A model generated the notes under the pieces. That model searched no databases. It was not told where the DNA came from and saw only the letters and a list, made by a program, of their open reading frames with translations. A stretch of 64,000 nucleotides of DNA. Source: Bacteroidota bacterium. GTDB lineage: Bacteria; Bacteroidota; Bacteroidia; Bacteroidales; UBA4417. Both the position numbers and the translations under genes were made by a program. Of this stretch, positions 1 through 64,000 are shown piece by piece. Location of the stretch: positions 26,654 to 90,653 of the forward strand of contig JACAAZ010000013.1 of the NCBI GenBank assembly GCA_013376995.1, written 5' to 3'. How positions within the stretch are numbered: position 1 is the stretch's first letter; each line of letters starts with the position of its first letter.

Positions 1-196
1 CCAACAAGTCTCCATCAATCTATCCCTCCCCCTCCGGGGGAGGCCAGGTGGGGGCTTCCCCGTTTCCCCCCCAACAAGTCTCCATCAATCTATCCCTCCC
101 CCTTCGAGGGAGGCCAGGTGGGGGCTTCCCTGTTTCCCCCCCCAACAAGTCTCCATCAATCTATCCCTCCCCCTCCGGGGGAGGCCAGGTGGGGGC
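1..196. repeat. Three tandem copies of a ~70 bp GC-rich hairpin unit
   Basis: Units begin at 1, 71 and 142 and each opens with CCAACAAGTCTCCATCAATC. Each holds a near-perfect hairpin of the form CCTCCCCC-loop-GGGGGAGG followed by CCAGGTGGGGGC. The third copy is truncated at about 196. Copy 2 differs by two substitutions in the hairpin, one of which breaks a stem pair. The array lies just downstream of the MBOAT gene and may run off the left edge. Similar C/G-rich hairpin units occur as dispersed intergenic repeats in Bacteroidetes; a terminator or REP-like role is inferred only. Confidence 0.9.
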
Positions 197-203
197 AGGG
201 AGC

Positions 204-1676
204 CTAAAACTGCAAATAAATCGGCATCACCTGCTCCGAACACTTGATCTGGTAAAAGACGAACATGAACACAATAAAAAGTAGTATAAACCCTGCTATA
301 TTCAATTTTTCCATTCTTATTACTAGGTTGTCGCATACAGCCTGGGGTATGAAATGCAAGGCAAATCCCAAAAGCATCATCAGGAAAACGGAACTGTAAC
401 CTGCATACAACACACCTATTGCTCCTGGATCGAAATTGGTTCCGATCTGCCTGAGTATGACAATGGAATCATCCAAAGATGAAGCACGGAAAAAGATCCA
501 ACAGAAACATACAAGGTGAAAAGTAAAAAGCACTCCAACTATTCGAAAGAACATATTCTCCTTCACTGACTTGAAAATTGCCATCCTGGCTTTATCCAAA
601 GCCAAAGCGATTCCATGCATGCCGCCCCAAATGACGAAATTCCAGTTGGCGCCGTGCCATAACCCTCCCAGTAACATTGTTACAGCCAGGTTAACATATT
701 GCCTTATCTTCCCTTTCCTGTTGCCGCCTAACGATATGTACAAATAGTCCCTTAACCAGCTTGAAAGGGAAATATGCCACCTTCTCCAGAATTCAGTGAT
801 ACTGGCACTCTGGTATGGTGAATTGAAATTAATGTTAACAGTAAAGCCCATCCATCTTGCCAGGCCGATTGCTACATCAGAATAACCAGAAAAATCACAA
901 TATATCACCATGGCATAACCATAAACGCCTAACAGGCATTCAAGCCCTGTATGCTTTGAAGGGTCATCAAAAATGTAGCTCACAAAATTTACATTGATAT
1001 AGTCAGATATCACCAGCTTCTTAAACAATCCGGTTACAATCAGGAAAAATCCGGCCGAGAAATCATGCGGACTCACAGTATATTCTTTCCTGATTTGTGG
1101 GATGAAATCGGATGCTCGCACAATTGGCCCCATTACCAGTTTCGGGAAGAACGATAGGAAAAACAGGTAATCCAGGAAACTTCTAACTGGCTTGAAATGC
1201 CCTCGGTACACATCGATAGTGTAACTCAGGTTCTCAAAAGTATAAAAGGATATACCTATGGGTAAAATCAGGTTGAGAGGACTGATAGTCGTGAAATGCA
1301 GGTCATTCAGAATGGAAATGAAAAAATTGGTGTACTTGAAATAAAACAGCAACCCTAAGTTCAATACCAGGCTAAGGACCAGCAGGGCCGTCTTGGCTGC
1401 TTTTTTCTTTTGGATATAAATCAGGTTGGAAATTGTGAAATCAACAACAGCTGACAATAGTATTAGTGAGACAAACCAACCGCAAGCTTTGTAGAAGAAA
1501 TATAAAGAGAACAGGGTAAAAACGCCAATCCTCATTTTCCGGTTCTTCCTTACAGCATAATAGATGAGGATGAAGAAAAACAAGAAATAGACAAAAAACC
1601 CGGAATTGAACAACAGAGGGTTCTTTGGGTCATATACAAGCTGATGCAGGATCTTGTTTGGTAAATCTTCCATCAC
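204..1676 (-). CDS. MBOAT family O-acyltransferase (AlgI/DltB-like)
   Basis: The 490-residue polytopic inner-membrane protein has about ten hydrophobic segments. It carries the family motif FWRRWHISLSSWLRDYLYI at residues 297-315, and GGLWHGANW with the expected invariant active-site histidine at 341, followed by a second histidine at 354. AlgI-type MBOAT proteins move acyl groups, usually acetyl, across the membrane to an extracytoplasmic polymer, working with SGNH-domain partners. Here two SGNH genes lie directly upstream on the same strand; the nearer overlaps this start by 4 bp (1673-1676), so translation is probably coupled. The acceptor polymer cannot be told from the sequence, and no glycan-polymerisation genes are in view. 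Length is typical of the family. Confidence 0.93.
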   Translation of the reverse strand: MMEDLPNKILHQLVYDPKNPLLFNSGFFVYFLFFFILIYYAVRKNRKMRIGVFTLFSLYFFYKACGWFVSLILLSAVVDFTISNLIYIQKKKAAKTALLVLSLVLNLGLLFYFKYTNFFISILNDLHFTTISPLNLILPIGISFYTFENLSYTIDVYRGHFKPVRSFLDYLFFLSFFPKLVMGPIVRASDFIPQIRKEYTVSPHDFSAGFFLIVTGLFKKLVISDYINVNFVSYIFDDPSKHTGLECLLGVYGYAMVIYCDFSGYSDVAIGLARWMGFTVNINFNSPYQSASITEFWRRWHISLSSWLRDYLYISLGGNRKGKIRQYVNLAVTMLLGGLWHGANWNFVIWGGMHGIALALDKARMAIFKSVKENMFFRIVGVLFTFHLVCFCWIFFRASSLDDSIVILRQIGTNFDPGAIGVLYAGYSSVFLMMLLGFALHFIPQAVCDNLVIRMEKLNIAGFILLFIVFMFVFYQIKCSEQVMPIYLQF

Positions 1677-2554
1677 TCTTTTATTGCTTGTCCGTTAACT
1701 GATTCCATAATTGCTTCCATAAGCAGCCGTGCCTGCAGTTGGTAGCCGATTTTTGTCAGGTGGATCATATCACCTTGCGCATACCCTTTCCTGTTCCATT
1801 CACGGATTGCTTCCTCACCGCCCATAACGGGGTAGAAATTCCAAACCGCAACATCCATCCTTTCTGGAATATGATCATAATAATCAATCACATCGACAAG
1901 ATAATCATTGACTTCAAAGTGAACAACCTTCTTATACCTTCTCCTCTTTTTTGATATTCTTACCTTCTGATAATACCTCTTGAGTCCATCGCCGGGTGTT
2001 GTTAATAATACATCGCAATCCGGTGCATCCCTGAAGATCTGCTCAATGAGAACTTCCTGGTACCATGCAATAGTATCCATGCTGACATGGTTATAAGCTT
2101 CATTGGTACCCAGTGAAACAATTACAAGGTCTGGATTGAAATTCTGGACAATTGTATCAACATAAACGGATTGGAGTATGGTCTTAGCCATGGCTCCATT
2201 CTTAGCCATCACAAGCAATTTAACTACCGACGAATCAGAATCATGCACAATCACTTTTGAAGTGTAATTGCGTATGATGGAATCGAATAATCGGGCAAAA
2301 GTTTCAGCGTAATACCCTGATTTAACATGGGAATCGCCGATATGAAGGATTCTGAAAGGACGGCTTACACTGTCCTTGCTCTCAAGAATAAAGGATTTTA
2401 AATGTGATAGGGCTGTGTCATTTTCTATATAATTGTAGTCATAATTGATAGGTAGTAATGCTGTATCGGGCAACTGGGCTTCAGAGACCGCGCGTAGCAG
2501 TAACATACCGGACAATAGGCTGAATCTTAGTGCGCGAAGAAGCTTCCGGGTCAT
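1673..2554 (-). CDS. SGNH/GDSL-type esterase or acyltransferase, secreted
   Basis: The protein has 293 residues with an N-terminal hydrophobic signal segment. SGNH block I is seen as HIGDSHVKSG (GDSH at residues 73-76, Ser nucleophile), block III as SLGTNEAYN, and the Asp/His pair as DMIHLT near the C-terminus, so the catalytic set is complete. It most likely transfers or removes acyl groups on a periplasmic or surface polysaccharide together with the MBOAT protein, whose gene overlaps its 3' end by 4 bp. The start chosen overlaps the upstream SGNH gene by 74 bp. A start at the internal Met17 (about 2506) would shorten both the overlap and the signal peptide, so the start is uncertain. Confidence 0.85.
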   Translation of the reverse strand: MTRKLLRALRFSLLSGMLLLRAVSEAQLPDTALLPINYDYNYIENDTALSHLKSFILESKDSVSRPFRILHIGDSHVKSGYYAETFARLFDSIIRNYTSKVIVHDSDSSVVKLLVMAKNGAMAKTILQSVYVDTIVQNFNPDLVIVSLGTNEAYNHVSMDTIAWYQEVLIEQIFRDAPDCDVLLTTPGDGLKRYYQKVRISKKRRRYKKVVHFEVNDYLVDVIDYYDHIPERMDVAVWNFYPVMGGEEAIREWNRKGYAQGDMIHLTKIGYQLQARLLMEAIMESVNGQAIKE

Positions 2555-3857
2555 AAACTTGCATTATTTTATCGTAAAGGATTTTTGCCACCTGGGTGGC
2601 ACCTTTATGAGTGAGATGGGTGTAGTCTAAATTAGCAAGCGGAGGGTCAGAATTCACCCATCGGATCATCGAATTCCGGCCACCCATGGCATTATATAGA
2701 TTCCAGAAATTGGAATTAGTCTCAAATGCAACCTGGTTCTGGACCTCAATAAGGGGTAACACACCTTTCTGAGTTCTGTATTCACCATCATACCTGCATG
2801 ATTTATCTGCTGAACCAACAATAAGGATACTGGCATCTGGGAAGGCATCCTTAATCGCAAGGATTGCATTTTTGATTGGCTTCTCATACCAGGAGAAATC
2901 TAATAATTCTGGTTTGAAAAGCAGGTTTGGGCCATATTGGATAACAATAAGATCGTATGGTTGTGTAGCATTTACACTGTGCAACAATGCAGGCGATAGT
3001 CGCTGTAACTCAATGCCACTAATGCCCCTGAATGACAGGTTGTCAACAAATATGCCCCTCTGGCTCTCAAATGAAAACCCAAAGAGAGTATTGCCACTTC
3101 CGTTAAACCTGGCCTGAACTCTTGACGTATTCATCGACACAAGCTGCCTGTTGAATATATCATGATTTTCGTACTTCAACACAGAGTCATTTATTGTAAA
3201 AGTCGAAATGCTGTCATTTTTTCCATACAATAAGTAGGTTTCAGGAAAAGAGTTGAGGTGTGAGTACTTGACAGCTGAATAACTGACATAAGATGATTCT
3301 GATGGCCGGAATGTGTGCCCCGACAAATACAGGTTACCATTATAGCCCTTGGAATTCAGGAAATTGGACTCATTCCAGTTTTCACTGAAAGAATGACTTA
3401 TCGATTGCCTGAATCCGGCTACAATAGAGGTAATGGGCACAAAACCAACACCGTTTCCTCCGAAATAATCCTGGAGCAGTTTACGGATATCCTGGGTGAG
3501 CAGGTCTCCTTCAATCATCGAGTCCCCGAAATAACCAATTCTTACTTTCTTTCGCTTTCCTTCGCTCAGTTCATGCATTGCCTTGATAAAGGCCTTCATG
3601 GTAGCTCCTTTTTCATACCCGATGATAGCATCTGAAACCCTGAAATCGTATGGTATAGGGATTGAATCGATTATAACAGGCACTTGTACAGCGATTTGAG
3701 TTGAGTCAACTACTTCTTCAGGAAACAGGTCGCTGATAATGTTGATGTTCTTAATATCGATACCGAAAACACGAAAGGTGCTGCCCAGGAATGAGAGCAA
3801 AAGCACTATTAGAAAAGTGGCCAGGATGAAATAAAACGGTTTTGAGTTGGCTGACAT
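2481..3857 (-). CDS. Membrane-anchored SGNH/GDSL-family protein
   Basis: I chose the ATG at 3857 (458 residues) because it puts a single hydrophobic anchor (FYFILATFLIVLLLSFLG) directly after a short polar N-terminus. The open frame extends in-frame to 3962, giving 493 residues with another 35 unconvincing residues. Block I is RIGYFGDSMIEG and the C-terminal block is DYTHLTHKGA, so Ser, Asp and His are all present. A long middle region of about 150 residues between blocks looks beta-rich, like the accessory domains of AlgJ/AlgX-type proteins. It is the first gene of a three-gene leftward unit with a second SGNH gene and the MBOAT gene. Two SGNH partners suggest a relay: one accepts the acyl group, the other transfers it. 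Confidence 0.85.
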   Translation of the reverse strand: MSANSKPFYFILATFLIVLLLSFLGSTFRVFGIDIKNINIISDLFPEEVVDSTQIAVQVPVIIDSIPIPYDFRVSDAIIGYEKGATMKAFIKAMHELSEGKRKKVRIGYFGDSMIEGDLLTQDIRKLLQDYFGGNGVGFVPITSIVAGFRQSISHSFSENWNESNFLNSKGYNGNLYLSGHTFRPSESSYVSYSAVKYSHLNSFPETYLLYGKNDSISTFTINDSVLKYENHDIFNRQLVSMNTSRVQARFNGSGNTLFGFSFESQRGIFVDNLSFRGISGIELQRLSPALLHSVNATQPYDLIVIQYGPNLLFKPELLDFSWYEKPIKNAILAIKDAFPDASILIVGSADKSCRYDGEYRTQKGVLPLIEVQNQVAFETNSNFWNLYNAMGGRNSMIRWVNSDPPLANLDYTHLTHKGATQVAKILYDKIMQVYDPEASSRTKIQPIVRYVTATRGL

Positions 3858-4023
3858 CAAGGCAACATTAAGGGTTGCAAAGATATTAAATTTGAACACG
3901 CGAAATTCTTTACACACGTAATGCTTCATATCATGTAACAGGCATTCAGTCAATGACAACATAGGGAATATATGCAGAAAAACTCAATGTTTTATCATAA
4001 ATATTGTTTGATAGTAATTATTA

Positions 4024-4031
4024 TATCTTTG
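4024..4031 (+). promoter_or_regulatory. -7 promoter box for tilS
   Basis: TATCTTTG matches the Bacteroidetes TAnnTTTG -7 element and ends 4 bases before the tilS ATG, which implies a nearly leaderless mRNA. A TTTG at 4007-4010 is closer than the usual -33 spacing, so the upstream element is not convincing. Confidence 0.5.
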
Positions 4032-4035
4032 CGAT

Positions 4036-5403
4036 ATGTTGCAGAAATTTCGCACGTTTATCCAGCACGATCAGCTTTTCGGGCCAAATCATACAATTTT
4101 GGTTGCAGTTAGCGGTGGTGTTGATTCAGTTGTAATGTGTGAGCTAATGCGGCAGTCTCATTTTCGCTTTGCAATCGCTCATTGTAACTTCAAATTGAGA
4201 GGGGCCGAATCAGATGCAGATGAAGAATTTGTTAGGCATCTGGCTATAGTAATGGATGTTCCTCTTCATGTCAAAAGTTTTGATACTTCTTCCTATGCGC
4301 AGGTTGGTGGAATCTCTTTACAAATGGCAGCCAGGGAACTAAGATATGCTTGGTTCGAAGAACTTCTCGACGAATTCGGTTATAAATATGTTGCGAATGC
4401 GCATCACCTCGATGATCAGGCTGAAACATTCTTTATAAATCTTCTAAGGGGTACCGGCTTAAGTGGATTGCACGGAATTCTCTCAAAACAAGGTAGGGTG
4501 ATCCGCCCTTTACTCTTCGCAACAAGGGAAGAAATCCTTGAATATGCACATGTCGAAGGACTGCAATGGCGCGAAGATTCTTCTAACCGAAGCAAGAAAT
4601 ACCTTCGTAACAGGCTGAGACATGAGGTCTTGCCCGCCCTGACAAAGATTGACTCTTCCTTCAGCCGTACTCTCAATAATACTATCCGTATCCTCCGCGA
4701 AACAGAGACAATTTACAGGCAAAAAATCGACGAGGGAAAGGCTGACCTTATTGAGACAAGCAACAACGACGTTCGCATACTGATAAGTTGGCTGGAAGAA
4801 TTTTCACCAATGGAAACCTGGTTGTTTGAACTATTACGCCCATATGGGTTTTCCTACTCAGTTGTTGAAGAAATTGTCAATTCTCTTAATTCAATTTCAG
4901 GCAAAATATTCTTTTCACCTACACACCGGCTTATACGCGACCGTGACTACCTTATCATCGAATCCTTCATCCAGATCGATGAAAAATGTAAAGAGCCTAT
5001 CATTGCTTTTGATCCGCTGCTTGAAACCCAACCCCAGTTACCGGTACCTGTCACTTTTAAGGTAGAACGCTTTAAGAATTTCGTCATACCCGAAGGCCCT
5101 GCTATTGCTTGTTTTGATTATGATAAACTTCAATATCCGCTTCGAATGAGGCATTGGCGAAAGGGTGACTTCTTCTTCCCCTTTGGTAGCCATGGAAAAA
5201 AGAAACTCAGCGACTATTTCGTTGATAATAAGCTTTCTATTGATGAAAAAGAACGCCTTTGTTTACTCACTTCAGGCGAAGACATTATTTGGGTGACCGG
5301 TATGCGTTCTGATCATCGCTACCGACTTACGGACTCCACCAAAAAGGTCTTGGTAGTGGAACTTGAACTTCCTCCTGAAAAACCAACCTGCTTCCTAGGT
5401 TAG
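4036..5403 (+). CDS. tilS: tRNA(Ile)-lysidine synthetase
   Basis: TilS ligates lysine to C34 of the tRNA-Ile that reads AUA, changing both its codon and amino-acid identity; it is essential in most bacteria. The N-terminal PP-loop ATPase motif SGGVDS is at residues 26-31, followed by AHCNFKLRGAESDADE and the HHLDDQAET segment, all typical of TilS. The 455-residue length includes the middle linker and a C-terminal domain (MRHWRKGDFFFPFG, then KKLSDYFVDNK) that contacts tRNA. The gene is divergent from the acyl-transfer genes and appears monocistronic. Confidence 0.95.
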   Translation: MLQKFRTFIQHDQLFGPNHTILVAVSGGVDSVVMCELMRQSHFRFAIAHCNFKLRGAESDADEEFVRHLAIVMDVPLHVKSFDTSSYAQVGGISLQMAARELRYAWFEELLDEFGYKYVANAHHLDDQAETFFINLLRGTGLSGLHGILSKQGRVIRPLLFATREEILEYAHVEGLQWREDSSNRSKKYLRNRLRHEVLPALTKIDSSFSRTLNNTIRILRETETIYRQKIDEGKADLIETSNNDVRILISWLEEFSPMETWLFELLRPYGFSYSVVEEIVNSLNSISGKIFFSPTHRLIRDRDYLIIESFIQIDEKCKEPIIAFDPLLETQPQLPVPVTFKVERFKNFVIPEGPAIACFDYDKLQYPLRMRHWRKGDFFFPFGSHGKKKLSDYFVDNKLSIDEKERLCLLTSGEDIIWVTGMRSDHRYRLTDSTKKVLVVELELPPEKPTCFLG

Positions 5404-5451
5404 CTGAGAAAATCTTACTTATTTTCTTTACAAAATCATGTCCGGGCAATT

Positions 5452-6222
5452 TTAGCCATTCATCCAGGCTTTAAAATCTGCAGCCCTTAATCTGCTGACT
5501 ATCACTTCCTCCTCTGAAACAGGGTTCAATTCCAGCTTTAACTTGTAGTTAAAATAGAAATGAACCTTTTTAATAGCCTTGACGGAAATCAGGAATTGCC
5601 TGTTTACTCTGAAAAACAATTTCGGGTCTACTTTCTTCTCTATTTCGTCAAGAGAGGAATTGAATATTATTCGGGACTGATCATTCAGAACAACAAATAC
5701 AACCTTGTCTTCTGCATAAAAATAGGCTATCTCACTAATACCAACTGGTAGAAGGCTATCACCCTTGCTAAGAAGAAATCTACTCTGGTATGGAACTTCT
5801 GATGTTTGCTTAAGAGCTGAAAGAATTTCTGAAATTTGGCTCAGTTCAGGGCTCTTCCCATAGTAATCCTCTAATTTGCGGAACTTTTTAAGGCTTATTT
5901 TGAGCTTTGCCCGTTGAATTGGCTTTAGAAGGTAATCAATGCTGTTAAGGTCAAAAGCTTTTATTGCATATTCATCAAAAGCAGTTGTGAAGATTATAGG
6001 GATATTTAGTTTAATCCTTTCAAAGATGGAAAAACTTTTACCATCTGCTAATTGTATATCTAGAAAAAGTAAGTCATAGTCCTGGTTCTTCTCGAGGTGT
6101 TGAATAGCTTTTTTAACAGTATCTAATGGACCTTCAATTTGAATATCAGGGATTTCCTCGGTCAACAACTTTTGAAGTCGGTTGGCTGCATGCTCTTCAT
6201 CTTCAATGATCAATACTTTCAT
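5452..6222 (-). CDS. LytTR-family response regulator
   Basis: The protein has an N-terminal receiver domain with acidic residues in IIEDEE and the phospho-acceptor Asp55 in LLFLDIQLADG, the switch TTAFDEYA, and the conserved Lys in YLLKPI. A C-terminal LytTR DNA-binding domain of about 100 residues follows (FYAEDKVVFVV...FFRVNRQFLISVKAIKKV). I chose the ATG at 6222 because it gives the standard receiver start MKVLIIEDEE; a GTG at 6243 would add seven residues. The partner kinase gene lies about 50 bp upstream on the same strand. LytS/LytTR pairs in Bacteroidetes often control cell-envelope or uptake genes; the TonB receptor upstream is a plausible but untested target. Confidence 0.93.
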   Translation of the reverse strand: MKVLIIEDEEHAANRLQKLLTEEIPDIQIEGPLDTVKKAIQHLEKNQDYDLLFLDIQLADGKSFSIFERIKLNIPIIFTTAFDEYAIKAFDLNSIDYLLKPIQRAKLKISLKKFRKLEDYYGKSPELSQISEILSALKQTSEVPYQSRFLLSKGDSLLPVGISEIAYFYAEDKVVFVVLNDQSRIIFNSSLDEIEKKVDPKLFFRVNRQFLISVKAIKKVHFYFNYKLKLELNPVSEEEVIVSRLRAADFKAWMNG

Positions 6223-6271
6223 GGGCGAAGATTGTTTAGTCACTAATATATATCTCTTTCTGTTTTTTAGG

Positions 6272-7345
6272 CTAAGATATCTGGGATGGTAATGGGAGAA
6301 TCACTCTGAAAATTGTATCACTCTCATATATGTCAATCGTTTTTTCAAAAAGATATTGATACCTGTCCTTGATGTTTTTCAGACCAATACCTGTTGAAGG
6401 TTCAGCATCTATCTTTTTCTTCAGGTTGTTCTCTACCACAAGTTGTTCCTCATTATTTACATAAATCCTGATGGTTAGGGTATGTTCATGCGAAATCTCA
6501 TTATGCTTGATTGCATTCTCAATTAGCATTTGAAGAGTCAAAGGAGGGATGGCACAGGTAAGATACTGATCAGGTATTTTTGTTTCAACAAAAAATTTTT
6601 GTCCAAACCGGCTCTTTTGCAAATAGACATATTGGTTTGTAACACTCAATTCTTCCTCTAATAATATGCTTTGCTTATCCCTGTTTTGCAATATGAAACG
6701 CATGAACTCTGATAGATTTTCTATATAGAGTTCTGCATCATCATTTCCCTCAACCATACTGAGTAAAGTATTAAGGCTATTGAAAAGGAAGTGGGGATTG
6801 ACCTGGGCTTTAAGCGTTTCATATTGCGCCTCCAGGTTAGCTTTCTCAAGGTTCTGTGCTCTCAGGAGGTTTTCCTTCCATTGAATAAAAAAACTAACGG
6901 AGGCATAAATCGAACTAATAAGGAAAGTGATAAGTAATGAAGTAAAAATCAGCATTTTGCTGTCATGATCACTCAATGGGGCATTCACCAGGTACTTCAT
7001 TGCTACTATCTCAGCCGATTCAATAAGTATAACAAAAACGCTCAGCAGCACCAGTTGGATCAATAGCAGCTTTGCCGGATACTTGAATATGGGAAAAGTA
7101 GTTGTACAGAAGATGATGATATACATGCTACCATGCCATATTATAGCTGTCCTCAGGAAGGAAATAAGCAGGACAATCATAAATGGCCCCGACGTGATCG
7201 ACACTCCGTAATCAACAGTCGGAGAAATAAATGCGATAAAAAGTATGGCAAAAAACCGGTAAAAAATTTCGCGCTTCCTCACTATTAAAGCATAGGGGCT
7301 GTCGCGTGAAAACTCTTTCTGGGTGCTCATACAATCCTTGCGCAT
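6272..7345 (-). CDS. LytS/YehU-type sensor histidine kinase
   Basis: The 357-residue inner-membrane kinase has four hydrophobic segments in residues 30-155, a short coiled coil at about 160-182, then the His_kinase domain with QVNPHFLFNSLNTLL (phospho-acceptor His185). The ATPase part carries the N box LIENAIKHN and the G box STGIGLKNIKDRY. There is no extracytoplasmic sensor domain of any size, so the signal is probably sensed in or at the membrane. An alternative start at Met6 (7330) is equally possible. The gene lies immediately upstream of its LytTR response regulator. Confidence 0.92.
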   Translation of the reverse strand: MRKDCMSTQKEFSRDSPYALIVRKREIFYRFFAILFIAFISPTVDYGVSITSGPFMIVLLISFLRTAIIWHGSMYIIIFCTTTFPIFKYPAKLLLIQLVLLSVFVILIESAEIVAMKYLVNAPLSDHDSKMLIFTSLLITFLISSIYASVSFFIQWKENLLRAQNLEKANLEAQYETLKAQVNPHFLFNSLNTLLSMVEGNDDAELYIENLSEFMRFILQNRDKQSILLEEELSVTNQYVYLQKSRFGQKFFVETKIPDQYLTCAIPPLTLQMLIENAIKHNEISHEHTLTIRIYVNNEEQLVVENNLKKKIDAEPSTGIGLKNIKDRYQYLFEKTIDIYESDTIFRVILPLPSQIS

Positions 7346-7461
7346 ATTTTAAGCCATTTTAATACTTATACATTGCTTTGCTTTGCTATTTTAAACTCCG
7401 ATTAAAAATACAAATCCCCCTAACACTTTCAAACATAAATATATCTTAAAGAACAGACCTC

Positions 7462-9828
7462 CTAAAAATGTATCCTGTATTGCATCATAGGGAACATTCC
7501 CAATTGATAGGTCGTCGTTATTTCATTCTTTGACTTACTGAATGATTGCATCAACGGATTCTTGTGGTTGGTGAAGTTTTCCACATAAAACTGCCACTCC
7601 TGTGAAATCTTCTTTCCATTCAGTCTATACCCGAATTTGATATCTGCCTTGAGGAATGGGTCAAATCGTGAATTAAAGGCATGCACTTCATCATATTTTG
7701 TTTCTCCTGCAATTCGGGATGCCTGAAGATCAATTGGAGTATAGAATCTTCCTCCTGCAAAGGAACTTTTGAAATCAATTGTAACAGCAGACCTGCTGCC
7801 AAATTCAAACTCTTTACCTATCAAGCAGTTGACTACATAATTGCTATTGAAAGCTGTATTTCTTTCAATTCCATCGCTTCCTGTATATTTTGACTGGAAG
7901 ATTGAAACTGTAGCCAGGTAATAATACCCCTTGTTGAAGAATCGCTCCAATGTTAGTTCCAAACCATAATTTCTTCCTTTTCCGGTATTTGCAAGGCTGT
8001 CAACAGCTCCTACACCCCATCCGGCACCTGTATTAAGAATGCTGTATGAAGATGACCTTTTTTCAACGGGAACATCAAAGAGGTTTTGATAGTATGCTTC
8101 AGCCTTTAAGCGAGTTGATTTACTGATGTTTACATCATAAGCAATAACGAACTGGTGCGATTTTGTAAATCCTAGATCTTTATTGGTCTCTACAAGGGAA
8201 TGATCGGGCATGTTTGAAGCCAGGAAGTAGGTTGACAATGCCTGTATATTGGAATGTAACCCATAGCCGGCACTGAGTTTCTGATGTTCATTAATCTGCC
8301 AGGAAGCACCAAGCCTGGGTTCAATTGCATAGGAGTTATTCAAGTCAAAATAAATGACGTGAAGTCCGGGATTAATACTTAAACGTTCAGAAAACTTATA
8401 GGTAGCTTGGTAGTATATCCTAAAGAGGTCCGTCCCGTTGGCAAGGCTTTTTTTATCACTGATCAAAGTCCTGAAACCACTGTCCGCTGAATAATACGCC
8501 TTTGTAAATAGATCATAGCCTAACCTGTCAATAGTAAAACCGGTTTTAGTTGAGAGCCGGGAATTATATTTTGTGTTCAGATATCCGCTTAATGATGTCT
8601 TGAATTCTGAAAAGTTATGATCAATGGAATTATGTGGCTTATTGTTATGATCGAGTGTGTCAATAGTGGTACCACCATTCTGAATTAGACCTGATAGTGA
8701 TAGCTTGAAATAAGAGCGGTCTCTAATAAATTTTGTCAAAGAAATCCCGCTTGCAGCCATTTTAGAGCGGTTGTAAAGATCCTGTCCCTCATCACTATAG
8801 AGATCCTGCACATTTTTCTTGCTGTCAAGCATGGCAATCTCACTTGTTCCTCCAATTCCAAAAATACTGATCTTGCCATTTTTTATTGGAAAGTTTAACT
8901 TGAAGGATAAATCCTGGTACTTTGGAATACCGGCGGTACCAATATCTATAATGTTACTCATAAGTTGCAAAGTGGAAAAGCGATAATTGACAAGGTATGA
9001 ACTTCTGTGTTTTTTGTTAAATGGGCCTTCTGCCCCGGCCTCAAATCCATTGAAACCTACCTGGAATAGTTCTTCATGGCGGTTTGAATTGCCATTTCGC
9101 AGTTTGAGATCAAAAACCCCGCTCATAGCATTGCCATACTCTGCAGGGAAAGCTCCAGTGAAAAAATCTGAATTCTGTAAAAGGTTATTGTTTAACATGC
9201 CAACAGGCCCGCCGGTCGTTCCGTTTTCGGCAAAATGATTAGGATTTGGAATATCAACATCTTCCAGCCTCCATAACAAGCCACTGGGTGAATTTCCACG
9301 TATAATTATATCATTTCGTTGATCATTGGCAGCCGCAACCCCGGCATAGTTCATAGCCATCCTTGCTACGTCACCCCTGCTACCGGCAAATTTTTCAGTC
9401 TCCTCAACAGTAAATGAACGGGCGCTTACTGTAGCCATTTTATTCATAGCTTCATCCTTTCTAGCCTCCGCAGTGATGACAACTTCTTTGCCTTGAACAA
9501 CATTTTCCGTTAAACCAATCTCCAAAACCACTTCCTGTGCTGAATTCACGATGATATTGGCAAGTGTGGCTGGCTTGTATCCAACATAGCTAACTCGTAT
9601 GCCTTGTCTGCCTATCGGAACATTCTTTAATTCAAAATTGCCATCCAGATCTGTTGTAGTTCCGATCGGTGGGTTAGTTTCAAGTAAAAGGATACTTGCA
9701 CCAGGTAAGGAAACTTTTGAATCTATATCTATTACTTTGCCCCTGATAACCTGGAATACATTGTTTTTTTGTGCTATAGAGGTAAGACCAGCTATAATCG
9801 TAACTAATAGTATGAGTATTCTTTTCAT
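7462..9828 (-). CDS. TonB-dependent outer-membrane receptor with CarboxypepD_reg-like N-terminus
   Basis: The 788-residue protein begins with a signal peptide (MKRILILLVTIIAGLTSIAQ). It continues with a carboxypeptidase-regulatory-like beta-sandwich at residues 28-115 (GKVIDIDSKVSLPGASILL), a plug domain at about 120-240 (GDVARMAMNYAGV, IIIRGNSPSG), and a long beta-barrel. It lacks the SusC signature and no SusD gene is adjacent, so it is more like an iron, cofactor or peptide receptor than a glycan importer. It lies upstream of the LytS/LytTR pair on the same strand, separated by 116 bp. The substrate is unknown. Confidence 0.9.
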   Translation of the reverse strand: MKRILILLVTIIAGLTSIAQKNNVFQVIRGKVIDIDSKVSLPGASILLLETNPPIGTTTDLDGNFELKNVPIGRQGIRVSYVGYKPATLANIIVNSAQEVVLEIGLTENVVQGKEVVITAEARKDEAMNKMATVSARSFTVEETEKFAGSRGDVARMAMNYAGVAAANDQRNDIIIRGNSPSGLLWRLEDVDIPNPNHFAENGTTGGPVGMLNNNLLQNSDFFTGAFPAEYGNAMSGVFDLKLRNGNSNRHEELFQVGFNGFEAGAEGPFNKKHRSSYLVNYRFSTLQLMSNIIDIGTAGIPKYQDLSFKLNFPIKNGKISIFGIGGTSEIAMLDSKKNVQDLYSDEGQDLYNRSKMAASGISLTKFIRDRSYFKLSLSGLIQNGGTTIDTLDHNNKPHNSIDHNFSEFKTSLSGYLNTKYNSRLSTKTGFTIDRLGYDLFTKAYYSADSGFRTLISDKKSLANGTDLFRIYYQATYKFSERLSINPGLHVIYFDLNNSYAIEPRLGASWQINEHQKLSAGYGLHSNIQALSTYFLASNMPDHSLVETNKDLGFTKSHQFVIAYDVNISKSTRLKAEAYYQNLFDVPVEKRSSSYSILNTGAGWGVGAVDSLANTGKGRNYGLELTLERFFNKGYYYLATVSIFQSKYTGSDGIERNTAFNSNYVVNCLIGKEFEFGSRSAVTIDFKSSFAGGRFYTPIDLQASRIAGETKYDEVHAFNSRFDPFLKADIKFGYRLNGKKISQEWQFYVENFTNHKNPLMQSFSKSKNEITTTYQLGMFPMMQYRIHF

Positions 9829-10171
9829 AATTTCTTTGCTTTTGATTTAAATGCAAAATTGAATAATAGGCACTCAATAGACAGGGGTTTTCCGACGAGG
9901 TGACAAAAATCAGGAGTGAAATGTTAAAATCAAGTTAAAATGATATTACAACTGCCTTATTGACAAATTGATTTGTTAGTGAATCTTGAAATTCAGTGCT
10001 GATATCAGCGCTGATAATTATCTCTTGCTTCCAGACTTATATGATCGAAGTGAATATTCGGCTATGTCTGAAGTTGAGATAGTAAATTAGAATTGCTAGT
10101 TGGTATTAATTTCTAATTTTGTATTCGTAAATTACTTTCGATTTCTGCGAAACTTCTTAAAAAATATTATA
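9829..10171. other. Divergent intergenic region with 22 bp palindrome
   Basis: This 343 bp region lies between the TonB receptor (leftward) and the DsbD-like gene (rightward). It contains an extended palindrome at 9993-10014, with a perfect 12 bp core GCTGATATCAGC at 9998-10009 and a further 4 bp of arm beyond a single mismatch, which is a candidate operator. A TAATTTTG box at 10114-10121 fits the Bacteroidetes -7 element for the rightward gene. No small gene is convincing here. Confidence 0.6.
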
Positions 10172-12250
10172 ATGAAGCATGCTCTGTTGCTACGAAAAAT
10201 GAAGCTTCTTTTTGTTGTAATCTTGGTGATTGCTGGATTTACAAAAGCCCAGGCCCAGATATTAGAACCTGTGAAATGGTCATTTAAAGTGAACAGGCTC
10301 AACGATACACTTGCAGAGCTGCAATTCAATGCAGCCGTTCAACCGCACTGGCACCTCTATTCACAGAAAAAATACCCAGTTGGTGAGGGGCCCCTTCCCA
10401 CAGAATTCACATATGATAAATTATCAGGGGCTGAATTGATAGGGAAAGTTATTGAACCGAAAGGCCACGATATTTACGATGAAATGTTTGAGCATAAGAT
10501 CAAATCGTATGATCTTAAAGCAACATTTTTACAAAAAGTGAAAATTACCGGTAAAAAACCAGTCAGGATAACAGGCACCGTTAGTTTTCAATCCTGCGAT
10601 GATACTCAATGTACTTCAGGGGAAGCACCATTTGCCTTTGAATTGGAAGGTGCTAAGACTATTTTAGCTTCAACTCCGGCAAAAATAGATACCTCTGACA
10701 CTGCTAAAGCAGATGAAAAAGTTAAAGATACTTCTGCCAAGGAAAATACTTCAACTCCAGCAATAGCTAATAATGATGAATTTACAGGGAAAAATAAATC
10801 ACTCCTTTGGTTTTTCCTCCAGGCATTTGGATGGGGATTGCTCGCTATACTGACTCCCTGTGTTTTTCCAATGATACCGATGACAGTTTCCTATTTTATG
10901 AAGAGTGGCTCAAAAGGGAAAGTCCAGGCAATTATTTACGGGTTATCGATCATAGCCATTTATGTAATCTTTGGTGTATTGATTTCTCTGCTTTTTGGAG
11001 CTGATTTTGGGAACTGGCTTAGCACACACTGGATACCAAATATCTTGTTCTTTATAATTTTTGTTGTATTTGCCGCCTCCTTCTTTGGTTACTTTGAGAT
11101 TACAATACCAAGTTGGTTGGTCAATAAAAGCGTTCAGAACGAAGATAAAGGCGGGGTGATGGGAACAATATTTATGGCTCTTACATTGGTTCTGGTATCT
11201 TTTTCATGCACTGGCCCAATTGTCGGGACGGTTGTTGTTCAGGCTGTTGGAGGGCAAGTCATCAAACCAGTAATTGGGATGCTTGGATTTTCACTTGCAT
11301 TTGCAATACCATTTACGCTTTTCGCTTTCTTCCCGCAATGGTTGAATAAAATGCCCAAATCCGGGGGCTGGCTCAATTCAGTGAAAGTCGTCCTTGGATT
11401 TATAGAACTTGCTTTCGCTCTTAAATTTCTGAATGTGCCTGACCAAACTTATCATTGGGGCATACTTGATCGGGAAATTTATCTAGGACTCTGGATTGTA
11501 ATATTCACAATGATGGGGTTCTATCTCCTAGGCAAAATAAAGTTTCCGCACGATAGTGAGTACCCAGTGGTTAAATCTTTTCCACGATTAATGCTTATTA
11601 TTGCAACCTTCGGTTTCGTAATTTACCTTATCCCTGGCCTCTGGGGCGCACCATTAAAAGGGATTTCTGGCTGGTTACCACCTTCCGAAACTCAGGATTT
11701 TGATATAAATGCCATTGTAAGAGAAAATTCAGGTAGATCTGGCCAGTCGGAGGGGAGTATCTCTGAAGTTCCTAAATACAATAATTCAGCCTTAAAACTT
11801 CCACATGGCTTAAAAGGATATTTCGATTATGATCAGGCTTTAAAAGTTTCGAAAGACCTGAAAAAGCCGATTTTCGTAGATTTTACTGGTCACGGTTGTA
11901 CTAATTGTCGCGAAATGGAAAATCGTGTCTGGAGTGATCCTGAGGTTCTGAAACGCTTACGTGCAAACTATGTAATAGTAGCATTATATGTTGATGATAA
12001 AGTTATCGAGCTACCCAAAGAAGAATGGTATACAACCAAAGAAGGTCGAGAAATCAGACTTCTGGGCAGAAAGAACACTGATATACAGATCAATAAGTTT
12101 GGAGCAAATGCCCAACCTTATTATGTAATTCTTGATGAGACAGGTAAATTACTTGTTTCGCCCAGGGCTTACAACCTTGATATTGATGCATTTGTCAAGT
12201 TCTTAGATGATGGTGTTAAAGCCTATAACGAAAGACCTACCACTAAATAA
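10172..12250 (+). CDS. dsbD: DsbD-like protein-disulfide reductase (thiol:disulfide interchange)
   Basis: This inner-membrane electron conduit passes reducing power from cytoplasmic thioredoxin to periplasmic thiol proteins. From the ATG at 10172 (692 residues) there is a signal peptide, an N-terminal DsbD-alpha-like domain with the cysteine pair in SCDDTQC, and eight or so membrane segments carrying LTPCVFPMIP (Cys230) and FSCTGPIVGT (Cys346). A C-terminal thioredoxin domain follows with GCTNC (Cys576/Cys579). All three redox pairs are therefore present. The open frame extends 24 codons upstream without a credible start. Dedicated periplasmic partners are not adjacent; the TlpA-like protein at 31.8 kb lacks cysteines and cannot be one. 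Confidence 0.93.
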   Translation: MKHALLLRKMKLLFVVILVIAGFTKAQAQILEPVKWSFKVNRLNDTLAELQFNAAVQPHWHLYSQKKYPVGEGPLPTEFTYDKLSGAELIGKVIEPKGHDIYDEMFEHKIKSYDLKATFLQKVKITGKKPVRITGTVSFQSCDDTQCTSGEAPFAFELEGAKTILASTPAKIDTSDTAKADEKVKDTSAKENTSTPAIANNDEFTGKNKSLLWFFLQAFGWGLLAILTPCVFPMIPMTVSYFMKSGSKGKVQAIIYGLSIIAIYVIFGVLISLLFGADFGNWLSTHWIPNILFFIIFVVFAASFFGYFEITIPSWLVNKSVQNEDKGGVMGTIFMALTLVLVSFSCTGPIVGTVVVQAVGGQVIKPVIGMLGFSLAFAIPFTLFAFFPQWLNKMPKSGGWLNSVKVVLGFIELAFALKFLNVPDQTYHWGILDREIYLGLWIVIFTMMGFYLLGKIKFPHDSEYPVVKSFPRLMLIIATFGFVIYLIPGLWGAPLKGISGWLPPSETQDFDINAIVRENSGRSGQSEGSISEVPKYNNSALKLPHGLKGYFDYDQALKVSKDLKKPIFVDFTGHGCTNCREMENRVWSDPEVLKRLRANYVIVALYVDDKVIELPKEEWYTTKEGREIRLLGRKNTDIQINKFGANAQPYYVILDETGKLLVSPRAYNLDIDAFVKFLDDGVKAYNERPTTK

Positions 12251-12325
12251 CTTTTATCTTTAATTCTTTTTCGATAAATCTTAAGACTGATTCTGTCCAA
12301 ATCTAAGCATTTGAATTTCATTTGT

Positions 12326-12352
12326 TTAGAAATATTTTTCTAAATATTTCCT
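12326..12352 (+). terminator. AT-rich hairpin after dsbD
   Basis: TTAGAAA-TATT-TTTCTAA forms a perfect seven-pair stem at 12326-12343, and a T-run follows at 12352. The stem is A/T-rich and therefore weak. It could terminate dsbD or lie in the leader of the next gene. Confidence 0.35.
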
Positions 12353-12450
12353 TTTTTTTCTGGTTTCTGGCACGCTGGTTGTTTATAAAATTGCCGTGTA
12401 CACATTTCTGTTTTTGGAAGAAAAAATCATTAACATTAATACCTAAAGCC

Positions 12451-13737
12451 ATGAAAAAGATAGTTGTTATACTGATGTTTGCCGTGATTGCAACATTCAG
12501 TGCAAAAGCCGAAAGGTTTTGGAACAGCCAGGTCTCTATATCTTTCCAAACCTTTTATGATGAACTCAGTCCTTACGGTGATTGGTTGTATACAAACGAT
12601 TACGGATATGTTTGGCGTCCTTTTTTCGATCGTCCGGAAGATTTCAGGCCTTATGCCTCCAACGGGGATTGGGCTTATACAGATTATGGCTGGACGTGGG
12701 TGTCAGATTATCGTTGGGGATGGGCACCATTTCACTATGGACGTTGGTTCTTTGACGATTACCTTGGATGGATGTGGATTCCAGGCACTGAATGGGCTCC
12801 TGCCTGGGTAAGCTGGGGATCTTACAACGATTATTGGGGCTGGGCTCCTTTGGGACCAAACATAAATGTCAATATTAATTTCAACTGGATTGCTCCTAAT
12901 ACTTGGTGGACCTTTGTTCCCTGCCGTCACTTCTATGGAAATCGTTGGAGAGATTATATCTATGACCGTCCAGTCCAGGTAAACTATATCACGAATATCA
13001 CAAATATCTATGTTGATGACGATCGCAGGGATAATGGACGTTGGTTCAGGGGCCCTAGGGTAAATGAAGTTGAAAGATATAACCGGACAAGGGTTCGTAG
13101 AATGGAAGTAGTTGAATCGGACAGTCGGGAGAATTCCAGGATTGATAATGGTAGGTTGACTGTTTACAGGCCAAGAATTGAACAGGAAAGAAATAACTAT
13201 CGCCCTTCAGATTCCAGGTTTATCGAAAATGCCCGCACTTCTGCACGCATTGGACAACAAAATCCGAGGTCAATCGATCCGGGAGTGAATAGGACCAGGA
13301 ATAATGATCAGGAAAGGTCCAATACCAGGGAAACAGATAAATACGAAAGAAGATCCGGCGTAAATGCAGGAAATAATGGACGGAATTCAGGAGTCGGAAC
13401 TAATGGCCAGGGAAGAAGGGAAGTTAATGATGGCAGGAATTCTCAGGAACAACGCCAGTATCAGGGTGCTGAAAGAAGGGTTAGTACACAATCTGAAAAC
13501 AGGAAAGAGATTGGTGTTGAGAATAGGGGAGTAGGCAGAACAAACGATATATCAGGAAGGTCTGCAAACTCTGTTCAGCAAAACAATCAGAATGTAGAAA
13601 AACGTTCAGATAATAATAGTTCAAAGCAGAAAAAGGATGTTAATACCGAAAAGAATAATAAAGTTGAGGCTGGTCGTAGAGTAGAAAAACGGGATGATAC
13701 AAGGAGCCAATCTGATCGCGAACTAAGAAGAAGGTAA
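12451..13737 (+). CDS. DUF6600-like W/Y-rich secreted protein with polar C-terminal tail
   Basis: From the ATG at 12451 the protein has 428 residues: a signal peptide (KKIVVILMFAVIATFSAKA), then about 150 residues exceptionally rich in Trp, Tyr, Gly and Pro. The latter has the pattern FYDELSPYGDWLY, YGYVWRP, DYGWTW, WGWAPFHYGRW, typical of the DUF6600 family found in many Gram-negatives. Residues about 200-428 are low-complexity, dominated by R, N, E, Q, S and G, and probably disordered. The function is unknown; a periplasmic or surface location is inferred from the signal. An open frame extends upstream to 12322 but its residues are unrelated to a signal peptide. A strong terminator follows at 13760. 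The protein at 39.5-41 kb has a similar composition. Confidence 0.85.
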   Translation: MKKIVVILMFAVIATFSAKAERFWNSQVSISFQTFYDELSPYGDWLYTNDYGYVWRPFFDRPEDFRPYASNGDWAYTDYGWTWVSDYRWGWAPFHYGRWFFDDYLGWMWIPGTEWAPAWVSWGSYNDYWGWAPLGPNINVNINFNWIAPNTWWTFVPCRHFYGNRWRDYIYDRPVQVNYITNITNIYVDDDRRDNGRWFRGPRVNEVERYNRTRVRRMEVVESDSRENSRIDNGRLTVYRPRIEQERNNYRPSDSRFIENARTSARIGQQNPRSIDPGVNRTRNNDQERSNTRETDKYERRSGVNAGNNGRNSGVGTNGQGRREVNDGRNSQEQRQYQGAERRVSTQSENRKEIGVENRGVGRTNDISGRSANSVQQNNQNVEKRSDNNSSKQKKDVNTEKNNKVEAGRRVEKRDDTRSQSDRELRRR

Positions 13738-13759
13738 TTTGTAAAATTGGCTTGGGTAG

Positions 13760-13792
13760 AAAAGGTTGAAGGGGCCTCCTTCAACCTTTTTT
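13760..13792 (+). terminator. Rho-independent terminator
   Basis: AAAAGGTTGAAGG and CCTTCAACCTTTT form a perfect 13-pair stem with a GGCCT loop, followed by T residues. It ends the DUF6600-like transcript 22 bp after its stop codon. Confidence 0.93.
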
Positions 13793-13919
13793 ATGTTTAC
13801 CATACACTTCTTATTTCAGTAATTTATCATGATCTGAATCAAATTTCTATATTTGGTACTGCATTGATCTAAAACACATAGAAGAGGATATTCCTTTAAA
13901 TCACAAATAAATTTAGTAT

Positions 13920-14417
13920 ATGAACGGAGCTCATTTTCATCTCTTGGTAAATCATGTCCCTATTATTGGGACTATTTTTGGAATGTTAATACTGTTTGTA
14001 GGTGTTATTCTAAAAAATAGTACAGTTAAATTAACCGGATTGGGAACCCTTATCTTCGCAGCACTTAGCTCTTCTGTAGCTTTGATGACAGGTGATCCGG
14101 CAGAAGAAACAATCCAGGGCCTTGCCGGTGTATCCAATGCTTTAATTCAACATCACGAAACAATTGCTTATTCCTCACTCTGGATCTTAATTCCGATGGG
14201 AATATTAGCAGCCCTGGCAATGTACAGCATTTGGAAGAAAGAACGCAGTGGGAATGTCCTGGCTGTAATTACATTAGTTTTTTCATTTGCAGCAATTGGT
14301 ATGATGTCATGGACAGGTTTGACTGGAGGTGAGATCAGGCATACAGAGATAAGGAGCCAGTCAGTTGGAGATTTGCCTGTTGAGAAAGAAAAACAGGAAT
14401 TGAACGAAAATGATTGA
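13920..14417 (+). CDS. Four-helix membrane protein, DUF2231-like
   Basis: The 165-residue protein has four hydrophobic helices. It opens with NGAHFHLLVNHVPIIGTIFGM, whose His-rich first helix resembles the DUF2231 family of predicted haem- or quinone-associated membrane proteins; further histidines lie in LIQHHETIAY. The function is unknown. It is 25 bp upstream of the FG-GAP protein gene and probably co-transcribed, though the two proteins have no evident functional link. Confidence 0.7.
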   Translation: MNGAHFHLLVNHVPIIGTIFGMLILFVGVILKNSTVKLTGLGTLIFAALSSSVALMTGDPAEETIQGLAGVSNALIQHHETIAYSSLWILIPMGILAALAMYSIWKKERSGNVLAVITLVFSFAAIGMMSWTGLTGGEIRHTEIRSQSVGDLPVEKEKQELNEND

Positions 14418-14442
14418 TCGCAATTGAAACTTACAAAAAAGC

Positions 14443-16182
14443 ATGTTTAAGAGAATCATTCTTTTTGCAGTTTCTGCATTATTAATTTCCGCGAAACCTT
14501 TGTTTTGTCAGCAGTTCAGTCTAGTTGAGTCTGGGATTGCAGGTGTTGGAAGAAGTTCATTGGCTTGGGGAGACTTCGATAATGACAACGACCTCGATTT
14601 ACTGGTAACAGGGAATCAGGGGAGTGGGCCGTATATTGCATCTATTTATAGAAATGACAATGGTAACTTCGTCAATATTAATGCCGGGCTCACCGGAATA
14701 GATAATTCATCAGTGGCTTGGGGTGATTACGATAATGATGGAGACCTTGATATCCTTGCAACTGGAAGAAGTGGGACCTCTGTTGGAACATGGATTTATA
14801 GAAATAAGAACGGAGTGTTTGCACCAATGAACCTTGGCTTGCCAAATATTGGCTCATATGGTTGTGTCGCCTGGGGCGATTATGATGGCGATGGTGATTT
14901 GGATGCCCTGCTTACAGGTGGGTATTTTAGCTTTCTTTATAGGAATGATGGGGGTAGTTTTGTCAATACCAACAGCTCTCTACCACTTTTGTCTAATAGC
15001 TGTGCCAATTTTGGAGATTTTGATAATGATGGAGACCAGGATATCTTCATGTGTGGTGATGTTGGTGGATGGCCCATTTCATGTATATGCAGGAACGATA
15101 ATGGTATTTTTACTGAACTGGATAGTACAGGGATAACTGCATTATCCTCTGCATCAGCATCATGGGCAGATTATGATCATGATAATGACCTGGATTTACT
15201 TATTTCCGGCTTTAACCAATACCTTGAACCCGTTACCAGTATTTACATGAATACCGGTCATTTGCATTTCGAAAATGTCTGGCCCGGATTAATTGGTGCT
15301 GCACTTGGTACTTCTGCATGGGGTGACTATGATAATGACGGTGATGCTGATATTATTCTAACCGGTCAAAATGCTGCCTGCGGCAGTTTATCAAGCATCA
15401 TCTACCGTAATGATGGTAATAATAACTTCACTGATATTAATGCTGGTATTGAAGGTGCCGAAAGGGGATCGGCGTCCTGGGGCGATTATGATAATGATGG
15501 GGACCTTGATCTCATAGTAAGCGGATTTAACGGTTCAGATCTACCTTCAACCAGGCTTTACCAAAATACTGACGGATCAAATATTTTTGAGGTTAATACT
15601 CCTCCGGAAGCACCTTCAAATTTGACTGCTATAACTAACGACCACCTGGTTGTATTCTCATGGGATCATGCTAACGATAATTCAACTCCTTATCAAAGCC
15701 TGACATATAATCTCAGGGTAGGTACAACTCCAGGCAGCCAGGATGTTTTTTCGGCATTTGCCGATCCTGTTACAGGAAACAAGCTGGTTCCTTTCCCGGG
15801 TAATTTATCAAATAATTTAAACTGGAGCCTGAACCTTCCGGATGGCATTTATTACTGGAGTGTTCAAACCATCGATCATAGTTTGGCCGCTTCTCCATTT
15901 GCAGAGGAACAACAATTTAGCGTTTCAAATGTAGGCCTGGCAGAGTATGCTGTTAACCTGGATATCAAAGTGACACCCAACCCATTTGCCGACAATATTA
16001 TTATAGAAGGAAGCTCATCTTTTTCATTTCAGATACATTCTGTTTCCGGTCAGATCGTATTTTCGGCTCCGTCTGTCAGTTCGAAGATTGAAATTGGAAC
16101 AAAGTCTTGGATCCCTGGAATATATATCTTGGAGTGTAAAGGCTCAGACTTTGAATATCATGTGCAGCTAATAAAAAAATAG
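14443..16182 (+). CDS. FG-GAP/VCBS-repeat protein secreted by the type IX system
   Basis: The 579-residue protein has a signal peptide (IILFAVSALLISAKPLFC). About seven 50-residue repeats at residues 25-375 follow, each with a core such as AWGDYDNDGDLDILATG, a calcium-binding DxDxDGxxD loop of FG-GAP/VCBS beta-propellers. Next come a fibronectin-III-like segment (PPEAPSNLTAITNDHLVVFSW) and a C-terminal type A T9SS sorting domain (VTPNPFADNIIIEG ... GIYILEC). The protein is expected to be exported through the outer membrane and surface-anchored or released. A role in adhesion or carbohydrate binding is only a guess. Repeats read SSVAWGDYDNDGD, CVAWGDYDGDGD, ASWADYDHDND and so on. Confidence 0.92.
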   Translation: MFKRIILFAVSALLISAKPLFCQQFSLVESGIAGVGRSSLAWGDFDNDNDLDLLVTGNQGSGPYIASIYRNDNGNFVNINAGLTGIDNSSVAWGDYDNDGDLDILATGRSGTSVGTWIYRNKNGVFAPMNLGLPNIGSYGCVAWGDYDGDGDLDALLTGGYFSFLYRNDGGSFVNTNSSLPLLSNSCANFGDFDNDGDQDIFMCGDVGGWPISCICRNDNGIFTELDSTGITALSSASASWADYDHDNDLDLLISGFNQYLEPVTSIYMNTGHLHFENVWPGLIGAALGTSAWGDYDNDGDADIILTGQNAACGSLSSIIYRNDGNNNFTDINAGIEGAERGSASWGDYDNDGDLDLIVSGFNGSDLPSTRLYQNTDGSNIFEVNTPPEAPSNLTAITNDHLVVFSWDHANDNSTPYQSLTYNLRVGTTPGSQDVFSAFADPVTGNKLVPFPGNLSNNLNWSLNLPDGIYYWSVQTIDHSLAASPFAEEQQFSVSNVGLAEYAVNLDIKVTPNPFADNIIIEGSSSFSFQIHSVSGQIVFSAPSVSSKIEIGTKSWIPGIYILECKGSDFEYHVQLIKK

Positions 16183-16191
16183 CTGATTCGC

Positions 16192-17574
16192 TTATTTGAT
16201 ATCTTCACTCAAATCGCCGGCAAAATATCGGTAAAACCACACTATGGTTTCAATACCTTTATTAAAGCACTCCAAATGATAGTTTTCATTGGGGGAGTGT
16301 GCCAGGTCTGTATCCAATCCAAATCCCATCAGCAAACTTTTTATACCCAGTACTTTCTCAAATGTGCTAATAATGGGAATACTTCCACCAGAACGAACAG
16401 GAATAGGTTTTTTACCGAAAGTGGTTTCGTATGCTTTGCTGGCGGCATTATAAGCCCTGGAATCAACTGGCGAAACATATGGGAATCCTCCATGATGAGC
16501 TATTACCTTGACGCTGACAGTATCGGGGGATATGCTTTCAATATGCTTTGCGAATAGTTCAGCTGTCTTGTCAGGATCTTGGTTGGGAACAAGTCTCATG
16601 CTAATTTTTGCAGAAGCCTTGGACGGAAGAACTGTTTTTGATCCTTCTCCTATATATCCACCCCAAATTCCATTGACATCCAATGTGGGGCGTATGCTAG
16701 TCCTTTCTGAAACTGAATATCCGGCTTCACCCCAACTATTCTTGATCTTGATTTTTTGTTGGTATTCTTTAATGTTAAAAGGTGCCCTGGCCATATCGGC
16801 ACGTTCTTCAGCCGATAGTATTTCAACATCATCATAGAATCCCGGGATAGTGATACGGTTGTTCTCATCATGGAGGGAAGCGATAATCTTTGCAAGTATA
16901 TTGGCAGGGTTAGCGACAGCTCCTCCGTAAAGGCCTGAATGCAGATCTTTGTCAGGTCCGGTTACTTCAATCTCCATGTATGCTAAACCCCTCAACCCAA
17001 CAGTAATGCTTGGAGTATTAATGCCGATCATACTGGTATCACTTACCAGGATCAGATCGGCAGAGAGTAATTCTTTGTTTTCCTGGCACCATGAAGCCAA
17101 TGCCGGGGAACCCATTTCTTCTTCACCTTCAATCATAAATTTGATGTTGCAGGGCAGAAGATCTGAGGCTAATAAATACTCAAAAGCTTTCACTTGCATG
17201 AAAAGTTGGCCCTTGTCATCTGCTGAGCCACGGGCTATGATTTTTCCATCCCTGATCACGGGTTCGAAGGGGTCAGAATTCCAAAGTTCAACGGGGTCAA
17301 CTGGCATTACATCATAATGCCCATAAACCAAAACAGTTGGTTTATAAGGATCGATGATCTTTTTCCCGAAAACTACCGGGTGGCCTGAGGTACTGTAAAC
17401 TGCAGATATATCTGCCCCAGCCTTCTTTAACTCATTTGCCAGGTATGAAGCAGCCCTTGTCATATCTTCTTTATGCTCGCTAACTGAACTCACTGATGGT
17501 ATTCTAATCAGGCCAAAAAGTTCTTCAAGGAATCTGCTTTGATTGGTATGAATATATTCTTTTATGGTTTGCAT
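16192..17574 (-). CDS. M20-family metallopeptidase (dipeptidase)
   Basis: This 460-residue cytoplasmic dizinc peptidase of the M20 family is of the dipeptidase/ArgE/DapE type. Metal ligands and catalytic residues are visible in order: YGHYDVMPVDP, GSADDKGQ, EGEEEMGS, LILVSDT and DLAHSPNENYH, with a dimerisation domain between (GLYGGAVANPANIL). The residue set is complete. It most likely cleaves dipeptides or N-acyl peptides. The gene converges on the T9SS protein gene with a 9 bp gap and follows the amylase gene by 58 bp on the same strand. Confidence 0.93.
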   Translation of the reverse strand: MQTIKEYIHTNQSRFLEELFGLIRIPSVSSVSEHKEDMTRAASYLANELKKAGADISAVYSTSGHPVVFGKKIIDPYKPTVLVYGHYDVMPVDPVELWNSDPFEPVIRDGKIIARGSADDKGQLFMQVKAFEYLLASDLLPCNIKFMIEGEEEMGSPALASWCQENKELLSADLILVSDTSMIGINTPSITVGLRGLAYMEIEVTGPDKDLHSGLYGGAVANPANILAKIIASLHDENNRITIPGFYDDVEILSAEERADMARAPFNIKEYQQKIKIKNSWGEAGYSVSERTSIRPTLDVNGIWGGYIGEGSKTVLPSKASAKISMRLVPNQDPDKTAELFAKHIESISPDTVSVKVIAHHGGFPYVSPVDSRAYNAASKAYETTFGKKPIPVRSGGSIPIISTFEKVLGIKSLLMGFGLDTDLAHSPNENYHLECFNKGIETIVWFYRYFAGDLSEDIK

Positions 17575-17632
17575 AGTATTGAATTTAGGCTGGAATTAAC
17601 ACATGGAAATGGATAAGTGAAAGAAGGATTAA

Positions 17633-19480
17633 TTATTCTGTCTTTAACAATATTGCACCTGTTAGGGGAGCAACCTTTAGCTCGCCTCCAGTGATTGTTT
17701 TCTTTGTCAATAGGTTTTTATATGTTCCAAGCATAAAGTGAAAAGTAAAAGGCTCTTCCCCGGAATTTAATAAGACAAGGATTGAATTTTCCTTGTCATA
17801 TCTCATATAGGAGATGGCTTGGCCCTGAGATTCCAGGAACTGAATGTTTCCTGTGTTAAGAACTTCATTCTCCTTGCGGATATGTACAAGTGATTTATAA
17901 AACCAAAAGACTGCCTTATCATAAGAAACGGTATCTGCATAAACAGGTTTACCATTAGCATCGTACCTGGATTCAATGTCAAATTTCATACCTCTCCACC
18001 ATAATGGCTTTCTGCAATCCGGATCATCACTGCCCCACATGCCCATCTCTTCACCATTCCAAATTTGTGGTGCACCTACGCTCGTGAATTGATGGATCAA
18101 ATAAAGGAATAACCTTCGATATGTTTCTGTAGAAGGTTTGTCGGTTTTATAAGTTTTATCATCCTGTGGCTTTGCCTTGAACTTATATTTTCCGGGATTG
18201 TTGAAACAAGTCAACAGGCGGGGAGTATCATGAGTTGAAGCCACATTCATCATTGAATACCTGAAGGGCTTATTTAACCTGGACCATTGGAACTCCAGGC
18301 TATCCTTGAATTGGGAAGCATTCAGGCTGAAATCACTTTTCGAGAAAAAGTATTTTGCCGGCCTGTAAACCTGGTAATTCATTACGGCATCAAAAACATC
18401 CCCGCTTAAGTAAGGCGTAGGGTCCATTAGTACATCAGGGTACTCTTCCCACCAAATCTCACCAACCAGGTAGGCGTCAGGTTTTATCGACTTAACCCAG
18501 GTCCGGTAGTCCCGCCAGAACTTCATTCCAATCTGGTCAGCAACATCCAGACGAAAACCATCTATTCCATTTGAAGTATCGCCATCTGGAGCCAGCCATC
18601 GCTTGGTAACATCAAAAATATGCTTCTTTGCTGCTGCATTAATATCACCTTCATAGGGATGCCCATTTATCCTCGGAGAGGTCACATTCACTTTCTTGAT
18701 TTCAGGAAGGCTATTGATATTGAGCCAGCCCTGGTAGGTAAATTCATTTTCTTTTGTAGAAGGGTCATCAAATTTGGTAATGTTATACCAATCTTTATAT
18801 GGTGATTTTTTCTGGTTCTTTACAACATCTTTCCAGGCCCAGAATTCTACTCCTGTGTGATTCCAGGAATAATCCACTATAATCCTGATATTTCTTTTAT
18901 GTGCTTCTTTAACGAGGCGGAGAAATAACTTGTCAGCAGTTGTCCATTTCCAGGTTGCTGGATCAGCCGGATTTTCACTAGCTATTATCTTCATGTCCCC
19001 TCTCGGATCGGGTCCGAAATTTACATCAACGTGATGATAGTTTCTGGCATCATACTTATGTAACGAAGGCGCATCATTGATTGGATTAAGATATATTGCG
19101 TTAATACCTAAATCCGTCAGATAGTCAAGTTTCTTAATGACACCTTCAAGGTCACCGCCATATCTTCTGAGTTGCAATGTTTGATCAAGTGATCCGCCCG
19201 TTTTTTTTGCCCAGTCTTCCTGAGCATACCAGTTACTGGTCCAGCGTGTGATGGACCAGTCTTTTGGTACCTTAAAAAAGTCCGAAGCAGTTTGAATGTT
19301 CTCAGGTGTAGGATCATTTAAGGAATCACCATTGAAGAACCTTTCAACAAAAATTTGATACCAAATTGCTTTTTTAGACCACTCAGGGGGCAGGTTGTAC
19401 TTTTGGGAAGATTGCTGAGCAACTGAAGTTACCACTGAGGATATGATCATAAAGAGAACGAATGGGATATTTTTTTTCAT
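17633..19480 (-). CDS. Secreted GH13 alpha-amylase family glycosidase
   Basis: From the ATG at 19480 the protein has 615 residues with a signal peptide (KKNIPFVLFMIISSVVTSVAQ), so it acts in the periplasm or on the surface. GH13 regions are clear: region I IIVDYSWNHTG, region II GIDGFRLDVAD with the nucleophile Asp, region III LVGEIWWEEY with the acid/base Glu, region IV VASTHDTPRL. The early motif KAIWYQIFVERFFNGD and the neopullulanase-like layout suggest a cyclomaltodextrinase or neopullulanase type acting on alpha-1,4 glucans. No SusCD genes are adjacent. An upstream frame extension to 19555 lacks a credible start. Confidence 0.93.
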   Translation of the reverse strand: MKKNIPFVLFMIISSVVTSVAQQSSQKYNLPPEWSKKAIWYQIFVERFFNGDSLNDPTPENIQTASDFFKVPKDWSITRWTSNWYAQEDWAKKTGGSLDQTLQLRRYGGDLEGVIKKLDYLTDLGINAIYLNPINDAPSLHKYDARNYHHVDVNFGPDPRGDMKIIASENPADPATWKWTTADKLFLRLVKEAHKRNIRIIVDYSWNHTGVEFWAWKDVVKNQKKSPYKDWYNITKFDDPSTKENEFTYQGWLNINSLPEIKKVNVTSPRINGHPYEGDINAAAKKHIFDVTKRWLAPDGDTSNGIDGFRLDVADQIGMKFWRDYRTWVKSIKPDAYLVGEIWWEEYPDVLMDPTPYLSGDVFDAVMNYQVYRPAKYFFSKSDFSLNASQFKDSLEFQWSRLNKPFRYSMMNVASTHDTPRLLTCFNNPGKYKFKAKPQDDKTYKTDKPSTETYRRLFLYLIHQFTSVGAPQIWNGEEMGMWGSDDPDCRKPLWWRGMKFDIESRYDANGKPVYADTVSYDKAVFWFYKSLVHIRKENEVLNTGNIQFLESQGQAISYMRYDKENSILVLLNSGEEPFTFHFMLGTYKNLLTKKTITGGELKVAPLTGAILLKTE

Positions 19481-19508
19481 GACTATAATATGGATCCTGC
19501 AAAAGTAA

Positions 19509-19542
19509 TCAAGGGCCCTGACAATTTCATCAGGACCCTTGA
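19509..19542 (-). terminator. Hairpin between lipoprotein and amylase genes
   Basis: TCAAGGGCCCTGA and TCAGGACCCTTGA pair over 13 positions with one mismatch and an 8-base loop. Read leftward it ends in a T-rich stretch only weakly, so it may attenuate rather than stop transcription of the lipoprotein gene into the amylase gene. Confidence 0.6.
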
Positions 19543-19564
19543 ATAAGTAAACCAAATATGATTA

Positions 19565-20077
19565 CTATTCAGGAATATTATATTTTTTACAAACGTCTGA
19601 ATAAGACATATTCCTCAATATTTCGGCCATAGAGTTATTCCCTGCAGTTGATTTCAGGAAATGATTTGCAGGAATTAATATGTACCTGAAATAGTAATTT
19701 GAGGTGCCTGGTTTGATTTGTGCATCAGATACAAATTCAATCCGGCCATAATAAGGAATCATATAATCCCAGTTGCACCCAAGCGCATAAGCAGGAAGCT
19801 GACGAACTGCCTTTGAATAAGTATCATTAGGTAAACTTACGTAAGCAAGTATTACTCCACTCTCTACAATATCTTGATTGATAGCATTATCATCAATATC
19901 AAAATACCATTCTCCACCATCTAGTGTCCATGAGGTGGGAGAATACCATGGTGAAGAGATTACATTTGCATTGCCATCAATTCCATTTTTGCCGGCTGGC
20001 CCTTCCTTGCTGCATCCCAGTGCCAGCAATAAAGTTGAAGCCATCATGAGAAATACTAAATTTTTATAAGTTTTCAT
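19565..20077 (-). CDS. Small lipoprotein with collagen-like turn, unknown function
   Basis: The 170-residue protein has a lipobox (LLLALGC, Cys22) after a short hydrophobic segment, so it should be a lipoprotein. A short collagen-like run KEGPAGKNGIDGNANV follows, then a beta-rich domain of about 120 residues (SSPWYSPTSWTLDGGEWYFDI, YGRIEFVSDAQIKPG). This layout recurs in uncharacterised Bacteroidetes lipoproteins. The function is not recognised. It lies 84 bp upstream of the amylase start on the same strand. Confidence 0.8.
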   Translation of the reverse strand: MKTYKNLVFLMMASTLLLALGCSKEGPAGKNGIDGNANVISSPWYSPTSWTLDGGEWYFDIDDNAINQDIVESGVILAYVSLPNDTYSKAVRQLPAYALGCNWDYMIPYYGRIEFVSDAQIKPGTSNYYFRYILIPANHFLKSTAGNNSMAEILRNMSYSDVCKKYNIPE

Positions 20078-20307
20078 GTTTAGGGTTTTTATGTTATTAG
20101 ATTGAGAGTTCAGATGAAAGCATCTTAATTTACCAATTTCTATGCCACTTCATGGATAAATCCTAAGAATAAATATAGTTGAAAATTCGTAATCTATTGA
20201 GATAAGCATTACACGATTATTAATTCCTTTTGTTACACAATTGAATCACTAATAATGAAGCCTTAAATGTGAAATATTTAAGCAAGTGAATTATACTATT
20301 CCATCTT

Positions 20308-20332
20308 TTGTACGTAATATCTGCGTACAAAT
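20308..20332 (+). promoter_or_regulatory. Palindromic operator and promoter (site A) of the ATPase/Fe-S cluster
   Basis: TTTGTACG (20308-20315) and CGTACAAA (20325-20332) are perfect inverted arms separated by nine bases. An AATAGTATAA box follows directly at 20331-20340, and the first gene starts at 20360. A second, non-concentric inverted repeat, AATTATACTATT (20290-20301) with AATAGTATAATT (20331-20342), encloses it. The core TACG-N9-CGTA and the AATAGTATAA box recur at the same spacing at 28454-28483, so this is very probably a shared regulator site. Confidence 0.75.
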
Positions 20333-20359
20333 AGTATAATTTTGACAAAAAAAAATAAG

Positions 20360-21163
20360 ATGGATATAAATCGAATAAAGGTACTAGGTGGAAAGGGCAA
20401 AGAAGGGACAAAAGAAGCCGTCGAAAGTTTCGAATTGAACATGGGAGATATCGTTTCAATCGTTGGACCTACCGGTTGCGGGAAAACAACATTGATCAAT
20501 GATATTGAGTTATTTGCCAACCAAAATACACCGTCTGGCAGACAGGTATTTATTAATGGTGAAACTGTTCCCGAGGATTTTTCCTTTGACCCGGCAAAGC
20601 ATCCAATTGCCATGATTTCTCAGCATACCAACTTCCTCAGCGATCTGCCCGTTGGTGAGTTTCTCAGCATTCATGCCAAGGTAAGAGGTGCAGAGAATAT
20701 TGAACGAATGATTGAAGAGACTCTGGATTTTGCCAACCAATTGACTGGTGAAGCTATTGTCAAAGAGACTGCTATGACTGAGCTTTCAGGTGGGCAGACA
20801 AGATCATTGCTGATTGCTGATGCCGTTGTTATTGGGAATTCTCCAATCATCCTGCTTGACGAAATCGAAAATGCAGGGATTAACAGGACCAAGGCATTAG
20901 AATTATTGAAAGGGTATAAGAAGATCTTCGTTTTCGTGACTCATGATCCATGTATTGCCTTGCTTTCTGATTTTCGTATTATCATGAAAAACGGAGCAAT
21001 GCAGCGTGTTATCTGCACAGGTGTTGAAGAGCGGATTGCCGCAACTGAAATGAAGAAAATGGATGATATCATGCTCGAATTCAGAACCCTTATCAGGTCT
21101 GGACAAGAGATTACTGAAAATATATTAAATGACAAAATGAAAATCTTAACCCAACCTTTATAA
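20360..21163 (+). CDS. Soluble ABC-type ATPase without permease partner
   Basis: The 267-residue nucleotide-binding subunit has a complete motif set: Walker A GPTGCGKT (36-43), Q-loop Gln88, signature LSGGQ (142-146), Walker B IILLDE (163-168) and H-loop His195. The D-loop reads ENAGIN in place of the usual SALD-type sequence. No transmembrane partner is encoded nearby, so it may be a soluble energy module, as SufC is for Fe-S assembly, rather than a transporter. A TTG at 20342 would add six residues; the ATG at 20360 is preferred because 20342 overlaps the promoter box. Its stop codon abuts the ATG of the next gene (TAAATG), implying tight co-translation with the GTPase. Confidence 0.85.
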   Translation: MDINRIKVLGGKGKEGTKEAVESFELNMGDIVSIVGPTGCGKTTLINDIELFANQNTPSGRQVFINGETVPEDFSFDPAKHPIAMISQHTNFLSDLPVGEFLSIHAKVRGAENIERMIEETLDFANQLTGEAIVKETAMTELSGGQTRSLLIADAVVIGNSPIILLDEIENAGINRTKALELLKGYKKIFVFVTHDPCIALLSDFRIIMKNGAMQRVICTGVEERIAATEMKKMDDIMLEFRTLIRSGQEITENILNDKMKILTQPL

Positions 21164-21865
21164 ATGAAACTTATCATATTTGCCGGACCCCCAACTTGTG
21201 GGAAGACAACCGTTATTAAGCAGGTGATCAAACGAATGATTGCCAGGGAACTGAAACCATCCTATATCAAGATAGATGTACTTTATGCTGATGAAGACGA
21301 AGTAATAAAGAACGAATTCGGAATTCCGACCAAGAAGATCTATTCCGGAGAACTCTGCCCTGACCATTGCAATGTTGTTGTGTTGGATGAAGCTGTTGAA
21401 TGGGCTCAAAAGGCAGGATCAGACTTTCTTTTTGTTGAGACCGCAGGGCTCTGCCTGCGTTGTTCTCCATATGTGGAAAATTCTCTTGGTATAGTTGTCC
21501 TTGAGGCAACCAGCGGGATGAATCTGCCAAGAAAGATTGGCCCGATGCTTACACTTGCTGATATCAGTGTAATAACTAAGATCGATCTTATCTCACAGGC
21601 TGAACGTGAGGTGTTCCGCTACAGGGTCCTCGAATCAGCTAAGGGAATTACAGTTGTTGAAAGTAATGCACTGTATGGCATTGGCATTGACCCGATCGTC
21701 AATAAGATCATTAAATCACCGGAGATTGAATTCCCTATGTTCCTCAGAGGAAATCCACCAGTGGGTACATGTACGATCTGTGTTGGGAAAAAAGAAATCG
21801 GAGCCAAAAATCATTTTGGTGTTCTGAGAACAATGGAGCACGAGCTATTTTATGTTGGTGAATAA
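21164..21865 (+). CDS. Cysteine-rich P-loop GTPase, G3E-like (CobW/HypB/UreG type)
   Basis: The 233-residue protein has Walker A GPPTCGKTT at 8-16, a VETAG element at 91-95 and a TKIDL specificity motif at 138-142, resembling the SIMIBI/G3E metallochaperone GTPases. It carries three cysteine pairs unlike the single CxCC of CobW: CPDHC (65, 69), CLRC (97, 100) and CTIC (203, 206), suggesting metal or Fe-S binding near the nucleotide. G3E proteins insert or deliver metals into enzymes; the client here is unknown. The gene starts directly after the ATPase stop codon, and 11 bp separate its end from the desulfurase start. Confidence 0.8.
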   Translation: MKLIIFAGPPTCGKTTVIKQVIKRMIARELKPSYIKIDVLYADEDEVIKNEFGIPTKKIYSGELCPDHCNVVVLDEAVEWAQKAGSDFLFVETAGLCLRCSPYVENSLGIVVLEATSGMNLPRKIGPMLTLADISVITKIDLISQAEREVFRYRVLESAKGITVVESNALYGIGIDPIVNKIIKSPEIEFPMFLRGNPPVGTCTICVGKKEIGAKNHFGVLRTMEHELFYVGE

Positions 21866-21876
21866 TCGTGATTCCG

Positions 21877-23040
21877 ATGAGTAACAGGATTTATCTTGAT
21901 AATGCAGCAACCACTCCAATGGATCCCAGGGTCTGGGAGAGCATGGAGCCCTATTTCTTCGAACACTTCGGAAATGCTTCATCCCTTCACGCTTACGGAG
22001 CCGAATCAAAATCTGCTCTTGCAAATTCAAAAAGAAGAATTGCAGATAGTATTCACGTTCAACCTGAGGAAATAATTTTCACTTCTTCAGGTACGGAAGC
22101 CAATAATCTTGCCCTTAAAGGGTTGGCATATGCAAACCAATCCAAAGGACGCCATATCATTGTTTCGGAAATTGAACACGACTGCATTCTGAATACCTGC
22201 CGATGGTTGCAGGAAACCGGGTACAGGATCAGCTATGCACCTGTCGATAGTGAAGGAATAGTGGATCCCAGTGCAATAGAGCAATTAATACAGAAGGATA
22301 CCATCCTGGTGTCAGTAATGCATGTTAATAACGAAGTTGGAACTATATAACCGATCTCTGATATAGGCCGTATTTGCAGGAAGCAGAATGTTATTTTTCA
22401 CTCAGATGCATGCCAGTCTTTTGGTAAAATTAAAATTGACTGTGAGGAACTGCAAATAGATGCCCTGACCTTGAATGCGCATAAAATATATGGTCCCAAA
22501 GGGATTGGTGCATTGTACCTGAGAAAAGGAATACAAATCACACCATTGTTGCATGGAGGAGGACAGGAGGGAGGGAAAAGATCCTCAACCGAGAATATTC
22601 CCGCAATTGTTGGGTTTGCCAGAGCTGCTGAGATTTGTATGAATGAAATGGCATCAGATTATTCAAAAGCTGTCAAACTTCGGGATCATCTTCTTCATTT
22701 CTTACAGGACAAATATTGTGATGTATATATAAACGGGAGTGCCGAGCATAGGGTACCCTATAACCTGAATTTTAGTATCCATGGGCTGGAGGGGGAAGCT
22801 ATCAGGCTACTTTTATTACTCGACGATGCAGGAATTGCTGTTTCAGCAGGATCAGCCTGTTCATCAAATGACAGATCGAATAATCCTTCCCATGTTCTGA
22901 AAGCGCTTGGTAGAAATCCCTTTGAAGCCAGAGGTGCAATCCGCGTTTCCTTTGGACGATTTAATACGTTGGAAGAAGTGGGAATATTTACCAGAAAAAT
23001 TGAAAATGTAATTGAACAACTAAATCCAATCTTTTCTTAA
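21877..23040 (+). pseudogene. NifS/IscS-like cysteine desulfurase with in-frame TAA at codon 158
   Basis: The frame encodes a PLP enzyme releasing sulfur from cysteine as a persulfide. It starts IYLDNAATTPMDPRV and keeps the PLP Lys203 in LNAHKIYGPKG, the loop Cys328 in SAGSACSS and a normal C-terminus, totalling 387 codons. The only defect is TAA at 22348-22350 in NNEVGTI-stop-PISDIG, where relatives usually have Gln (CAA or CAG), so one C-to-T change explains it. There is no frameshift and no other stop, and both halves look under normal constraint. It could be a sequencing error, a very recent mutation, or recoding; the last is unlikely since TAA ends many genes here. A GTG at 21868 is an alternative start. 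Confidence 0.85.
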
Positions 23041-23054
23041 AAATACGAGCTAAA

Positions 23055-23741
23055 ATGGACATTCTATTAGAAACCAAAACCCTGGATAAATTACCCGGTC
23101 TTGATTGTGGAGCATGCGGTTATCGCACCTGCGGTGAATTTGCTGTTGCTGTTGACCAGGTTGAAACAGAACTGAAAAAGTGCATTCATGTGACTGAGAA
23201 TAAGCAATCAAATTCTGAAAGCAAAAACTGTCTGAATTGCCTGGATATGGAAAACCTGGGTGATAAATTGAAGTGGCAGGATAGTCTGAAGCGGGAATTT
23301 GATTTCATTCTTGACGTAATGGAGGGCGATCCCGGCCCCAGGGAAACCATTCTTCCATATAATCCATTATTGGTAAAGGAACTGGGTGTAAAGCCAGGTG
23401 ATGTTATGATTGGAAGGCCAATGGGAATGTCATGCGGTTGCCCGATTACCCATTGTGGAGTTGTAACCGACGTTGACCCAAGGAATGGTGTTATAAAATG
23501 GTGCGTCACTGGTCCACTAAGGCCAAGGTCGGAAGGGTTCATTGATATAGGCTATTATGTAGCGCAGGCTTATGACGGCATTATTAAGGAATCAAAGGAA
23601 GAAATCAAATTAGGTCGTCGTTACTGGTTCCTTCCCCACAGGTGTATGTTGCAATGGCGGCACAGCGGTTTGGTAAATGCTGTTGTGAAGCAAAAGGATG
23701 GCAGTTACAAGGTGCGGATTGAAGGCCTCTTTATCGGCTAA
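23055..23741 (+). CDS. Cysteine-rich Fe-S protein with N-terminal 4Fe-4S domain (RnfB/ACDS-type)
   Basis: The 228-residue protein has LPGLDCGACGYRTCGEFA at residues 13-30 with Cys18, 21, 26 and 43, the pattern of the FeS domain (Pfam FeS, PF04060) seen in RnfB and acetyl-CoA decarbonylase subunits. A CLNC pair at 59 and 62 follows. The C-terminal half is an unfamiliar domain with a conserved-looking MSCGCPITHCG at 126-135 and Cys150 and Cys197, giving 11 cysteines in all. It lacks membrane segments. I infer an electron-transfer or cluster-scaffold role with the desulfurase, whose gene ends 14 bp upstream. The function has not been established by this reading. Confidence 0.75.
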   Translation: MDILLETKTLDKLPGLDCGACGYRTCGEFAVAVDQVETELKKCIHVTENKQSNSESKNCLNCLDMENLGDKLKWQDSLKREFDFILDVMEGDPGPRETILPYNPLLVKELGVKPGDVMIGRPMGMSCGCPITHCGVVTDVDPRNGVIKWCVTGPLRPRSEGFIDIGYYVAQAYDGIIKESKEEIKLGRRYWFLPHRCMLQWRHSGLVNAVVKQKDGSYKVRIEGLFIG

Positions 23742-23819
23742 AAGTTAAATAAACAGAAAAAGAAATCAAGACATTGTCATGCTTCAATTCGTGGTTGGAT
23801 TGATGGGGCATGCAATACA

Positions 23820-23857
23820 GTACCCGGGTCAGTTGAATTTCATCTTGACCCTGGTAC
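23820..23857 (+). terminator. Strong hairpin between Fe-S protein and serine acetyltransferase genes
   Basis: GTACCCGGGTCA and TGACCCTGGTAC form a 12-position stem with a single mismatch and a 14-base loop. The 3' side is not T-rich, so it is not a classic terminator. It may stall or process the mRNA, or act as an attenuator or leader structure for cysE. The 195 bp gap holds no gene. Confidence 0.5.
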
Positions 23858-23936
23858 TTGTTAGTCATTAAAGATTTGAACAATGCAGTAATCACGATGT
23901 TGCACTTAATGGAATGATTATTAAGCCTAAATTAAA

Positions 23937-24776
23937 ATGGATCCATTATCACAATTGCCTAAAGAGATTTTCAGAAGCTACGAACGATATAGTACAGATG
24001 TTCCTTCGGTTGAAAGCACTCACCATTTTGTCGAAGAACTCGTAATGTTCCTGTTTCCAGTTAAAGCTAACAGGACAGTATCGCTGCATTCGCTCCAGAA
24101 GGAATTACGTCATTTGAGATTCAGGCTTGAAGATCTGCTCTTTCCTTTATTCAATGGGTCCGGGCAAGAGATTGAGGGTATCGTTAATTCTTTCTTTTCG
24201 AGCCTTCCATCGGTTTATGAATTACTGCTAAATGATGCTGAGGTTTTCCTGGATTCTGACCCATCAGCAAAAAGAGTCGAAGAGATTCTCATGTCGTATC
24301 CGGGGTTTCATGCAATTACAGTTTATCGGATTGCCCATGAGTTGCAGAAATTGGATGTGCCCTTATTACCCAGGATAATGAGTGAATTCATACATGGAAA
24401 AACAGGTATTGATATTCATCCGGGAGCAATAATTGGAGAGAATTTCTTTATTGATCATGGAACCGGTGTTGTTATAGGCGAAACCTCTGAGATTGGAAAT
24501 AATGTAAAGATATACCAGGGAGTGACCCTGGGAGCACTTTTTGTTGAAAGGGCTTTGAAAGACCAGAAAAGGCATCCAACCATACAGGATGGTGTGATCA
24601 TTTATTCAGGTAGTACGATCCTGGGCGGCAAAACAGTTGTAGGGCATGATTCTATAATTGGGGGAAATGTTTGGTTGACTGAAAGTGTAGAGCCCTATTC
24701 ACTTGTTTATCACAAGCCTGAAATTGTGATCCGGGATAAGAAAGATTTTATTGAGCCGATCAACTTTTATATATAA
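23937..24776 (+). CDS. cysE: Serine O-acetyltransferase (EpsC-type)
   Basis: The enzyme acetylates serine with acetyl-CoA to O-acetylserine, the first committed step of cysteine synthesis. The 279-residue protein has an alpha-helical N-terminal domain and a left-handed hexapeptide helix at about residues 160-245. That helix includes GKTGIDIHPGAIIGENFFIDHGTG and VVIGETSEIGNNVKIYQGVTLGA, a textbook SAT active-site stretch. It is 68 bp upstream of cysK, so both cysteine-synthesis steps are adjacent. Its place beside a desulfurase suggests cysteine made here feeds sulfur to that enzyme. Confidence 0.94.
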   Translation: MDPLSQLPKEIFRSYERYSTDVPSVESTHHFVEELVMFLFPVKANRTVSLHSLQKELRHLRFRLEDLLFPLFNGSGQEIEGIVNSFFSSLPSVYELLLNDAEVFLDSDPSAKRVEEILMSYPGFHAITVYRIAHELQKLDVPLLPRIMSEFIHGKTGIDIHPGAIIGENFFIDHGTGVVIGETSEIGNNVKIYQGVTLGALFVERALKDQKRHPTIQDGVIIYSGSTILGGKTVVGHDSIIGGNVWLTESVEPYSLVYHKPEIVIRDKKDFIEPINFYI

Positions 24777-24777
24777 T

Positions 24778-24812
24778 AATTAGTTGCTAGTTATTGGTTA
24801 TTAGTTAGTTGG
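24778..24812. repeat. TAGTTATTGGTTATTAGTT intergenic repeat, copy 1
   Basis: A 19 bp string TAGTTATTGGTTATTAGTT occurs here between cysE and cysK and again at 36338-36356. Such A/T-rich direct-repeat tracts are common intergenic fillers in Bacteroidetes. The role is unknown. Confidence 0.6.
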
Positions 24813-24844
24813 AAAGTAGAGCGTCATAACTTAAATCTAAAAAT

Positions 24845-25762
24845 ATGAAAGCAAATTCAATTCTTGAGACCATTGGTAATACACCACATGTTAAGATAAA
24901 TCGATTGTTTGGATCCGATTATCAGGTATGGATTAAATTGGAACGAACCAATCCCGGTGGGAGTATTAAGGACCGTATAGCTTTGGCTATGATTGAGGAT
25001 GCAGAGAAAAAGGGCATACTTAAGGCAGATTCCGTAATAATTGAGCCTACATCGGGCAATACAGGGATTGGCCTTGCTATGGTTGCTGCAGTAAAAGGAT
25101 ATAAACTGCAATTAGTGATGCCAGAATCCATGAGTGTTGAAAGGAGAGCTTTGATGGCCGTTTATGGCGCTGAATTCGTTCTGACCCCCCGGGAAAAAGG
25201 AATGAAAGGCGCTATTGAAAAAGCGAAAGAACTTGTTGAATTAACACCAAAAGCCTGGATGCCAGGACAATTTGAGAATCCTGCCAATCCAGCTATTCAT
25301 TATGAAACAACTGCTAAAGAGATTGCCCAGGATTTCCCGGAAGGCCTGGATTACATAATTACTGGTGTTGGAACAGGAGGGCATATTACAGGAGTCGGTC
25401 GACTGCTCAAAGCCAAATGGCCGAATCTTAAGATTTTTGCAGTTGAGCCGGAACTTTCTCCCGTGCTTGGTGGAGGTTCTCCCGGACCTCACCCATTGCA
25501 AGGAATTGGTGCAGGTTTTGTCCCTGAGAATTTTGACCGTTCCGTAGTTGACGGCATAATTGCAGTATCAAAGGATAAAGCATTTGAATTCGCCAGGAGA
25601 ATTGCTAAGGAAGAAGCAATATTTGCCGGTGTTTCCACAGGTGCTTCTTTAGCAGCTGTTAGTTCAAAGCTAAGCGAAATTCCAAAGGGATCCAGGGTGC
25701 TTACCTTTAATTACGATACGGGTGAGCGTTATCTGTCCATTGATGGTTTGTGGAATAGCTGA
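24845..25762 (+). CDS. cysK: Cysteine synthase (O-acetylserine sulfhydrylase)
   Basis: This PLP enzyme combines O-acetylserine and sulfide to cysteine. The Schiff-base Lys42 lies in NPGGSIKDR, the substrate loop TSGNTG is at 69-74, and the phosphate-binding glycine stretch GTGGHITG and C-terminal GVSTGAS are present. The 305-residue length is normal for CysK/CysM. The C-terminus ([13 protein letters not shown]) matches the family. With the serine acetyltransferase upstream it gives a complete two-step pathway in one unit. Confidence 0.95.
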
Positions 25763-25846
25763 AATCCGCGTTTAACCTGATACTTCGAGTTATTAACCGG
25801 CCTGAACTTCTGATAACTTCAGCAGTTCAGGCATTGCTTTAAATAA

Positions 25847-27235
25847 ATGAGAAAGATTGCTATTGTAGGTGGTGGATTTTCCGGAATTCTCCTTGCAGTC
25901 CACCTGATAAGGAGAACTGATTCTCCTGTTGAGTTGATAATAATTGACAGGCAGCAACAGTTTTGCAAAGGAATAGCATACAATACATATTCTAAGAAGC
26001 ACATCCTGAATGTAATTGCTTCGCGCATGAGTGCATTCCAGGATCAGCCGGATCATTTCCTTGATTGGATGGAATCAAGGGTTGAATCTGATAGCCTTCC
26101 AAGATCCATCCTGGGAAATACATTTGTTCCCCGCTATCTATATGCAGAATACCTCGGAGATATATGGAATGATGCACTTCAGCTAGCAAGTAAGAAAGGA
26201 ATCAGGCTTGGGATCCTTGATTCTTTTGTTTCTGATCTCACATCGGTAAACGGGGAAATTAATCTCCATCTCGAGAACAATGAAATCATAAATGTTGATT
26301 ATTGTGTCCTTGCTACAGGAAACAGGCTACCTGCACAACTGCCTTTTGATCCAGATTCAATTGCTAAAAGTGGAAATTATTTCCCGGACCCCTGGAACGA
26401 AGATGTTGTGAATTCATGTTTGGATGCAAGGCACATTGCTATTGCCGGGAATGGTTTGACCATGGTGGATACTGTGCTTGGGCTTAAGGAGGCTGGTTAT
26501 AAAGGTGTGATCTTCACAATTTCGCCAAACGGATACAATTTGTTGCCCCACAGGCATATTGGAGTAAGATATGAATTGAACCAGGAGCAACTTAATAAAT
26601 GTAAGACCTTAGCAGAGCACTTAAACTTCTTCAACAGGCATTTCAGGAGGTTAAAAAAAGCAGGGTTTACTTCAGAACCACTTATCGAAGCCTTGAGGCC
26701 ATTCACCCAGGAGATCTGGATGAAGCTAAACGAAGCTGAAAAAGTTATTTTTTTAGAAAAACTTAAGTCTAAATGGGATGTTGGCAGGCATAGGATACCT
26801 GCTCATATACACGATCAGATCCAGATACTTCGGGAATCAAAGCAATTTGTTCCTTACAAGGGCGTAATAAGCAATATAAAGCCATCAGAAAAGGGTATTG
26901 AAATCCATATCAGGCATAAACATCATAACAAGATCCTGCATGTCTCTAAAGTAATCAACTGTACCGGGCCATCATCAAGGATTAATCCGGATGGAGATGG
27001 ATTGCTTTCAAAATGTCTTAAGAAAGGAATTCTTACCCAGGATTTTCAGTTTCTCGGCATTCAAACAGATGTTGACACTTACAATGTTATCAACTCCGAA
27101 GGTTTAAGGAATGAAAGGTTATTCACCTTAGGCCCGACACTTAAGGGTGAACTTTGGGAGAGCATTGCAGTTAACGAACTAAGGGTGCAAGCAGAAAAAT
27201 TGGCAGTGATATTAGTAAAACGCCTGGACCCCTGA
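25847..27235 (+). CDS. FAD/NAD(P)-binding protein, COG4529/YdhS-like
   Basis: The 462-residue flavoprotein starts with a Rossmann fold KIAIVGGGFSGILLAVHL (GxGxxG-type), followed by ILNVIASRMSAFQDQPDHFLDWM, the pattern of the COG4529 proteins. A second dinucleotide site IAIAGNGLTMVDTVLGLK and an ATGNRLP motif complete it. The family is poorly characterised and its substrate is unknown. It is 84 bp after cysK on the same strand and ends 17 bp before the convergent Rrf2 gene. It could act as an electron donor for the Fe-S protein of this cluster; that is inference. Confidence 0.82.
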   Translation: MRKIAIVGGGFSGILLAVHLIRRTDSPVELIIIDRQQQFCKGIAYNTYSKKHILNVIASRMSAFQDQPDHFLDWMESRVESDSLPRSILGNTFVPRYLYAEYLGDIWNDALQLASKKGIRLGILDSFVSDLTSVNGEINLHLENNEIINVDYCVLATGNRLPAQLPFDPDSIAKSGNYFPDPWNEDVVNSCLDARHIAIAGNGLTMVDTVLGLKEAGYKGVIFTISPNGYNLLPHRHIGVRYELNQEQLNKCKTLAEHLNFFNRHFRRLKKAGFTSEPLIEALRPFTQEIWMKLNEAEKVIFLEKLKSKWDVGRHRIPAHIHDQIQILRESKQFVPYKGVISNIKPSEKGIEIHIRHKHHNKILHVSKVINCTGPSSRINPDGDGLLSKCLKKGILTQDFQFLGIQTDVDTYNVINSEGLRNERLFTLGPTLKGELWESIAVNELRVQAEKLAVILVKRLDP

Positions 27236-27252
27236 TAATGGATAAAAGGTTT

Positions 27253-27663
27253 CTAGCTGATCAGGTCAAGCAAAGTTGTTTGCTGTAGCTTCATATAAGT
27301 ATAATCACGGATATCCTTGAAAACCTTTTTCATATTGCAGGTGTCCTCGTCTTTGCAAAACTCGCAGGGTTGATATGCCTTTTCTGATACACAGGAAACC
27401 AGAGCAATTGGACCTTCGAAGTGGCGCACCACCTGGGAAAGGTTAATGTCTTCCGGCTTACGGATCAGGTAGTAACCGCCGTTTTTTCCCAATTTACTGC
27501 CCAACATTCCCAGTTTCTTAAGATCCAGCAATATAGCTTCCAGGTATCGCTGAGGGATATTTTCTGTTTTGGCTATTTCACTGATCATGATCGCTCCATT
27601 CCCAACTTCTTTGGCAAGTCGTGTAAGCGCGAGCATTGCGTATCTTGTTTTTTGCGATAACAT
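27253..27663 (-). CDS. Rrf2-family transcriptional regulator with four cysteines
   Basis: The 136-residue protein has a winged-helix N-terminus (SQKTRYAMLALTRLA, ISEIAKTENIPQRYLEAILLDLKKLGMLGSKLG) typical of IscR, CymR and NsrR. The C-terminal region carries Cys91, 100, 103 and 109 (SCVSEKAYQPCEFCKDEDTC). IscR uses three cysteines to hold a 2Fe-2S cluster; four here in a different spacing suggest an Fe-S cluster or thiol sensor. It is probably co-transcribed with the FNR-like gene 22 bp upstream and convergent with the sulfur/Fe-S genes. I infer that it controls the neighbouring units. Confidence 0.9.
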   Translation of the reverse strand: MLSQKTRYAMLALTRLAKEVGNGAIMISEIAKTENIPQRYLEAILLDLKKLGMLGSKLGKNGGYYLIRKPEDINLSQVVRHFEGPIALVSCVSEKAYQPCEFCKDEDTCNMKKVFKDIRDYTYMKLQQTTLLDLIS

Positions 27664-27685
27664 ATATGAGGGGGAGGGTTTAAGG

Positions 27686-28384
27686 TTATCCGTGTTTACT
27701 GATTTCCAGAAGTTTGTTTACATCACATATCTCAAGTGTTTTGCCTTCAAAAGAGATTATTCCTTCCTTATTCATGCGGGATAAGGTGGTTATTACATTT
27801 TCATGAGAACAGGCAGCAAATTCAGCAATTTCTTTCTTGGTGAAAGAGAGGGTGAATTTGTTGGATTTGTATACCTGGGAGGCAAGGTAAAGTAAGATAT
27901 CGGCCACCCGGCCGTTTACCTGCTTATGTGCAAGGCTGATGAAGTTAAAGATTGCGGATTTGAACATTTCCGTGGATTCCTCAAACATCATAATTGCATA
28001 TTTTCCGTTGTTTTGCAGAAGACGCTTCATTGCCTTACTATCGATCAGGCAGGCTTCACATTCTTCTAATGCTATCAAAGAGAAGAGATTCACTTCTTTA
28101 AAAAACAAGTTTGCTCCACCTAATAATATGGGGCCGGAGACGATAGTAAGAATTACACTCTTTCCGGCTTCACTCTCAAAGTTGAACTTCACTATACCTT
28201 TGTGAAGATACACCAGGGTGGATGCTTTAGCTCCCTGCTTCAGGATTGTTTCCCCTTTTTTAAAAAGAAGCTGTTGTGAAGTCCTTCTTACCAGCTCAAA
28301 TTCTTCAGGAGCTATATGGCGGCAACTCATTGTTCTAAAAGTACATGCGTTGCAATCGTAGCGGCTGTGACGGCTATCTGACAT
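27686..28384 (-). CDS. Crp/Fnr-family regulator with FNR-like cysteine cluster
   Basis: The 232-residue protein has a cyclic-nucleotide-type beta-roll (residues about 35-125) and a C-terminal helix-turn-helix (TKKEIAEFAACSHENVITTLSRM). Its N-terminus has Cys11, Cys14 and Cys21 (CNACTFRTMSCRH), close to E. coli FNR C20-x2-C23-x5-C29, and an internal pair Cys109/Cys112 (EECEACLID) where FNR has its fourth ligand. This is the layout of an oxygen-sensitive 4Fe-4S regulator. It lies at the divergent promoter of the PstS-like gene, with the palindrome at 28454 about 70 bp from its start, and is followed by the Rrf2 gene. Confidence 0.87.
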   Translation of the reverse strand: MSDSRHSRYDCNACTFRTMSCRHIAPEEFELVRRTSQQLLFKKGETILKQGAKASTLVYLHKGIVKFNFESEAGKSVILTIVSGPILLGGANLFFKEVNLFSLIALEECEACLIDSKAMKRLLQNNGKYAIMMFEESTEMFKSAIFNFISLAHKQVNGRVADILLYLASQVYKSNKFTLSFTKKEIAEFAACSHENVITTLSRMNKEGIISFEGKTLEICDVNKLLEISKHG

Positions 28385-28453
28385 ATGAATGCTTGTATTT
28401 AATATCCGAACCTACAAATTTTAATACTGTTTGTTGGTTTATTTTAGCAAATG

Positions 28454-28483
28454 TACGCAAGTCTTACGTATTAATAGTATAAA
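28454..28483 (+). promoter_or_regulatory. Palindromic operator and promoter (site B) in the divergent region
   Basis: TACG (28454-28457) and CGTA (28467-28470) are separated by nine bases exactly as in site A at 20312-20328. The fuller palindrome TACGCAAGTCTTACGTA is symmetric at seven positions per side bar one. AATAGTATAA begins at 28473, the same distance from CGTA as in site A, and T/A-rich sequence follows. The site lies between the FNR-like gene and the PstS-like gene. Orientation of the box points rightward. Confidence 0.75.
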
Positions 28484-28587
28484 TTTACACATTTCAGATT
28501 GTTTGCTATGTTGTCGAAGTCAATACGTCTGTGTGGCTTATATACCTAGTGATCAATTAATAATAACATTCATCAATCCAACCAACC

Positions 28588-29541
28588 ATGAAAAAGTCAA
28601 TCGGGATCATCAGCATCCTTATGATTGCATTTGTCGCTATGATCCTCATTCCGACCGGATGCAAACAACAACCTCAAAAAGATACGATTTCCATTTCCGG
28701 GGCCTTTGCGCTCTATCCTTTAACTGTTAAATGGGCAGAAGAATACCAGAAGATACACCCGGAGGTCCGGATTGACGTATCTGCTGGCGGAGCCGGCAAG
28801 GGTATGACGGATGTGCTTTCCGGTATGGTTGACCTGGCTATGTTCTCAAGATCTGTTTCTCCTGAAGAAACATCAAAAGGTGCCTGGTCTGTTTCCGTTT
28901 CCAGGGATGCTGTGCTACCAATGATCAACGCTGCAAATCCACATTTAGCCCTGTTAAAAGAAAGAGGAATCAAGCAGTCGGAGTTTGTCGATATATTCAT
29001 TAATAAAAAGTTCACCACCTGGAATCAGCTACTGGGGAATAAGGGCAATGAAAAACTGAATGTGTTTACCCGTTCTGATGCCTGCGGTGCGGCTGAAATG
29101 TGGGGCAAATACCTGGGTAAAAACCAGGAAAGTATAGAAGGCGTAGGTGTATTTGGTGATCCGGGAATGGCTGATGCTGTTAAGAAAGATGCCCTGGGCC
29201 TGGGATATAATAATGTTATCTATGCTTATGATATAAAATCGAGGAAGACCTACCCCGGTCTTGATGTGCTGCCGATTGACATCAACAGCAATGGCAAGAT
29301 AGATCCTGAAGAAAACTTCTATTCCAGCCTTGATTCAGTCATGAGCGCTATTCGCGACCGCAGGTATCCATCTCCCCCTGCCCGTGACCTTTTCCTTATC
29401 TCAAAAGGGAAACCTGAAAAGAAATCCGTAACGGCTTTCCTTGAATGGATATTGACAGATGGTCAGAAATATGTGAACGATGCAGGATATGTTCAGCTTA
29501 AACCTGAACAGATTGAAACTGAAAAATCCAAGCTAAAGTAA
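28588..29541 (+). CDS. PstS-like substrate-binding lipoprotein
   Basis: The 317-residue protein has a signal peptide ending in a lipobox (ILIPTGC) and a periplasmic-binding fold of the PstS type (PBP_like_2): SGAFALYPLTVKWAEEY, DVSAGGAGKGMTDVLSGMVDLAMFSR, NVFTRSDACGAAEMWGKYLG. No PstC, PstA or PstB gene is adjacent; a porin follows 28 bp later instead. The ligand could be phosphate or another oxyanion such as sulfate, and the shared operator with the cysteine/Fe-S unit makes the second worth considering. Residues in the SRSVS and RSDACGAAE loops would contact the ligand. Confidence 0.88.
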   Translation: MKKSIGIISILMIAFVAMILIPTGCKQQPQKDTISISGAFALYPLTVKWAEEYQKIHPEVRIDVSAGGAGKGMTDVLSGMVDLAMFSRSVSPEETSKGAWSVSVSRDAVLPMINAANPHLALLKERGIKQSEFVDIFINKKFTTWNQLLGNKGNEKLNVFTRSDACGAAEMWGKYLGKNQESIEGVGVFGDPGMADAVKKDALGLGYNNVIYAYDIKSRKTYPGLDVLPIDINSNGKIDPEENFYSSLDSVMSAIRDRRYPSPPARDLFLISKGKPEKKSVTAFLEWILTDGQKYVNDAGYVQLKPEQIETEKSKLK

Positions 29542-29569
29542 TTTCACAAACTTTCTGATCCCATTAGCC

Positions 29570-30865
29570 ATGAAAAAATCAATTTTCATATTGGTAGTGC
29601 TATTATTTATGGTAGCCTCCAACTCTGTTCTTGCCCAGCAAAAAGCGGCTGTTTCCATTGATACCATTGCATCACAGGTAACCAGGCTTTCCAGGTCTGT
29701 TCAGGCCCTGGAAAAGATTAAATTCTCAGGTTACATACAAGCACAATTTCAAATTGCGGATACCCTTGGTGCCAAATCTTTCAATGGTGGCGATTTCGCT
29801 CCTGCCTCAGCACAAAGGTTCCAGGTTAGAAGAGCCTACCTTAAGGCTGCCTACAACGGGGAACTCGCAACTTATGTCTTACAGATAAATGTTAATGAAA
29901 AAGGATTTACTATCCGGGATGCCTATTTCAGCCTGAAAGACCCCTGGCTGAAAGCATTTAGCCTGACCGGCGGGGTGTTTTATCGTCCCTTTGGTTACGA
30001 ACTGGCTTTTTCAACAAGCCAGCGGGAATCTCCTGAATTGGCCAGGGTAACTCAGTCACTGTTCCCGAATGAGCGTGATCTTGGATCATCCGTAACTTTC
30101 CAGATGCCTGCCAAATCAAAGTGGCATCCTATTAAAATCGAAGCCGGTTTGTTTGCAGGGAATTCAATCTACGCTGAAACTGATAATAAGCTGGATTTTA
30201 TAGGCAGACTGGGTTATGCAGACGAATCGAAGAATAAAAAGATATCTTATGGTTTAGGAGTATCCTACTACAACGGAGCTGTTTATGATACAAACAGGCT
30301 GGTTTATGAGATGGGCGATTTTGGCGGGGTAAAAGCTTACAAAAAGGTTGCCGGATCCGGGGATGACAGTTCTTATCATAAAAGAGAATACATCGGGTTA
30401 GACGGACAATTTTCAATCAATACAGTAATTGGTAAAACTTCAGTCCGTGCCGATTATATGTTCGGGACCCAGCCTGGTTCAAGCAAGAAAAATACGAGCC
30501 CCTCGGATACTACAACGATCACAGGGCCAGTTTACATGCGGAAGTTCAACGGTGGTGTAGTCTACCTGATTCATACCTTTCCCAATTCCATCCATTCTGT
30601 TGTCCTGAAATATGATTTTTATGACCCCAATAAGGATCTGAATGGTGACCAGGTTGGGCAAACCGCTACCGGGGCGAAAGCCACCAATAATACAGATGTT
30701 GCCTATACAACCTGGGGATTTGGATACGTTGCGGAGGTGAATAAGAATCTCAGGTTCATGGCTTACTATGACCTGGTGAAAAACGAAAAAAGCAAGAATC
30801 TCAAGAATTACGGGGTTGATCTGAAAGATAACATATTCACCCTGAGGGTGCAATACAAATTTTAG
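29570..30865 (+). CDS. Outer-membrane porin, OprP/OprO-like
   Basis: The 431-residue protein has a signal peptide (KSIFILVVLLFMVASNSVLAQ), a short coiled N-terminal segment (IASQVTRLSRSVQALEKI), then a beta-barrel beginning FSGYIQAQFQIAD with FQVRRAYLKAAYNGELATYVLQIN and a C-terminal aromatic strand (NIFTLRVQYKF). The general layout is that of phosphate-selective OprP-type porins, which form trimers with an anion-binding constriction. Together with the PstS-like protein it likely captures an anion. No permease or ATPase is encoded nearby apart from the solitary ATPase at 20.4 kb. Confidence 0.88.
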   Translation: MKKSIFILVVLLFMVASNSVLAQQKAAVSIDTIASQVTRLSRSVQALEKIKFSGYIQAQFQIADTLGAKSFNGGDFAPASAQRFQVRRAYLKAAYNGELATYVLQINVNEKGFTIRDAYFSLKDPWLKAFSLTGGVFYRPFGYELAFSTSQRESPELARVTQSLFPNERDLGSSVTFQMPAKSKWHPIKIEAGLFAGNSIYAETDNKLDFIGRLGYADESKNKKISYGLGVSYYNGAVYDTNRLVYEMGDFGGVKAYKKVAGSGDDSSYHKREYIGLDGQFSINTVIGKTSVRADYMFGTQPGSSKKNTSPSDTTTITGPVYMRKFNGGVVYLIHTFPNSIHSVVLKYDFYDPNKDLNGDQVGQTATGAKATNNTDVAYTTWGFGYVAEVNKNLRFMAYYDLVKNEKSKNLKNYGVDLKDNIFTLRVQYKF

Positions 30866-30889
30866 TATTACAATAACTTCCTTTTATTA

Positions 30890-30990
30890 AATTCTTTGTG
30901 AAATCTTAGTCCGCCTGAGGCGGATAGTGCCTTTGTGGCATAAACTCTTGCCACAAAGACACCAAGGCACAAAGGGACACAAAGATTAAA
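30890..30990. repeat. Intergenic hairpin repeat (TCCGCCTGAGGCGGA and CTTTGTGGCA arms)
   Basis: The gap after the porin gene contains the palindrome TCCGCCTGAGGCGGA (30910-30924). A hairpin CTTTGTGGCA/TGCCACAAAG (30931-30940, 30949-30958) with outer arms GTGCC/GGCAC follows, then CACCAAGGCACAAAGGGACACAAAG. This CTTTGTG/CACAAAG element resembles a common Bacteroidetes intergenic repeat and probably also ends the porin transcript. Confidence 0.65.
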
Positions 30991-31036
30991 CATAATGAAT
31001 GATACTTAAGCTTCATTCATCAGCTTAACTGGGAGA

Positions 31037-31798
31037 TCAATATAAAGTTTCGCTAAATTTTTTAAGTTCAACAGTTTCACCGTCAAAAACGGCATAGGTG
31101 AAATGCTGAACCCAATCTCCAAGGATTACGCATGAAGCTGTATCCGAAAGTTTGAGGATTTCGGGGAAGTGTACATGCCCGAAAATGAAATAATTGATGG
31201 AAAGATCAGAAGCAGCCATCTGCTTGCTGAAAATTACGATGGGTTCCCTTGCCAGGTCGTTGCTTCTTCTTAGTTCAACTCCTTCTTTGAGCAATTTTGT
31301 CAGCCTGCTGCGTCTTGAGAAGTAGGAACCAAGCCTTGTTCCCACATCCGGGTGAATCCAGCGGTAAAGGAACTGGTTAAACCTGTTCTCAAATATACTC
31401 TTCAGGAATTTGTAACCATTATCACCGGGACCTACACCATCACCGTGAGAGAGGAAGAATTTCTTGTTTCCCAGTTGAGTCAACTCTCCTTTCCGGTGGA
31501 GTTTTATGCCTATTTCATCTTCCAGGTAACGAAAAGCCCATAGGTCATGGTTGCCTTTAAAAAGATGAAGTTCAATTCCAGAATCAACAATTTCAGCCAA
31601 TTTGCCAAATAAACGGGCATAGCCCTTGGGCACAACAGTCCTGTATTCAAACCAGAAATCGAACAAATCACCCATCAGGTAGATTGCTGTAGCGTCAGAT
31701 TTCACTTGGTCAAGCCATTGTATGAACCGGGCTTCCCGTTGCATACTGCCTTGACGGTCGGGTATCCCAAAGTGAAAGTCGCTGGCGAAATAGATCAT
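31037..31798 (-). CDS. lpxH: UDP-2,3-diacylglucosamine diphosphatase
   Basis: The 253-residue calcineurin-like metallophosphoesterase cleaves UDP-2,3-diacylglucosamine to lipid X, the fourth step of lipid A synthesis. Metal-binding motifs are all visible: ASDFHFG, MGDLFDFWFE, KGNHDLWAF, SHGDGVG and FGHVHFPE. The length matches LpxH. lpxK lies 25 kb to the right in this window. The gene stands alone on the minus strand before the TlpA-like gene. Confidence 0.9.
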   Translation of the reverse strand: MIYFASDFHFGIPDRQGSMQREARFIQWLDQVKSDATAIYLMGDLFDFWFEYRTVVPKGYARLFGKLAEIVDSGIELHLFKGNHDLWAFRYLEDEIGIKLHRKGELTQLGNKKFFLSHGDGVGPGDNGYKFLKSIFENRFNQFLYRWIHPDVGTRLGSYFSRRSRLTKLLKEGVELRRSNDLAREPIVIFSKQMAASDLSINYFIFGHVHFPEILKLSDTASCVILGDWVQHFTYAVFDGETVELKKFSETLY

Positions 31799-31847
31799 CT
31801 TCTATTGATTAGTCGATAAGATTACAATATTATCACAATTCTGTCAA

Positions 31848-33017
31848 TTATAGCTTCTCCAGGAGAAATGCCTTCAATCCCGGCACTGAAATATCAGATG
31901 ATATAACCTGCTTTTTTTCATTGAGCAGGAATAACTCCGGGAGCTTTTGAACTCTAAAGAGCTTTGCATATTCTGATTTCAGTCCTGCCGGGTCATTCAC
32001 CTGGGGCCAGTTAACCCTGTCACGCTGAAGGGCGCTTAACCAGGCAGTTTTATCCTCATCCAGGGAGATGCTGTAGATTCCAAATCCTTTTGAGTGAAAG
32101 CTTTCGTAAAGGCCTACCAGGTTTGTTGTAAGATCCCTGCTTTCAGGTTTCCACGAAACCCAGAAGTAAACCAGTGTATATTTTTCCTTGCCGGATAGGG
32201 GGCGCGATTTACCGTTCCTGTCATTCAGGAGAATTTCGGTGATAGTGTTGCCCTCTGACGCGCCGCCGACCGGATTCAAACTGATTTGATTCGCATCCGA
32301 GAATTTATGAAGCCGGGTATGAAAGGCTTGATAATTGGGGTTTGCATTATATTTTGCCGATAGAGCGGTGTCTATGGTCCTGAAGAGTTTTGTGTCATTG
32401 TTCGCCGTTACCAGGGGAGTGCCTCCAAGCGTATAATTTACAAGGATTACAGCTGCCAGGGAATGTGTATGGGCTTCCAGAAATGAAAGAACATCCTTCC
32501 GGCTTGTTTCGAATACTTGCTGGTAGGTTGAATCAAGTTTACGGCGTATGGAGGGGAAATCCTTCATAGAATGACTTTCATTCAGGATTTTGCTCAGAGA
32601 ATCCAATCTTTGCTGGCCCTGAAGGGAATGTTTGTTGAACTCCCAAAAGATCTTTGATTCATCAGAGCCTGAGATAGAATACGTTGAAGGAAGTTGCCGG
32701 CCTTCAGCTTCAATTGTAACATGATCATTCTTATCCAGGACAAGGGTAATTGAATTCCGGCTGTCTGACTGCAGCAGGTAAATACTCTTTTGATCCGGGA
32801 AGATGTGAAAACTGAAATTTCCATCCCTGTCAGTTTCGGCTGAATCAATAAGCGGTGAACTTTCAGGAAGCAGTTGATAAAGGTAAAGCTTAAGCCGGGC
32901 TGCATCTTTCAATGATCCCCTGATGGTTGCAGTTCCTTCAGGAAGGGAATGGCATCCGGCCAGCAGGCTGATCAGGAGAGAAATGCTGAGTAACTGTGTG
33001 AGTCTTTCCTTTAACAT
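31848..33017 (-). CDS. TlpA-like thioredoxin-fold lipoprotein lacking the CxxC
   Basis: From the ATG at 33017 (389 residues) the protein has a lipobox (ISLLAGC), an N-terminal DUF4369-like beta domain (TATIRGSLKDAARLKLYLYQLLPESSPL), a helical linker, and a C-terminal thioredoxin fold. The expected active site FWATWCPPC reads FWVSWKPES (about 32140-32155), so both redox cysteines are absent. The rest of the fold (KGFGIYSISLDEDKTAWLSALQRD, WPQVNDP, LPELFLLNEKKQVI) is intact. It cannot do thiol chemistry itself and may act as a binding or chaperone protein. A longer start at 33029 is possible. Confidence 0.85.
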   Translation of the reverse strand: MLKERLTQLLSISLLISLLAGCHSLPEGTATIRGSLKDAARLKLYLYQLLPESSPLIDSAETDRDGNFSFHIFPDQKSIYLLQSDSRNSITLVLDKNDHVTIEAEGRQLPSTYSISGSDESKIFWEFNKHSLQGQQRLDSLSKILNESHSMKDFPSIRRKLDSTYQQVFETSRKDVLSFLEAHTHSLAAVILVNYTLGGTPLVTANNDTKLFRTIDTALSAKYNANPNYQAFHTRLHKFSDANQISLNPVGGASEGNTITEILLNDRNGKSRPLSGKEKYTLVYFWVSWKPESRDLTTNLVGLYESFHSKGFGIYSISLDEDKTAWLSALQRDRVNWPQVNDPAGLKSEYAKLFRVQKLPELFLLNEKKQVISSDISVPGLKAFLLEKL

Positions 33018-33131
33018 GATATGGAACATTGTAAGGATGCAAATTTCTGAATAATACCGTTCAGCTTAAGAGAATAGTTTAATACAGTCCCCTTTTTAGA
33101 GAATTTAACAAGTCTTCCTGCTATTCTTGAG

Positions 33132-33139
33132 TAACTTTG
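33132..33139 (+). promoter_or_regulatory. -7 promoter box
   Basis: TAACTTTG matches the Bacteroidetes -7 element and lies 22 bp before the ATG at 33161 of the small membrane protein gene. Confidence 0.45.
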
Positions 33140-33160
33140 TTTTGCTCTAGAAACGGACCT

Positions 33161-33664
33161 ATGAAATATCGTACCCTGATCTGCCTGTTTTATTTATCCA
33201 TATGCGCTTCCTTGTTGTGTTCAGCTCAGCCTAACCTGGTCCTGATGAAGCCCGGCAAAGTTCACCATATTTTTTACCAGGTAGGGGACAGGATTACTTA
33301 TAAAGATAAGATTTCGGGAAGTAAAATCTCCGGGATGATCATGAATATGACCGATTCCACCATTGAACTTGCACATGCGCCCAGGATAAACATTAAAAAC
33401 ATTGAGACGATCTACCGTACGCGCCACTTCTTTTCCCAGGGGGCGGCAGCCGGTATTGTTGTACTGGGCGTATATGTGCCGATCAGTATGATCAACAATG
33501 CTGTACATAATGAGCCTTTGATCAGGAAGGATGATGTTATTTATTTATTCGGGCCCATGCTGGCGGTAAGCGGTATCTCCTGGCTTTTGCTGGTTCACAA
33601 ATACCAGGTAGGAGAGAAGTGGCAGCTGAAGGTGATGGATTTCGGCCACCCGGTTTATAATTAA
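33161..33664 (+). CDS. Small secreted or membrane protein, unknown function
   Basis: From the ATG at 33161 (167 residues) there is a signal peptide (YRTLICLFYLSICASLLCSA), a beta-rich domain (HIFYQVGDRITYKDKISGSKISGMIMNMTDSTIEL) and two membrane segments near residues 94-120 and 130-150. I do not recognise a family beyond a small Bacteroidetes-type protein. It is transcribed alone, convergent with the DUF1003 gene 8 bp away. Confidence 0.7.
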   Translation: MKYRTLICLFYLSICASLLCSAQPNLVLMKPGKVHHIFYQVGDRITYKDKISGSKISGMIMNMTDSTIELAHAPRINIKNIETIYRTRHFFSQGAAAGIVVLGVYVPISMINNAVHNEPLIRKDDVIYLFGPMLAVSGISWLLLVHKYQVGEKWQLKVMDFGHPVYN

Positions 33665-33672
33665 GGCGGAAG

Positions 33673-34389
33673 CTATCCTTGTTTGTTCCCTGCATCCATT
33701 ATTTTCTCCATCATCTCGATCTGCATTTTCTGGATGTTCATCAGGCTGTTCCAGTGATGGGTCAGCAGTTCGTCCATTTTCTGGTGCAGTATCCTTACTT
33801 CCAGTTCCGCTTTCAGGTTGGTTTTGAAGTCATTTTCCGAACGCATGCGGTCCTTGGCTTCCTGCCGGTTCTGGCTCATCATAATGACCGGTGCCTGCAG
33901 GGCGGCAATGCAGGAAAGGACCAGGTTCAGCAATATAAAGGGATAGGGGTCGAAGGACTTTGAAAAATAGGCAATGGAGTTTGCGCTTATCCAGAGGATA
34001 ATGATGCCGCTGAAGAGGATGATGAATTTCCAGCTTCCGCCGAAGGCTGCCACCTTATCCGCCAGCCTGGAGCCAAAGGAAAGCTCCTTATCGAAAGCCG
34101 CATTCAGGTCGCTGCTGAGCAATTCCTGTTTCCGCAGGGTTTCGGTCACCTCCTTTTCAAGGTCGGAAATCTTGCCTTTCTGCGTATGGATAAGCTCCTG
34201 CAGATGGTCTGCCCTCAGGCTGTTAAGACAGGAGAAACATATAGGTTCGGAGCCGTCCCAGCCGGGGGTGGATTGCTTGATGATCTTAACGATCACTGGT
34301 TGGATAAGTTCCCCATGTAGCGCTTCATGGGCAGGCCGGGTATTTTTGCATACCGGGCAGATGATGGTTTTTTCCTTGAGGCCGTTCAT
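33673..34389 (-). CDS. DUF1003 membrane protein with N-terminal zinc motif
   Basis: The 238-residue protein has two CxxC pairs near the N-terminus (CPVCKNTRPAHEAL and CFSCLN) that could bind zinc, a coiled-coil stretch at about 65-105, and then the DUF1003 pair of membrane helices (KFIILFSGIIILWISANSI, YPFILLNLVLSCIAALQAPVIMMSQNRQEAKDR). The conserved MSQNRQEAKDR string is typical. Function is unknown; DUF1003 proteins are often called cyclic-nucleotide-binding only because of neighbours. It follows the comM-like gene on the same strand at 68 bp. Confidence 0.85.
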   Translation of the reverse strand: MNGLKEKTIICPVCKNTRPAHEALHGELIQPVIVKIIKQSTPGWDGSEPICFSCLNSLRADHLQELIHTQKGKISDLEKEVTETLRKQELLSSDLNAAFDKELSFGSRLADKVAAFGGSWKFIILFSGIIILWISANSIAYFSKSFDPYPFILLNLVLSCIAALQAPVIMMSQNRQEAKDRMRSENDFKTNLKAELEVRILHQKMDELLTHHWNSLMNIQKMQIEMMEKIMDAGNKQG

Positions 34390-34457
34390 CCTAATACTGA
34401 AATGAAGTGATTTAATTAGTTGGAATGATTGTAAAGTTACTTCTTTTCATAATTCTA

Positions 34458-35996
34458 TCAGCCTCCCCATGTCTCCCTGTCCAAACTCCTGTAATGTATC
34501 GCTTCAGCAAGGTGTTCAGTGCGGATATTTGGACTGGCATCCAGGTCGGCAATGGTGCGGGAGACTTTCAGGATGCGGTCGTAGGCACGGGCGGACAGGC
34601 TTAGTTTCTCCATAGCGTTTTTTAACATGGTGTGGCCATCTTCTGTAACCTGGCAAATAGTCCGTAAGTGCTTGCTGCTGATCTGTGCATTGCAATGAAT
34701 GCCTTTCTGTTCGCTGAATCTCTCTTCCTGGATCATGCGAGCCCTTACCACCCGCTCACGGATGGAATCACTTTTCTCGCTCTGGCGCATATTGCTCAGC
34801 TCCCTGAAGGGAACCGGCACTACCTCAACATGAATGTCTATGCGATCCAGCAAAGGGCCGCTGATTTTGTTCAGGTATTTCTGGACGATCCCCGGTCCGC
34901 AGACACATTCTTTTTCGGGATGATTGTAATAGCCACAGGGGCAGGGGTTCATTGCTGCTATAAGCATGAAACTGGCAGGATAGGTAACAGAGAATTTAGC
35001 CCTGGATATGGTAACAACCCTGTCCTCCAAAGGCTGCCTGAGAACTTCCAAAACTGTCCTTTTAAATTCCGGCAGTTCATCCAGGAAGAGAACGCCATTA
35101 TTTGCCAGTGAGATCTCCCCGGGTTGCGGATTTCCTCCCCCACCTACAAGTGCCACATCCGAGATGGTGTGATGAGGGCTGCGGAATGGCCGGATTGAGA
35201 TCAATGAAGTAGCATTTTCAACCTTGCCGGCTACTGAATGGATCTTGGTAGTTTCCAGGGCTTCGTGGAGGTTGAGTGGTGGAAGTATGGATGGTATTCG
35301 CTTTGCCAGCATGGTTTTTCCGGCTCCCGGCGGGCCTATCAGTATAGCGTTATGACCGCCTGCTGCAGCGATTTCCAGGGCCCGTTTTATATTCTCCTGG
35401 CCTTTTACATCTGAGAAATCGAATTCATATTCATCCAGGTGCGAATAAAATTCCCGGCGGGTGTCCACCACCATGGGTTGAAGGGTGCAGCTTCCTTCAA
35501 GGAATCCGATTACTTCCCCCAGGTTTTCTGCACCATAAACCAGGACGTCATTAACTATGGCTGCTTCCCTGGCATTTTGAATTGGAAGTATGAAACCCTT
35601 GAAGCCTTTGTCGCGGGCTTCAATCGCAATAGGCAGTGCGCCCCTTATCGTTTGCAGCCCCCCGTCAAGCGAAAGCTCTCCCATGATAATGTAATTTTCA
35701 AGTTCATTGCAGATCAGTTGCTCTGAAGCAGCTAGAATGCCGACTGCAATTGGCAGATCATAGGAAGATCCTTCTTTCCTTATATCTGCAGGAGCCATGT
35801 TGATGGTGATTTTTTTATGGGGGACCTTGTAGCCGATATTGACCAGGGCTGCCTCAATCCTTTGATGGCTTTCCCTGACTGCATTATCCGGCAGGCCGAC
35901 CATGGCAAACTGAATTCCCTGGTCAACATTTACTTCGATCGTAATAGTTGTTGCGCTGATGCCCTGCAGTGCGCATCCATAAGACTTAACTAACAT
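34458..35996 (-). CDS. comM: YifB/ComM-family Mg-chelatase-like AAA+ ATPase
   Basis: The 512-residue protein has an N-terminal lid domain ([23 protein letters not shown]), Walker [22 protein letters not shown], Walker B-type [12 protein letters not shown], the sensor-2 region and a zinc-like Cys motif [15 protein letters not shown]. ComM hexamers act as helicases that promote branch migration in natural transformation. The length is normal. The gene is monocistronic, or precedes the DUF1003 gene on the same strand. Confidence 0.93.
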
Positions 35997-36107
35997 ATTT
36001 TGAAAATTTGATATTGATTATTTCTTAATATTTAAAAAGGATGTTACTTTGTATGCTGAACAATATCGTTTCCTGGAGGTTCTATTTTAAACAGATTATA
36101 TCTCGTC

Positions 36108-36317
36108 ATGCTGAATAGTCACCAACATCATCATCAACCCAAAGAAATCAAGTCACCTTGCAAAAACATCTGTACGCTGGATGAAAAAGGCAAGTGTATC
36201 GGTTGTTTCCGGAAACTGGATGAAATTGCCAACTGGAGCGTGTTTACGGATGAAGAGCGTAAACAGGTGCTTAAGTTGTTGGAACTGAGGATGCAGTTGC
36301 CGGAGTATTTTGATTGA
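36108..36317 (+). CDS. DUF1289 small protein
   Basis: The 69-residue protein carries SPCKNICTLDEKGKCIGCFRKLDEIANWSVFT, the DUF1289 signature with four cysteines likely to bind a metal. It has a His-rich N-terminus HQHHHQ. The function is unknown; some family members lie near tRNA or RNA-modifying genes, but no such link is seen here. Confidence 0.88.
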   Translation: MLNSHQHHHQPKEIKSPCKNICTLDEKGKCIGCFRKLDEIANWSVFTDEERKQVLKLLELRMQLPEYFD

Positions 36318-36329
36318 GTTTTGTTAGAT

Positions 36330-36425
36330 ATAGGTTAATAGTTATTGGTTATTAGTTGTTTGCAAATAGATGTTTGTCAATAGTTATTAGATTATAGTTA
36401 TCTGTTATTAGGTTTTGGATTATAA
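36330..36425. repeat. A/T-rich direct repeats, TAGTTATTGGTTATTAGTT copy 2
   Basis: The gap after the DUF1289 gene holds several variants of TAGTTATTAG. It includes the 19 bp string also found at 24789-24807, plus ATAGTTATTAGATTATAGTTA. No gene is present in the gap. Confidence 0.6.
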
Positions 36426-36474
36426 GTATTTGATTTAGTATTGGTTGAATTGCTTTTATCCTTGTTCTGCAGCA

Positions 36475-37758
36475 TTATTTCTGAATTCGTTGGAGGGGCT
36501 TAATGATCAGGCGCAGGGATTGGTCATAGGTAATGTAATTCCAGAACCAGTTTATAAAAACAAGCAGGCGATTCTTTACGCCTACGATGGCCATTAGATG
36601 GACGAACATCCAGGTGAGCCAGGCAAAGAAACCATAAAAACTTATGAAAGGGAGGTCTACAACTGCCAGGTTCCGGCCTACCGTTGCCATTGAGCCTTTA
36701 TCATGGTATAAGAATGATTTCAGAGGCTTATTATCCCGGATACGCATAAAATTTCCTGCCAATAATTTTGCCTGTTGAATGGCCGGCTGTGCAAGCTGGG
36801 GATGGCCCTGCCTGTAAATGCCTTCAGTCATGCTGGCTATATCACCCAAAGCAAACAGGTTGCTGAAGCCTTCTACCTGGTTATACCGGTTAACCAGTAT
36901 CCTGTTCCCCCTGGTGAAAACATTTTCAGGAAGCCCCGGGATTTTTTCTGCTGAGACTCCTGCTGCCCAAACCAGGGTTCCGGCATTAATGTTATTTACA
37001 TCCTTGATGCTAACTATATTTCCATCATAATCACTCACCTGACCCTTGAGAATTACATCTACACCTAATTTGTCCAGGTATTTCAATGCTTTTGCTGAGG
37101 AGCTGGGTTTCATTCCGGCCAGGAGTTTATCGCCGGCCTCAACAAGATGTATTTTCATCTGGCTGAAATCCAATTCCGGGTAATCCTTGGGGAGTATGTA
37201 CTTCCTCATTTCGGCCAATGTACCAGAAATCTCAACTCCTGTTGGCCCGCCGCCCACAACTACTATGTTCATCAATCTTTCAAGCTGATCTTTGTCGCCG
37301 GTTGTCAGGGCATCTTCGAAATTCTGCAGGATTTGATTCCTGAGGCGCAAGGCTTCAGCGACAGACTTCATAGGTATCGCCAGCGCCCTGATGTGTTCCA
37401 TTCCGAAGAAATTGGTAGTTGTTCCGGTTGCCAGAACAAGGAAGTCGTAGCGGATCATGCCCAGCGAAGTCAAAATAACCTGCTTCTCAGTATCGACGGA
37501 GGAAACAGATGCGATCCTGATAATGGTATTTTCTGACTTCTGGAATACTTTGCGCAAGGGGAAAGAGATAGCGCTGGGTTCAAGCCCCGCTGTGGCAACC
37601 TGGTAGAACAGGGGTTGGAACTGGTGATAATTGTTCTGATCCAGGAGGATAACCTGGTAATCGCTACCATTTAATTTAGAGGCAAGTTTTAACCCGGCAA
37701 AGCCAGCTCCTACAATAACAATCCTTTTCTTGGTTGATTCAGGGATACTACACCACAT
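36475..37758 (-). CDS. ndh: Type II NADH dehydrogenase
   Basis: The 427-residue single-subunit, non-proton-pumping NADH:quinone oxidoreductase (NDH-2) has an FAD motif RIVIVGAGFAGLKLASKL, an NADH motif VVVGGGPTGVEISGTLAE, and the FAD-binding SNLFALGDIA segment. The C-terminal membrane-associated helix is VFINWFWNYITYDQSLRLII. All elements expected of NDH-2 are present. It is read toward the left edge and separated from the FadL-like gene by a terminator. Confidence 0.93.
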   Translation of the reverse strand: MWCSIPESTKKRIVIVGAGFAGLKLASKLNGSDYQVILLDQNNYHQFQPLFYQVATAGLEPSAISFPLRKVFQKSENTIIRIASVSSVDTEKQVILTSLGMIRYDFLVLATGTTTNFFGMEHIRALAIPMKSVAEALRLRNQILQNFEDALTTGDKDQLERLMNIVVVGGGPTGVEISGTLAEMRKYILPKDYPELDFSQMKIHLVEAGDKLLAGMKPSSSAKALKYLDKLGVDVILKGQVSDYDGNIVSIKDVNNINAGTLVWAAGVSAEKIPGLPENVFTRGNRILVNRYNQVEGFSNLFALGDIASMTEGIYRQGHPQLAQPAIQQAKLLAGNFMRIRDNKPLKSFLYHDKGSMATVGRNLAVVDLPFISFYGFFAWLTWMFVHLMAIVGVKNRLLVFINWFWNYITYDQSLRLIIKPLQRIQK

Positions 37759-37827
37759 GTAAAAGCGAAATATTAACTCTATATATAAAACAAGCGATAA
37801 TGTATGATGTTCTCAAAGGTACATAAA

Positions 37828-37852
37828 AAAACCCTGCTTTTGGCAGGGTTTT
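37828..37852 (-). terminator. Rho-independent terminator of the FadL-like gene
   Basis: AAAACCCTGC and GCAGGGTTTT form a perfect 10-pair stem with a 5-base loop; read leftward the stem is followed by a T-run. It lies between the end of the FadL-type gene and the start of ndh. Confidence 0.92.
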
Positions 37853-37876
37853 CAAAATATTGTAGAATGAGAGGAA

Positions 37877-39349
37877 TCAGAATCGAAGGCCAAGTGTAAC
37901 CTCGAACTGGTTGCTTGAATATTCATTCTTCGACACGGCTGAAGCCATGTTATAAAGGCTCATGTTGTCTTTCATAAACATATGATTGTAAGAAAAGTCG
38001 AGGGAGTATTCTTTTTCCCTGATTCCAAACCCTAAGGAATAACCTTTTCTTGCTCCCAGCGTTGTTTCATTCTTGTATGGTGAACCATAGCTGTTTACAC
38101 CGGCCCTGAATGCAAATGGCCCGGATTTAATTTCAGCTCCTACACGGATGTTTGATGCACTCTGCAGGTGTGATTGTATACTATCATTTACATCAAAGAA
38201 TGGATCATCAGATGAAGTAATTTTTGCAGAAGTATAATCAACAAATTCGTAATCAGCGCTTAGTAAACCGACTCTTCCAAAGAGCAGAGCTATACTGCCC
38301 ATTGCGCGCATGGGCGTTGTAATCTGGTAATCAAAGGCCCCCAGGGGCGACTTGGATTTGAATTCGGAACCATTCTCAAATAAGCCTGTTATATCTGAGC
38401 TATAGTCATCGGAGAGATTATAGGTGGTCCGTGAATGAAAAGCTCCCCCAAGTCTAAGAAAATCGAAAGGTTGGTAAATAACTCCGAATTTCAGGTTAAA
38501 GCCATTTCCCCTGGTCTTAAGTTGATCGTGCCGTGTCATGGACTTGAAATTAAAAGCAGGATCAGTTTTGGGACTTAAGCCATTAATATCTTCTTCAACA
38601 TAAGTGCTGGTTTCATCGTACCTTATACTAGGGAAACAGAGGCTAAGACCCATGTACAATTTGTTTTCGAAATTAGCGCCACCACTTACAACCATTTCGC
38701 GTGATGAGCCGGTCATTTCTATTGATTTTGACTGCTGTACCTTTCCATTCGGCATGTCGACCCACCATGGATTACTGGAACTGGTTGAATCGAACACCAT
38801 CAGGTTAGCATCATAGGCCAGGTAAGTAGAGTAAGAATCCAATCCATCGACCGATAGTGGTGAACCTCCGTTGTTGGCTTCATCAGCATAGGAGCCCAGC
38901 AATGAGCTTTTAGTATTGTAGCCCTGAACCAGGATATTCCTGCTAAAAGAATTAGACCTGTTCATTCCAAATCCGAATTGAAGCCCTTTAAGTATACTCG
39001 CGTCATTATTCTCATTCAGGTTTAGATTGAAAACCATTCCCAAATTCCCCATGACCAGGTTGTTTTTGTTATCAGAGCTTTTATTGCTGTAATAATCAGA
39101 TTTGGAGAGTGCCGAATAAAATCCTGGTGAGATGGTAAATTCAGACTTACGATACAGGGCAATACCTGCAGGGTTTTGACTGAGGCTGGAGAAGTCGGCA
39201 CCAATTGCGCCATAGGCACCTGATAATCCATTGAACCTTGCTGTTCCGTTATAGGATGTGTTCGAATAGCGAAGCACATCATACATGTTTTGGGAATATC
39301 CCTGGAATGCCACCAGTGCGATAATTGAAATTAAGGCTATCTTTTTCAT
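37877..39349 (-). CDS. OmpP1/FadL-family outer-membrane protein
   Basis: The 490-residue beta-barrel has a signal peptide (KKIALISIIALVAFQGYSQ). Its N-terminal region NGTARFNGLSGAYGAIGADFSSLSQNPAGIALYRKSEFTISPG is the FadL hatch signature (GAxxGxDxSSxxxNPAG). The last strand ends EVTLGLRF. FadL-type proteins import hydrophobic molecules; the substrate is unknown. It is monocistronic, with a terminator on its 3' side. Confidence 0.93.
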   Translation of the reverse strand: MKKIALISIIALVAFQGYSQNMYDVLRYSNTSYNGTARFNGLSGAYGAIGADFSSLSQNPAGIALYRKSEFTISPGFYSALSKSDYYSNKSSDNKNNLVMGNLGMVFNLNLNENNDASILKGLQFGFGMNRSNSFSRNILVQGYNTKSSLLGSYADEANNGGSPLSVDGLDSYSTYLAYDANLMVFDSTSSSNPWWVDMPNGKVQQSKSIEMTGSSREMVVSGGANFENKLYMGLSLCFPSIRYDETSTYVEEDINGLSPKTDPAFNFKSMTRHDQLKTRGNGFNLKFGVIYQPFDFLRLGGAFHSRTTYNLSDDYSSDITGLFENGSEFKSKSPLGAFDYQITTPMRAMGSIALLFGRVGLLSADYEFVDYTSAKITSSDDPFFDVNDSIQSHLQSASNIRVGAEIKSGPFAFRAGVNSYGSPYKNETTLGARKGYSLGFGIREKEYSLDFSYNHMFMKDNMSLYNMASAVSKNEYSSNQFEVTLGLRF

Positions 39350-39468
39350 TGTATGTTTCTTTCTTTCTGTTTAATAAATAACCTGCATACCCAACGGGTT
39401 AACAAATGTCAACTGGTTCAGGTATGCAGGTTCCAGTTGTGTGAGAAATGTGAAGTTTTACAAGTTAT

Positions 39469-40965
39469 TTATCTTCTGCGACCAGATCCGGAACCTGAAC
39501 CAGAAGAACCTGATCCTGAAGAGCCGCTGCTTCTTGATGGGCTTGAACTTTCGCTTGATCTGCTAGGTGCGGAATAACTGCTATTGCTTCTTGCAGGGCT
39601 GGAACTTTCAGTTGAACGACTTGGAGCAGAATAGGAATTATTGCTTCGGCTTGGTGTATAACCTTCATTGGACCTGCTAGGTGAAGGGTTTGACCTAACA
39701 GGAGTTGAACGGTTTTCGTAGGTGCGTTCAGGGGTTGAATAGCTATTTCTTGAAGGGTTGGATGATGGCTGAACATTGCCGCGACTTCCCTGCCTTTCAG
39801 TTTGCTGAACTCCATTATTACCTGAACCCCTGTTTGTGTTCCGATATTCACTGGCAGCGCTCGAGTTCCTGTATTTCGGGGCTGTATATTCCTGGCTGGA
39901 TCTTGGTTTGGAATATGCCGGTGAACTGTAGGGCTGAATATTACTTTGATTTCTTACACCTGGAGTTGGCTGAGGGCGGTTTTGGTTACGCGAACCCTGG
40001 TAAATATAACGTGTTGGCCTTTGAGTTGCGTTATTGGCTACAGGATCCTGTTGGCCAGAGCGTCCGACGTTTCTAGCAGTCTGTCCTTCATTTGAACCCC
40101 TTACATAATTGCCTGAAGTAGATCCGTTAGTGCGATCGGTACCAGAAGCAATCACATCACTATTATCTCCTCTGCCGTTTCTTCTATTAGTAGGATCATT
40201 GCCTGCGGAATTTCGGTATGTGCCACTTTTCTCAGCTGCCATGCGGTTTTCATACCTTTCTGCAAATGATTGGTCCCTGCGGCTTTGTCCAACCATGCCG
40301 TTAGAGCCAGTTGAATGACGACGCCCGTAATGGTGAGAGTTGTCATCATAACTGTTGTAATAGTTATTACCTTCCCAGTTACCATGCCAGTATCCATCGT
40401 AGAATCCATCATAATACCCCATACTGTAACCACCATAGCCGTAATTGGAATATGGATAACCCCATGAATTGTAACCGTAATCCCATGAGGAATAAGGCCA
40501 ACCCCAGCGTGAATAGAAAGAAGGATACCACCAATTGTATCCCATATAGATGCTTACACCCCAATTCCACGGATTATTATCATACCAGTAGGAATTGGTG
40601 TAGTAATCGGAATAATAGTTGTTGTAGTAAAAATCGTCATGAAACCTGCGCAGACGAGCTGAATAGGCATAATCATAATAATCGTCCCCGTAGTAATTGT
40701 TGTTTATTGTGGTTCCGCCTGAACCGGAGTTTGACTGCGTGGAATCAGCATAAACAACAGTTGATGACTGTTGATTATCCTGGCTGGCGGGAGCAGCCTG
40801 GGCAGGCTCCACTTTCGTGGGTTTAACAACAAATGAATGTTCATCAGCTGGTTTATTTTTTGATGAGTAATAAACATCATCATAATTTCTGGCCTGGAAT
40901 TGGGCGCTGCATGAAGTCAGCACTATCAGAGCGGCTGAGATGCAGAAAAGGATACAGGATTTCAT
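39469..40965 (-). CDS. Lipoprotein with Y/W/G-rich domain and Ser/Arg-rich C-terminal tail
   Basis: The 498-residue protein has a lipobox (LIVLTSC, Cys19) and an aromatic-rich region (residues about 95-215) packed with Tyr, Trp, Asn, Gly and Asp (WYDNNPWNWGVSIYMGYNWWYP, YGYGGYSMGYYDGFYDGYWHG). A low-complexity tail of Ser, Arg, Asn, Pro and Gly repeats follows. The tail has tandem SYSAPSRSTESSSPARSNS-type units (about residues 430-490) ending SGSGSGRRR. It resembles the DUF6600-like protein at 12.5 kb in overall composition. Function is unknown; surface exposure is probable. Confidence 0.8.
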   Translation of the reverse strand: MKSCILFCISAALIVLTSCSAQFQARNYDDVYYSSKNKPADEHSFVVKPTKVEPAQAAPASQDNQQSSTVVYADSTQSNSGSGGTTINNNYYGDDYYDYAYSARLRRFHDDFYYNNYYSDYYTNSYWYDNNPWNWGVSIYMGYNWWYPSFYSRWGWPYSSWDYGYNSWGYPYSNYGYGGYSMGYYDGFYDGYWHGNWEGNNYYNSYDDNSHHYGRRHSTGSNGMVGQSRRDQSFAERYENRMAAEKSGTYRNSAGNDPTNRRNGRGDNSDVIASGTDRTNGSTSGNYVRGSNEGQTARNVGRSGQQDPVANNATQRPTRYIYQGSRNQNRPQPTPGVRNQSNIQPYSSPAYSKPRSSQEYTAPKYRNSSAASEYRNTNRGSGNNGVQQTERQGSRGNVQPSSNPSRNSYSTPERTYENRSTPVRSNPSPSRSNEGYTPSRSNNSYSAPSRSTESSSPARSNSSYSAPSRSSESSSPSRSSGSSGSGSSGSGSGSGRRR

Positions 40966-41037
40966 GGCTCCTCCTTTGATTAATAGGTATTTAGATAAAG
41001 GGTAGTATTGTAATTGTTGCCTTACCGGTTAATTGTT

Positions 41038-41045
41038 TACTTTTG
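41038..41045 (+). promoter_or_regulatory. -7 promoter box for proS
   Basis: TACTTTTG matches TAnnTTTG; a TTG at 41017-41019 lies about where the -33 element should be. Start of transcription would fall near 41052, about 48 bp before the ATG. Confidence 0.6.
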
Positions 41046-41099
41046 CCGGTAATAAGTTTAGCAGTTAAAAGCTGCAATTATCATACCATTTCTGACATT

Positions 41100-42575
41100 A
41101 TGGCTAAAGATTTTACAACTCGTGAAGAGAATTACTCCCAGTGGTACAATGACCTGGTAATCAAGGCCGATCTCGCTGATAATTCAGCGGTTCGTGGGTG
41201 CATGGTTATCAAACCCTATGGATATGCAATCTGGGAAAAGATGCAGGCTCAGCTTGACAGTATGTTCAAGGAAACAGGCCACGTGAATGCTTATTTCCCA
41301 TTATTTATTCCGAAGTCATTTTTTAGCAAGGAAGCTTCCCATGTTGAGGGATTTGCCAAGGAATGTGCAGTAGTGACCCATTATCGCCTTAAAAACTCAC
41401 CTGATGGAAAGGGAGTAATCGTTGATCCTGATGCCAAGCTGGAAGAAGAGTTAATAGTGAGGCCAACATCTGAAACTATAATCTGGGATACCTACCGAAC
41501 CTGGATTCAATCATACCGCGACCTACCAATCCTGGTTAATCAATGGGCCAATGTTGTGAGGTGGGAGATGAGAACCCGTTTGTTCCTGAGAACAGCAGAG
41601 TTTCTCTGGCAGGAAGGTCATACAGCACATGCTACTAAGCAGGAAGCTATTGAAGAAGCCGAAAGAATGCTTGATGTTTATGCTGAATTTGCCGAGAAAT
41701 GGATGGCAATTCCAGTTATTAAAGGGATCAAATCACCAAATGAAAGGTTTGCCGGAGCTGTTGAAACCTATTGTATAGAAGCCCTGATGCAGGATGGCAA
41801 AGCCTTACAGGCTGGTACGTCACATTTTCTTGGTCAGAACTTTGCAAAGGCCTTTGAAGTCCAGTTTCTCAGTAAAGAGAACAAACTTGAGTATGTATGG
41901 GCTACATCCTGGGGTGTTTCAACACGGCTCATGGGTGCTTTAATAATGACCCATTCTGACGATAATGGATTGGTGCTTCCGCCCAAACTTGCACCTACCC
42001 AGGTGGCTATTATTCCAATTTACAAGACTGATGAACAGCTAAAGGCGATTTCTGAGAAAGTTAATGAAATAAAAGCTGCACTTAAGGCCAAAGGTATATC
42101 TGTTAAATATGATGACCGGGATACCTACAAACCGGGTTGGAAGTTTAACGAATATGAATTTAAGGGTGTGCCAGTGCGCATTGTTATTGGCCCGAGAGAT
42201 CTTGAAAATGGAACTGTAGAAGTTGCCAGGAGGGATACACTTGAAAAAAGCGTTTATCAGCTTACAGATATCGAAAACAAGATTGAGCACCTGTTGGGCA
42301 ATATACAGGAGAACCTTTATCAGAAAGCATTGTCCTACAGGGAAAATAATACGTTTAAAGCTGATAGTTGGGAAGAGTTTAACAATATCCTTGATACTAC
42401 GGGCGGATTCGTTTCTGCGCATTGGGATGGTACTCCTGAAACTGAGCAGCGTATCAAAGAAGAATCCAAGGCTACAATCAGGCTGATCCCTATCCAGAAC
42501 AAGATGGAAGAGGGAAAATGTATTTATAGCGGAAAGCCTTCAACGCAGCGGGTATTGTTTGCGAGGGCTTATTAG
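41100..42575 (+). CDS. proS: Prolyl-tRNA synthetase (archaeal/eukaryote-like type)
   Basis: From the ATG at 41100 the protein has 491 residues and starts [19 protein letters not shown], typical of the short ProRS class without the bacterial editing insertion. Class II motifs are visible: motif 2 region [24 protein letters not shown] and motif 3 [22 protein letters not shown] with the GxxR-type region [13 protein letters not shown]. The C-terminal anticodon and zinc-like domain ends FARAY. The open frame extends to 41043 but the residues there lack homology. kdsB lies 20 bp downstream. Confidence 0.96.
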
Positions 42576-42595
42576 GCAGGGAAAAGAATTATATC

Positions 42596-43351
42596 ATGGA
42601 TTTAAAGGTTCTCGGAGTAATTCCTGCAAGGTTTGGTTCTTCCCGTTTCCCGGGTAAGCCCCTGGTTGATATTGCCGGGAAAAGCATGATACGCCGTGTT
42701 TATGAGCAGGCACTTCAGAGCAGTAGTATCAGCAGGCTTATTGTTGCAACGGATGATTCCCGGATTGAAAGTCATGTTAAGGATTTTGGGGGAGAAGTAA
42801 GAATGACATCTAAACATCATACCTCAGGAACTGAAAGAATTGGCGAAGTGATTGAGCGTTTGAAGGCAGAAGGAGATTGCAATTTCAGGGTTGTAGTCAA
42901 TATACAGGGAGATGAGCCATTGCTCAATCCCGGGCAGATAGACCTGGCCGTTGAATCTTTTAGTCAACCCCAGGTGGAGATAAGTTCCCTGATGAAACAA
43001 ATTTCAATACCAGAGGAACTGTTTAATCCGAATGTGGTAAAGGTTGTTGTTGATTGCCAGTCGGATGCATTGTATTTCAGCAGATCGACCATCCCATACC
43101 TGAGAGGCCATCAGCCAGAAGAATGGCTTGAACATCAAACCTTTTACAAGCATATTGGATTATATGCTTACCGGATGGACGTTTTAAGCAGGATCCTTAA
43201 ATTGGCTCCCGGACAACTTGAAAAGTCTGAATCGCTAGAACAATTGCGTTGGCTGGAAAACGGATTCAAAATCAGACTTGTACCTACAAATATTGAAACT
43301 ATATCAGTGGATTCTCCTGAAGATTTATTAAAACTTACTAACAAAGTTTGA
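42596..43351 (+). CDS. kdsB: 3-deoxy-manno-octulosonate cytidylyltransferase
   Basis: The enzyme activates Kdo with CTP to CMP-Kdo for LPS inner-core synthesis. The N-terminus KVLGVIPARFGSSRFPGKPLVDIAGKSMI is the KdsB signature, followed by VNIQGDEPLL and the HIGLYAYR motif. The 251-residue length is normal. It starts 20 bp after proS and may share its transcript. Confidence 0.95.
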   Translation: MDLKVLGVIPARFGSSRFPGKPLVDIAGKSMIRRVYEQALQSSSISRLIVATDDSRIESHVKDFGGEVRMTSKHHTSGTERIGEVIERLKAEGDCNFRVVVNIQGDEPLLNPGQIDLAVESFSQPQVEISSLMKQISIPEELFNPNVVKVVVDCQSDALYFSRSTIPYLRGHQPEEWLEHQTFYKHIGLYAYRMDVLSRILKLAPGQLEKSESLEQLRWLENGFKIRLVPTNIETISVDSPEDLLKLTNKV

Positions 43352-43405
43352 TCTGAAGGCACTTCTATTCCTATATTCGCGGCTTTATCGGAGGAGTTGT
43401 TGACT

Positions 43406-44467
43406 ATGAAAGTGCAGTATATACAGGAACTGCTTTACACCCACGAATGTGTGATTGTACCAGGGTTAGGAGGATTCCTAACCTCATATCGTCCTGCGCG
43501 TATAATTAAAGAATCCAATAAGTTTTATCCTCCTTCAAGCCAGGTTGCATTCAATGCCAGTTTATCTGAAAATGATGGAGTTCTTGCCAATTATGTTTCC
43601 CGTGAAAACAGCATATCTTATACTGAAGCCTTAGCGGAGATCAGGAAATGGGTTGATAGTTCGTTCAGGTTGATGCACTCCGGGGGGAAGCTGGTTCTTG
43701 AGGATATTGGCAACCTTACACTGAATACAGAGGGAAACCTGATATTTGAGCCTGAACTCCGGCTTAATTTTCTCGGGAACTCTTTCGGATTGCCTACTTT
43801 CTATGCAAAACACGTTCTGCATGAAGTTGAAAATATCAATGAGAATCAGGATGTAAAGAGAGTTAAAGATTGGCCCTCAAGGCTTAAATATATTGTTCCC
43901 GAAACTCTGAAATGGGCAGCAGTGCTTGCTCCATTTGTTGCTTTTGCCCTTTGGGGTTCTATGAATACGGGAAAGCTCAACAATTATGTACAGAATTATT
44001 CCGGTCTTTTTTCATGGGTGAGGACAACGCCCGGAAAAACTTCCACCACTCCGGCAAATACCTATCATATTCCAGTCAATAAGGAAAAAGTTGAAGCAGT
44101 TGTTGCTCCTGCATCTATTTTGAACAAGGCAGATCATTCATTTACCCCTTCAGCTATTTCTTATGCAGCGATCAAGGCAAACGGCCTTATGAAAAAGGAA
44201 CAATCTCCTGTTGCTGTGACTCCTTTATCAGCTTGTCCGGATAAGTATTTCATTATCGGAGGGGCATTCCGTGAACACGGCAATGCTTTGAAATTGATTG
44301 AAGAACTCAAATCCAAAGGATACCCGGCTGCGATCATTGATACTACCAATACAGGTATGTTTGTTGTCAGTATTAAAGGATTTGCCGGAAAGAACGAGGC
44401 ACTTCAAGAAATTTCATCAATTAGAGGCGAAGGATACCAGGGCGCCTGGATCATGCACAAAATCTAA
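43406..44467 (+). CDS. HU-like and SPOR-domain protein
   Basis: From the ATG at 43406 (353 residues) the N-terminal about 125 residues (VQYIQELLYTHECVIVPGLGGFLTSYRPA, LSENDGVLANYV) match an HU-family-like (CCDC81/HU) domain. It is followed by one membrane helix near residue 170-185 (WAAVLAPFVAFALWGSM), a linker, and a C-terminal SPOR domain (DKYFIIGGAFREHGNALKLIEELKSKGYPAAIID). SPOR domains bind denuded peptidoglycan at division sites. A GGAGGAG-like sequence lies at 43390-43396. The domain arrangement suggests a role linking nucleoid-side and septal events; this is inference. Confidence 0.85.
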   Translation: MKVQYIQELLYTHECVIVPGLGGFLTSYRPARIIKESNKFYPPSSQVAFNASLSENDGVLANYVSRENSISYTEALAEIRKWVDSSFRLMHSGGKLVLEDIGNLTLNTEGNLIFEPELRLNFLGNSFGLPTFYAKHVLHEVENINENQDVKRVKDWPSRLKYIVPETLKWAAVLAPFVAFALWGSMNTGKLNNYVQNYSGLFSWVRTTPGKTSTTPANTYHIPVNKEKVEAVVAPASILNKADHSFTPSAISYAAIKANGLMKKEQSPVAVTPLSACPDKYFIIGGAFREHGNALKLIEELKSKGYPAAIIDTTNTGMFVVSIKGFAGKNEALQEISSIRGEGYQGAWIMHKI

Positions 44468-44485
44468 GAATTTATTCAAATCTTC

Positions 44486-44493
44486 TATTTTTG
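44486..44493 (+). promoter_or_regulatory. -7 promoter box for trmB
   Basis: TATTTTTG matches the Bacteroidetes -7 element, about 78 bp before the TTG start of trmB. Confidence 0.5.
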
Positions 44494-44571
44494 CAGTGAC
44501 ATTACTCATGATGTCCTGAATTCTTATTTTGGAGTAGATCTTTATACATTCATTCACTTAATTTATTTCGC

Positions 44572-45246
44572 TTGGCTAAACGAAAACTAGAACGATTTGC
44601 CGAGAATGCCACATTCGAGCATTTCTTTCAACCAACCTGGGAGGAACTGAGAGATGGTTTCTCTCTCAAAGGAAGCTGGCATAAGAGCTTCTTCAAAAAT
44701 GACAATCCAATCATTGTTGAGTTGGGTTGTGGTAAAGGTGAGTACACTGTTGACCTGGGGAGGAGGTATCCTGGTAAAAACTATATCGGGATTGATAAGA
44801 AGGGTGCCCGTATGTGGAGGGGTGCCAAGACCAGTAAGGAAATAGTCCTCCCAAATGTAGCTTTCGTGCGGATGAGAGCTGAGAGTATCGCGGAGGTTTT
44901 TGCTGCAGCTGAGATAGATGAGATATGGATCACCTTCCCTGAGCCACAACCTAACAGTCCAAGGACCAAAAAGAGGTTTACTTCTCCCCAGTTTATCGAA
45001 CGGTATAGAAAGATACTAAAGGAAAACGGAATCATTCACCTGAAAACCGACAATGATCTTTTCTACACGTATACCCTGGAGGTAATAAAAGAGAGCAACC
45101 ACAAGCTGCTTTATTCTACTGATGATCTTTATAATTCTCCCGATGATCCTGAGATTAAGGATGTCCTGCCAGTTCAGACTCATTACGAAAAGATTTGGCT
45201 TGATAAAGGGTTAAAGATCAAGTATTTACGATTTCAGCTGGTTTAA
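44572..45246 (+). CDS. trmB: tRNA (guanine-N7-)-methyltransferase
   Basis: The 224-residue SAM-dependent enzyme makes m7G46 in tRNA. The SAM motif VELGCGKGEYTVDLGRRYPGKNYIGIDKKGARMWRGA, the TFPEPQPNSPRTKKRFTSPQFI stretch and LKTDNDLFYTYT are typical. The start appears to be TTG at 44572 (reading MAKRKLERFAENATF), because no ATG fits and relatives begin near this residue. Confidence 0.92.
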   Translation: MAKRKLERFAENATFEHFFQPTWEELRDGFSLKGSWHKSFFKNDNPIIVELGCGKGEYTVDLGRRYPGKNYIGIDKKGARMWRGAKTSKEIVLPNVAFVRMRAESIAEVFAAAEIDEIWITFPEPQPNSPRTKKRFTSPQFIERYRKILKENGIIHLKTDNDLFYTYTLEVIKESNHKLLYSTDDLYNSPDDPEIKDVLPVQTHYEKIWLDKGLKIKYLRFQLV

Positions 45247-45266
45247 TCACGTGAGTTAACCATACT

Positions 45267-45602
45267 ATGGAAGATTTCACATTTTTTGAAAAGGTTTATG
45301 CCGTGGTGATGGAAATTCCTTTTGGAAGGGTTACATCTTATGGAGCCATAGCCAGGTACCTTGGGACCGGTGGGTCAGCCAGGATGGTTGGATGGGCTAT
45401 GAATGCCAGCCACACTCAACTGCAGATGGTACCTGCTCACAGGGTCGTTAACAGGAATGGCTTACTTACAGGCAAACACCACTTTGGAGGGCCCGATGTT
45501 ATGAAGCAACTTTTGGAGAGTGAAGGGTTGGAGATAAGTGGAGATCAAATAGTAAATTTCAGGGAGCGATATTGGGATCCAGCAGTGGAACTGAACCTTT
45601 AA
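45267..45602 (+). CDS. Alkyltransferase-like protein (ATL), MGMT homologue without catalytic Cys
   Basis: The 111-residue protein is a small DNA-repair-type fold (FFEKVYAVVMEIPFGRVTSYGAIARYLG, ARMVGWAMNAS). O6-alkylguanine transferases carry PCHRV; here the motif is PAHRV at residues 56-60, so the acceptor Cys is Ala57. ATL proteins bind alkylated guanines without transferring the group and hand them to nucleotide excision repair. The helix-turn-helix and Arg finger region (GSARMVGWAMN) is intact. It may be co-transcribed with trmB. Confidence 0.92.
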   Translation: MEDFTFFEKVYAVVMEIPFGRVTSYGAIARYLGTGGSARMVGWAMNASHTQLQMVPAHRVVNRNGLLTGKHHFGGPDVMKQLLESEGLEISGDQIVNFRERYWDPAVELNL

Positions 45603-45653
45603 TAGACCGGGGATAGCCTGTTAAGCCATTTTCCCGTTAATACAGATTTAGGT

Positions 45654-46712
45654 TTATTCAGGGTAGGTTACCCGGAAGAATGAGTCAAGCTGAAAGCCGG
45701 AAGTTAATATCCCTGAACGGTTTTCCAGGTAGAAATCTCGAATCCTGTCTACTGGTATTAGCCAGGTGATACCATAGTTTATCTCATTTTTAGATTTTAC
45801 ATAAAGTGGCCCCTGGTAAGGAATGGATGGATTATAATCGTACTCGAAGATCTCTTTTTCGGGTTTCAGAAAGTATTCTTTCGAGGCGGTGACTGAACGT
45901 CCAATCCCGATAAGTTCAAAATTCGGGATTCCATCCTTAAGAGCAAGGGCAATTCCCCCGCTGAACCCTTCGTTGAATGGCGCATCCGTAAGAAGATGAT
46001 TGTCAGGGTCATTTGATTTGCTGACAATTCCCTTTGTAAGCATCAACTGACCAGCAGGATATCCTGCAAGGTAAATAAATGTACCCCAGCGGATCTCAGC
46101 AGAGTGACCGGTTGGATACGGGAAAACAGGGATAATTTGTCCTGAAAGTGCTGGCTCATATTCCCTGCCTAGAATTGCAAGGTCTTTATCATGGTTACAG
46201 GCCAGGATGCGAAAACCATTGCCATTGGGAATATCCCGGACAGTAATCTGCTCTTTGGTTTTAAAAGAGATGCTACGCAGATAATGGTTAGCCTCCAGGT
46301 CACTATATTCAGACCATGAAATTATGGTATCAGGCAGATTAACGATATGGGCGCAGGTCAAAAGGGCAATCTTGTTTTCATCAGACTGGATGACGAGCGC
46401 GGTGCCTGAAGTTGCCTCGTTTGACGTTATCCGGGCATCTGCATTTGAAAATGCATCCTTTTCAGTTAATGACGCAAGGGTAATGTGGCTTTGTTCCCCA
46501 AAAACGTAGGTCTTGTAAACCGTGTAGCAATTTACCTTTTTAACCGACCTGAGTATCGTTTCAAGTTGATCTGATCCATCAGCAGTAGGGAAGGAAGCAT
46601 CATATTTCCCATCCGGCTTTGCATGCTGTGAATTGGCTAAATGGCTGGAGCAAGCCTGAAAAATCAACAAACTGATCATTAGAATTCCTGGGAAAAATCT
46701 GCTTCTGATCAT
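45654..46712 (-). CDS. Trypsin-like serine protease lipoprotein
   Basis: The 352-residue protein has a lipobox (ISLLIFQAC) and an S1-family fold with His in LLTCAHIVNLPD, Asp in NHDKDLAILGRE, and Ser in FNEGFSGGIALAL. The order His-Asp-Ser is correct, so it is likely an active protease of the HtrA/trypsin type without a recognisable PDZ domain. It is monocistronic and divergent from mrp. Confidence 0.82.
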   Translation of the reverse strand: MIRSRFFPGILMISLLIFQACSSHLANSQHAKPDGKYDASFPTADGSDQLETILRSVKKVNCYTVYKTYVFGEQSHITLASLTEKDAFSNADARITSNEATSGTALVIQSDENKIALLTCAHIVNLPDTIISWSEYSDLEANHYLRSISFKTKEQITVRDIPNGNGFRILACNHDKDLAILGREYEPALSGQIIPVFPYPTGHSAEIRWGTFIYLAGYPAGQLMLTKGIVSKSNDPDNHLLTDAPFNEGFSGGIALALKDGIPNFELIGIGRSVTASKEYFLKPEKEIFEYDYNPSIPYQGPLYVKSKNEINYGITWLIPVDRIRDFYLENRSGILTSGFQLDSFFRVTYPE

Positions 46713-46866
46713 CTTTGTAACTTATAAAGCTCCGTTTTGGATTATCAAATTTAAGGATTCAGCATCAAAATATTAAATGAGGATAAAAATTACTTGAATT
46801 ATGAATTCTGTTTTCAAAGAAACCTTTATCTTTACGTATTCTAAATAAAAATAATATTTACCCCAG

Positions 46867-47964
46867 ATGGTTATAGCTAAAGAGCAGGTATTGAGTGCAT
46901 TAAGTACTGTAATGGATCCAGACCTGCAAAATGATGTAGTTACTTTAGGCATGATTGAAGATATATCAATAGAGGGTAATCATATCAGTTTTAAACTTGT
47001 ATTGACTACTCCCGCCTGCCCGCTTAAGGATAAAATGAAAAATGACTGTATTCAGGCTATTCAATCGAGGATTGATCCCAATGCAACAGTTGATGTTGAA
47101 GTGAATTCAAGAACTACGACCAGAAGAAAAGAAGGTGGTAATATGTTGAAGGATGTGAAGAACATTATTGCTGTGGTATCTGGAAAAGGAGGAGTTGGTA
47201 AATCGACTGTTGCGGCTAATCTTGCCGTTTCCCTTGCAAAGCTTGGAGCTAAGGTTGGATTGCTTGACGCTGATATTTACGGGCCATCCGTTCCATTAAT
47301 GTTTGGCCTTATGGATGCACATCCTGAAGCAAGAGAAGAAGATGGTCGTACAATCCTGATCCCTGTTGAAAAATTTGGTATTAAGATGCTTTCGATCGGA
47401 TTTTTTGTTGATCCTTCAAAAGCCTTGGTATGGAGAGGCCCGATGGCATCCAACTATCTTAGCCAGATGCTTACAGGGGGAGAGTGGGGTGAATTGGATT
47501 ACCTAGTAATTGATATGCCGCCTGGTACCGGAGATATACACCTGACGCTTGTTCAGACAGTACCAGTAACCGGGGCCGCAATTGTAACAACACCCCAGGA
47601 AGTAGCGCTGGCAGATGCCAGGAAAGCATTTGGTATGTTTGCTGCGGATGGAATAAAGGTGCCTATTTTGGGGCTTATTGAAAATATGGCATGGTTTACG
47701 CCTGCTGAGTTACCCAACAATAAGTACTATATTTTTGGTAAGGAAGGTGGAAAGAGATTTGCAGAAGAGAATGGGATACCATTGTTAGGCCAGATTCCGC
47801 TTGTACAGGGAATCTGTGATTCAGGGGACCAGGGCAGCCCAATTTCTTTGGATGAATTTTCTCCCGTATCCGGTGCGTTCAGGGAACTTGCAGAAAACGT
47901 GGCCAGACAGGTGTCGATAAGGAATTCGAGCATGGATCCTACCAGGATGGTAGAAGTTAAATAA
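46867..47964 (+). CDS. mrp: Mrp/ApbC-type ATP-binding Fe-S carrier protein
   Basis: The 365-residue P-loop NTPase has an N-terminal MIP18/DUF59 domain (KEQVLSALSTVMDPDLQNDVVTLGMI) and a deviant Walker A GKGGVGKS at 106-113. Mrp proteins bind a 4Fe-4S cluster between dimer subunits and pass it to apo-enzymes. The usual CxxC near residue 280 is replaced by WFTPAELPNNKYYIFG, without cysteines. nfu follows with overlapping frames, and both form a small Fe-S carrier operon. Confidence 0.94.
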   Translation: MVIAKEQVLSALSTVMDPDLQNDVVTLGMIEDISIEGNHISFKLVLTTPACPLKDKMKNDCIQAIQSRIDPNATVDVEVNSRTTTRRKEGGNMLKDVKNIIAVVSGKGGVGKSTVAANLAVSLAKLGAKVGLLDADIYGPSVPLMFGLMDAHPEAREEDGRTILIPVEKFGIKMLSIGFFVDPSKALVWRGPMASNYLSQMLTGGEWGELDYLVIDMPPGTGDIHLTLVQTVPVTGAAIVTTPQEVALADARKAFGMFAADGIKVPILGLIENMAWFTPAELPNNKYYIFGKEGGKRFAEENGIPLLGQIPLVQGICDSGDQGSPISLDEFSPVSGAFRELAENVARQVSIRNSSMDPTRMVEVK

Positions 47965-48029
47965 TGATTTTCAAACACTCAAATAACACTGCTATAGAGC
48001 AGGATAACCAAACACAAAATCGCATTAAA

Positions 48030-48275
48030 ATGGCTAATAACCTGGAACTTGAAAGCAAGGTAAAAAATGTAATCGATCAAATCAGGCCCTATCTTCAGGC
48101 AGATGGTGGCGACATCAGTTTCGTGGAACTAACACAGGAGAATGTCGTCAACGTTGAATTGCAGGGTGCCTGTGGATCATGTCCGTTCAGCCGGATGACG
48201 CTTAAAAACGGAGTTGAAGAAGCAATGCGCAAAGCATTACCTGAAATCAAATCTGTAGAGGCTATCAACCTGTAA
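48030..48275 (+). CDS. nfu: NifU-like C-terminal-domain Fe-S carrier (Nfu)
   Basis: The 81-residue protein starts at the ATG at 48030; an in-frame ATG at 47964 overlaps the mrp stop (TAATG) and would add 22 polar residues, so the start is unsettled. RPYLQADGGDISFVEL and the CxxC in GACGSCPFS (Cys48, Cys51) are the NifU C-domain hallmarks, holding a bridged Fe-S cluster in a dimer. It follows mrp directly and is closed by a terminator at 48296. Confidence 0.92.
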   Translation: MANNLELESKVKNVIDQIRPYLQADGGDISFVELTQENVVNVELQGACGSCPFSRMTLKNGVEEAMRKALPEIKSVEAINL

Positions 48276-48295
48276 GAAATTTTTGTGATTGCATT

Positions 48296-48333
48296 AAGCA
48301 GGACTCATTCATTAAAGATGTCCTGCTTTTTTT
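48296..48333 (+). terminator. Rho-independent terminator of mrp-nfu
   Basis: AAGCAGGAC and GTCCTGCTT form a perfect nine-pair stem with a 15-base loop, followed by a T-run at 48327-48333. It overlaps the last codon of the convergent nadE, and read leftward has no such tail. Confidence 0.9.
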
Positions 48334-49984
48334 ATGATAGGTACTTTGCCACGATTGGCATGCGACGGCCTGATCCAAATGCTTTGGGAGAGACTCTTAA
48401 AATGGGAGGTGTTTGATGCCTTTTCCATTCATTCATGTTAACCATTTTCAGTATCCTGCTAACCAATGAGGGGTCAAAACCGGCATTTATTATCTTATCA
48501 GGGCCTTCCCTCAACTCAATATATTTATAGAGGATCTGATCGAGTATCGGGTAATCGGGCAGAGAATCGCTATCCTTTTGTCCTGGCCTTAATTCGGCAG
48601 ATGGAGGTTTTGTAATACTGTTTAGCGGGATAATTTCAGAATCCCTGTTTATGTAGTTGGCAAGTTCATAAACATCGGTTTTGTAGACATCGCCAAGAAC
48701 AGAGATTCCGCCGCACATATCTCCATACAATGTCCCATATCCAACGGCAGCTTCACTTTTGTTGGAGGTGTTCAACAATATATAGCCCAGTTTATTGGCC
48801 AGACCCATGAGTAAAACAGCACGTACGCGGGCCTGGATATTTTCTTCAGCGAGATTAAAGGGAATTCCTTCAAAGTGAGGATTTAATGAATCCATCAGGC
48901 TTTGAAATCCATGCTCAATGTTAATTGTATAATAGGGACACTCCAGGTTCTCAGCCAATTCTTTTGCATCCGTAATGGAATGCCCTGAAGAGAATGCCGA
49001 GGGCAGGAGCACGGCAAGTACATTGGATGGCCCCAGGGCTTTGGATGCAAGAGCCAGAGTAACAGCTGAGTCAATTCCTCCTGATAGGCCCAGGATTGCT
49101 TTGGAGAATCCCATTTTCCGGAAATAGTTGTTGATTCCCATGACCAGAGCATCATGTATTAATTCAGCTTTAGCCGGTTTATGTCTGTCATCTTTCCTGC
49201 TCGATTTAGCAAGCTTATCTGGTTTGTATAATTCCAGGTCAAAAACGGCAAAGTCCTCTGCAAAAGCATTGAGATTTAGGATGATATCCCCATCCTTATT
49301 AATAATCTTTGAATTGCCATCAAACAGGAGTTCAGTCTGGGCGCCAACATGGTTTACATAGATAACCGGAATACCGTACTTGCGTGCATTCTCCCTTAAT
49401 ACTCCATTACGTTCTTCTTCCTGTGACCAGGTAAACGGAGATGCAGCAATGTTAATGAGAAGATCCGGATTCTGGGAAGCGAGTTCCTCCATCGGATTGG
49501 CAACGTAAAGTGGCTCAGGGCCGGTATTCCATATATCTTCACAAATTGTAAGTGCAATTTTTATGTCCTTGTACTTTACTACCTGGAAATCCTGGTTTGG
49601 CTCAAAGTACCGGTATTCATCGAAAATGTCATAGTTTGGAAGCAATGACTTATTTGTAACGGATTGAATTTTACCATCCGAAAGCATAACTGCAGAATTG
49701 AACAAGCTTTTTCCTTTCTTCTGCGGATTCAGGGTTGGAGCGCCGATAATGGCTGAAATTCCCCTACATTCAATGGCTATTGATTCCAGCGATTTATAAC
49801 AACGGTCTATGAAGTCATCAAATTCGAGGAAATCACGGGGAGGATAACCGCTGATGGCTAATTCTGCAAAGACTATCAATTCAGTTTCCTGATTCCTGGC
49901 TTTTCGAATGCAATCAAGGATCTTAGCCTTATTGGATTCAAAGTCCCCGATGGTGTAATTAAGTTGAGCCAATGCAATTCTCAT
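48332..49984 (-). CDS. nadE: Glutamine-dependent NAD+ synthetase
   Basis: The 550-residue enzyme amidates deamido-NAD to NAD. Its N-terminal nitrilase domain (RIALAQLNYTIGDFESNKAK; active-site Cys in LTICEDIWNTG) releases ammonia from glutamine, and its C-terminal domain has the PP-loop LGLSGGIDSAVTLALASKALG and NTSNKSEAAVGYGTLYGD. The length fits the glutamine-dependent type. nadE lies with a gldB-type gene nearby, a common Bacteroidetes association. Confidence 0.95.
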   Translation of the reverse strand: MRIALAQLNYTIGDFESNKAKILDCIRKARNQETELIVFAELAISGYPPRDFLEFDDFIDRCYKSLESIAIECRGISAIIGAPTLNPQKKGKSLFNSAVMLSDGKIQSVTNKSLLPNYDIFDEYRYFEPNQDFQVVKYKDIKIALTICEDIWNTGPEPLYVANPMEELASQNPDLLINIAASPFTWSQEEERNGVLRENARKYGIPVIYVNHVGAQTELLFDGNSKIINKDGDIILNLNAFAEDFAVFDLELYKPDKLAKSSRKDDRHKPAKAELIHDALVMGINNYFRKMGFSKAILGLSGGIDSAVTLALASKALGPSNVLAVLLPSAFSSGHSITDAKELAENLECPYYTINIEHGFQSLMDSLNPHFEGIPFNLAEENIQARVRAVLLMGLANKLGYILLNTSNKSEAAVGYGTLYGDMCGGISVLGDVYKTDVYELANYINRDSEIIPLNSITKPPSAELRPGQKDSDSLPDYPILDQILYKYIELREGPDKIINAGFDPSLVSRILKMVNMNEWKRHQTPPILRVSPKAFGSGRRMPIVAKYLS

Positions 49985-50011
49985 CCGCAGTATATTTTAT
50001 TGCAAAAATAA

Positions 50012-50033
50012 AGCCCGACAGTATTGCCGGGCT
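50012..50033 (-). terminator. Hairpin terminator of the beta-barrel gene at 50.05-50.73 kb
   Basis: AGCCCG and CGGGCT pair (50012-50017, 50028-50033) around a 10-base loop, and read leftward the stem is followed by TTTATTTTTG. It ends the outer-membrane protein gene before nadE. Confidence 0.65.
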
Positions 50034-50052
50034 AGTTTCAAGGAATATTTTT

Positions 50053-50727
50053 TTAGAAGAGCACTGCTATACTTAATTCGACAAAACTGAGTGTAGCTTT
50101 TTCTTTTTTGGAAGTTGCATGATTAGAGTCAGTCAGCATATCTGTGAACCCATTGTTGATGGCCAGGCCAGCGCTAAAAGTTGGTCCAGCTTTTAGAGTG
50201 TATTCTGCTCCTAATCCAACGATGAGGGATTCACGCAGGAATGACACCTTTTCATAGTTTGACTTTGAGGAGTTTACGGTTGTATTCTGATAGGTGAATT
50301 CATCCTTTGCTTTTGCATCGAAGCGAAAAGATGTGCCAAAGCCAATCTGCCCGTAGTACTTCATATTCCCGATGGCATTGGTGCGCATTTTAAGAGTAAG
50401 GGGGATTTCGATACTCTTGACAAAATATTCGCGGCTCATATTACCAGCATGGCTGGCAGAATCAGTAGTTGGGAATTTGAGGTTACCACCATTGAATAGC
50501 ACATTGAAGCCGGTTGCAATGCAATGGTTGTCGGAGAAATTGAACTCGGATATGAATCCCCAGGAGAATCCAAGTTTTGCGCCATTGCCAGAGTATGTGT
50601 CCAGGTTAGGTTTCATCCAGGCAATTTGAGGTGCTGCCTTTAATCCAAATGTGTATTTTTTGAATTGTGCATTTGAAGATATGGTTGCTGTAACCAGAAG
50701 AGTCAAGAAAAAGAGTTTGGTTTTCAT
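50053..50727 (-). CDS. PorT-like outer-membrane beta-barrel protein
   Basis: From the ATG at 50727 (224 residues) there is a signal peptide (KTKLFFLTLLVTATISSNAQ) and a short barrel (YTFGLKAAPQIAWMKPNL, GFSWGFISEFNFSDNHCIATGFNVLFNGG) ending VELSIAVLF. Family resemblance is to the PorT/OmpA-like small barrels of Bacteroidetes; a role in T9SS is not implied by this alone. Another small barrel gene lies divergently 194 bp to the right. Confidence 0.82.
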   Translation of the reverse strand: MKTKLFFLTLLVTATISSNAQFKKYTFGLKAAPQIAWMKPNLDTYSGNGAKLGFSWGFISEFNFSDNHCIATGFNVLFNGGNLKFPTTDSASHAGNMSREYFVKSIEIPLTLKMRTNAIGNMKYYGQIGFGTSFRFDAKAKDEFTYQNTTVNSSKSNYEKVSFLRESLIVGLGAEYTLKAGPTFSAGLAINNGFTDMLTDSNHATSKKEKATLSFVELSIAVLF

Positions 50728-50873
50728 TAATATGGATTTTGTTAATAGACAATTATTGTGCAAAGATCGTTTAAAATAAAGCTAACGTCATTGGTCCGCA
50801 TAAATTATTTATACTGAATATGAATAATGCAGATATCGCTTGCATCTGTCAACTATATCACCTGAATAATAAT

Positions 50874-50881
50874 TAACTTTG
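50874..50881 (+). promoter_or_regulatory. -7 promoter box
   Basis: TAACTTTG fits TAnnTTTG and lies 40 bp before the ATG at 50921. Confidence 0.45.
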
Positions 50882-50920
50882 ATAATCGTTTTATATTCAT
50901 CAAAAGAAAATCCCGGAAAA

Positions 50921-51520
50921 ATGAAAAAGCTCCTCTTCGCCATTATTATTCTTTTTTGCATGCTTGATTCCCAGGCTCAAATACCCGGATTCAATATTGG
51001 GCCTAAGATTGGCTATAATACACGGAAATTATCGACTGACCTGTCGACCATAACCTCCGATATGGATGGAGCAATGCAATTCGGTGTTTTCATGAGGATC
51101 GGGAAAAAGATTTATGTTCAGCCTGAAGCCAACTATGTAATTAAAGGAGGGAAATTCGGCCTTAGTAATGGCCAACCTGATGTGAAATTAAAATTAAAGA
51201 CCCTGACTATTCCAGTAATGCTAGGTTACAGAGTTATAAATGCCAAGATCTTCAATGTGCGTGTCATGGCTGGACCGGCATTTTCATTTATTATAGACAA
51301 GACTATTCCACCAACAGATAACAGCATATTCCCTATTCATGATAAAAGTGATATCAAGAATTCGACCTGGTCGGTTCAATTAGGTGGAGGGGTAGATGTA
51401 TTGGATTTTACCCTGGACGTGAGGTATGAAATTGGTGTTGATAATATATATTCAGGGTCACAGGACTTCAGTTTGAAGAATAACCTCCTGAATGTAAGCC
51501 TGGGATTCAAACTGCTTTAA
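50921..51520 (+). CDS. Outer-membrane beta-barrel protein, PorT-like
   Basis: From the ATG at 50921 (199 residues) there is a signal peptide (KKLLFAIIILFCMLDSQAQ) and a barrel with GFNIGPKIGYNTRKL, VFMRIGKKIYVQPEANYVIKGG and a C-terminal strand NNLLNVSLGFKLL. It is similar in layout to the divergent gene to its left, though not obviously a duplicate. It is followed at 93 bp by the gldB-like gene. Confidence 0.82.
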   Translation: MKKLLFAIIILFCMLDSQAQIPGFNIGPKIGYNTRKLSTDLSTITSDMDGAMQFGVFMRIGKKIYVQPEANYVIKGGKFGLSNGQPDVKLKLKTLTIPVMLGYRVINAKIFNVRVMAGPAFSFIIDKTIPPTDNSIFPIHDKSDIKNSTWSVQLGGGVDVLDFTLDVRYEIGVDNIYSGSQDFSLKNNLLNVSLGFKLL

Positions 51521-51613
51521 TTCCTGGAATGGATTGAATCAGATTCAGAAGAGATTGCCATGGATCCTGATCCGTGGCTTTTTATTAGTTACTAATATCA
51601 ATTAATCAGAAGA

Positions 51614-52615
51614 ATGAATAAGTTCAGCATAGGGATTTTTGGATTGAGTTTGTTGTTGATTTCCTGCCAGTCAGGCAAAGGCCCAGTCAAAAACGAGAGC
51701 AATGCAGTGCAAGTTAAACAGGGCCTGTCAATCCACAGGTATGAGAAAGCCATTTTTTCGCTTGATCCTCAGAAGCTTAGATCTGGTTTAGCCGGAATAT
51801 ATCCTGAATATTCATTATTTCTTGGCAAGGACTGGCAGGATACGATGAATTTGCTGAGGATGTACAATTTTATTAATGACGATAATATAAAGGAGTTATA
51901 TAAACTCGTTATCAAGAATTACCCGGACACTGCCCAGCTACAGTCAGATCTCTTCAACGCTTTTAAAAATGCCACAAAATACTTCCCAAGGCTTCAAATT
52001 CCGACGGTGTATACCTATGTTTCCGGTTTGGACATTGATGAGCCAGTTATCTATTCGGATTCCGCCATGGTAATTGGATTGGATCTTTACCTGGGCAAAG
52101 ATGTGGCGGCTTACAGGAAAGCAGGGATCCCGGAGTACAAGATCAGCGGGTTTACCAGAGATAGGGTTATTCCTGAATGTATGCTGGCTGTTGCCGGGCA
52201 TCTCATAAAAACAAATGAAGAGAACCTGAGCCTTCTTGACCAAATGATAGCTGCCGGTAAAACCCTTTATTTTCTTGACCAGGTTATACCTGATACCAAG
52301 GATGAATTTAAGATTGGATACCCAGCGGAAAAATTGGATTGGGCTAAGCAGAATGAAGGTAATATTTGGGCATTCATTATTGGAAACCAACTGCTCTATA
52401 CCAGCGATCCTAAAGTGTCAGGTAAATTAATGGTAGATGCCCCGTTCACCTCAGGCCTTGTTAATGAATCTCCAGGAAGGATTGGTGAATGGGTTGGATG
52501 GCAGATTGTTAAGGCCTATATGAGTGAGAATTCCTCAGTTACCCTGGAACAGCTAATGGATAATACTGATTCCCAGTCTATTTTAAGGGGGTCTAAGTAT
52601 AAACCAAGAAAATAG
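51614..52615 (+). CDS. gldB: GldB-like gliding motility lipoprotein
   Basis: The 333-residue protein has a lipobox (LSLLLISC, Cys18) and reads LSIHRYEKAIFSLDPQKLRSGLAGIYPEYSLFLGKDW, with VIGLDLYLGKDVAAYRKAGIPEYKISGFTRDRVIPECM in the middle, as in GldB of Flavobacterium. GldB is needed for gliding in that genus, but homologues occur in non-gliding Bacteroidetes, so motility is not implied. nadE lies on the other side of the two barrel genes. Confidence 0.85.
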   Translation: MNKFSIGIFGLSLLLISCQSGKGPVKNESNAVQVKQGLSIHRYEKAIFSLDPQKLRSGLAGIYPEYSLFLGKDWQDTMNLLRMYNFINDDNIKELYKLVIKNYPDTAQLQSDLFNAFKNATKYFPRLQIPTVYTYVSGLDIDEPVIYSDSAMVIGLDLYLGKDVAAYRKAGIPEYKISGFTRDRVIPECMLAVAGHLIKTNEENLSLLDQMIAAGKTLYFLDQVIPDTKDEFKIGYPAEKLDWAKQNEGNIWAFIIGNQLLYTSDPKVSGKLMVDAPFTSGLVNESPGRIGEWVGWQIVKAYMSENSSVTLEQLMDNTDSQSILRGSKYKPRK

Positions 52616-52642
52616 TTGCTGACTTTAATTTTATAGAAGGTA

Positions 52643-54148
52643 TCAGAGGCCTTTAATCCTATTGATCCCTGATTTTGCTTTTTGCTGTATGCTGAAATTG
52701 TATTCCTCAAATTTCATATCCAGGCATTTCTGATATTTGGTGCGTGCTTTTTGATACTGATGCATGTTTTCGTAGATCATTCCAAGGTGAAGAGCTGAAT
52801 TTGCTGCAAAATATGAAGGGTCATTTTCTCCGTTTTGAATGGTTTCGTCGTACCAGTGGATAGCCTCATCCTTTTTACCCCATTCATCAAAGATCCGCCC
52901 TTTCCTATAAGTTAATTCAAGCCTCCTGTCTTGATTGGAGAAGCCGTCTGATGATTCAAACTTACCTAGTTCCATTAAAGCTTGCTCATAATATCCCCCA
53001 TCGAAAAGCAATCTTGCCTTAAGCAGGTAAGGGTCAGGTTTGATGTGGAGTTCCGAGTCTTTAAAAGATTGCTTATCATTATCTACATTATTATTCCCGC
53101 GAAGTTTAATTCGATCCATGTACCGGGTGTACATTTCCTGGTTATTCTGAAGAAAGTAGAACCATGCTATATGCTGGTAAGCTGAACGGATGTAGTTCAG
53201 GCCCCTGAATTCTGCAACATATTTCAGGAGAGGCATGTTAGCATCCGGGTCAAGCCTGTTCAGTTTTGAAACCCCCAGCAAATAGTCAAGGTAATGAAAC
53301 GGGTAGCTTGAGGATGAGGGATGATACGCTGACAACAGGCTAATTGCCTCGTCATTCTTCCCTGTTTTAATTTTCATACTGGCCAGGCAATACCTGAGCA
53401 AGGGACTCTCATTTATTAACTGGAACAAAGGAGGTTTACTAAATTCATTTTCAATATTGAGAATAGCATTTTTGTCACCGGAGAGATTCATTGAAACGAA
53501 TGAAAGAAAGAATGCTGCTTCGGGTAGGAGAAAATCAAATTGCCTGAACTGGGTGCAGGCTTTATAAGCTTGCCGGAGTTCAGAGAGGCCCTGTGGAATG
53601 GTTCCTTCAAAGTTAAGTGCCTTTACCGCCCATTGATATTTCTCAGGTACTGTACCAACCAGGGAGTGAAGCAGGCCAAGTCGCAACTTATTCGGTACAA
53701 AATCCTGGAATTTACTGTCATTATCTTCCAATAATCTTCTTGCCCGGTCGATATCCAGGCCGGCAGAAATATACTCTCCGAATTTTACCCTTGCAAATCC
53801 AGACTGCAGATAAATATCTGCCTGGCTGTAAAGGTACCAGGGTGAGGAGGGATCCCCCCTGGCTAATTGCTGAAGACGGTAATCCCTTTTATTGCGCAAG
53901 GATTCCAGGTCTTTTTCTTCTTCGCCGATCATTACGGTGAGGAAGTCAATATAATTCTCGAGGAGGAATGTAAGAGTATTTGAAGGATTTGATTTTAGCT
54001 CGCTATTTATTATTGTTTTTGCATCCTTAAATTTTAGGGACAGAATCTCCTGGTATGCTTTCCTGCAATTGGCATCAAATTCCGTTGAAGGCATGACATC
54101 GCCAGGGAGAAGCAGGAATATGACGAACAGGATAGATAGCAGTTTCAT
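52643..54148 (-). CDS. TPR-repeat protein, periplasmic or secreted
   Basis: The 501-residue protein has a signal peptide (KLLSILFVIFLLLPGDVMPS). It has several helix-turn-helix TPR-like repeats, for example LKARLLFDGGYYEQALMELGKFE, YRKGRIFDEWGKKDEAIHWYDETI and LHLGMIYENMHQYQKARTKYQKCLD at residues about 380-490. The function is unknown; TPR proteins serve as scaffolds. It follows the zinc-ribbon gene on the same strand after a terminator. Confidence 0.85.
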   Translation of the reverse strand: MKLLSILFVIFLLLPGDVMPSTEFDANCRKAYQEILSLKFKDAKTIINSELKSNPSNTLTFLLENYIDFLTVMIGEEEKDLESLRNKRDYRLQQLARGDPSSPWYLYSQADIYLQSGFARVKFGEYISAGLDIDRARRLLEDNDSKFQDFVPNKLRLGLLHSLVGTVPEKYQWAVKALNFEGTIPQGLSELRQAYKACTQFRQFDFLLPEAAFFLSFVSMNLSGDKNAILNIENEFSKPPLFQLINESPLLRYCLASMKIKTGKNDEAISLLSAYHPSSSSYPFHYLDYLLGVSKLNRLDPDANMPLLKYVAEFRGLNYIRSAYQHIAWFYFLQNNQEMYTRYMDRIKLRGNNNVDNDKQSFKDSELHIKPDPYLLKARLLFDGGYYEQALMELGKFESSDGFSNQDRRLELTYRKGRIFDEWGKKDEAIHWYDETIQNGENDPSYFAANSALHLGMIYENMHQYQKARTKYQKCLDMKFEEYNFSIQQKAKSGINRIKGL

Positions 54149-54162
54149 AGTTGAAAAGTAAG

Positions 54163-54200
54163 AAAAAAAAAGAGAGGACTGCCGAAACAGTTCCTCTCTT
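54163..54200 (-). terminator. Rho-independent terminator of the zinc-ribbon gene
   Basis: AAGAGAGGA/TCCTCTCTT with a CTG/CAG extension forms a strong stem and, read leftward, is followed by a run of nine T residues. Confidence 0.9.
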
Positions 54201-54219
54201 GATTTTCAAAGTTGAGATA

Positions 54220-55083
54220 CTATATGTGCACGGTATCTGCCAATTCTTTATCAACAAGGATACGGCCGCAATATTCACAGACGATGATTTTCTTGTGAAG
54301 CCTGATGTCAAGTTGACGTTGAGGCGGAATTGCGCTGAAACAACCACCGCAAGCATCACGTTCAACACCAACAACAGCAAGACCATTACGTGCGTTTTTT
54401 CGAATCCTTTTGTAAGCGGTCAGTAGACGTTCTTCGATAAAGTGTTGTTGTTCTTCTGATTTATGTATGAGTGATTTTTCTTCCAACTCGGTTTCAGTAA
54501 CGATATCTGAAAGCTCATTGCGTTTTATGTCCAGGTCATTCCTGCGATCAGAAAGAACATTCTGTGCAGCTTCAATCTCTTCGCGGCTGGTTGCCAATTG
54601 TGCAGTGAATTCACGGATACGCTTTTCAGCTAACTGGATTTCAAGGCTTTGAAATTCAATTTCTTTTGTCAGAGCATCGTATTCGCGGTTATTACGAACA
54701 TTATTCTGCTGTTCTTCATAACGTTTGATAAGAGTCTGGCAATCCTTGATGGAAATTTGCTTATCGTGAAGTTGCTTTTCAACAGATTCAACTTCCTGGA
54801 TATAGTTATCGACGCGGGTTTCAAGACCTGCGATTTCATCTTCCAGGTCTTCAACTTCAAGTGGAAGTTCACCCCGGACGATGCGAATGCGGTCGATCTG
54901 AGAGTCAATTTGCTGAAGGCTGAACAGCGCAACTAATTTTTTCTCGATGGAGATCTCAACTTTGTCAGAATCCTGACCGGGCTGTTGATTTGTAGTAGCG
55001 GAAGTACCAATTTCAGGGGCAGAAATGTCCACCTGGTTGGTATCTGTACTTGATTCAGCTTGTTTAGCAGAGGTTTTTGCCAT
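54220..55083 (-). CDS. Coiled-coil protein with C-terminal C4 zinc ribbon (DUF164/CdsZ-like)
   Basis: The 287-residue protein has an acidic N-terminus, a long coiled coil at about residues 60-225 (LVALFSLQQIDSQIDRIRIVRGELPLEVEDLE), and a four-cysteine zinc ribbon (CGGCFSAIPPQRQLDIRLHKKIIVCEYCGRILVD). The family is conserved in many bacteria; CdsZ of Chlamydia and other members are zinc-ribbon proteins of imprecise function. It is 27 bp downstream of the Nif3-like gene on the same strand, a frequent neighbour pair in bacteria. Confidence 0.9.
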   Translation of the reverse strand: MAKTSAKQAESSTDTNQVDISAPEIGTSATTNQQPGQDSDKVEISIEKKLVALFSLQQIDSQIDRIRIVRGELPLEVEDLEDEIAGLETRVDNYIQEVESVEKQLHDKQISIKDCQTLIKRYEEQQNNVRNNREYDALTKEIEFQSLEIQLAEKRIREFTAQLATSREEIEAAQNVLSDRRNDLDIKRNELSDIVTETELEEKSLIHKSEEQQHFIEERLLTAYKRIRKNARNGLAVVGVERDACGGCFSAIPPQRQLDIRLHKKIIVCEYCGRILVDKELADTVHI

Positions 55084-55109
55084 GGGATAATAGCGGGATT
55101 TATATTGAT

Positions 55110-56204
55110 TTACAAATAGTTAACCGGATTTGTAGGTGTTTTGGAAATCAGGAGTGCAAAGGTAGGAAATTTTTTATTTAACAGAGTAAAAATCAGTTCT
55201 TTTGAAAATTGTTCACTTTCATAATGACCGACGTCAGCGAGGAGCATTTGTTTTTCGGGCAAGAAAAAATCATGATATTTAATATCACCAGTGAGGAAGA
55301 GGTCAGCACCGGCAGCTATGGCATCAGCTATCAAGAAACTTCCGGAGCCTCCGCAGACAGCTATTTTCTTTATTTTCTTATTGGGTAGCTCAGTATGGCG
55401 CAGGCTGCCCAGCGAAAGTGTCGCTTTTACAAATGCAAGGTAATCCAGCGGTTCCTGGGCGGCATCCAATTCTCCAATCATACCTGCTCCGGCATAAGGC
55501 ATTTTATTAGCAAGTTGATAAATATCATATGCAACTTCTTCATAAGGATGGGAAGAAAGTAAGGCTGAAAGGATCTTTTTTTCCAGGAAAGCAGAGTATA
55601 TTACTTCGATTTTTTCTTCCTGTTCAACATGCAATTTACCTTGTTCTCCAACAAAAGGGCTGGAGCCTTCAAGCGCCCTGAATGTTCCTCTTCCGGCAAT
55701 GTTGAAACTGCAGGAATCATAATTGCCAATTGTTCCCGCTCCTGCTTCGAACAAGGATGTACGCACTTTATCGGCATGAGAGGCCGGAACAAATGTTGCA
55801 AGTTTTTTCAGCAAACCACCCATTGGCCGGAGGATCCGGGGATTCATGATTCCAAGCTTCCTGCATAGAATACTGTTTACACCCAAAGGATGGTTATCGA
55901 TATTTGTATGGAGGGCAATGATTGAAATGTTGTTCCGGATCGCTTCCTCAACCAGTCTTTCAGTAATGTTCTTTCCAGTAAATCGTTTTATTCCTTTAAA
56001 TACCAGGGGATGATGTGAAATAATAAGATCACAATTCCGGCTGATGGATTCCTTCATAATTTCCTCGGTAATATCCAAACAAATCAAGGCACTTTTAACT
56101 TCTTTACTTGCATTGCCTATGATGAGCCCGGAATTATCATAATCTTCCTGGAGTGCAAATGGCATTTGTCCTTCAAGATAATTGAGGATTTCGGAGAGAA
56201 GCAT
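55110..56204 (-). CDS. Nif3-like dinuclear metal-centre protein (YqfO type)
   Basis: The 364-residue protein has an N-terminal part (YDNSGLIIGN, ISHHPLVFKGIKRFTGKN), an inserted PII-like domain at about 135-240 (FVPASHADKVRTSLFEAGAG ... LSSHPYEEVAYDIY), and a C-terminal part with GDIKYHDFFL and ADVGHYESEQF. Family members form hexamers with two metal ions per active site and are suspected GTP cyclohydrolase-1-like enzymes; the function is not settled. It is divergent from lpxK with 81 bp between starts. Confidence 0.92.
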   Translation of the reverse strand: MLLSEILNYLEGQMPFALQEDYDNSGLIIGNASKEVKSALICLDITEEIMKESISRNCDLIISHHPLVFKGIKRFTGKNITERLVEEAIRNNISIIALHTNIDNHPLGVNSILCRKLGIMNPRILRPMGGLLKKLATFVPASHADKVRTSLFEAGAGTIGNYDSCSFNIAGRGTFRALEGSSPFVGEQGKLHVEQEEKIEVIYSAFLEKKILSALLSSHPYEEVAYDIYQLANKMPYAGAGMIGELDAAQEPLDYLAFVKATLSLGSLRHTELPNKKIKKIAVCGGSGSFLIADAIAAGADLFLTGDIKYHDFFLPEKQMLLADVGHYESEQFSKELIFTLLNKKFPTFALLISKTPTNPVNYL

Positions 56205-56285
56205 TCTGCTTTATTTAATAATCATGAATTTTACAAATATATACAGGAAGTTACAGAACTCTCACAATTTTCGTATTTTTATGAC

Positions 56286-57353
56286 ATGGAATTGCTCCGG
56301 TTTCTCTTATATCCGTTTGCAGTTATTTATGGATTGGTTGTTTTCCTGCGAAACAAGCTTTTCGATTGGAGAATACTTAAATCTCATTCTTTCCCATTCC
56401 CGGTGATTTCCGTTGGCAATATGGTTGCCGGTGGTTCGGGTAAAACCCCATTGGTTGAATACCTTATCAGGTTTTTAAAGCCAGGATATACCATTTCCAC
56501 TCTTAGCAGGGGGTATGGCAGAAAGACCAAAGGATTCAGGTTAGCCAATCCTTCAGATACAATCGATAAACTTGGAGATGAACCCTTGCAATATTCAAGA
56601 AAATTCCCGGAAATTACTGTTTCAGTTGATGAAAGCCGCAAGCATGGAATCAGGCAATTGATGGCCGAAGTTCAGGGCCTTGAAGCTGTAATACTTGATG
56701 ATGCATTTCAACACAGGTATGTTAAGCCAGGCCTTTCCATCCTGGTAACAGATTATCATAAGATATTTACGCTAGATCATTTATTGCCCGTTGGCAAATT
56801 GAGGGAATGGAAATCCGGCAGTAAGCGGGCCAATATTATAGTTGTCAGCAAAACACCCCGTATTTTTTCCCCCCTGGTGAGGCGACAGTTACTGGAGGAT
56901 CTTAAGCCCCATGATCATCAGCTTGTATGTTTCTCCTTCATCGATTATGAAGATTGGATTCCACTTTATTCCCAGGGCTCTGAAATTGACCTGGAGAGCA
57001 GAAAAGTGACTACGATTCTGCTAGTTACCGGAATTGCTTTTCCTGCTCCGATGGAAGAGTACCTGAGGCCTTTCTGCTCTGACCTTATTAAGTTGGAATT
57101 TGGTGACCATCATAATTTTACAGATAAGGATCTCGCCTTAATCCGGGATACATTCCTCACACTTCCAACGCGAAAAAAAATAATCATCACCACTGAAAAG
57201 GATGCAATGCGCCTGAAAAACCCTGATGCTGAAGCTATTTTGTCTGAGTTCCCATTTTTTTATCTGCCTATTCGTTTTAAGTTTCATCCCCAGGATAAGG
57301 AAGCCTTCGAACAAGCTATTGCCGCCCTGATGAAAAAGAAGAAATTGATTTAA
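56286..57353 (+). CDS. lpxK: Tetraacyldisaccharide 4'-kinase
   Basis: The 355-residue inner-membrane kinase phosphorylates the lipid A disaccharide at the 4' position. From the ATG at 56286 there is an N-terminal membrane helix, GNMVAGGSGKT at 44-54 (Walker A), the LSRGYGRKTKGF segment and ILDDAFQHRYVKPGLSILVTD with the DDxxQH motif. An upstream frame extension to 56166 overlaps the divergent Nif3-like gene and is unlikely. Confidence 0.93.
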   Translation: MELLRFLLYPFAVIYGLVVFLRNKLFDWRILKSHSFPFPVISVGNMVAGGSGKTPLVEYLIRFLKPGYTISTLSRGYGRKTKGFRLANPSDTIDKLGDEPLQYSRKFPEITVSVDESRKHGIRQLMAEVQGLEAVILDDAFQHRYVKPGLSILVTDYHKIFTLDHLLPVGKLREWKSGSKRANIIVVSKTPRIFSPLVRRQLLEDLKPHDHQLVCFSFIDYEDWIPLYSQGSEIDLESRKVTTILLVTGIAFPAPMEEYLRPFCSDLIKLEFGDHHNFTDKDLALIRDTFLTLPTRKKIIITTEKDAMRLKNPDAEAILSEFPFFYLPIRFKFHPQDKEAFEQAIAALMKKKKLI

Positions 57354-57641
57354 TGAGATAGTATAAGCGTCTCTATCCCTGTTATACTATTCAGGCGTTT
57401 TGATTTGACCGGTTTATCTTCAGAACTCTCAGATCTAAATGAAACTTTATCTACCCGAAATCATCATCCTATTATTCCAGATCATTGGCAAACTATTGGC
57501 CCAGGTGGTTATTAATTAGGTATGTACGAATAATGGTTCAGGATTAAGGATGATGATGAACATGTATTGATCTTGCTTACAAGAAAGATACAATTAAGAT
57601 GAAAATATTATTTATTGAATGAGTGTTTAGGGCTAGGAGAA
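57354..57641. other. Intergenic region with inverted repeat after lpxK
   Basis: The 288 bp gap between convergent genes contains ATAGTATAA (57358-57366) and TTATACTAT (57382-57390), an inverted repeat with 15 bases between, 5 bp after the lpxK stop. It may act as a weak terminator. The same ATAGTATAA string occurs at sites A and B, but without the TACG-N9-CGTA element. I see no convincing gene in the rest. Confidence 0.5.
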
Positions 57642-58520
57642 TCAAATCCTTATCAGCAGGTCTGCAATGGAAAAAGTTGCAAAGAGAAGGCTGGCAATCC
57701 CGTTCAGAGTGAAAAATGCCAGGTTAACTTTCGAAAGGTCATCCGGTTTAACAATCCAATGCTGATAATACAGAAGGAAATTGAATATGATGAAGCCCAC
57801 CCAGTAGATTGTTCTGAATTCACCTGTTATACCTGCGAATAGCAGGAAAACTGTTGTCAGGAGATGTAAAAGTAAAGAGAAACCCAGAGATTTTCTTCTA
57901 CCCAGAGCTACAGGAATAGACTTCAGCTTAAACTCACGGTCGAAGTCTTCATCCTGCAAGGCATAAATGATATCAAAGCCGGTTACCCAGCACAGCACAG
58001 CCAGGGAAAGCAGGACCGGTTGGATACCGAAGTGGCCGCAAACCGCTAGGTATGCACCTGTAGGGGCAAGTGAGAGGCCTAATCCGAGAACCATATGAGA
58101 AAGCGAAGTGAAACGTTTTGTCAGGCTATAGCCCAGGATTACCATGAGTGCAACGGGTGACAGGTAAAAACAGATTGGGTTGATAAACCAGGTAGCCACA
58201 ATAAATAAAGCAGCATTTGCAAGGCAGAAAGCAAGGGCATATGAAGGTTTAATAATGTCTGCAGGGATTTCGCGCTTGGCTGTGCGAGGATTCTGGCGGT
58301 CGAATTCACGATCAGCCCAGCGATTGAAGCTCATAGCAGCATTTCTTGCAAGGAACATACAAGCAATTACGAGAATGAAAATATTCCAACTTAGTATGCC
58401 TCCTTCCTGAACCGTTGCCATGAAGTAACCGATCAGGGCAAATGGCAAGGCAAAAACTGTGTGTGCAAATTTTACCAGTGATAAATAATTACCGACCTTT
58501 GCTTTTACATTTTGTAGCAT
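57642..58520 (-). CDS. UbiA-family prenyltransferase (4-hydroxybenzoate/menaquinone type)
   Basis: The 292-residue polytopic membrane protein transfers a polyprenyl chain to an aromatic acceptor. Both Asp-rich motifs are present: NRWADREFDRQNPRTAKREIP and YALQDEDFDREFKLKSIPVALG. These resemble UbiA and the MqnP-like enzymes of futalosine menaquinone synthesis. Because Bacteroidetes make menaquinone rather than ubiquinone, an MqnP-type role is more likely. Confidence 0.88.
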   Translation of the reverse strand: MLQNVKAKVGNYLSLVKFAHTVFALPFALIGYFMATVQEGGILSWNIFILVIACMFLARNAAMSFNRWADREFDRQNPRTAKREIPADIIKPSYALAFCLANAALFIVATWFINPICFYLSPVALMVILGYSLTKRFTSLSHMVLGLGLSLAPTGAYLAVCGHFGIQPVLLSLAVLCWVTGFDIIYALQDEDFDREFKLKSIPVALGRRKSLGFSLLLHLLTTVFLLFAGITGEFRTIYWVGFIIFNFLLYYQHWIVKPDDLSKVNLAFFTLNGIASLLFATFSIADLLIRI

Positions 58521-58607
58521 TCATGTTTTTTTTAATTTTACAAAAATATATAAGCTTCGATACCTATCGATAAGAATTTACATTTTCTATTGAGCTAATT
58601 ATTTAGT

Positions 58608-59405
58608 ATGTCAAGAAATAATATTCGATTATTAAGAAGTTATCTTCGATATCGTGTTGGTTCCAAAACCAAGTATAAGATACATTCTCCTTTTGTCTTT
58701 GACCTGATAACCCAGGTTTTTGAGAGTAAGGTTGTTCCTGAGGTGTGTAATCAAATACGTTCATTGTACAGGGAGCAGTGCCGTAATTCAAGAGTTCTTG
58801 AAACAACTGACTTTGGCCAAAGTTCAAGCCGTATGGCATATATAACAGAATTTTTGCGGATTTCGGAAATTGCACGCACTTCTTCAATCAAAAAGAAATC
58901 AGGAGAGCTTTTATACAGGCTTGTTGAACACCTAAAACCGGAAACAATTCTTGAACTGGGCACCGCTCTTGGATTCAGTACACTTTATATTGCCAAGGCT
59001 TATCCTGATACCCATCTATATACCATCGAAGGTTGTGCTGCAAAGGTCGAGGTGGCAAGAAGCAATTTCGGACGGATGTCAGCAACGAATATTGCTGTAT
59101 TTACGGGTCGTTTTGACACTCAGCTTCCAAAAGTACTTGATAATATTAACAAGCTGGATTTTGTTTTCATGGATGGCCATCATCAATATCGCCCTACGCT
59201 TGAATATTTTAGCATGATCATGAAACATTCCCATGAAGACACCGTTATTGTGCTTGATGATATTCACTGGTCGACGGGAATGGAAAAGGCATGGGAACTA
59301 ATAAAGCAGATTCCGGATGTTACAGTTACAATAGACTTGAACCATATGGGAATCGTCTTTTTTCGGAAGAGCCTCAGCAAGCAGAACTTCATCATTCGAT
59401 ACTAA
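58608..59405 (+). CDS. Class I SAM-dependent methyltransferase (O-methyltransferase-like)
   Basis: The 265-residue protein has an N-terminal helical part (YRVGSKTKYKIHSPFVFDLITQVFE) and a Rossmann domain with LELGTALGFSTLYIAKAYPDTHLYTIEG as motif I and DFVFMDGHHQYRPTLEYF as motif III (DGHH). The HSPFVF motif near the N-terminus is recurrent in Bacteroidetes proteins of this type. The substrate is unknown. It stands alone between divergent ubiA-type and downstream ABC genes. Confidence 0.82.
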   Translation: MSRNNIRLLRSYLRYRVGSKTKYKIHSPFVFDLITQVFESKVVPEVCNQIRSLYREQCRNSRVLETTDFGQSSSRMAYITEFLRISEIARTSSIKKKSGELLYRLVEHLKPETILELGTALGFSTLYIAKAYPDTHLYTIEGCAAKVEVARSNFGRMSATNIAVFTGRFDTQLPKVLDNINKLDFVFMDGHHQYRPTLEYFSMIMKHSHEDTVIVLDDIHWSTGMEKAWELIKQIPDVTVTIDLNHMGIVFFRKSLSKQNFIIRY

Positions 59406-59521
59406 GCCCTGATTTCAGCGCGGTAATTGCAGTCAGAATCATACCATATCCTATTAACAATTTTTGACATATAGGTTGTGGAAGAACTACTACATTTGTT
59501 AGTTATTTTATTTTAAAGTTC

Positions 59522-60259
59522 ATGGATAAGGAAGAAATTATCAGGTTACAAGGCATCACCCGCACCTACAAGGTAGGAACTGAATCAGTAAGAGCCCTGC
59601 GCGAAATCACGCTATCGGTTTACCGAAATGAGTTTGTTGCGCTCATGGGACCTTCCGGCTCAGGGAAATCCACCCTGATGAATATCCTGGGATGCCTTGA
59701 TACTCCGACCAGTGGTGAGTACTTTCTGAATAAGCAGGATGTGAGCAAGCTGAACGACAATGAACTTGCCCGTATCAGGAACAAGGAGATTGGTTTTGTT
59801 TTTCAGACATTCAATCTTTTGCCCAGGAGTACTGCTCTTGATAATGTCATGTTGCCTCAGATCTATGCAGGAATTGCTAAAGCTCAGAGATTGGAAAGGG
59901 CAACCCAGGTTATAGAAAGTGTTGGCCTGGCAGACAGGGCACATCATAAACCCAATGAACTTTCAGGGGGGCAGCGTCAGAGGGTGGCCATTGCCAGGGC
60001 ATTGGTCAATAAGCCCTCAATTATTCTTGCAGACGAGCCGACCGGTAACCTCGATTCCGTTACTTCAGTAGAAATAATGGGTGTGCTGGAAGAAATTCAC
60101 AAACTTGGGAATACCATCATCCTGGTTACCCATGAAGAAGATATTGCAAGGCATGCTCACAGGATTATCCGCCTGATGGATGGGAAAGTTTCTGACGATT
60201 ATACCAATCCCAATATAGTTACCGTTTCAACGCGTGGTGCAGGTGTTGAACATGCCTGA
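59522..60259 (+). CDS. ABC transporter ATPase, LolD/MacB-like
   Basis: The 245-residue ATPase has Walker A GPSGSGKS (43-50), Q-loop Gln95, signature LSGGQ (147-151) and the Walker B/D-loop [11 protein letters not shown] (168-178). [26 protein letters not shown] is the MacB/LolD/FtsE-type start. No permease gene is adjacent, so its partner lies elsewhere. It likely works in lipoprotein release or macrolide-type export. Confidence 0.9.
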
Positions 60260-60390
60260 TCCTGGTAATTGTTATGGGCCTGAGACAAGAACCTGCATTC
60301 CAACTAAAACAAAAAGGCGTTACTTACTGTTACCAATGTCCAAAAAGCGGATAAATTGTTGGTTTCGATGGTAATTTCATATTAAAACAC

Positions 60391-60960
60391 ATGGAGAAAG
60401 AGTGGAAGATATACACCAAGACAGGAGATGGGGGGGAAACATCACTCATAGGAGGAAGCCGTGTACCTAAATTTCATTCAAGGATTGAAGCCTACGGAAC
60501 TTTAGATGAATTGAATTCATTTGTCGGTTATTTGCGAGATCATTTAAGTGATGAGCATAGCCGGGCGACCCTGCTCGAGATCCAGGACAGGTTATTTACA
60601 GCTGAATCGTTATTAGCAGCAGATCCCAGTTTAGTCATTACCCAAAAGTTGCCGTTGCTTTTTGAAGAAGATGTATTGCGCCTGGAGCATGAAATGGATG
60701 AAATGAACAAGGCTCTTCCTGATCTGCATTCATTTGTGCTGCCGGGAGGGCATCCACATGTTTCACTTTGCCATGTGTGCAGAACAATATGCAGGCGTGC
60801 GGAGCGAGTTACCAATAAACTGGCATCTGAAGAAGAGATTGTTCATCCGGAAGTCTTGAGATATCTCAACAGGTTATCGGATTATTTCTTTGTGCTTTCG
60901 CGGAAACTAGCATTTGACATGCAAATTCGTGACAACACCTGGAAGGCTAGGATTACCTGA
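60391..60960 (+). CDS. Cob(I)alamin adenosyltransferase, PduO type
   Basis: The 189-residue enzyme adenosylates cob(I)alamin to make adenosylcobalamin. YTKTGDGGETSLIGGSRVPKFHSRIEAYGTLDELNSFVGYL is the PduO-family N-terminus with the ATP-binding TGDGG loop, and FVLPGG, CHVCRTICRRAER and RYLNRLSDYFFVLSRKLA complete it. The gene is monocistronic here; no cobalamin riboswitch is recognisable upstream. Confidence 0.94.
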   Translation: MEKEWKIYTKTGDGGETSLIGGSRVPKFHSRIEAYGTLDELNSFVGYLRDHLSDEHSRATLLEIQDRLFTAESLLAADPSLVITQKLPLLFEEDVLRLEHEMDEMNKALPDLHSFVLPGGHPHVSLCHVCRTICRRAERVTNKLASEEEIVHPEVLRYLNRLSDYFFVLSRKLAFDMQIRDNTWKARIT

Positions 60961-61038
60961 TGATGTACCTAATATAGAGAAATTTAAGTAAATTTTCCAC
61001 AAAATGCAAATGGTACTTGATTATGAATTATAATAAGT

Positions 61039-61046
61039 TACTTTTG
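61039..61046 (+). promoter_or_regulatory. -7 promoter box
   Basis: TACTTTTG fits TAnnTTTG and lies 31 bp before the ATG at 61078 of the small acidic protein gene. Confidence 0.55.
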
Positions 61047-61077
61047 CAAAAAATTTAACCCCCTAATATCCCGCACA

Positions 61078-61299
61078 ATGTACTGGACATTAGAATTGGC
61101 TTCGAGACTTGAAGATGCACCCTGGCCTGCAACCAAAGAGGAATTGTTGGACTTCTGTGTTCGTTCCGGTGCTCCCATGGAAGTAATAGAAAATCTCCAG
61201 GAATTGGAAGATGAAGGTGAAATCTATGAAAGTATAGAAGACCTTTGGCCTGATTATCCTTCAAAAGAGGACTTTTTCTTCCATGAGGATGAATACTAA
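61078..61299 (+). CDS. Small acidic DUF2795-like protein
   Basis: The 73-residue protein is acidic and has WPATKEELLDFCVRSGAPMEVIENLQELEDEGEIYESIEDLWPDYPSKEDFFF. This is a short helical fold resembling DUF2795, which is widespread in Bacteroidetes. The function is unknown. It has its own -7 box and terminator, so is probably a single-gene transcript. Confidence 0.82.
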   Translation: MYWTLELASRLEDAPWPATKEELLDFCVRSGAPMEVIENLQELEDEGEIYESIEDLWPDYPSKEDFFFHEDEY

Positions 61300-61609
61300 T
61301 CAAGACATAGGGCGCTTAGGGCGCCTTTTTTTATCCCATCACTTTACAAAGCTTTACCTTAAGAATTTCGCATATTCCTTTTTAAAAAAGATGAAATTCG
61401 GACATTCTGTCAAGTTTTTTTAAACAATGCGACATACTGTCTTTGTTGTTTTTCACATGACCTTCATTATTCGAATTAGTCCAAAGCCTTATCGATCTTG
61501 AATAGTTAGCATTTTCCACTGTTAATTCGAATTTGTTTCAGATAAATTAGGTTACTTTTGTTATCTAAAGAATAGTCTTTGATTAAGAAGGTGAAATTTT
61601 TCCAACTAT
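61300..61609. other. Intergenic region before secA
   Basis: The 310 bp contain the terminator at 61309-61332 and an AT-rich stretch without a convincing gene. Near its end TACTTTTG (61553-61560) fits a -7 box and TTTG (61532-61535) lies 17 bases upstream, a plausible secA promoter. Confidence 0.6.
61309..61332 (+). terminator. Rho-independent terminator
   Basis: AGGGCGC and GCGCCTT form a seven-pair stem (one G-U) with a TTAGG loop, followed by seven T residues. It ends the small acidic gene. Confidence 0.88.
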
Positions 61610-64000
61610 ATGCTCAATCTTATCTTTAAAAAATTTGCGGGAGGAACTAAATCCGATCGTGATATCAAGTCGATCATGCCGGTGATCGAAAAAGCAAAGA
61701 AGGAATACGAAAGGATTTCCCAGCTAAGTAATGATGGCCTCAGGCAAATGACCCTCGAATTCCGCCGTCGTATTCAGGACTCAGTCATAGATGAAGAAGA
61801 AAAAATGGCGGCTATCCGTGCCAGGATTGATACTGAGTTTGACATGGACATCGATGAAAAGGAAACTCTGTACAAACAGATAGATGAACTTGAGAAAGAG
61901 GCTTATGAGAAGACTCAGAAATCTCTTGACAACATCCTGCCTGAAGCATTTTCTGTAATCAAGGAGACTGCCAAAAGATTTAAGGAAAATGAGAATGTTA
62001 TTGTAACGGCAACTGATTTTGACCGGGATCTTGCTGCGCGCAAGGACAGTGTTAATATTGTTGAAGATAAGGCACATTGGAGTAATCATTGGAGTGCAGG
62101 CGGAAACGTTATCACCTGGGATATGGTGCATTATGATGCCCAGCTAATTGGGGGAATGGTACTTCACCAGGGTAAGATCTCCGAAATGGCAACCGGTGAA
62201 GGGAAAACGTTGGTCGCTACTTTGCCTATTTACCTCAACGCCTTACCTGGCAAGGGAGTTCATGTTGTAACTGTCAATGATTACCTTGCAAAACGTGACT
62301 CGGAATGGATGGGAGTACTTTTTGAATTCCATGGCCTGGTTATAGATTGTATCGACAAGCATGAGCCTAATTCGGAAGAGAGGCGCAAAGCTTATCTTGC
62401 TGATATTACCTACGGGACGAATAATGAATTTGGCTTCGATTACCTGCGTGATAACATGGCACGCAACCCTGAAGAGTTGGTTCAGCGTTCACATAACTAT
62501 GCTATTGTGGATGAGGTTGACTCTGTGCTTATTGATGATGCCCGAACTCCCCTTATTATTTCAGGGCCTACTCCAAAAGGTGAGAACCAGGAGTTTGAGC
62601 AGCTTAAGCCTGAAATATCAAGACTTTATAATGAGCAGCGCAACCTTGTAACCAAGCTTTTAGCTGAATCCAAGAGCCTGTTGACACCCGGGCCTGATGG
62701 CCAGATTTCTTCTGAAAATGAAAAGAAAGGTGGAGAACAGTTGTTGAGAGCAACCCGTGGGTTGCCCAAGCACAAACCAACCATCAAATTCCTGAGTGAG
62801 CCCGGGATGCGAACCTTGATGCAGAAGACTGAAAACTTCTACATGCAGGAACAATCCAAACATATGCATATCATTGATGATGAGTTGTTTTTCGTTATCG
62901 ATGAGAAGAATAATTCAATCGAGTTAACTGACAAGGGCATCGATCTGATCACTAAGTCTTACCAGGATCCGAAATTCTATATTCTTCCAGATGTTGGAGC
63001 CGAAATTGCTGAACTTGAAAGGAAAGCTCTTCCTGAAAAGGAGAAACTTGAAGCAAAGGCTGACTTGCTTAGTGATTATTCCATTAAGTCAGAGAGGATA
63101 CATACCGTTAACCAGTTGCTGAAAGCTTATGCGTTGTTCGAGAAGGATGTTGAATATGTACTTATAGACAATAAGGTTAAGATTGTTGATGAGCAGACCG
63201 GACGTATCATGGAAGGCCGCAGGTACAGCGATGGACTTCACCAGGCAATTGAAGCAAAGGAAAATGTGAAGGTTGAAGCTGCAACTCAAACTTATGCTAC
63301 CATCACTCTGCAGAACTATTTCCGTATGTATAAAAAGCTGGCCGGTATGACCGGTACTGCTGAAACGGAAGCAGGTGAATTCTGGGATATCTATAAACTG
63401 GATGTTGTAGTGATTCCTACAAATCGCCCGGTTATACGTGCTGATAAGGATGACCTGGTATATAAGACCAAACGTGAGAAGTTCAATGCCGTTATTACAG
63501 AGATTAAGGAACTGGTTTCCAAAGGGCGTCCGGTGCTTGTAGGAACAACCTCTGTTGAAACCTCGGAGTTGTTGAGCAGGATGCTAACCCGTGACCGGAT
63601 AGCGCATAATGTACTTAATGCAAAGTTGCACCAGAAGGAAGCCCAGATTGTAGCGGAAGCTGGTTTACCCGGTACTGTTACCATTGCTACAAACATGGCA
63701 GGCCGTGGTACTGACATCAAGCTTGGTCCCGGTGTTAAAGAGGCAGGCGGCCTTGCAATCCTCGGTACAGAGCGACATGATTCACGTCGTGTGGACAGGC
63801 AGTTACGCGGTCGTGCAGGTAGGCAGGGAGACCCCGGTTCGTCCCAGTTTTTTGTTTCACTGGAAGATGACCTGATGCGAATGTTCGGTTCCGAACGAAT
63901 TGCAGGTATCATGGACAGGTTGGGATTAAAAGAAGGAGAAGTGATCCAGCACAGCATGATCACCAAGAGCATTGAAAGAGCACAGAAGAAGGTTGAAGAA
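61610..64000 (+). CDS. secA: Preprotein translocase ATPase SecA, partial (5' portion)
   Basis: The first 797 codons of SecA are present; the gene runs off the right edge. SecA drives unfolded preproteins through SecYEG. The start is ATG at 61610 ([20 protein letters not shown]). Nucleotide-binding motifs are clear: [17 protein letters not shown] (Walker A), [37 protein letters not shown] and the [16 protein letters not shown] helicase-type motif. A Bacteroidetes-type insertion of about 60 residues follows the DEVDSV region ([21 protein letters not shown]), as is common in the phylum. No frameshift is seen. Confidence 0.97.

What the first reader, a model, noticed from the sequence alone, without database searches (positions are those of the whole stretch)
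20360..27235. Candidate undescribed sulfur/Fe-S delivery unit: soluble ABC ATPase, cysteine-rich GTPase, desulfurase, 11-Cys Fe-S protein, SAT, CysK and FAD protein
Seven adjacent genes on one strand run the path serine to O-acetylserine to cysteine to persulfide sulfur. They add a solitary ABC-type ATPase (no permease), a G3E-like GTPase with three extra Cys pairs, and a Fe-S protein with an RnfB-type 4Fe-4S domain plus an unfamiliar cysteine-rich domain. SufC shows that an ABC ATPase without a permease can power cluster assembly, and G3E GTPases insert metals, but no SufB/SufD or IscU is encoded here. The set suggests a self-contained maturation or sulfur-delivery machine for an unknown client. 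I infer the link from gene order, motifs and the shared operator; none of it has been tested.
Basis: partly seen in the sequence, partly recalled or inferred. Interest (0 to 1): 0.9.

Follow-up and report, generated by a model that had tools for sequence, protein, structure and literature searches.

The report
Conserved three-gene anaerobic sulfur-assimilation machine
Three neighbouring genes (an ATPase with no membrane partner, a nickel-chaperone-like GTPase and an iron-sulfur protein of unknown fold) travel together through bacteria and archaea that live without oxygen, often beside genes that build cysteine, methionine or coenzyme M; they look like a barely described machine for handling inorganic sulfur, possibly one that interconverts sulfite and sulfide.

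Summary
The genes are there, and the trio at their heart is real. ABC ATPase, GTPase and Fe-S protein lie in that order on one strand in 82 of 84 testable loci, across Bacteroidales, Omnitrophota, Planctomycetota, Desulfobacterota, Firmicutes, Myxococcota and several archaea, almost never next to a permease. NifS, CysE and CysK are optional additions: Firmicutes carry the bare trio. In this window nifS also has an in-frame stop.

Neighbours point to sulfur assimilation: CysK/MetY/CysE are about tenfold enriched, ComA-ComB precede the trio in some Firmicutes, and cysteate synthase, ComDE and coenzyme M synthase flank it in methanogen-like archaea. The literature mentions the trio once, in a figure legend on methanogens, role unknown (PMC12068725). 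The GTPase models like nickel-bound HypB/UreG and has six invariant Cys/His. The Fe-S protein adds a domain with no Pfam or PDB match and four invariant Cys/His. SufB/SufD lie elsewhere in this genome.

Best reading: the Fe-S protein is a metalloenzyme or sulfur carrier serviced by its own ATPase and GTPase, acting on inorganic sulfur. The reaction is unproven; siroheme-free sulfite/sulfide interconversion is the boldest reading not excluded.

The parts
20307..20331 (.). Perfect dyad TTTGTACG-N9-CGTACAAA upstream of the ATPase, inside a wider inverted repeat; probable operator of the adjacent Rrf2/CRP-type regulators
   Evidence: Unique in window and genome at the stringency searched; related dyads (e.g. 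TGTACACTAAAATGGTGAACATAGTGTATA) sit at the same place upstream of the ATPase in many Bacteroidales loci. Binding by Rrf2 or CRP is inferred.
20360..21163 (+). ABC-type ATPase (267 aa), soluble, first gene of the trio
   Evidence: ABC_tran 63.8 bits; Walker A, LSGGQ signature and Walker B present; 39-sequence alignment A4; permease genes almost never adjacent in relatives.
21164..21865 (+). SIMIBI-class GTPase (233 aa) of HypB/UreG fold
   Evidence: cobW 42.6 bits; AlphaFold pLDDT 84.9, top PDB folds UreG and nickel- or zinc-bound HypB; C65, H68, C97, C100, C203, C206 invariant in 23 sequences from both types.
21868..23040 (+). nifS-type cysteine desulfurase, interrupted by an in-frame TAA at 22348-22350
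   Evidence: Both halves match NifS (193 and 195 bits); stop at a position that is Gln/Glu in relatives; 63% identity before and 65% after the stop to the closest relative.
23055..23741 (+). Fe-S protein (228 aa): N-terminal 4Fe-4S domain plus C-terminal all-beta domain with no Pfam or PDB match
   Evidence: PF04060 43.5 bits; four N-terminal Cys plus C129, H133, C197, H203 invariant in 23 sequences; model pLDDT 83.5, no PDB fold match at E<=0.001; no other Pfam domain in 37 members.
23937..24776 (+). Serine O-acetyltransferase (CysE/EpsC type)
   Evidence: EpsC 154.3 bits, cut-off 150.
24845..25762 (+). Cysteine synthase CysK
   Evidence: TIGR01139 404.7 bits, cut-off 351.
25847..27235 (+). 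FAD/NAD(P)-binding protein (PF13454), optional partner
   Evidence: 119.4 bits; a homologue follows the Fe-S gene in L066, L068, L071 and L074.
27253..27663 (-). Rrf2-family regulator, CymR/IscR-like
   Evidence: Rrf2 118.1 bits; CymR 75.1 and IscR 68.3 bits, both below cut-off; Rrf2 genes adjoin the cassette in many relatives.
27686..28384 (-). CRP/FNR-family regulator
   Evidence: HTH_Crp_2 51.1 bits; adjacent in most Bacteroidales loci.
28588..29541 (+). Pst-like substrate-binding lipoprotein, possible oxyanion uptake partner, substrate uncertain
   Evidence: TIGR02136 108.7 bits, below cut-off; homologues near the cassette in L059, L075, L099, L104; in G317 a similar set lies between cysK and APS reductase.

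Best explanation
The core is a three-gene anaerobic sulfur-assimilation module: ABC ATPase, HypB/UreG-type GTPase and Fe-S protein. I propose that the Fe-S protein is the working unit: its N-terminal 4Fe-4S cluster handles electrons and its novel C-terminal domain holds a second metal or cluster site (C129, H133, C197, H203). The GTPase, a relative of nickel chaperones with six invariant Cys/His, loads or activates that site, and the soluble ABC ATPase drives the step mechanically, as CooC, HypB or SufC do for other metalloproteins. The client is thus inside the trio. The product is an inorganic sulfur species (sulfide or sulfite) handed to the biosynthetic enzymes encoded next door: CysK/MetY here and in other type I loci, ComA or cysteate synthase in type II and methanogen-like loci. 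In this window NifS would feed sulfur from cysteine, and CysE/CysK would belong to the same regulon under Rrf2/CRP. Shown: gene order, conservation, near-absence of a permease, GTPase fold (model), invariant residues, sulfur neighbourhoods. Inferred: metal loading, the second metal site, the catalytic role, the regulation, the product.
For: Order ABC>GTPase>Fe-S in 82 of 84 loci; only 2 of 73 adjacent same-strand genes have >=4 predicted membrane segments. The trio occurs as a bare three-gene set in Firmicutes, so it needs no linked client. Sulfur neighbours: density peaks 2-4 kb from the GTPase (0.10 per kb) and falls to 1 gene in 163 kb at 8-10 kb, 69 same strand vs 16 opposite; CysK/MetY/CysE 30 genes within 6 kb vs 2-3.5 expected at an assumed 6-10 such genes per genome. 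ComA-ComB upstream in some Firmicutes; S-box, metY, metA then trio in L182; cysteate synthase-ABC-GTPase-FeS-ComD-ComE in L204; trio-CoM synthase-cysteate synthase-ComDE in L200, L203. GTPase fold and invariant Cys/His. Strongly conserved Fe-S C-terminal domain from bacteria to archaea.
Against: No biochemical test exists. The partners differ by clade (sulfide users in type I, often sulfite users in type II), so a single product is not established. Genomes with the trio do not differ significantly from those without it in siroheme reductase (12/43 vs 6/37, p=0.29) or HydG (20/43 vs 22/37, p=0.27). About 60% of loci show no sulfur gene within the sequence held (44 of 112 do), although many are cut by contig ends. 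Query genes for one search were partly picked from these loci, so only the CysK/MetY/CysE count and the distance decay are reasonably independent of that choice.
Confidence: 0.45

Rival explanations
1. One reading: the trio is a scaffold-type machine that assembles a metal-sulfur cluster from NifS-derived sulfur and delivers it to a client enzyme encoded elsewhere.
For: NifS inside the cassette in 49 loci; an Rrf2 regulator of IscR/CymR type adjacent; HypB/UreG-like GTPase; radical-SAM HydE inside the cassette in L087, L095, L096, L101.
Against: Firmicutes and archaeal type II loci lack NifS and any shared linked client. Tested candidate clients do not track it: HydG, NIR_SIR, APS reductase; HcyBio is only weakly enriched in Firmicutes (17/24 vs 5/16, p=0.02) and absent from the five Bacteroidales tested. 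A housekeeping SUF system is present.
Confidence: 0.25
2. Sulfur-trafficking relay: the trio carries persulfide or sulfide to sulfur-inserting enzymes (CysK, MetY, COG1900 proteins), as MA1715 is reported to do for L-ASST.
For: Adjacent to a COG1900-type protein and a UPF0280-type protein in L200 and L203; NifS in type I; sulfide-using partners.
Against: Sulfite-using ComA and cysteate synthase are also partners; CysK and MetY accept free sulfide, so no carrier is needed; two nucleotide hydrolases are unusual for a carrier.
Confidence: 0.15
3. ATPase subunit of an unlinked transporter, with the GTPase and Fe-S protein unrelated passengers.
For: The ATPase profile's best PDB matches are transporter ATPases.
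Against: No membrane-permease-like protein in 71 of 73 adjacent genes; fixed three-gene order across bacteria and archaea.
Confidence: 0.03
4. Hydrogenase (H-cluster) maturation accessory, given HydE inside some cassettes.
For: HydE at 335 bits, cut-off 254.6, in L095.
Against: HydG is no commoner in genomes with the trio (20/43) than without (22/37).
Confidence: 0.03
5. Sulfur neighbours are incidental; the trio serves another strict-anaerobe function.
For: Most Firmicutes loci have no sulfur neighbour.
Against: Distance decay, strand bias and independent recurrence with non-homologous sulfur genes in several lineages.
Confidence: 0.09

Closest known systems
ATPase / 'Ni2+ binding GTPase' / COG2000 Fe-S protein genes beside CoM biosynthesis in methanogens (PMC12068725, Fig 2 legend)
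   Same: Same three kinds of gene; our archaeal loci L200, L203 and L204 sit in the same CoM biosynthesis setting.
   Different: Noted there only in methanogens, role unknown. Here shown in many bacterial phyla with cysteine/methionine genes, NifS and Rrf2. COG2000 membership could not be tested directly.
HypB and UreG nickel chaperones
   Same: Fold (PDB 4hi0, 4lps, 2hf8, 5xkt, E 1e-8 to 1e-10) and Cys/His in the G domain.
   Different: Scores far below the HypB (46.7 vs 121.2) and UreG (32.7 vs 204.2) cut-offs; extra CxxC pair in the C-terminal part; no linked hydrogenase or urease seen.
SufC / SUF system
   Same: Soluble ABC ATPase without permease; desulfurase nearby in type I.
   Different: SufC not among the 60 best PDB matches of the ATPase profile; no SufB/SufD in the locus; genome carries a separate suf cluster.
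Corrinoid/Fe-S protein large subunit and RnfB (PF04060 domain)
   Same: N-terminal four-Cys 4Fe-4S domain.
   Different: Rest of the protein unrelated; C-terminal domain has no Pfam or PDB match.

Membership tests
Methanogen ATPase/Ni-GTPase/COG2000 trio (PMC12068725) | ATPase, HypB/UreG-like GTPase and Fe-S protein adjacent | tested here: met
   82 of 84 loci in that order
Methanogen ATPase/Ni-GTPase/COG2000 trio (PMC12068725) | Lies with CoM biosynthesis genes in methanogen-like archaea | tested here: met
   L200, L204: cysteate synthase, ComDE, methanogenesis marker 16; L203 by tblastn
Methanogen ATPase/Ni-GTPase/COG2000 trio (PMC12068725) | Fe-S protein belongs to COG2000 | not testable with these tools
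   COG library not available
HypB / UreG | SIMIBI GTPase fold | tested here: met
   Foldseek top six hits all UreG/HypB
HypB / UreG | Curated family score | tested here: not met
   HypB 46.7 vs 121.2; UreG 32.7 vs 204.2
HypB / UreG | Linked hydrogenase or urease client | tested here: inconclusive
   None seen among recurrent neighbours; the whole genome was not searched for them
SUF Fe-S assembly | SufB/SufD with SufC | tested here: not met
   SUFBD genes lie on contig C20, the cassette on C5
SUF Fe-S assembly | ATPase of the SufC family | tested here: inconclusive
   Not in best 60 PDB matches nor best 25 NCBIfam matches; no direct SufC comparison run
ABC transporter | Walker A, signature and Walker B motifs | tested here: met
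ABC transporter | Linked permease | tested here: not met
   2 of 73 adjacent same-strand genes have >=4 predicted membrane segments
Cysteine desulfurase NifS | Intact open reading frame | tested here: not met
   TAA at 22348-22350; relatives mostly intact
PF04060 Fe-S domain | Gathering score and four Cys | tested here: met
   43.5 vs 23 bits; four Cys invariant

The most novel reading that the evidence does not exclude
The trio is a siroheme-free, nucleotide-dependent enzyme system that interconverts sulfite and sulfide. It would reduce sulfite for CysK/MetY in Bacteroidales, where G000, G297, G333 and G317 have APS reductase but no siroheme reductase match. It would run in reverse to supply sulfite to ComA in the four Firmicutes with a ComA-trio locus (genomes G856, G912, G1010, G1077: no match to either family) and to cysteate synthase in methanogen-like archaea. 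That would explain the unclear sulfite source for coenzyme M (PMC6286981). Weakness: close Bacteroidales without the trio show the same APS-reductase-without-siroheme pattern.
Probability: 0.2. Interest if true: 0.92.

Novelty: new variant of a known kind. Interest (0 to 1): 0.7.

Why it matters
A three-gene unit this conserved from Bacteroidales to archaea, holding a protein domain with no known relative and tied to sulfur assimilation, points to a missing step in anaerobic sulfur metabolism. It links the unexplained genes beside coenzyme M synthesis in methanogens to cysteine and methionine synthesis in bacteria. That makes an open question (where methanogens get sulfite, and how anaerobes without siroheme enzymes handle sulfite) directly testable by gene deletion in laboratory methanogens.

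Tried and rejected
H-cluster maturation, because HydE sits in some cassettes: rejected, HydG does not track the trio. Siroheme sulfite reductase as client: no significant association. COG1900/HcyBio as obligate client: absent from the five Bacteroidales with the trio. Shared operator or regulon: one site only. Riboswitches directly on the trio: none found; S-box upstream of metY-metA-trio in L182, cobalamin riboswitches on the opposite strand just upstream of the trio in L173 and L179. Fold of the Fe-S C-terminal domain: no significant PDB match. Solved homologues of the Fe-S protein: only the N-terminal domain. A selenoprotein link (NCBIfam CobW-related selenoprotein, 28 bits) was a weak lead and not pursued; the two selenoprotein papers were not held. 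Literature searches on the gene combination found nothing except PMC12068725. Sulfate specificity of the Pst-like transporter: family scores say phosphate-type, so left open.
Full report
What is there. The ATPase has Walker A, signature and Walker B motifs and no adjacent membrane partner. The GTPase is of the HypB/UreG type. The Fe-S protein has 11 Cys. Two details differ. nifS is interrupted by TAA at 22348-22350, in the motif NNEVGTI-stop-PIS, where relatives have Gln or Glu. Identity to the closest relative is about the same on both sides of the stop (63% and 65%), so the change is recent or an assembly error. The claimed shared operator is a single dyad upstream of the ATPase (20307-20331), found nowhere else at the stringency used.

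Distribution. Only 5 of 80 genomes in the set of close relatives, the window's own included, carry a full-length Fe-S protein, and the 297 sampled genomes of the phylum gave only short matches to its N-terminal region apart from the window's own genome. A scan of GTDB genomes gave 173 relatives, the best 80 from Bacteroidales, Omnitrophota, Planctomycetota, Hydrogenedentes, Acidobacteria (Bryobacterales), Myxococcota, Syntrophaceae, Clostridiaceae, Schekmanbacteria, Thermoplasmata, Micrarchaeota and Freyarchaeota. In those loci the ATPase and GTPase precede it. Profile searches found 25 of 399 genomes in the phylum of the Clostridiaceae locus, 4 of 345 in that of the Syntrophaceae locus and 6 of 243 in an archaeal phylum. 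Twenty-four of the Firmicutes hits form a diverged type II, 29-36% identical in the Fe-S protein, carried as a bare trio. Over all loci with at least 4.2 kb upstream, 82 of 84 have ABC>GTPase>Fe-S on one strand. One of the two exceptions (L135) has a frame-broken ATPase; the other (L089) lacks both genes nearby. NifS is near in 49, all type I. Two of 73 adjacent same-strand genes look like membrane proteins. A concatenated ATPase-GTPase tree mixes archaea and bacteria in type I, places Bacteroidales as one clade next to Syntrophaceae, and groups Firmicutes with the methanogen-like L200 and L203. Inference: an old unit spread by horizontal transfer.

Protein features. The GTPase model (pLDDT 84.9) matches UreG and nickel- or zinc-bound HypB best. 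C65, H68, C97, C100, C203 and C206 are invariant from Bacteroidales to the most diverged archaeal copy. The Fe-S protein's four N-terminal Cys match corrinoid/Fe-S proteins. Its C-terminal domain is mostly beta in the model (pLDDT 83.5), has no PDB match at E<=0.001 and no convincing Pfam domain in any of 37 members; C129, H133, C197 and H203 are invariant. That these form a metal site is inferred; atomic distances could not be read from the model. The ATPase profile matches transporter ATPases best and SufC is not in its top 60 PDB hits.

Genomic context. CysK, MetY or CysE number 30 within 6 kb of the GTPase in 18 loci, against 2 to 3.5 expected from assumed gene numbers. The density of sulfur genes falls with distance and they favour the same strand, 69 to 16. 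Specific arrangements: MetQ, Rrf2, trio with NifS, then MetY and CysK in Omnitrophota L109; trio then CysC-CysD-CysN in L107; ATP sulfurylase beside L108; a sulfate-binding protein after L119 (540 bits); an S-box riboswitch, metY, metA, then trio in L182; ComA and ComB upstream in L174 and L184, ComA in L175 and L178; cysteate synthase, trio, ComD, ComE in L204; trio, methanogenesis marker 16, cysteate synthase, ComDE, UPF0280-type protein in L200 and L203. ComA and cysteate synthase are non-homologous enzymes that both use sulfite (established pathway knowledge; PMC12713407 for cysteate synthase).

Client tests. HydG, siroheme reductase (PF01077), HcyBio and APS reductase were each searched in 80 genomes with or without the trio. 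None is a universal companion. HcyBio is weakly enriched in Firmicutes with the trio (17/24 vs 5/16, p=0.02). The window genome and several close relatives have APS reductase but no PF01077 match, with or without the trio. The four ComA-trio Firmicutes have neither family. Absence in draft genomes is weak evidence.

Interpretation. Because the bare trio suffices in Firmicutes, the client is most simply inside it: the Fe-S protein as metalloprotein, the GTPase and ATPase as its dedicated activators. The neighbours say the product concerns inorganic sulfur. Sulfide is used by CysK and MetY, sulfite by ComA and cysteate synthase; an enzyme that interconverts the two would fit both settings, but a cluster-delivery machine with an unlinked client or a sulfur carrier remain possible. 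In the window, NifS may be inactive, so sulfur supply by it is not assured in this strain.

Prior knowledge. The only mention found is a figure legend in Chadwick et al. [quoted passage not shown] PMC6286981 notes that the source of sulfite in related archaea is unclear. Most subscription papers could not be searched, so further descriptions may exist.

Verdict. Observation confirmed with three corrections; interpretation partly supported; function narrowed to anaerobic sulfur assimilation; mechanism proposed, not shown.

Noticed in passing
window 22348-22350: In-frame TAA inside nifS where relatives have Gln or Glu; both halves keep similar identity to relatives, so recent mutation or assembly error.
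   Followed up: yes
L095 8872-9984, L096, L101, L087; opposite strand in L128: A HydE-type radical SAM protein (335 bits in L095) lies inside or next to the cassette in several loci, although HydG does not track the trio.
   Followed up: partly
G000:C1:153386-153967 (L214, L215) and same-genus genomes: Assimilatory APS reductase is present without any siroheme sulfite reductase match in most tested genomes of this genus, with or without the trio; fate of the sulfite unknown.
   Followed up: partly
L217 2182-7597: cysK, Pst-like binding protein, two permeases, ATPase and APS reductase in a row: a Pst-type transporter possibly serving sulfate; a related binding protein lies at window 28588-29541.
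   Followed up: partly
L173 4138-4302, L179 7030-7193: Cobalamin riboswitches on the opposite strand just upstream of the type II trio.
   Followed up: no
L002-L015 and other Bacteroidota loci: Proteins of about 660-690 aa with a region similar to the trio's N-terminal 4Fe-4S domain; not the same family.
   Followed up: no
L089 8810-10684: NifS and Fe-S gene together without ATPase and GTPase nearby, the clearest exception to the trio.
   Followed up: no
L200 12538-13239, L203: UPF0280-type protein next to cysteate synthase, ComDE and the trio; possibly a sulfur-trafficking partner like MA1715.
   Followed up: no

Follow-up and report, generated by a model that had tools for sequence, protein, structure and literature searches.

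Closest described systems

The described systems closest to the locus analysed here are the group I cysteine desulfurases of the NifS/IscS type, the SufS desulfurases, the HypB/UreG (G3E) GTPases and, as regards the way in which the gene is broken, ordinary nonsense pseudogenes. In Escherichia coli IscS, Gln183 lies near Asp180 and 23 residues ahead of Lys206. Gln183 is the glutamine that contacts PLP (PMC9978102). Like the NifS/IscS enzymes, the frame at 21877-23040 of the window (i.e., the whole 64-kb stretch of DNA analysed) encodes all of the active-site motifs of the group, and its best matches among solved structures are cysteine desulfurases (1.3e-104); unlike them, it has a stop ahead of the lysine and the cysteine. 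Intact orthologues of the gene pass the NCBIfam model NF002806 for the IscS subfamily (334.9 vs. a cut-off of 304) and score below the equivalog cut-offs for NifS (470.6 vs. 530.75), IscS (408.6 vs. 643.2) and DndA (390.2 vs. 480). An intact orthologue also matches SspA/DndA models, as expected for a desulfurase of group I; no dnd/ssp partners were found beside the desulfurase, its ABC, GTPase, Fe-S and Crp neighbours all lacking a match to them.

SufS is predicted to catalyse the same reaction as a desulfurase of this type and is probably the cell's remaining sulfur donor, but its gene is a different one, intact and located in the sufBCDSE-sufT operon of contig C20, and it is about 30% identical to the broken gene. 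The GTPase encoded upstream of the desulfurase has the P-loop domain of HypB and UreG, scoring 46.7 and 32.7 bits, respectively (far below the curated cut-offs of 121.2 and 204.2 bits), and matches a UreG structure at 1.5e-6; its partners, by contrast, are an ABC-type ATPase, a desulfurase and an Fe-S protein rather than urease or hydrogenase genes. The locus resembles ordinary nonsense pseudogenes in that a redundant gene, intact in other respects, contains one in-frame stop, and it differs from them in nothing, save that its recency is also compatible with an error. The features considered are as follows.

20342-21163, + strand: ABC-type ATPase, cassette gene 1 (PF00005, 3.4e-17); likely true start at codon 7 (ATG)
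21164-21865, + strand: HypB/UreG/CobW-like GTPase, cassette gene 2 (PF02492, 6.3e-11)
21877-23040, + strand: cysteine desulfurase (NifS/IscS type) frame of 387 codons, broken at codon 158 (translation, Pfam, homologues)
22348-22350, + strand: in-frame TAA, codon 158 of the desulfurase frame (translation; whole-genome search)
23055-23741, + strand: protein with an N-terminal Fe-S domain, cassette gene 4 (PF04060, 2.7e-11)
23937-24776, + strand: cysE (best match, but below its cut-off)
24845-25762, + strand: cysK (match above its cut-off)
27253-27663, - strand: Rrf2-family regulator, IscR/CymR-like (TIGR00738, 2.9e-32)
27686-28384, - strand: Crp/Fnr-type regulator (PF13545 and PF00027)

A single in-frame stop in an otherwise intact desulfurase frame

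Translation of the frame gave a class-V aminotransferase/cysteine desulfurase with exactly one internal stop, situated in the motif NNEVGTI*P, and a whole-genome search counted one TAA inside this copy and none in the genome's two other desulfurase-like genes. Both halves of the frame match Pfam Aminotran_5 (1.5e-39 and 2.3e-22), at positions 1-155 and 199-369, with the class-V fold extending over the full length, and the motifs of His101, Asp177, Gln180, Lys203 and Cys328 are all encoded. Chance can be excluded as the source of the frame, because the 229 codons open past the stop are homologous over their full length to intact orthologues. The preliminary description, which had reported a single TAA at codon 158 of a 387-codon cysteine desulfurase with the remaining frame and its motifs (Lys203, Cys328) intact, was thus confirmed on both counts. 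Asp177, Gln180, the PLP lysine Lys203 and the catalytic Cys328 all lie 3' of the stop, leaving no single uninterrupted frame for the active site; as translation would stop before the PLP lysine and the catalytic cysteine, the predicted 157-residue product cannot be a desulfurase.

No second gene interrupted by a stop in its own frame emerged when same-frame extensions were checked across the 64-kb window; the remaining long extensions are accounted for by two adjacent genes and by one overlap with a gene on the opposite strand. No indel damage was seen in the window's other genes, and the assembly is therefore not generally poor.

Codon 158 falls in the motif NNE-x-GT-x-Q. The aligned residue in 40 homologues was Gln in 23, Glu in 16 and Asn in 1, and none of them had a stop at this site, meaning that glutamine is not the near-fixed residue it had been taken for. 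The Gln codons were divided between CAA (12) and CAG (11), the nearest relative (G001) having CAG. Given this variation, the ancestral codon is not fixed: the proposed change of CAA to TAA stands as one possible route among several, not as a certain origin. We also rejected the idea that the stop replaces the catalytic glutamine, as the residue equivalent to the PLP-contacting glutamine of E. coli IscS is Gln180 (in the DACQ motif, 23 residues ahead of Lys203), not codon 158.

The desulfurase belongs to a conserved four-gene cassette

The desulfurase is the third gene of an uncharacterised four-gene cassette comprising an ABC-type ATPase, a HypB/UreG-like GTPase, the desulfurase and an Fe-S protein. 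The cassette was seen in 43 genomes, including the window's own; the 43 other stretches compared below come from 42 genomes, a single genome contributing two. Of 393 genomes sampled evenly across the order, 31 had a match to the GTPase (24 of them of the close type) and about 6% had the cassette; among 395 genomes sampled from the class, the GTPase was matched at E <= 1e-40 in the window's own genome alone. A plasmid search with the cassette's Fe-S protein gave no match, and no description of the cassette was found in the literature searched.

Across many families of the order the GTPase keeps 84-93% identity, far more than the 54-65% of the desulfurase; the ATPase is 69-83% identical in the 42 other cassette genomes, and the Fe-S protein gene is kept downstream of the desulfurase in relatives. 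Of the 43 other stretches, 37 have a homologue of the Crp/Fnr-type regulator near the cassette and 23 have one of the Rrf2 regulator. By contrast, cysE and cysK were found near the cassette in just one, that of the congener G001, and are neighbours rather than conserved members. The cysteine/Fe-S unit in whose midst the gene had been placed is thus a local arrangement.

An intact SufS is encoded elsewhere in the genome

The preliminary description had proposed looking for another nifS or sufS, and had expected loss of the gene to break the pathway. The window's own genome (5.05 Mb in 43 contigs, 96.7% complete) does encode such an enzyme: its class-V enzymes comprise the broken copy and two others without internal stops, and contig C20 carries sufB, sufC, sufD, sufS, sufE and sufT, each with an open frame over the stretch that was read (the start of which cuts sufB). 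The broken desulfurase is therefore not the cell's sole sulfur donor, SufS being intact in a complete suf operon. With this operon present, loss of the desulfurase should not break Fe-S synthesis, and the expectation of a broken pathway did not hold, cysE and cysK also lying outside the conserved unit.

No nitrogenase genes were found in this genome, where the best NifH-family match was weak (4.1e-5, vs. 1e-128 for NifH-like proteins in two relatives), and neither Hcp nor CODH was found. A link of the desulfurase to nitrogenase or to Hcp/CODH was accordingly rejected, and a dedicated nitrogenase role is unlikely given that the genome lacks nitrogenase. As a separate observation, several congeners carry a NifS/IscS-SelD fusion adjoining mnmH, pointing to selenium use (matches of 734-764 aa; e.g., G008, L099:2253-5590); this fusion was not found in the window's genome.

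Loss of the desulfurase in other cassettes

The desulfurase is intact and in place in 37 of the 43 genomes with a close cassette (the window's own counted). In three others it is damaged while the other cassette genes are whole: G793 has a clean deletion of 1,081 bp at the desulfurase relative to its sister G799, with flanks that are 95.6% and 98% identical; in G785 only N- and C-terminal remnants are left; and in G567 the gene is frameshifted near a run of six A, which means that this frameshift could itself be an error. In a further genome, G503, three consecutive genes (GTPase, desulfurase and Fe-S) have each lost an internal segment, and the ATPase is whole (L089:3916-5807); the entire cassette may be decaying there, or the assembly may be at fault. 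Finally, the cassette of G563 consists of the ATPase, the GTPase and a divergent Fe-S gene with no desulfurase, and an intact desulfurase adjoins a normal Fe-S gene elsewhere in the genome (the two places being L123:4434-6293 and L079:264-2666). Because of this intact pair we did not count G563 as a loss; the division of its cassette between two places suggests that the desulfurase and the Fe-S protein work as a pair.

To quantify these differences, we compared the desulfurase, broken in 4 of 42 cassettes (leaving out G503), with the other three genes, broken in 1 of about 123 (Fisher p = 0.015). The single broken gene among the latter is the ATPase of G625, in which a TAA interrupts the frame near codon 31, ahead of the Walker A motif, and an ATG follows closely (L072:4467-5228). 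Without the window itself, 3 of 41 desulfurases were broken (p = 0.049), and comparison with the GTPase alone gave p = 0.12. The genomes are related and hence not fully independent, although the affected ones come from four different families. The excess of desulfurase loss over that of the other cassette genes is modest, and suggestive rather than strong. No desulfurase lies next to the more distant GTPase cassettes (38-44% identity). Among the other desulfurase matches in 60 genomes we found no true internal stops; those flagged in SufS of G019 and G785 were rejected, being natural gene ends.

Age of the stop and competing explanations

A gene long free of selection would show more changes after its stop. 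We found no such excess by any of three measures: among the columns invariant in the other cassette desulfurases, 1 of 54 departs after the stop, equal to the intact copy of G001; the nonsynonymous distance to G001 is the same on either side (0.297 and 0.298); and the two parts show similar lineage-specific change. The stop is thus either recent or an error, as had been proposed, and the data fit both equally. The three alternatives originally offered (a wrong sequence, a recent inactivation, or takeover by a second desulfurase) all remain, except that the last two go together.

We consider it probable that the desulfurase, a dispensable accessory enzyme of the cassette, was recently inactivated by a nonsense mutation. 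A mutation to TAA at codon 158 would end translation after 157 residues, and sulfur for Fe-S clusters would then be supplied by the intact SufS and SufE. The loss would be tolerated because these proteins are intact and because the cassette desulfurase seems optional, having been lost more than once elsewhere while the rest of the cassette was kept. We infer that the organism does carry the mutation and that SufS substitutes for the broken enzyme.

The main rival is an error: the TAA could have arisen in sequencing, in assembly or in a population consensus, or could be a minority allele of a mixed sample, and the organism would then have an intact gene. This seems unlikely, though it deserves to be taken seriously. 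The rest of the frame looks to be under selection, both in its invariant columns and in the equal nonsynonymous distances of its two parts, and most cassettes retain an intact desulfurase, all as an error would predict; however, a very recent real mutation would look identical. Moreover, the window shows no other visible damage, the change is one substitution rather than an indel, and the same gene has been lost in relatives.

Conservation of the whole frame would likewise be expected if the TAA were read as an amino acid (by recoding, readthrough or a suppressor tRNA) to yield a full-length enzyme, or if the desulfurase were made as two pieces, each part being open and conserved. We regard the former as very improbable: TAA is the window's commonest stop, ending 29 of its 54 complete frames, which excludes general recoding and led us to reject a changed genetic code; no tRNA was found in the window, and no relative has a stop at the site. 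Production in two pieces by restarting translation is more improbable still, since the first possible in-frame start past the stop is TTG at codon 199 (22471) and the first ATG is codon 255. Resuming at codon 199 would omit Asp177 and Gln180, and no relative shows such a split; a gene split by restart was accordingly rejected. Recent nonsense inactivation remains our preferred explanation.

Possible role of the cassette

Encoded near Rrf2 and Crp/Fnr-type regulators, the ATPase, G3E-type GTPase, Fe-S protein and sulfur donor fit the assembly or loading of a cofactor, and the cassette may accordingly make or load a metal or Fe-S cofactor. We tentatively propose, with more doubt than confidence, that the cassette and its two regulators represent an undescribed cofactor assembly system with an exchangeable sulfur donor, in which the ATPase, GTPase and Fe-S protein would form the core, and SufS could take the place of an optional desulfurase. 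There is nothing unusual in one nonsense mutation striking a desulfurase that a complete SUF system backs up, and the stop is useful mainly as a pointer to this conserved, unnamed cassette, which merits more attention than the stop itself and of which the desulfurase is the most often lost part. This pattern of loss offers a natural test of whether SufS can feed the system. Among the more distant ATPase-GTPase pairs, those of L090, L093, L094 and L095 adjoin a methyltransferase, an 81-residue zinc-ribbon-like protein and a DUF1858/solute-binding protein, and the pair of L090 also lies near an Hcp-like gene.
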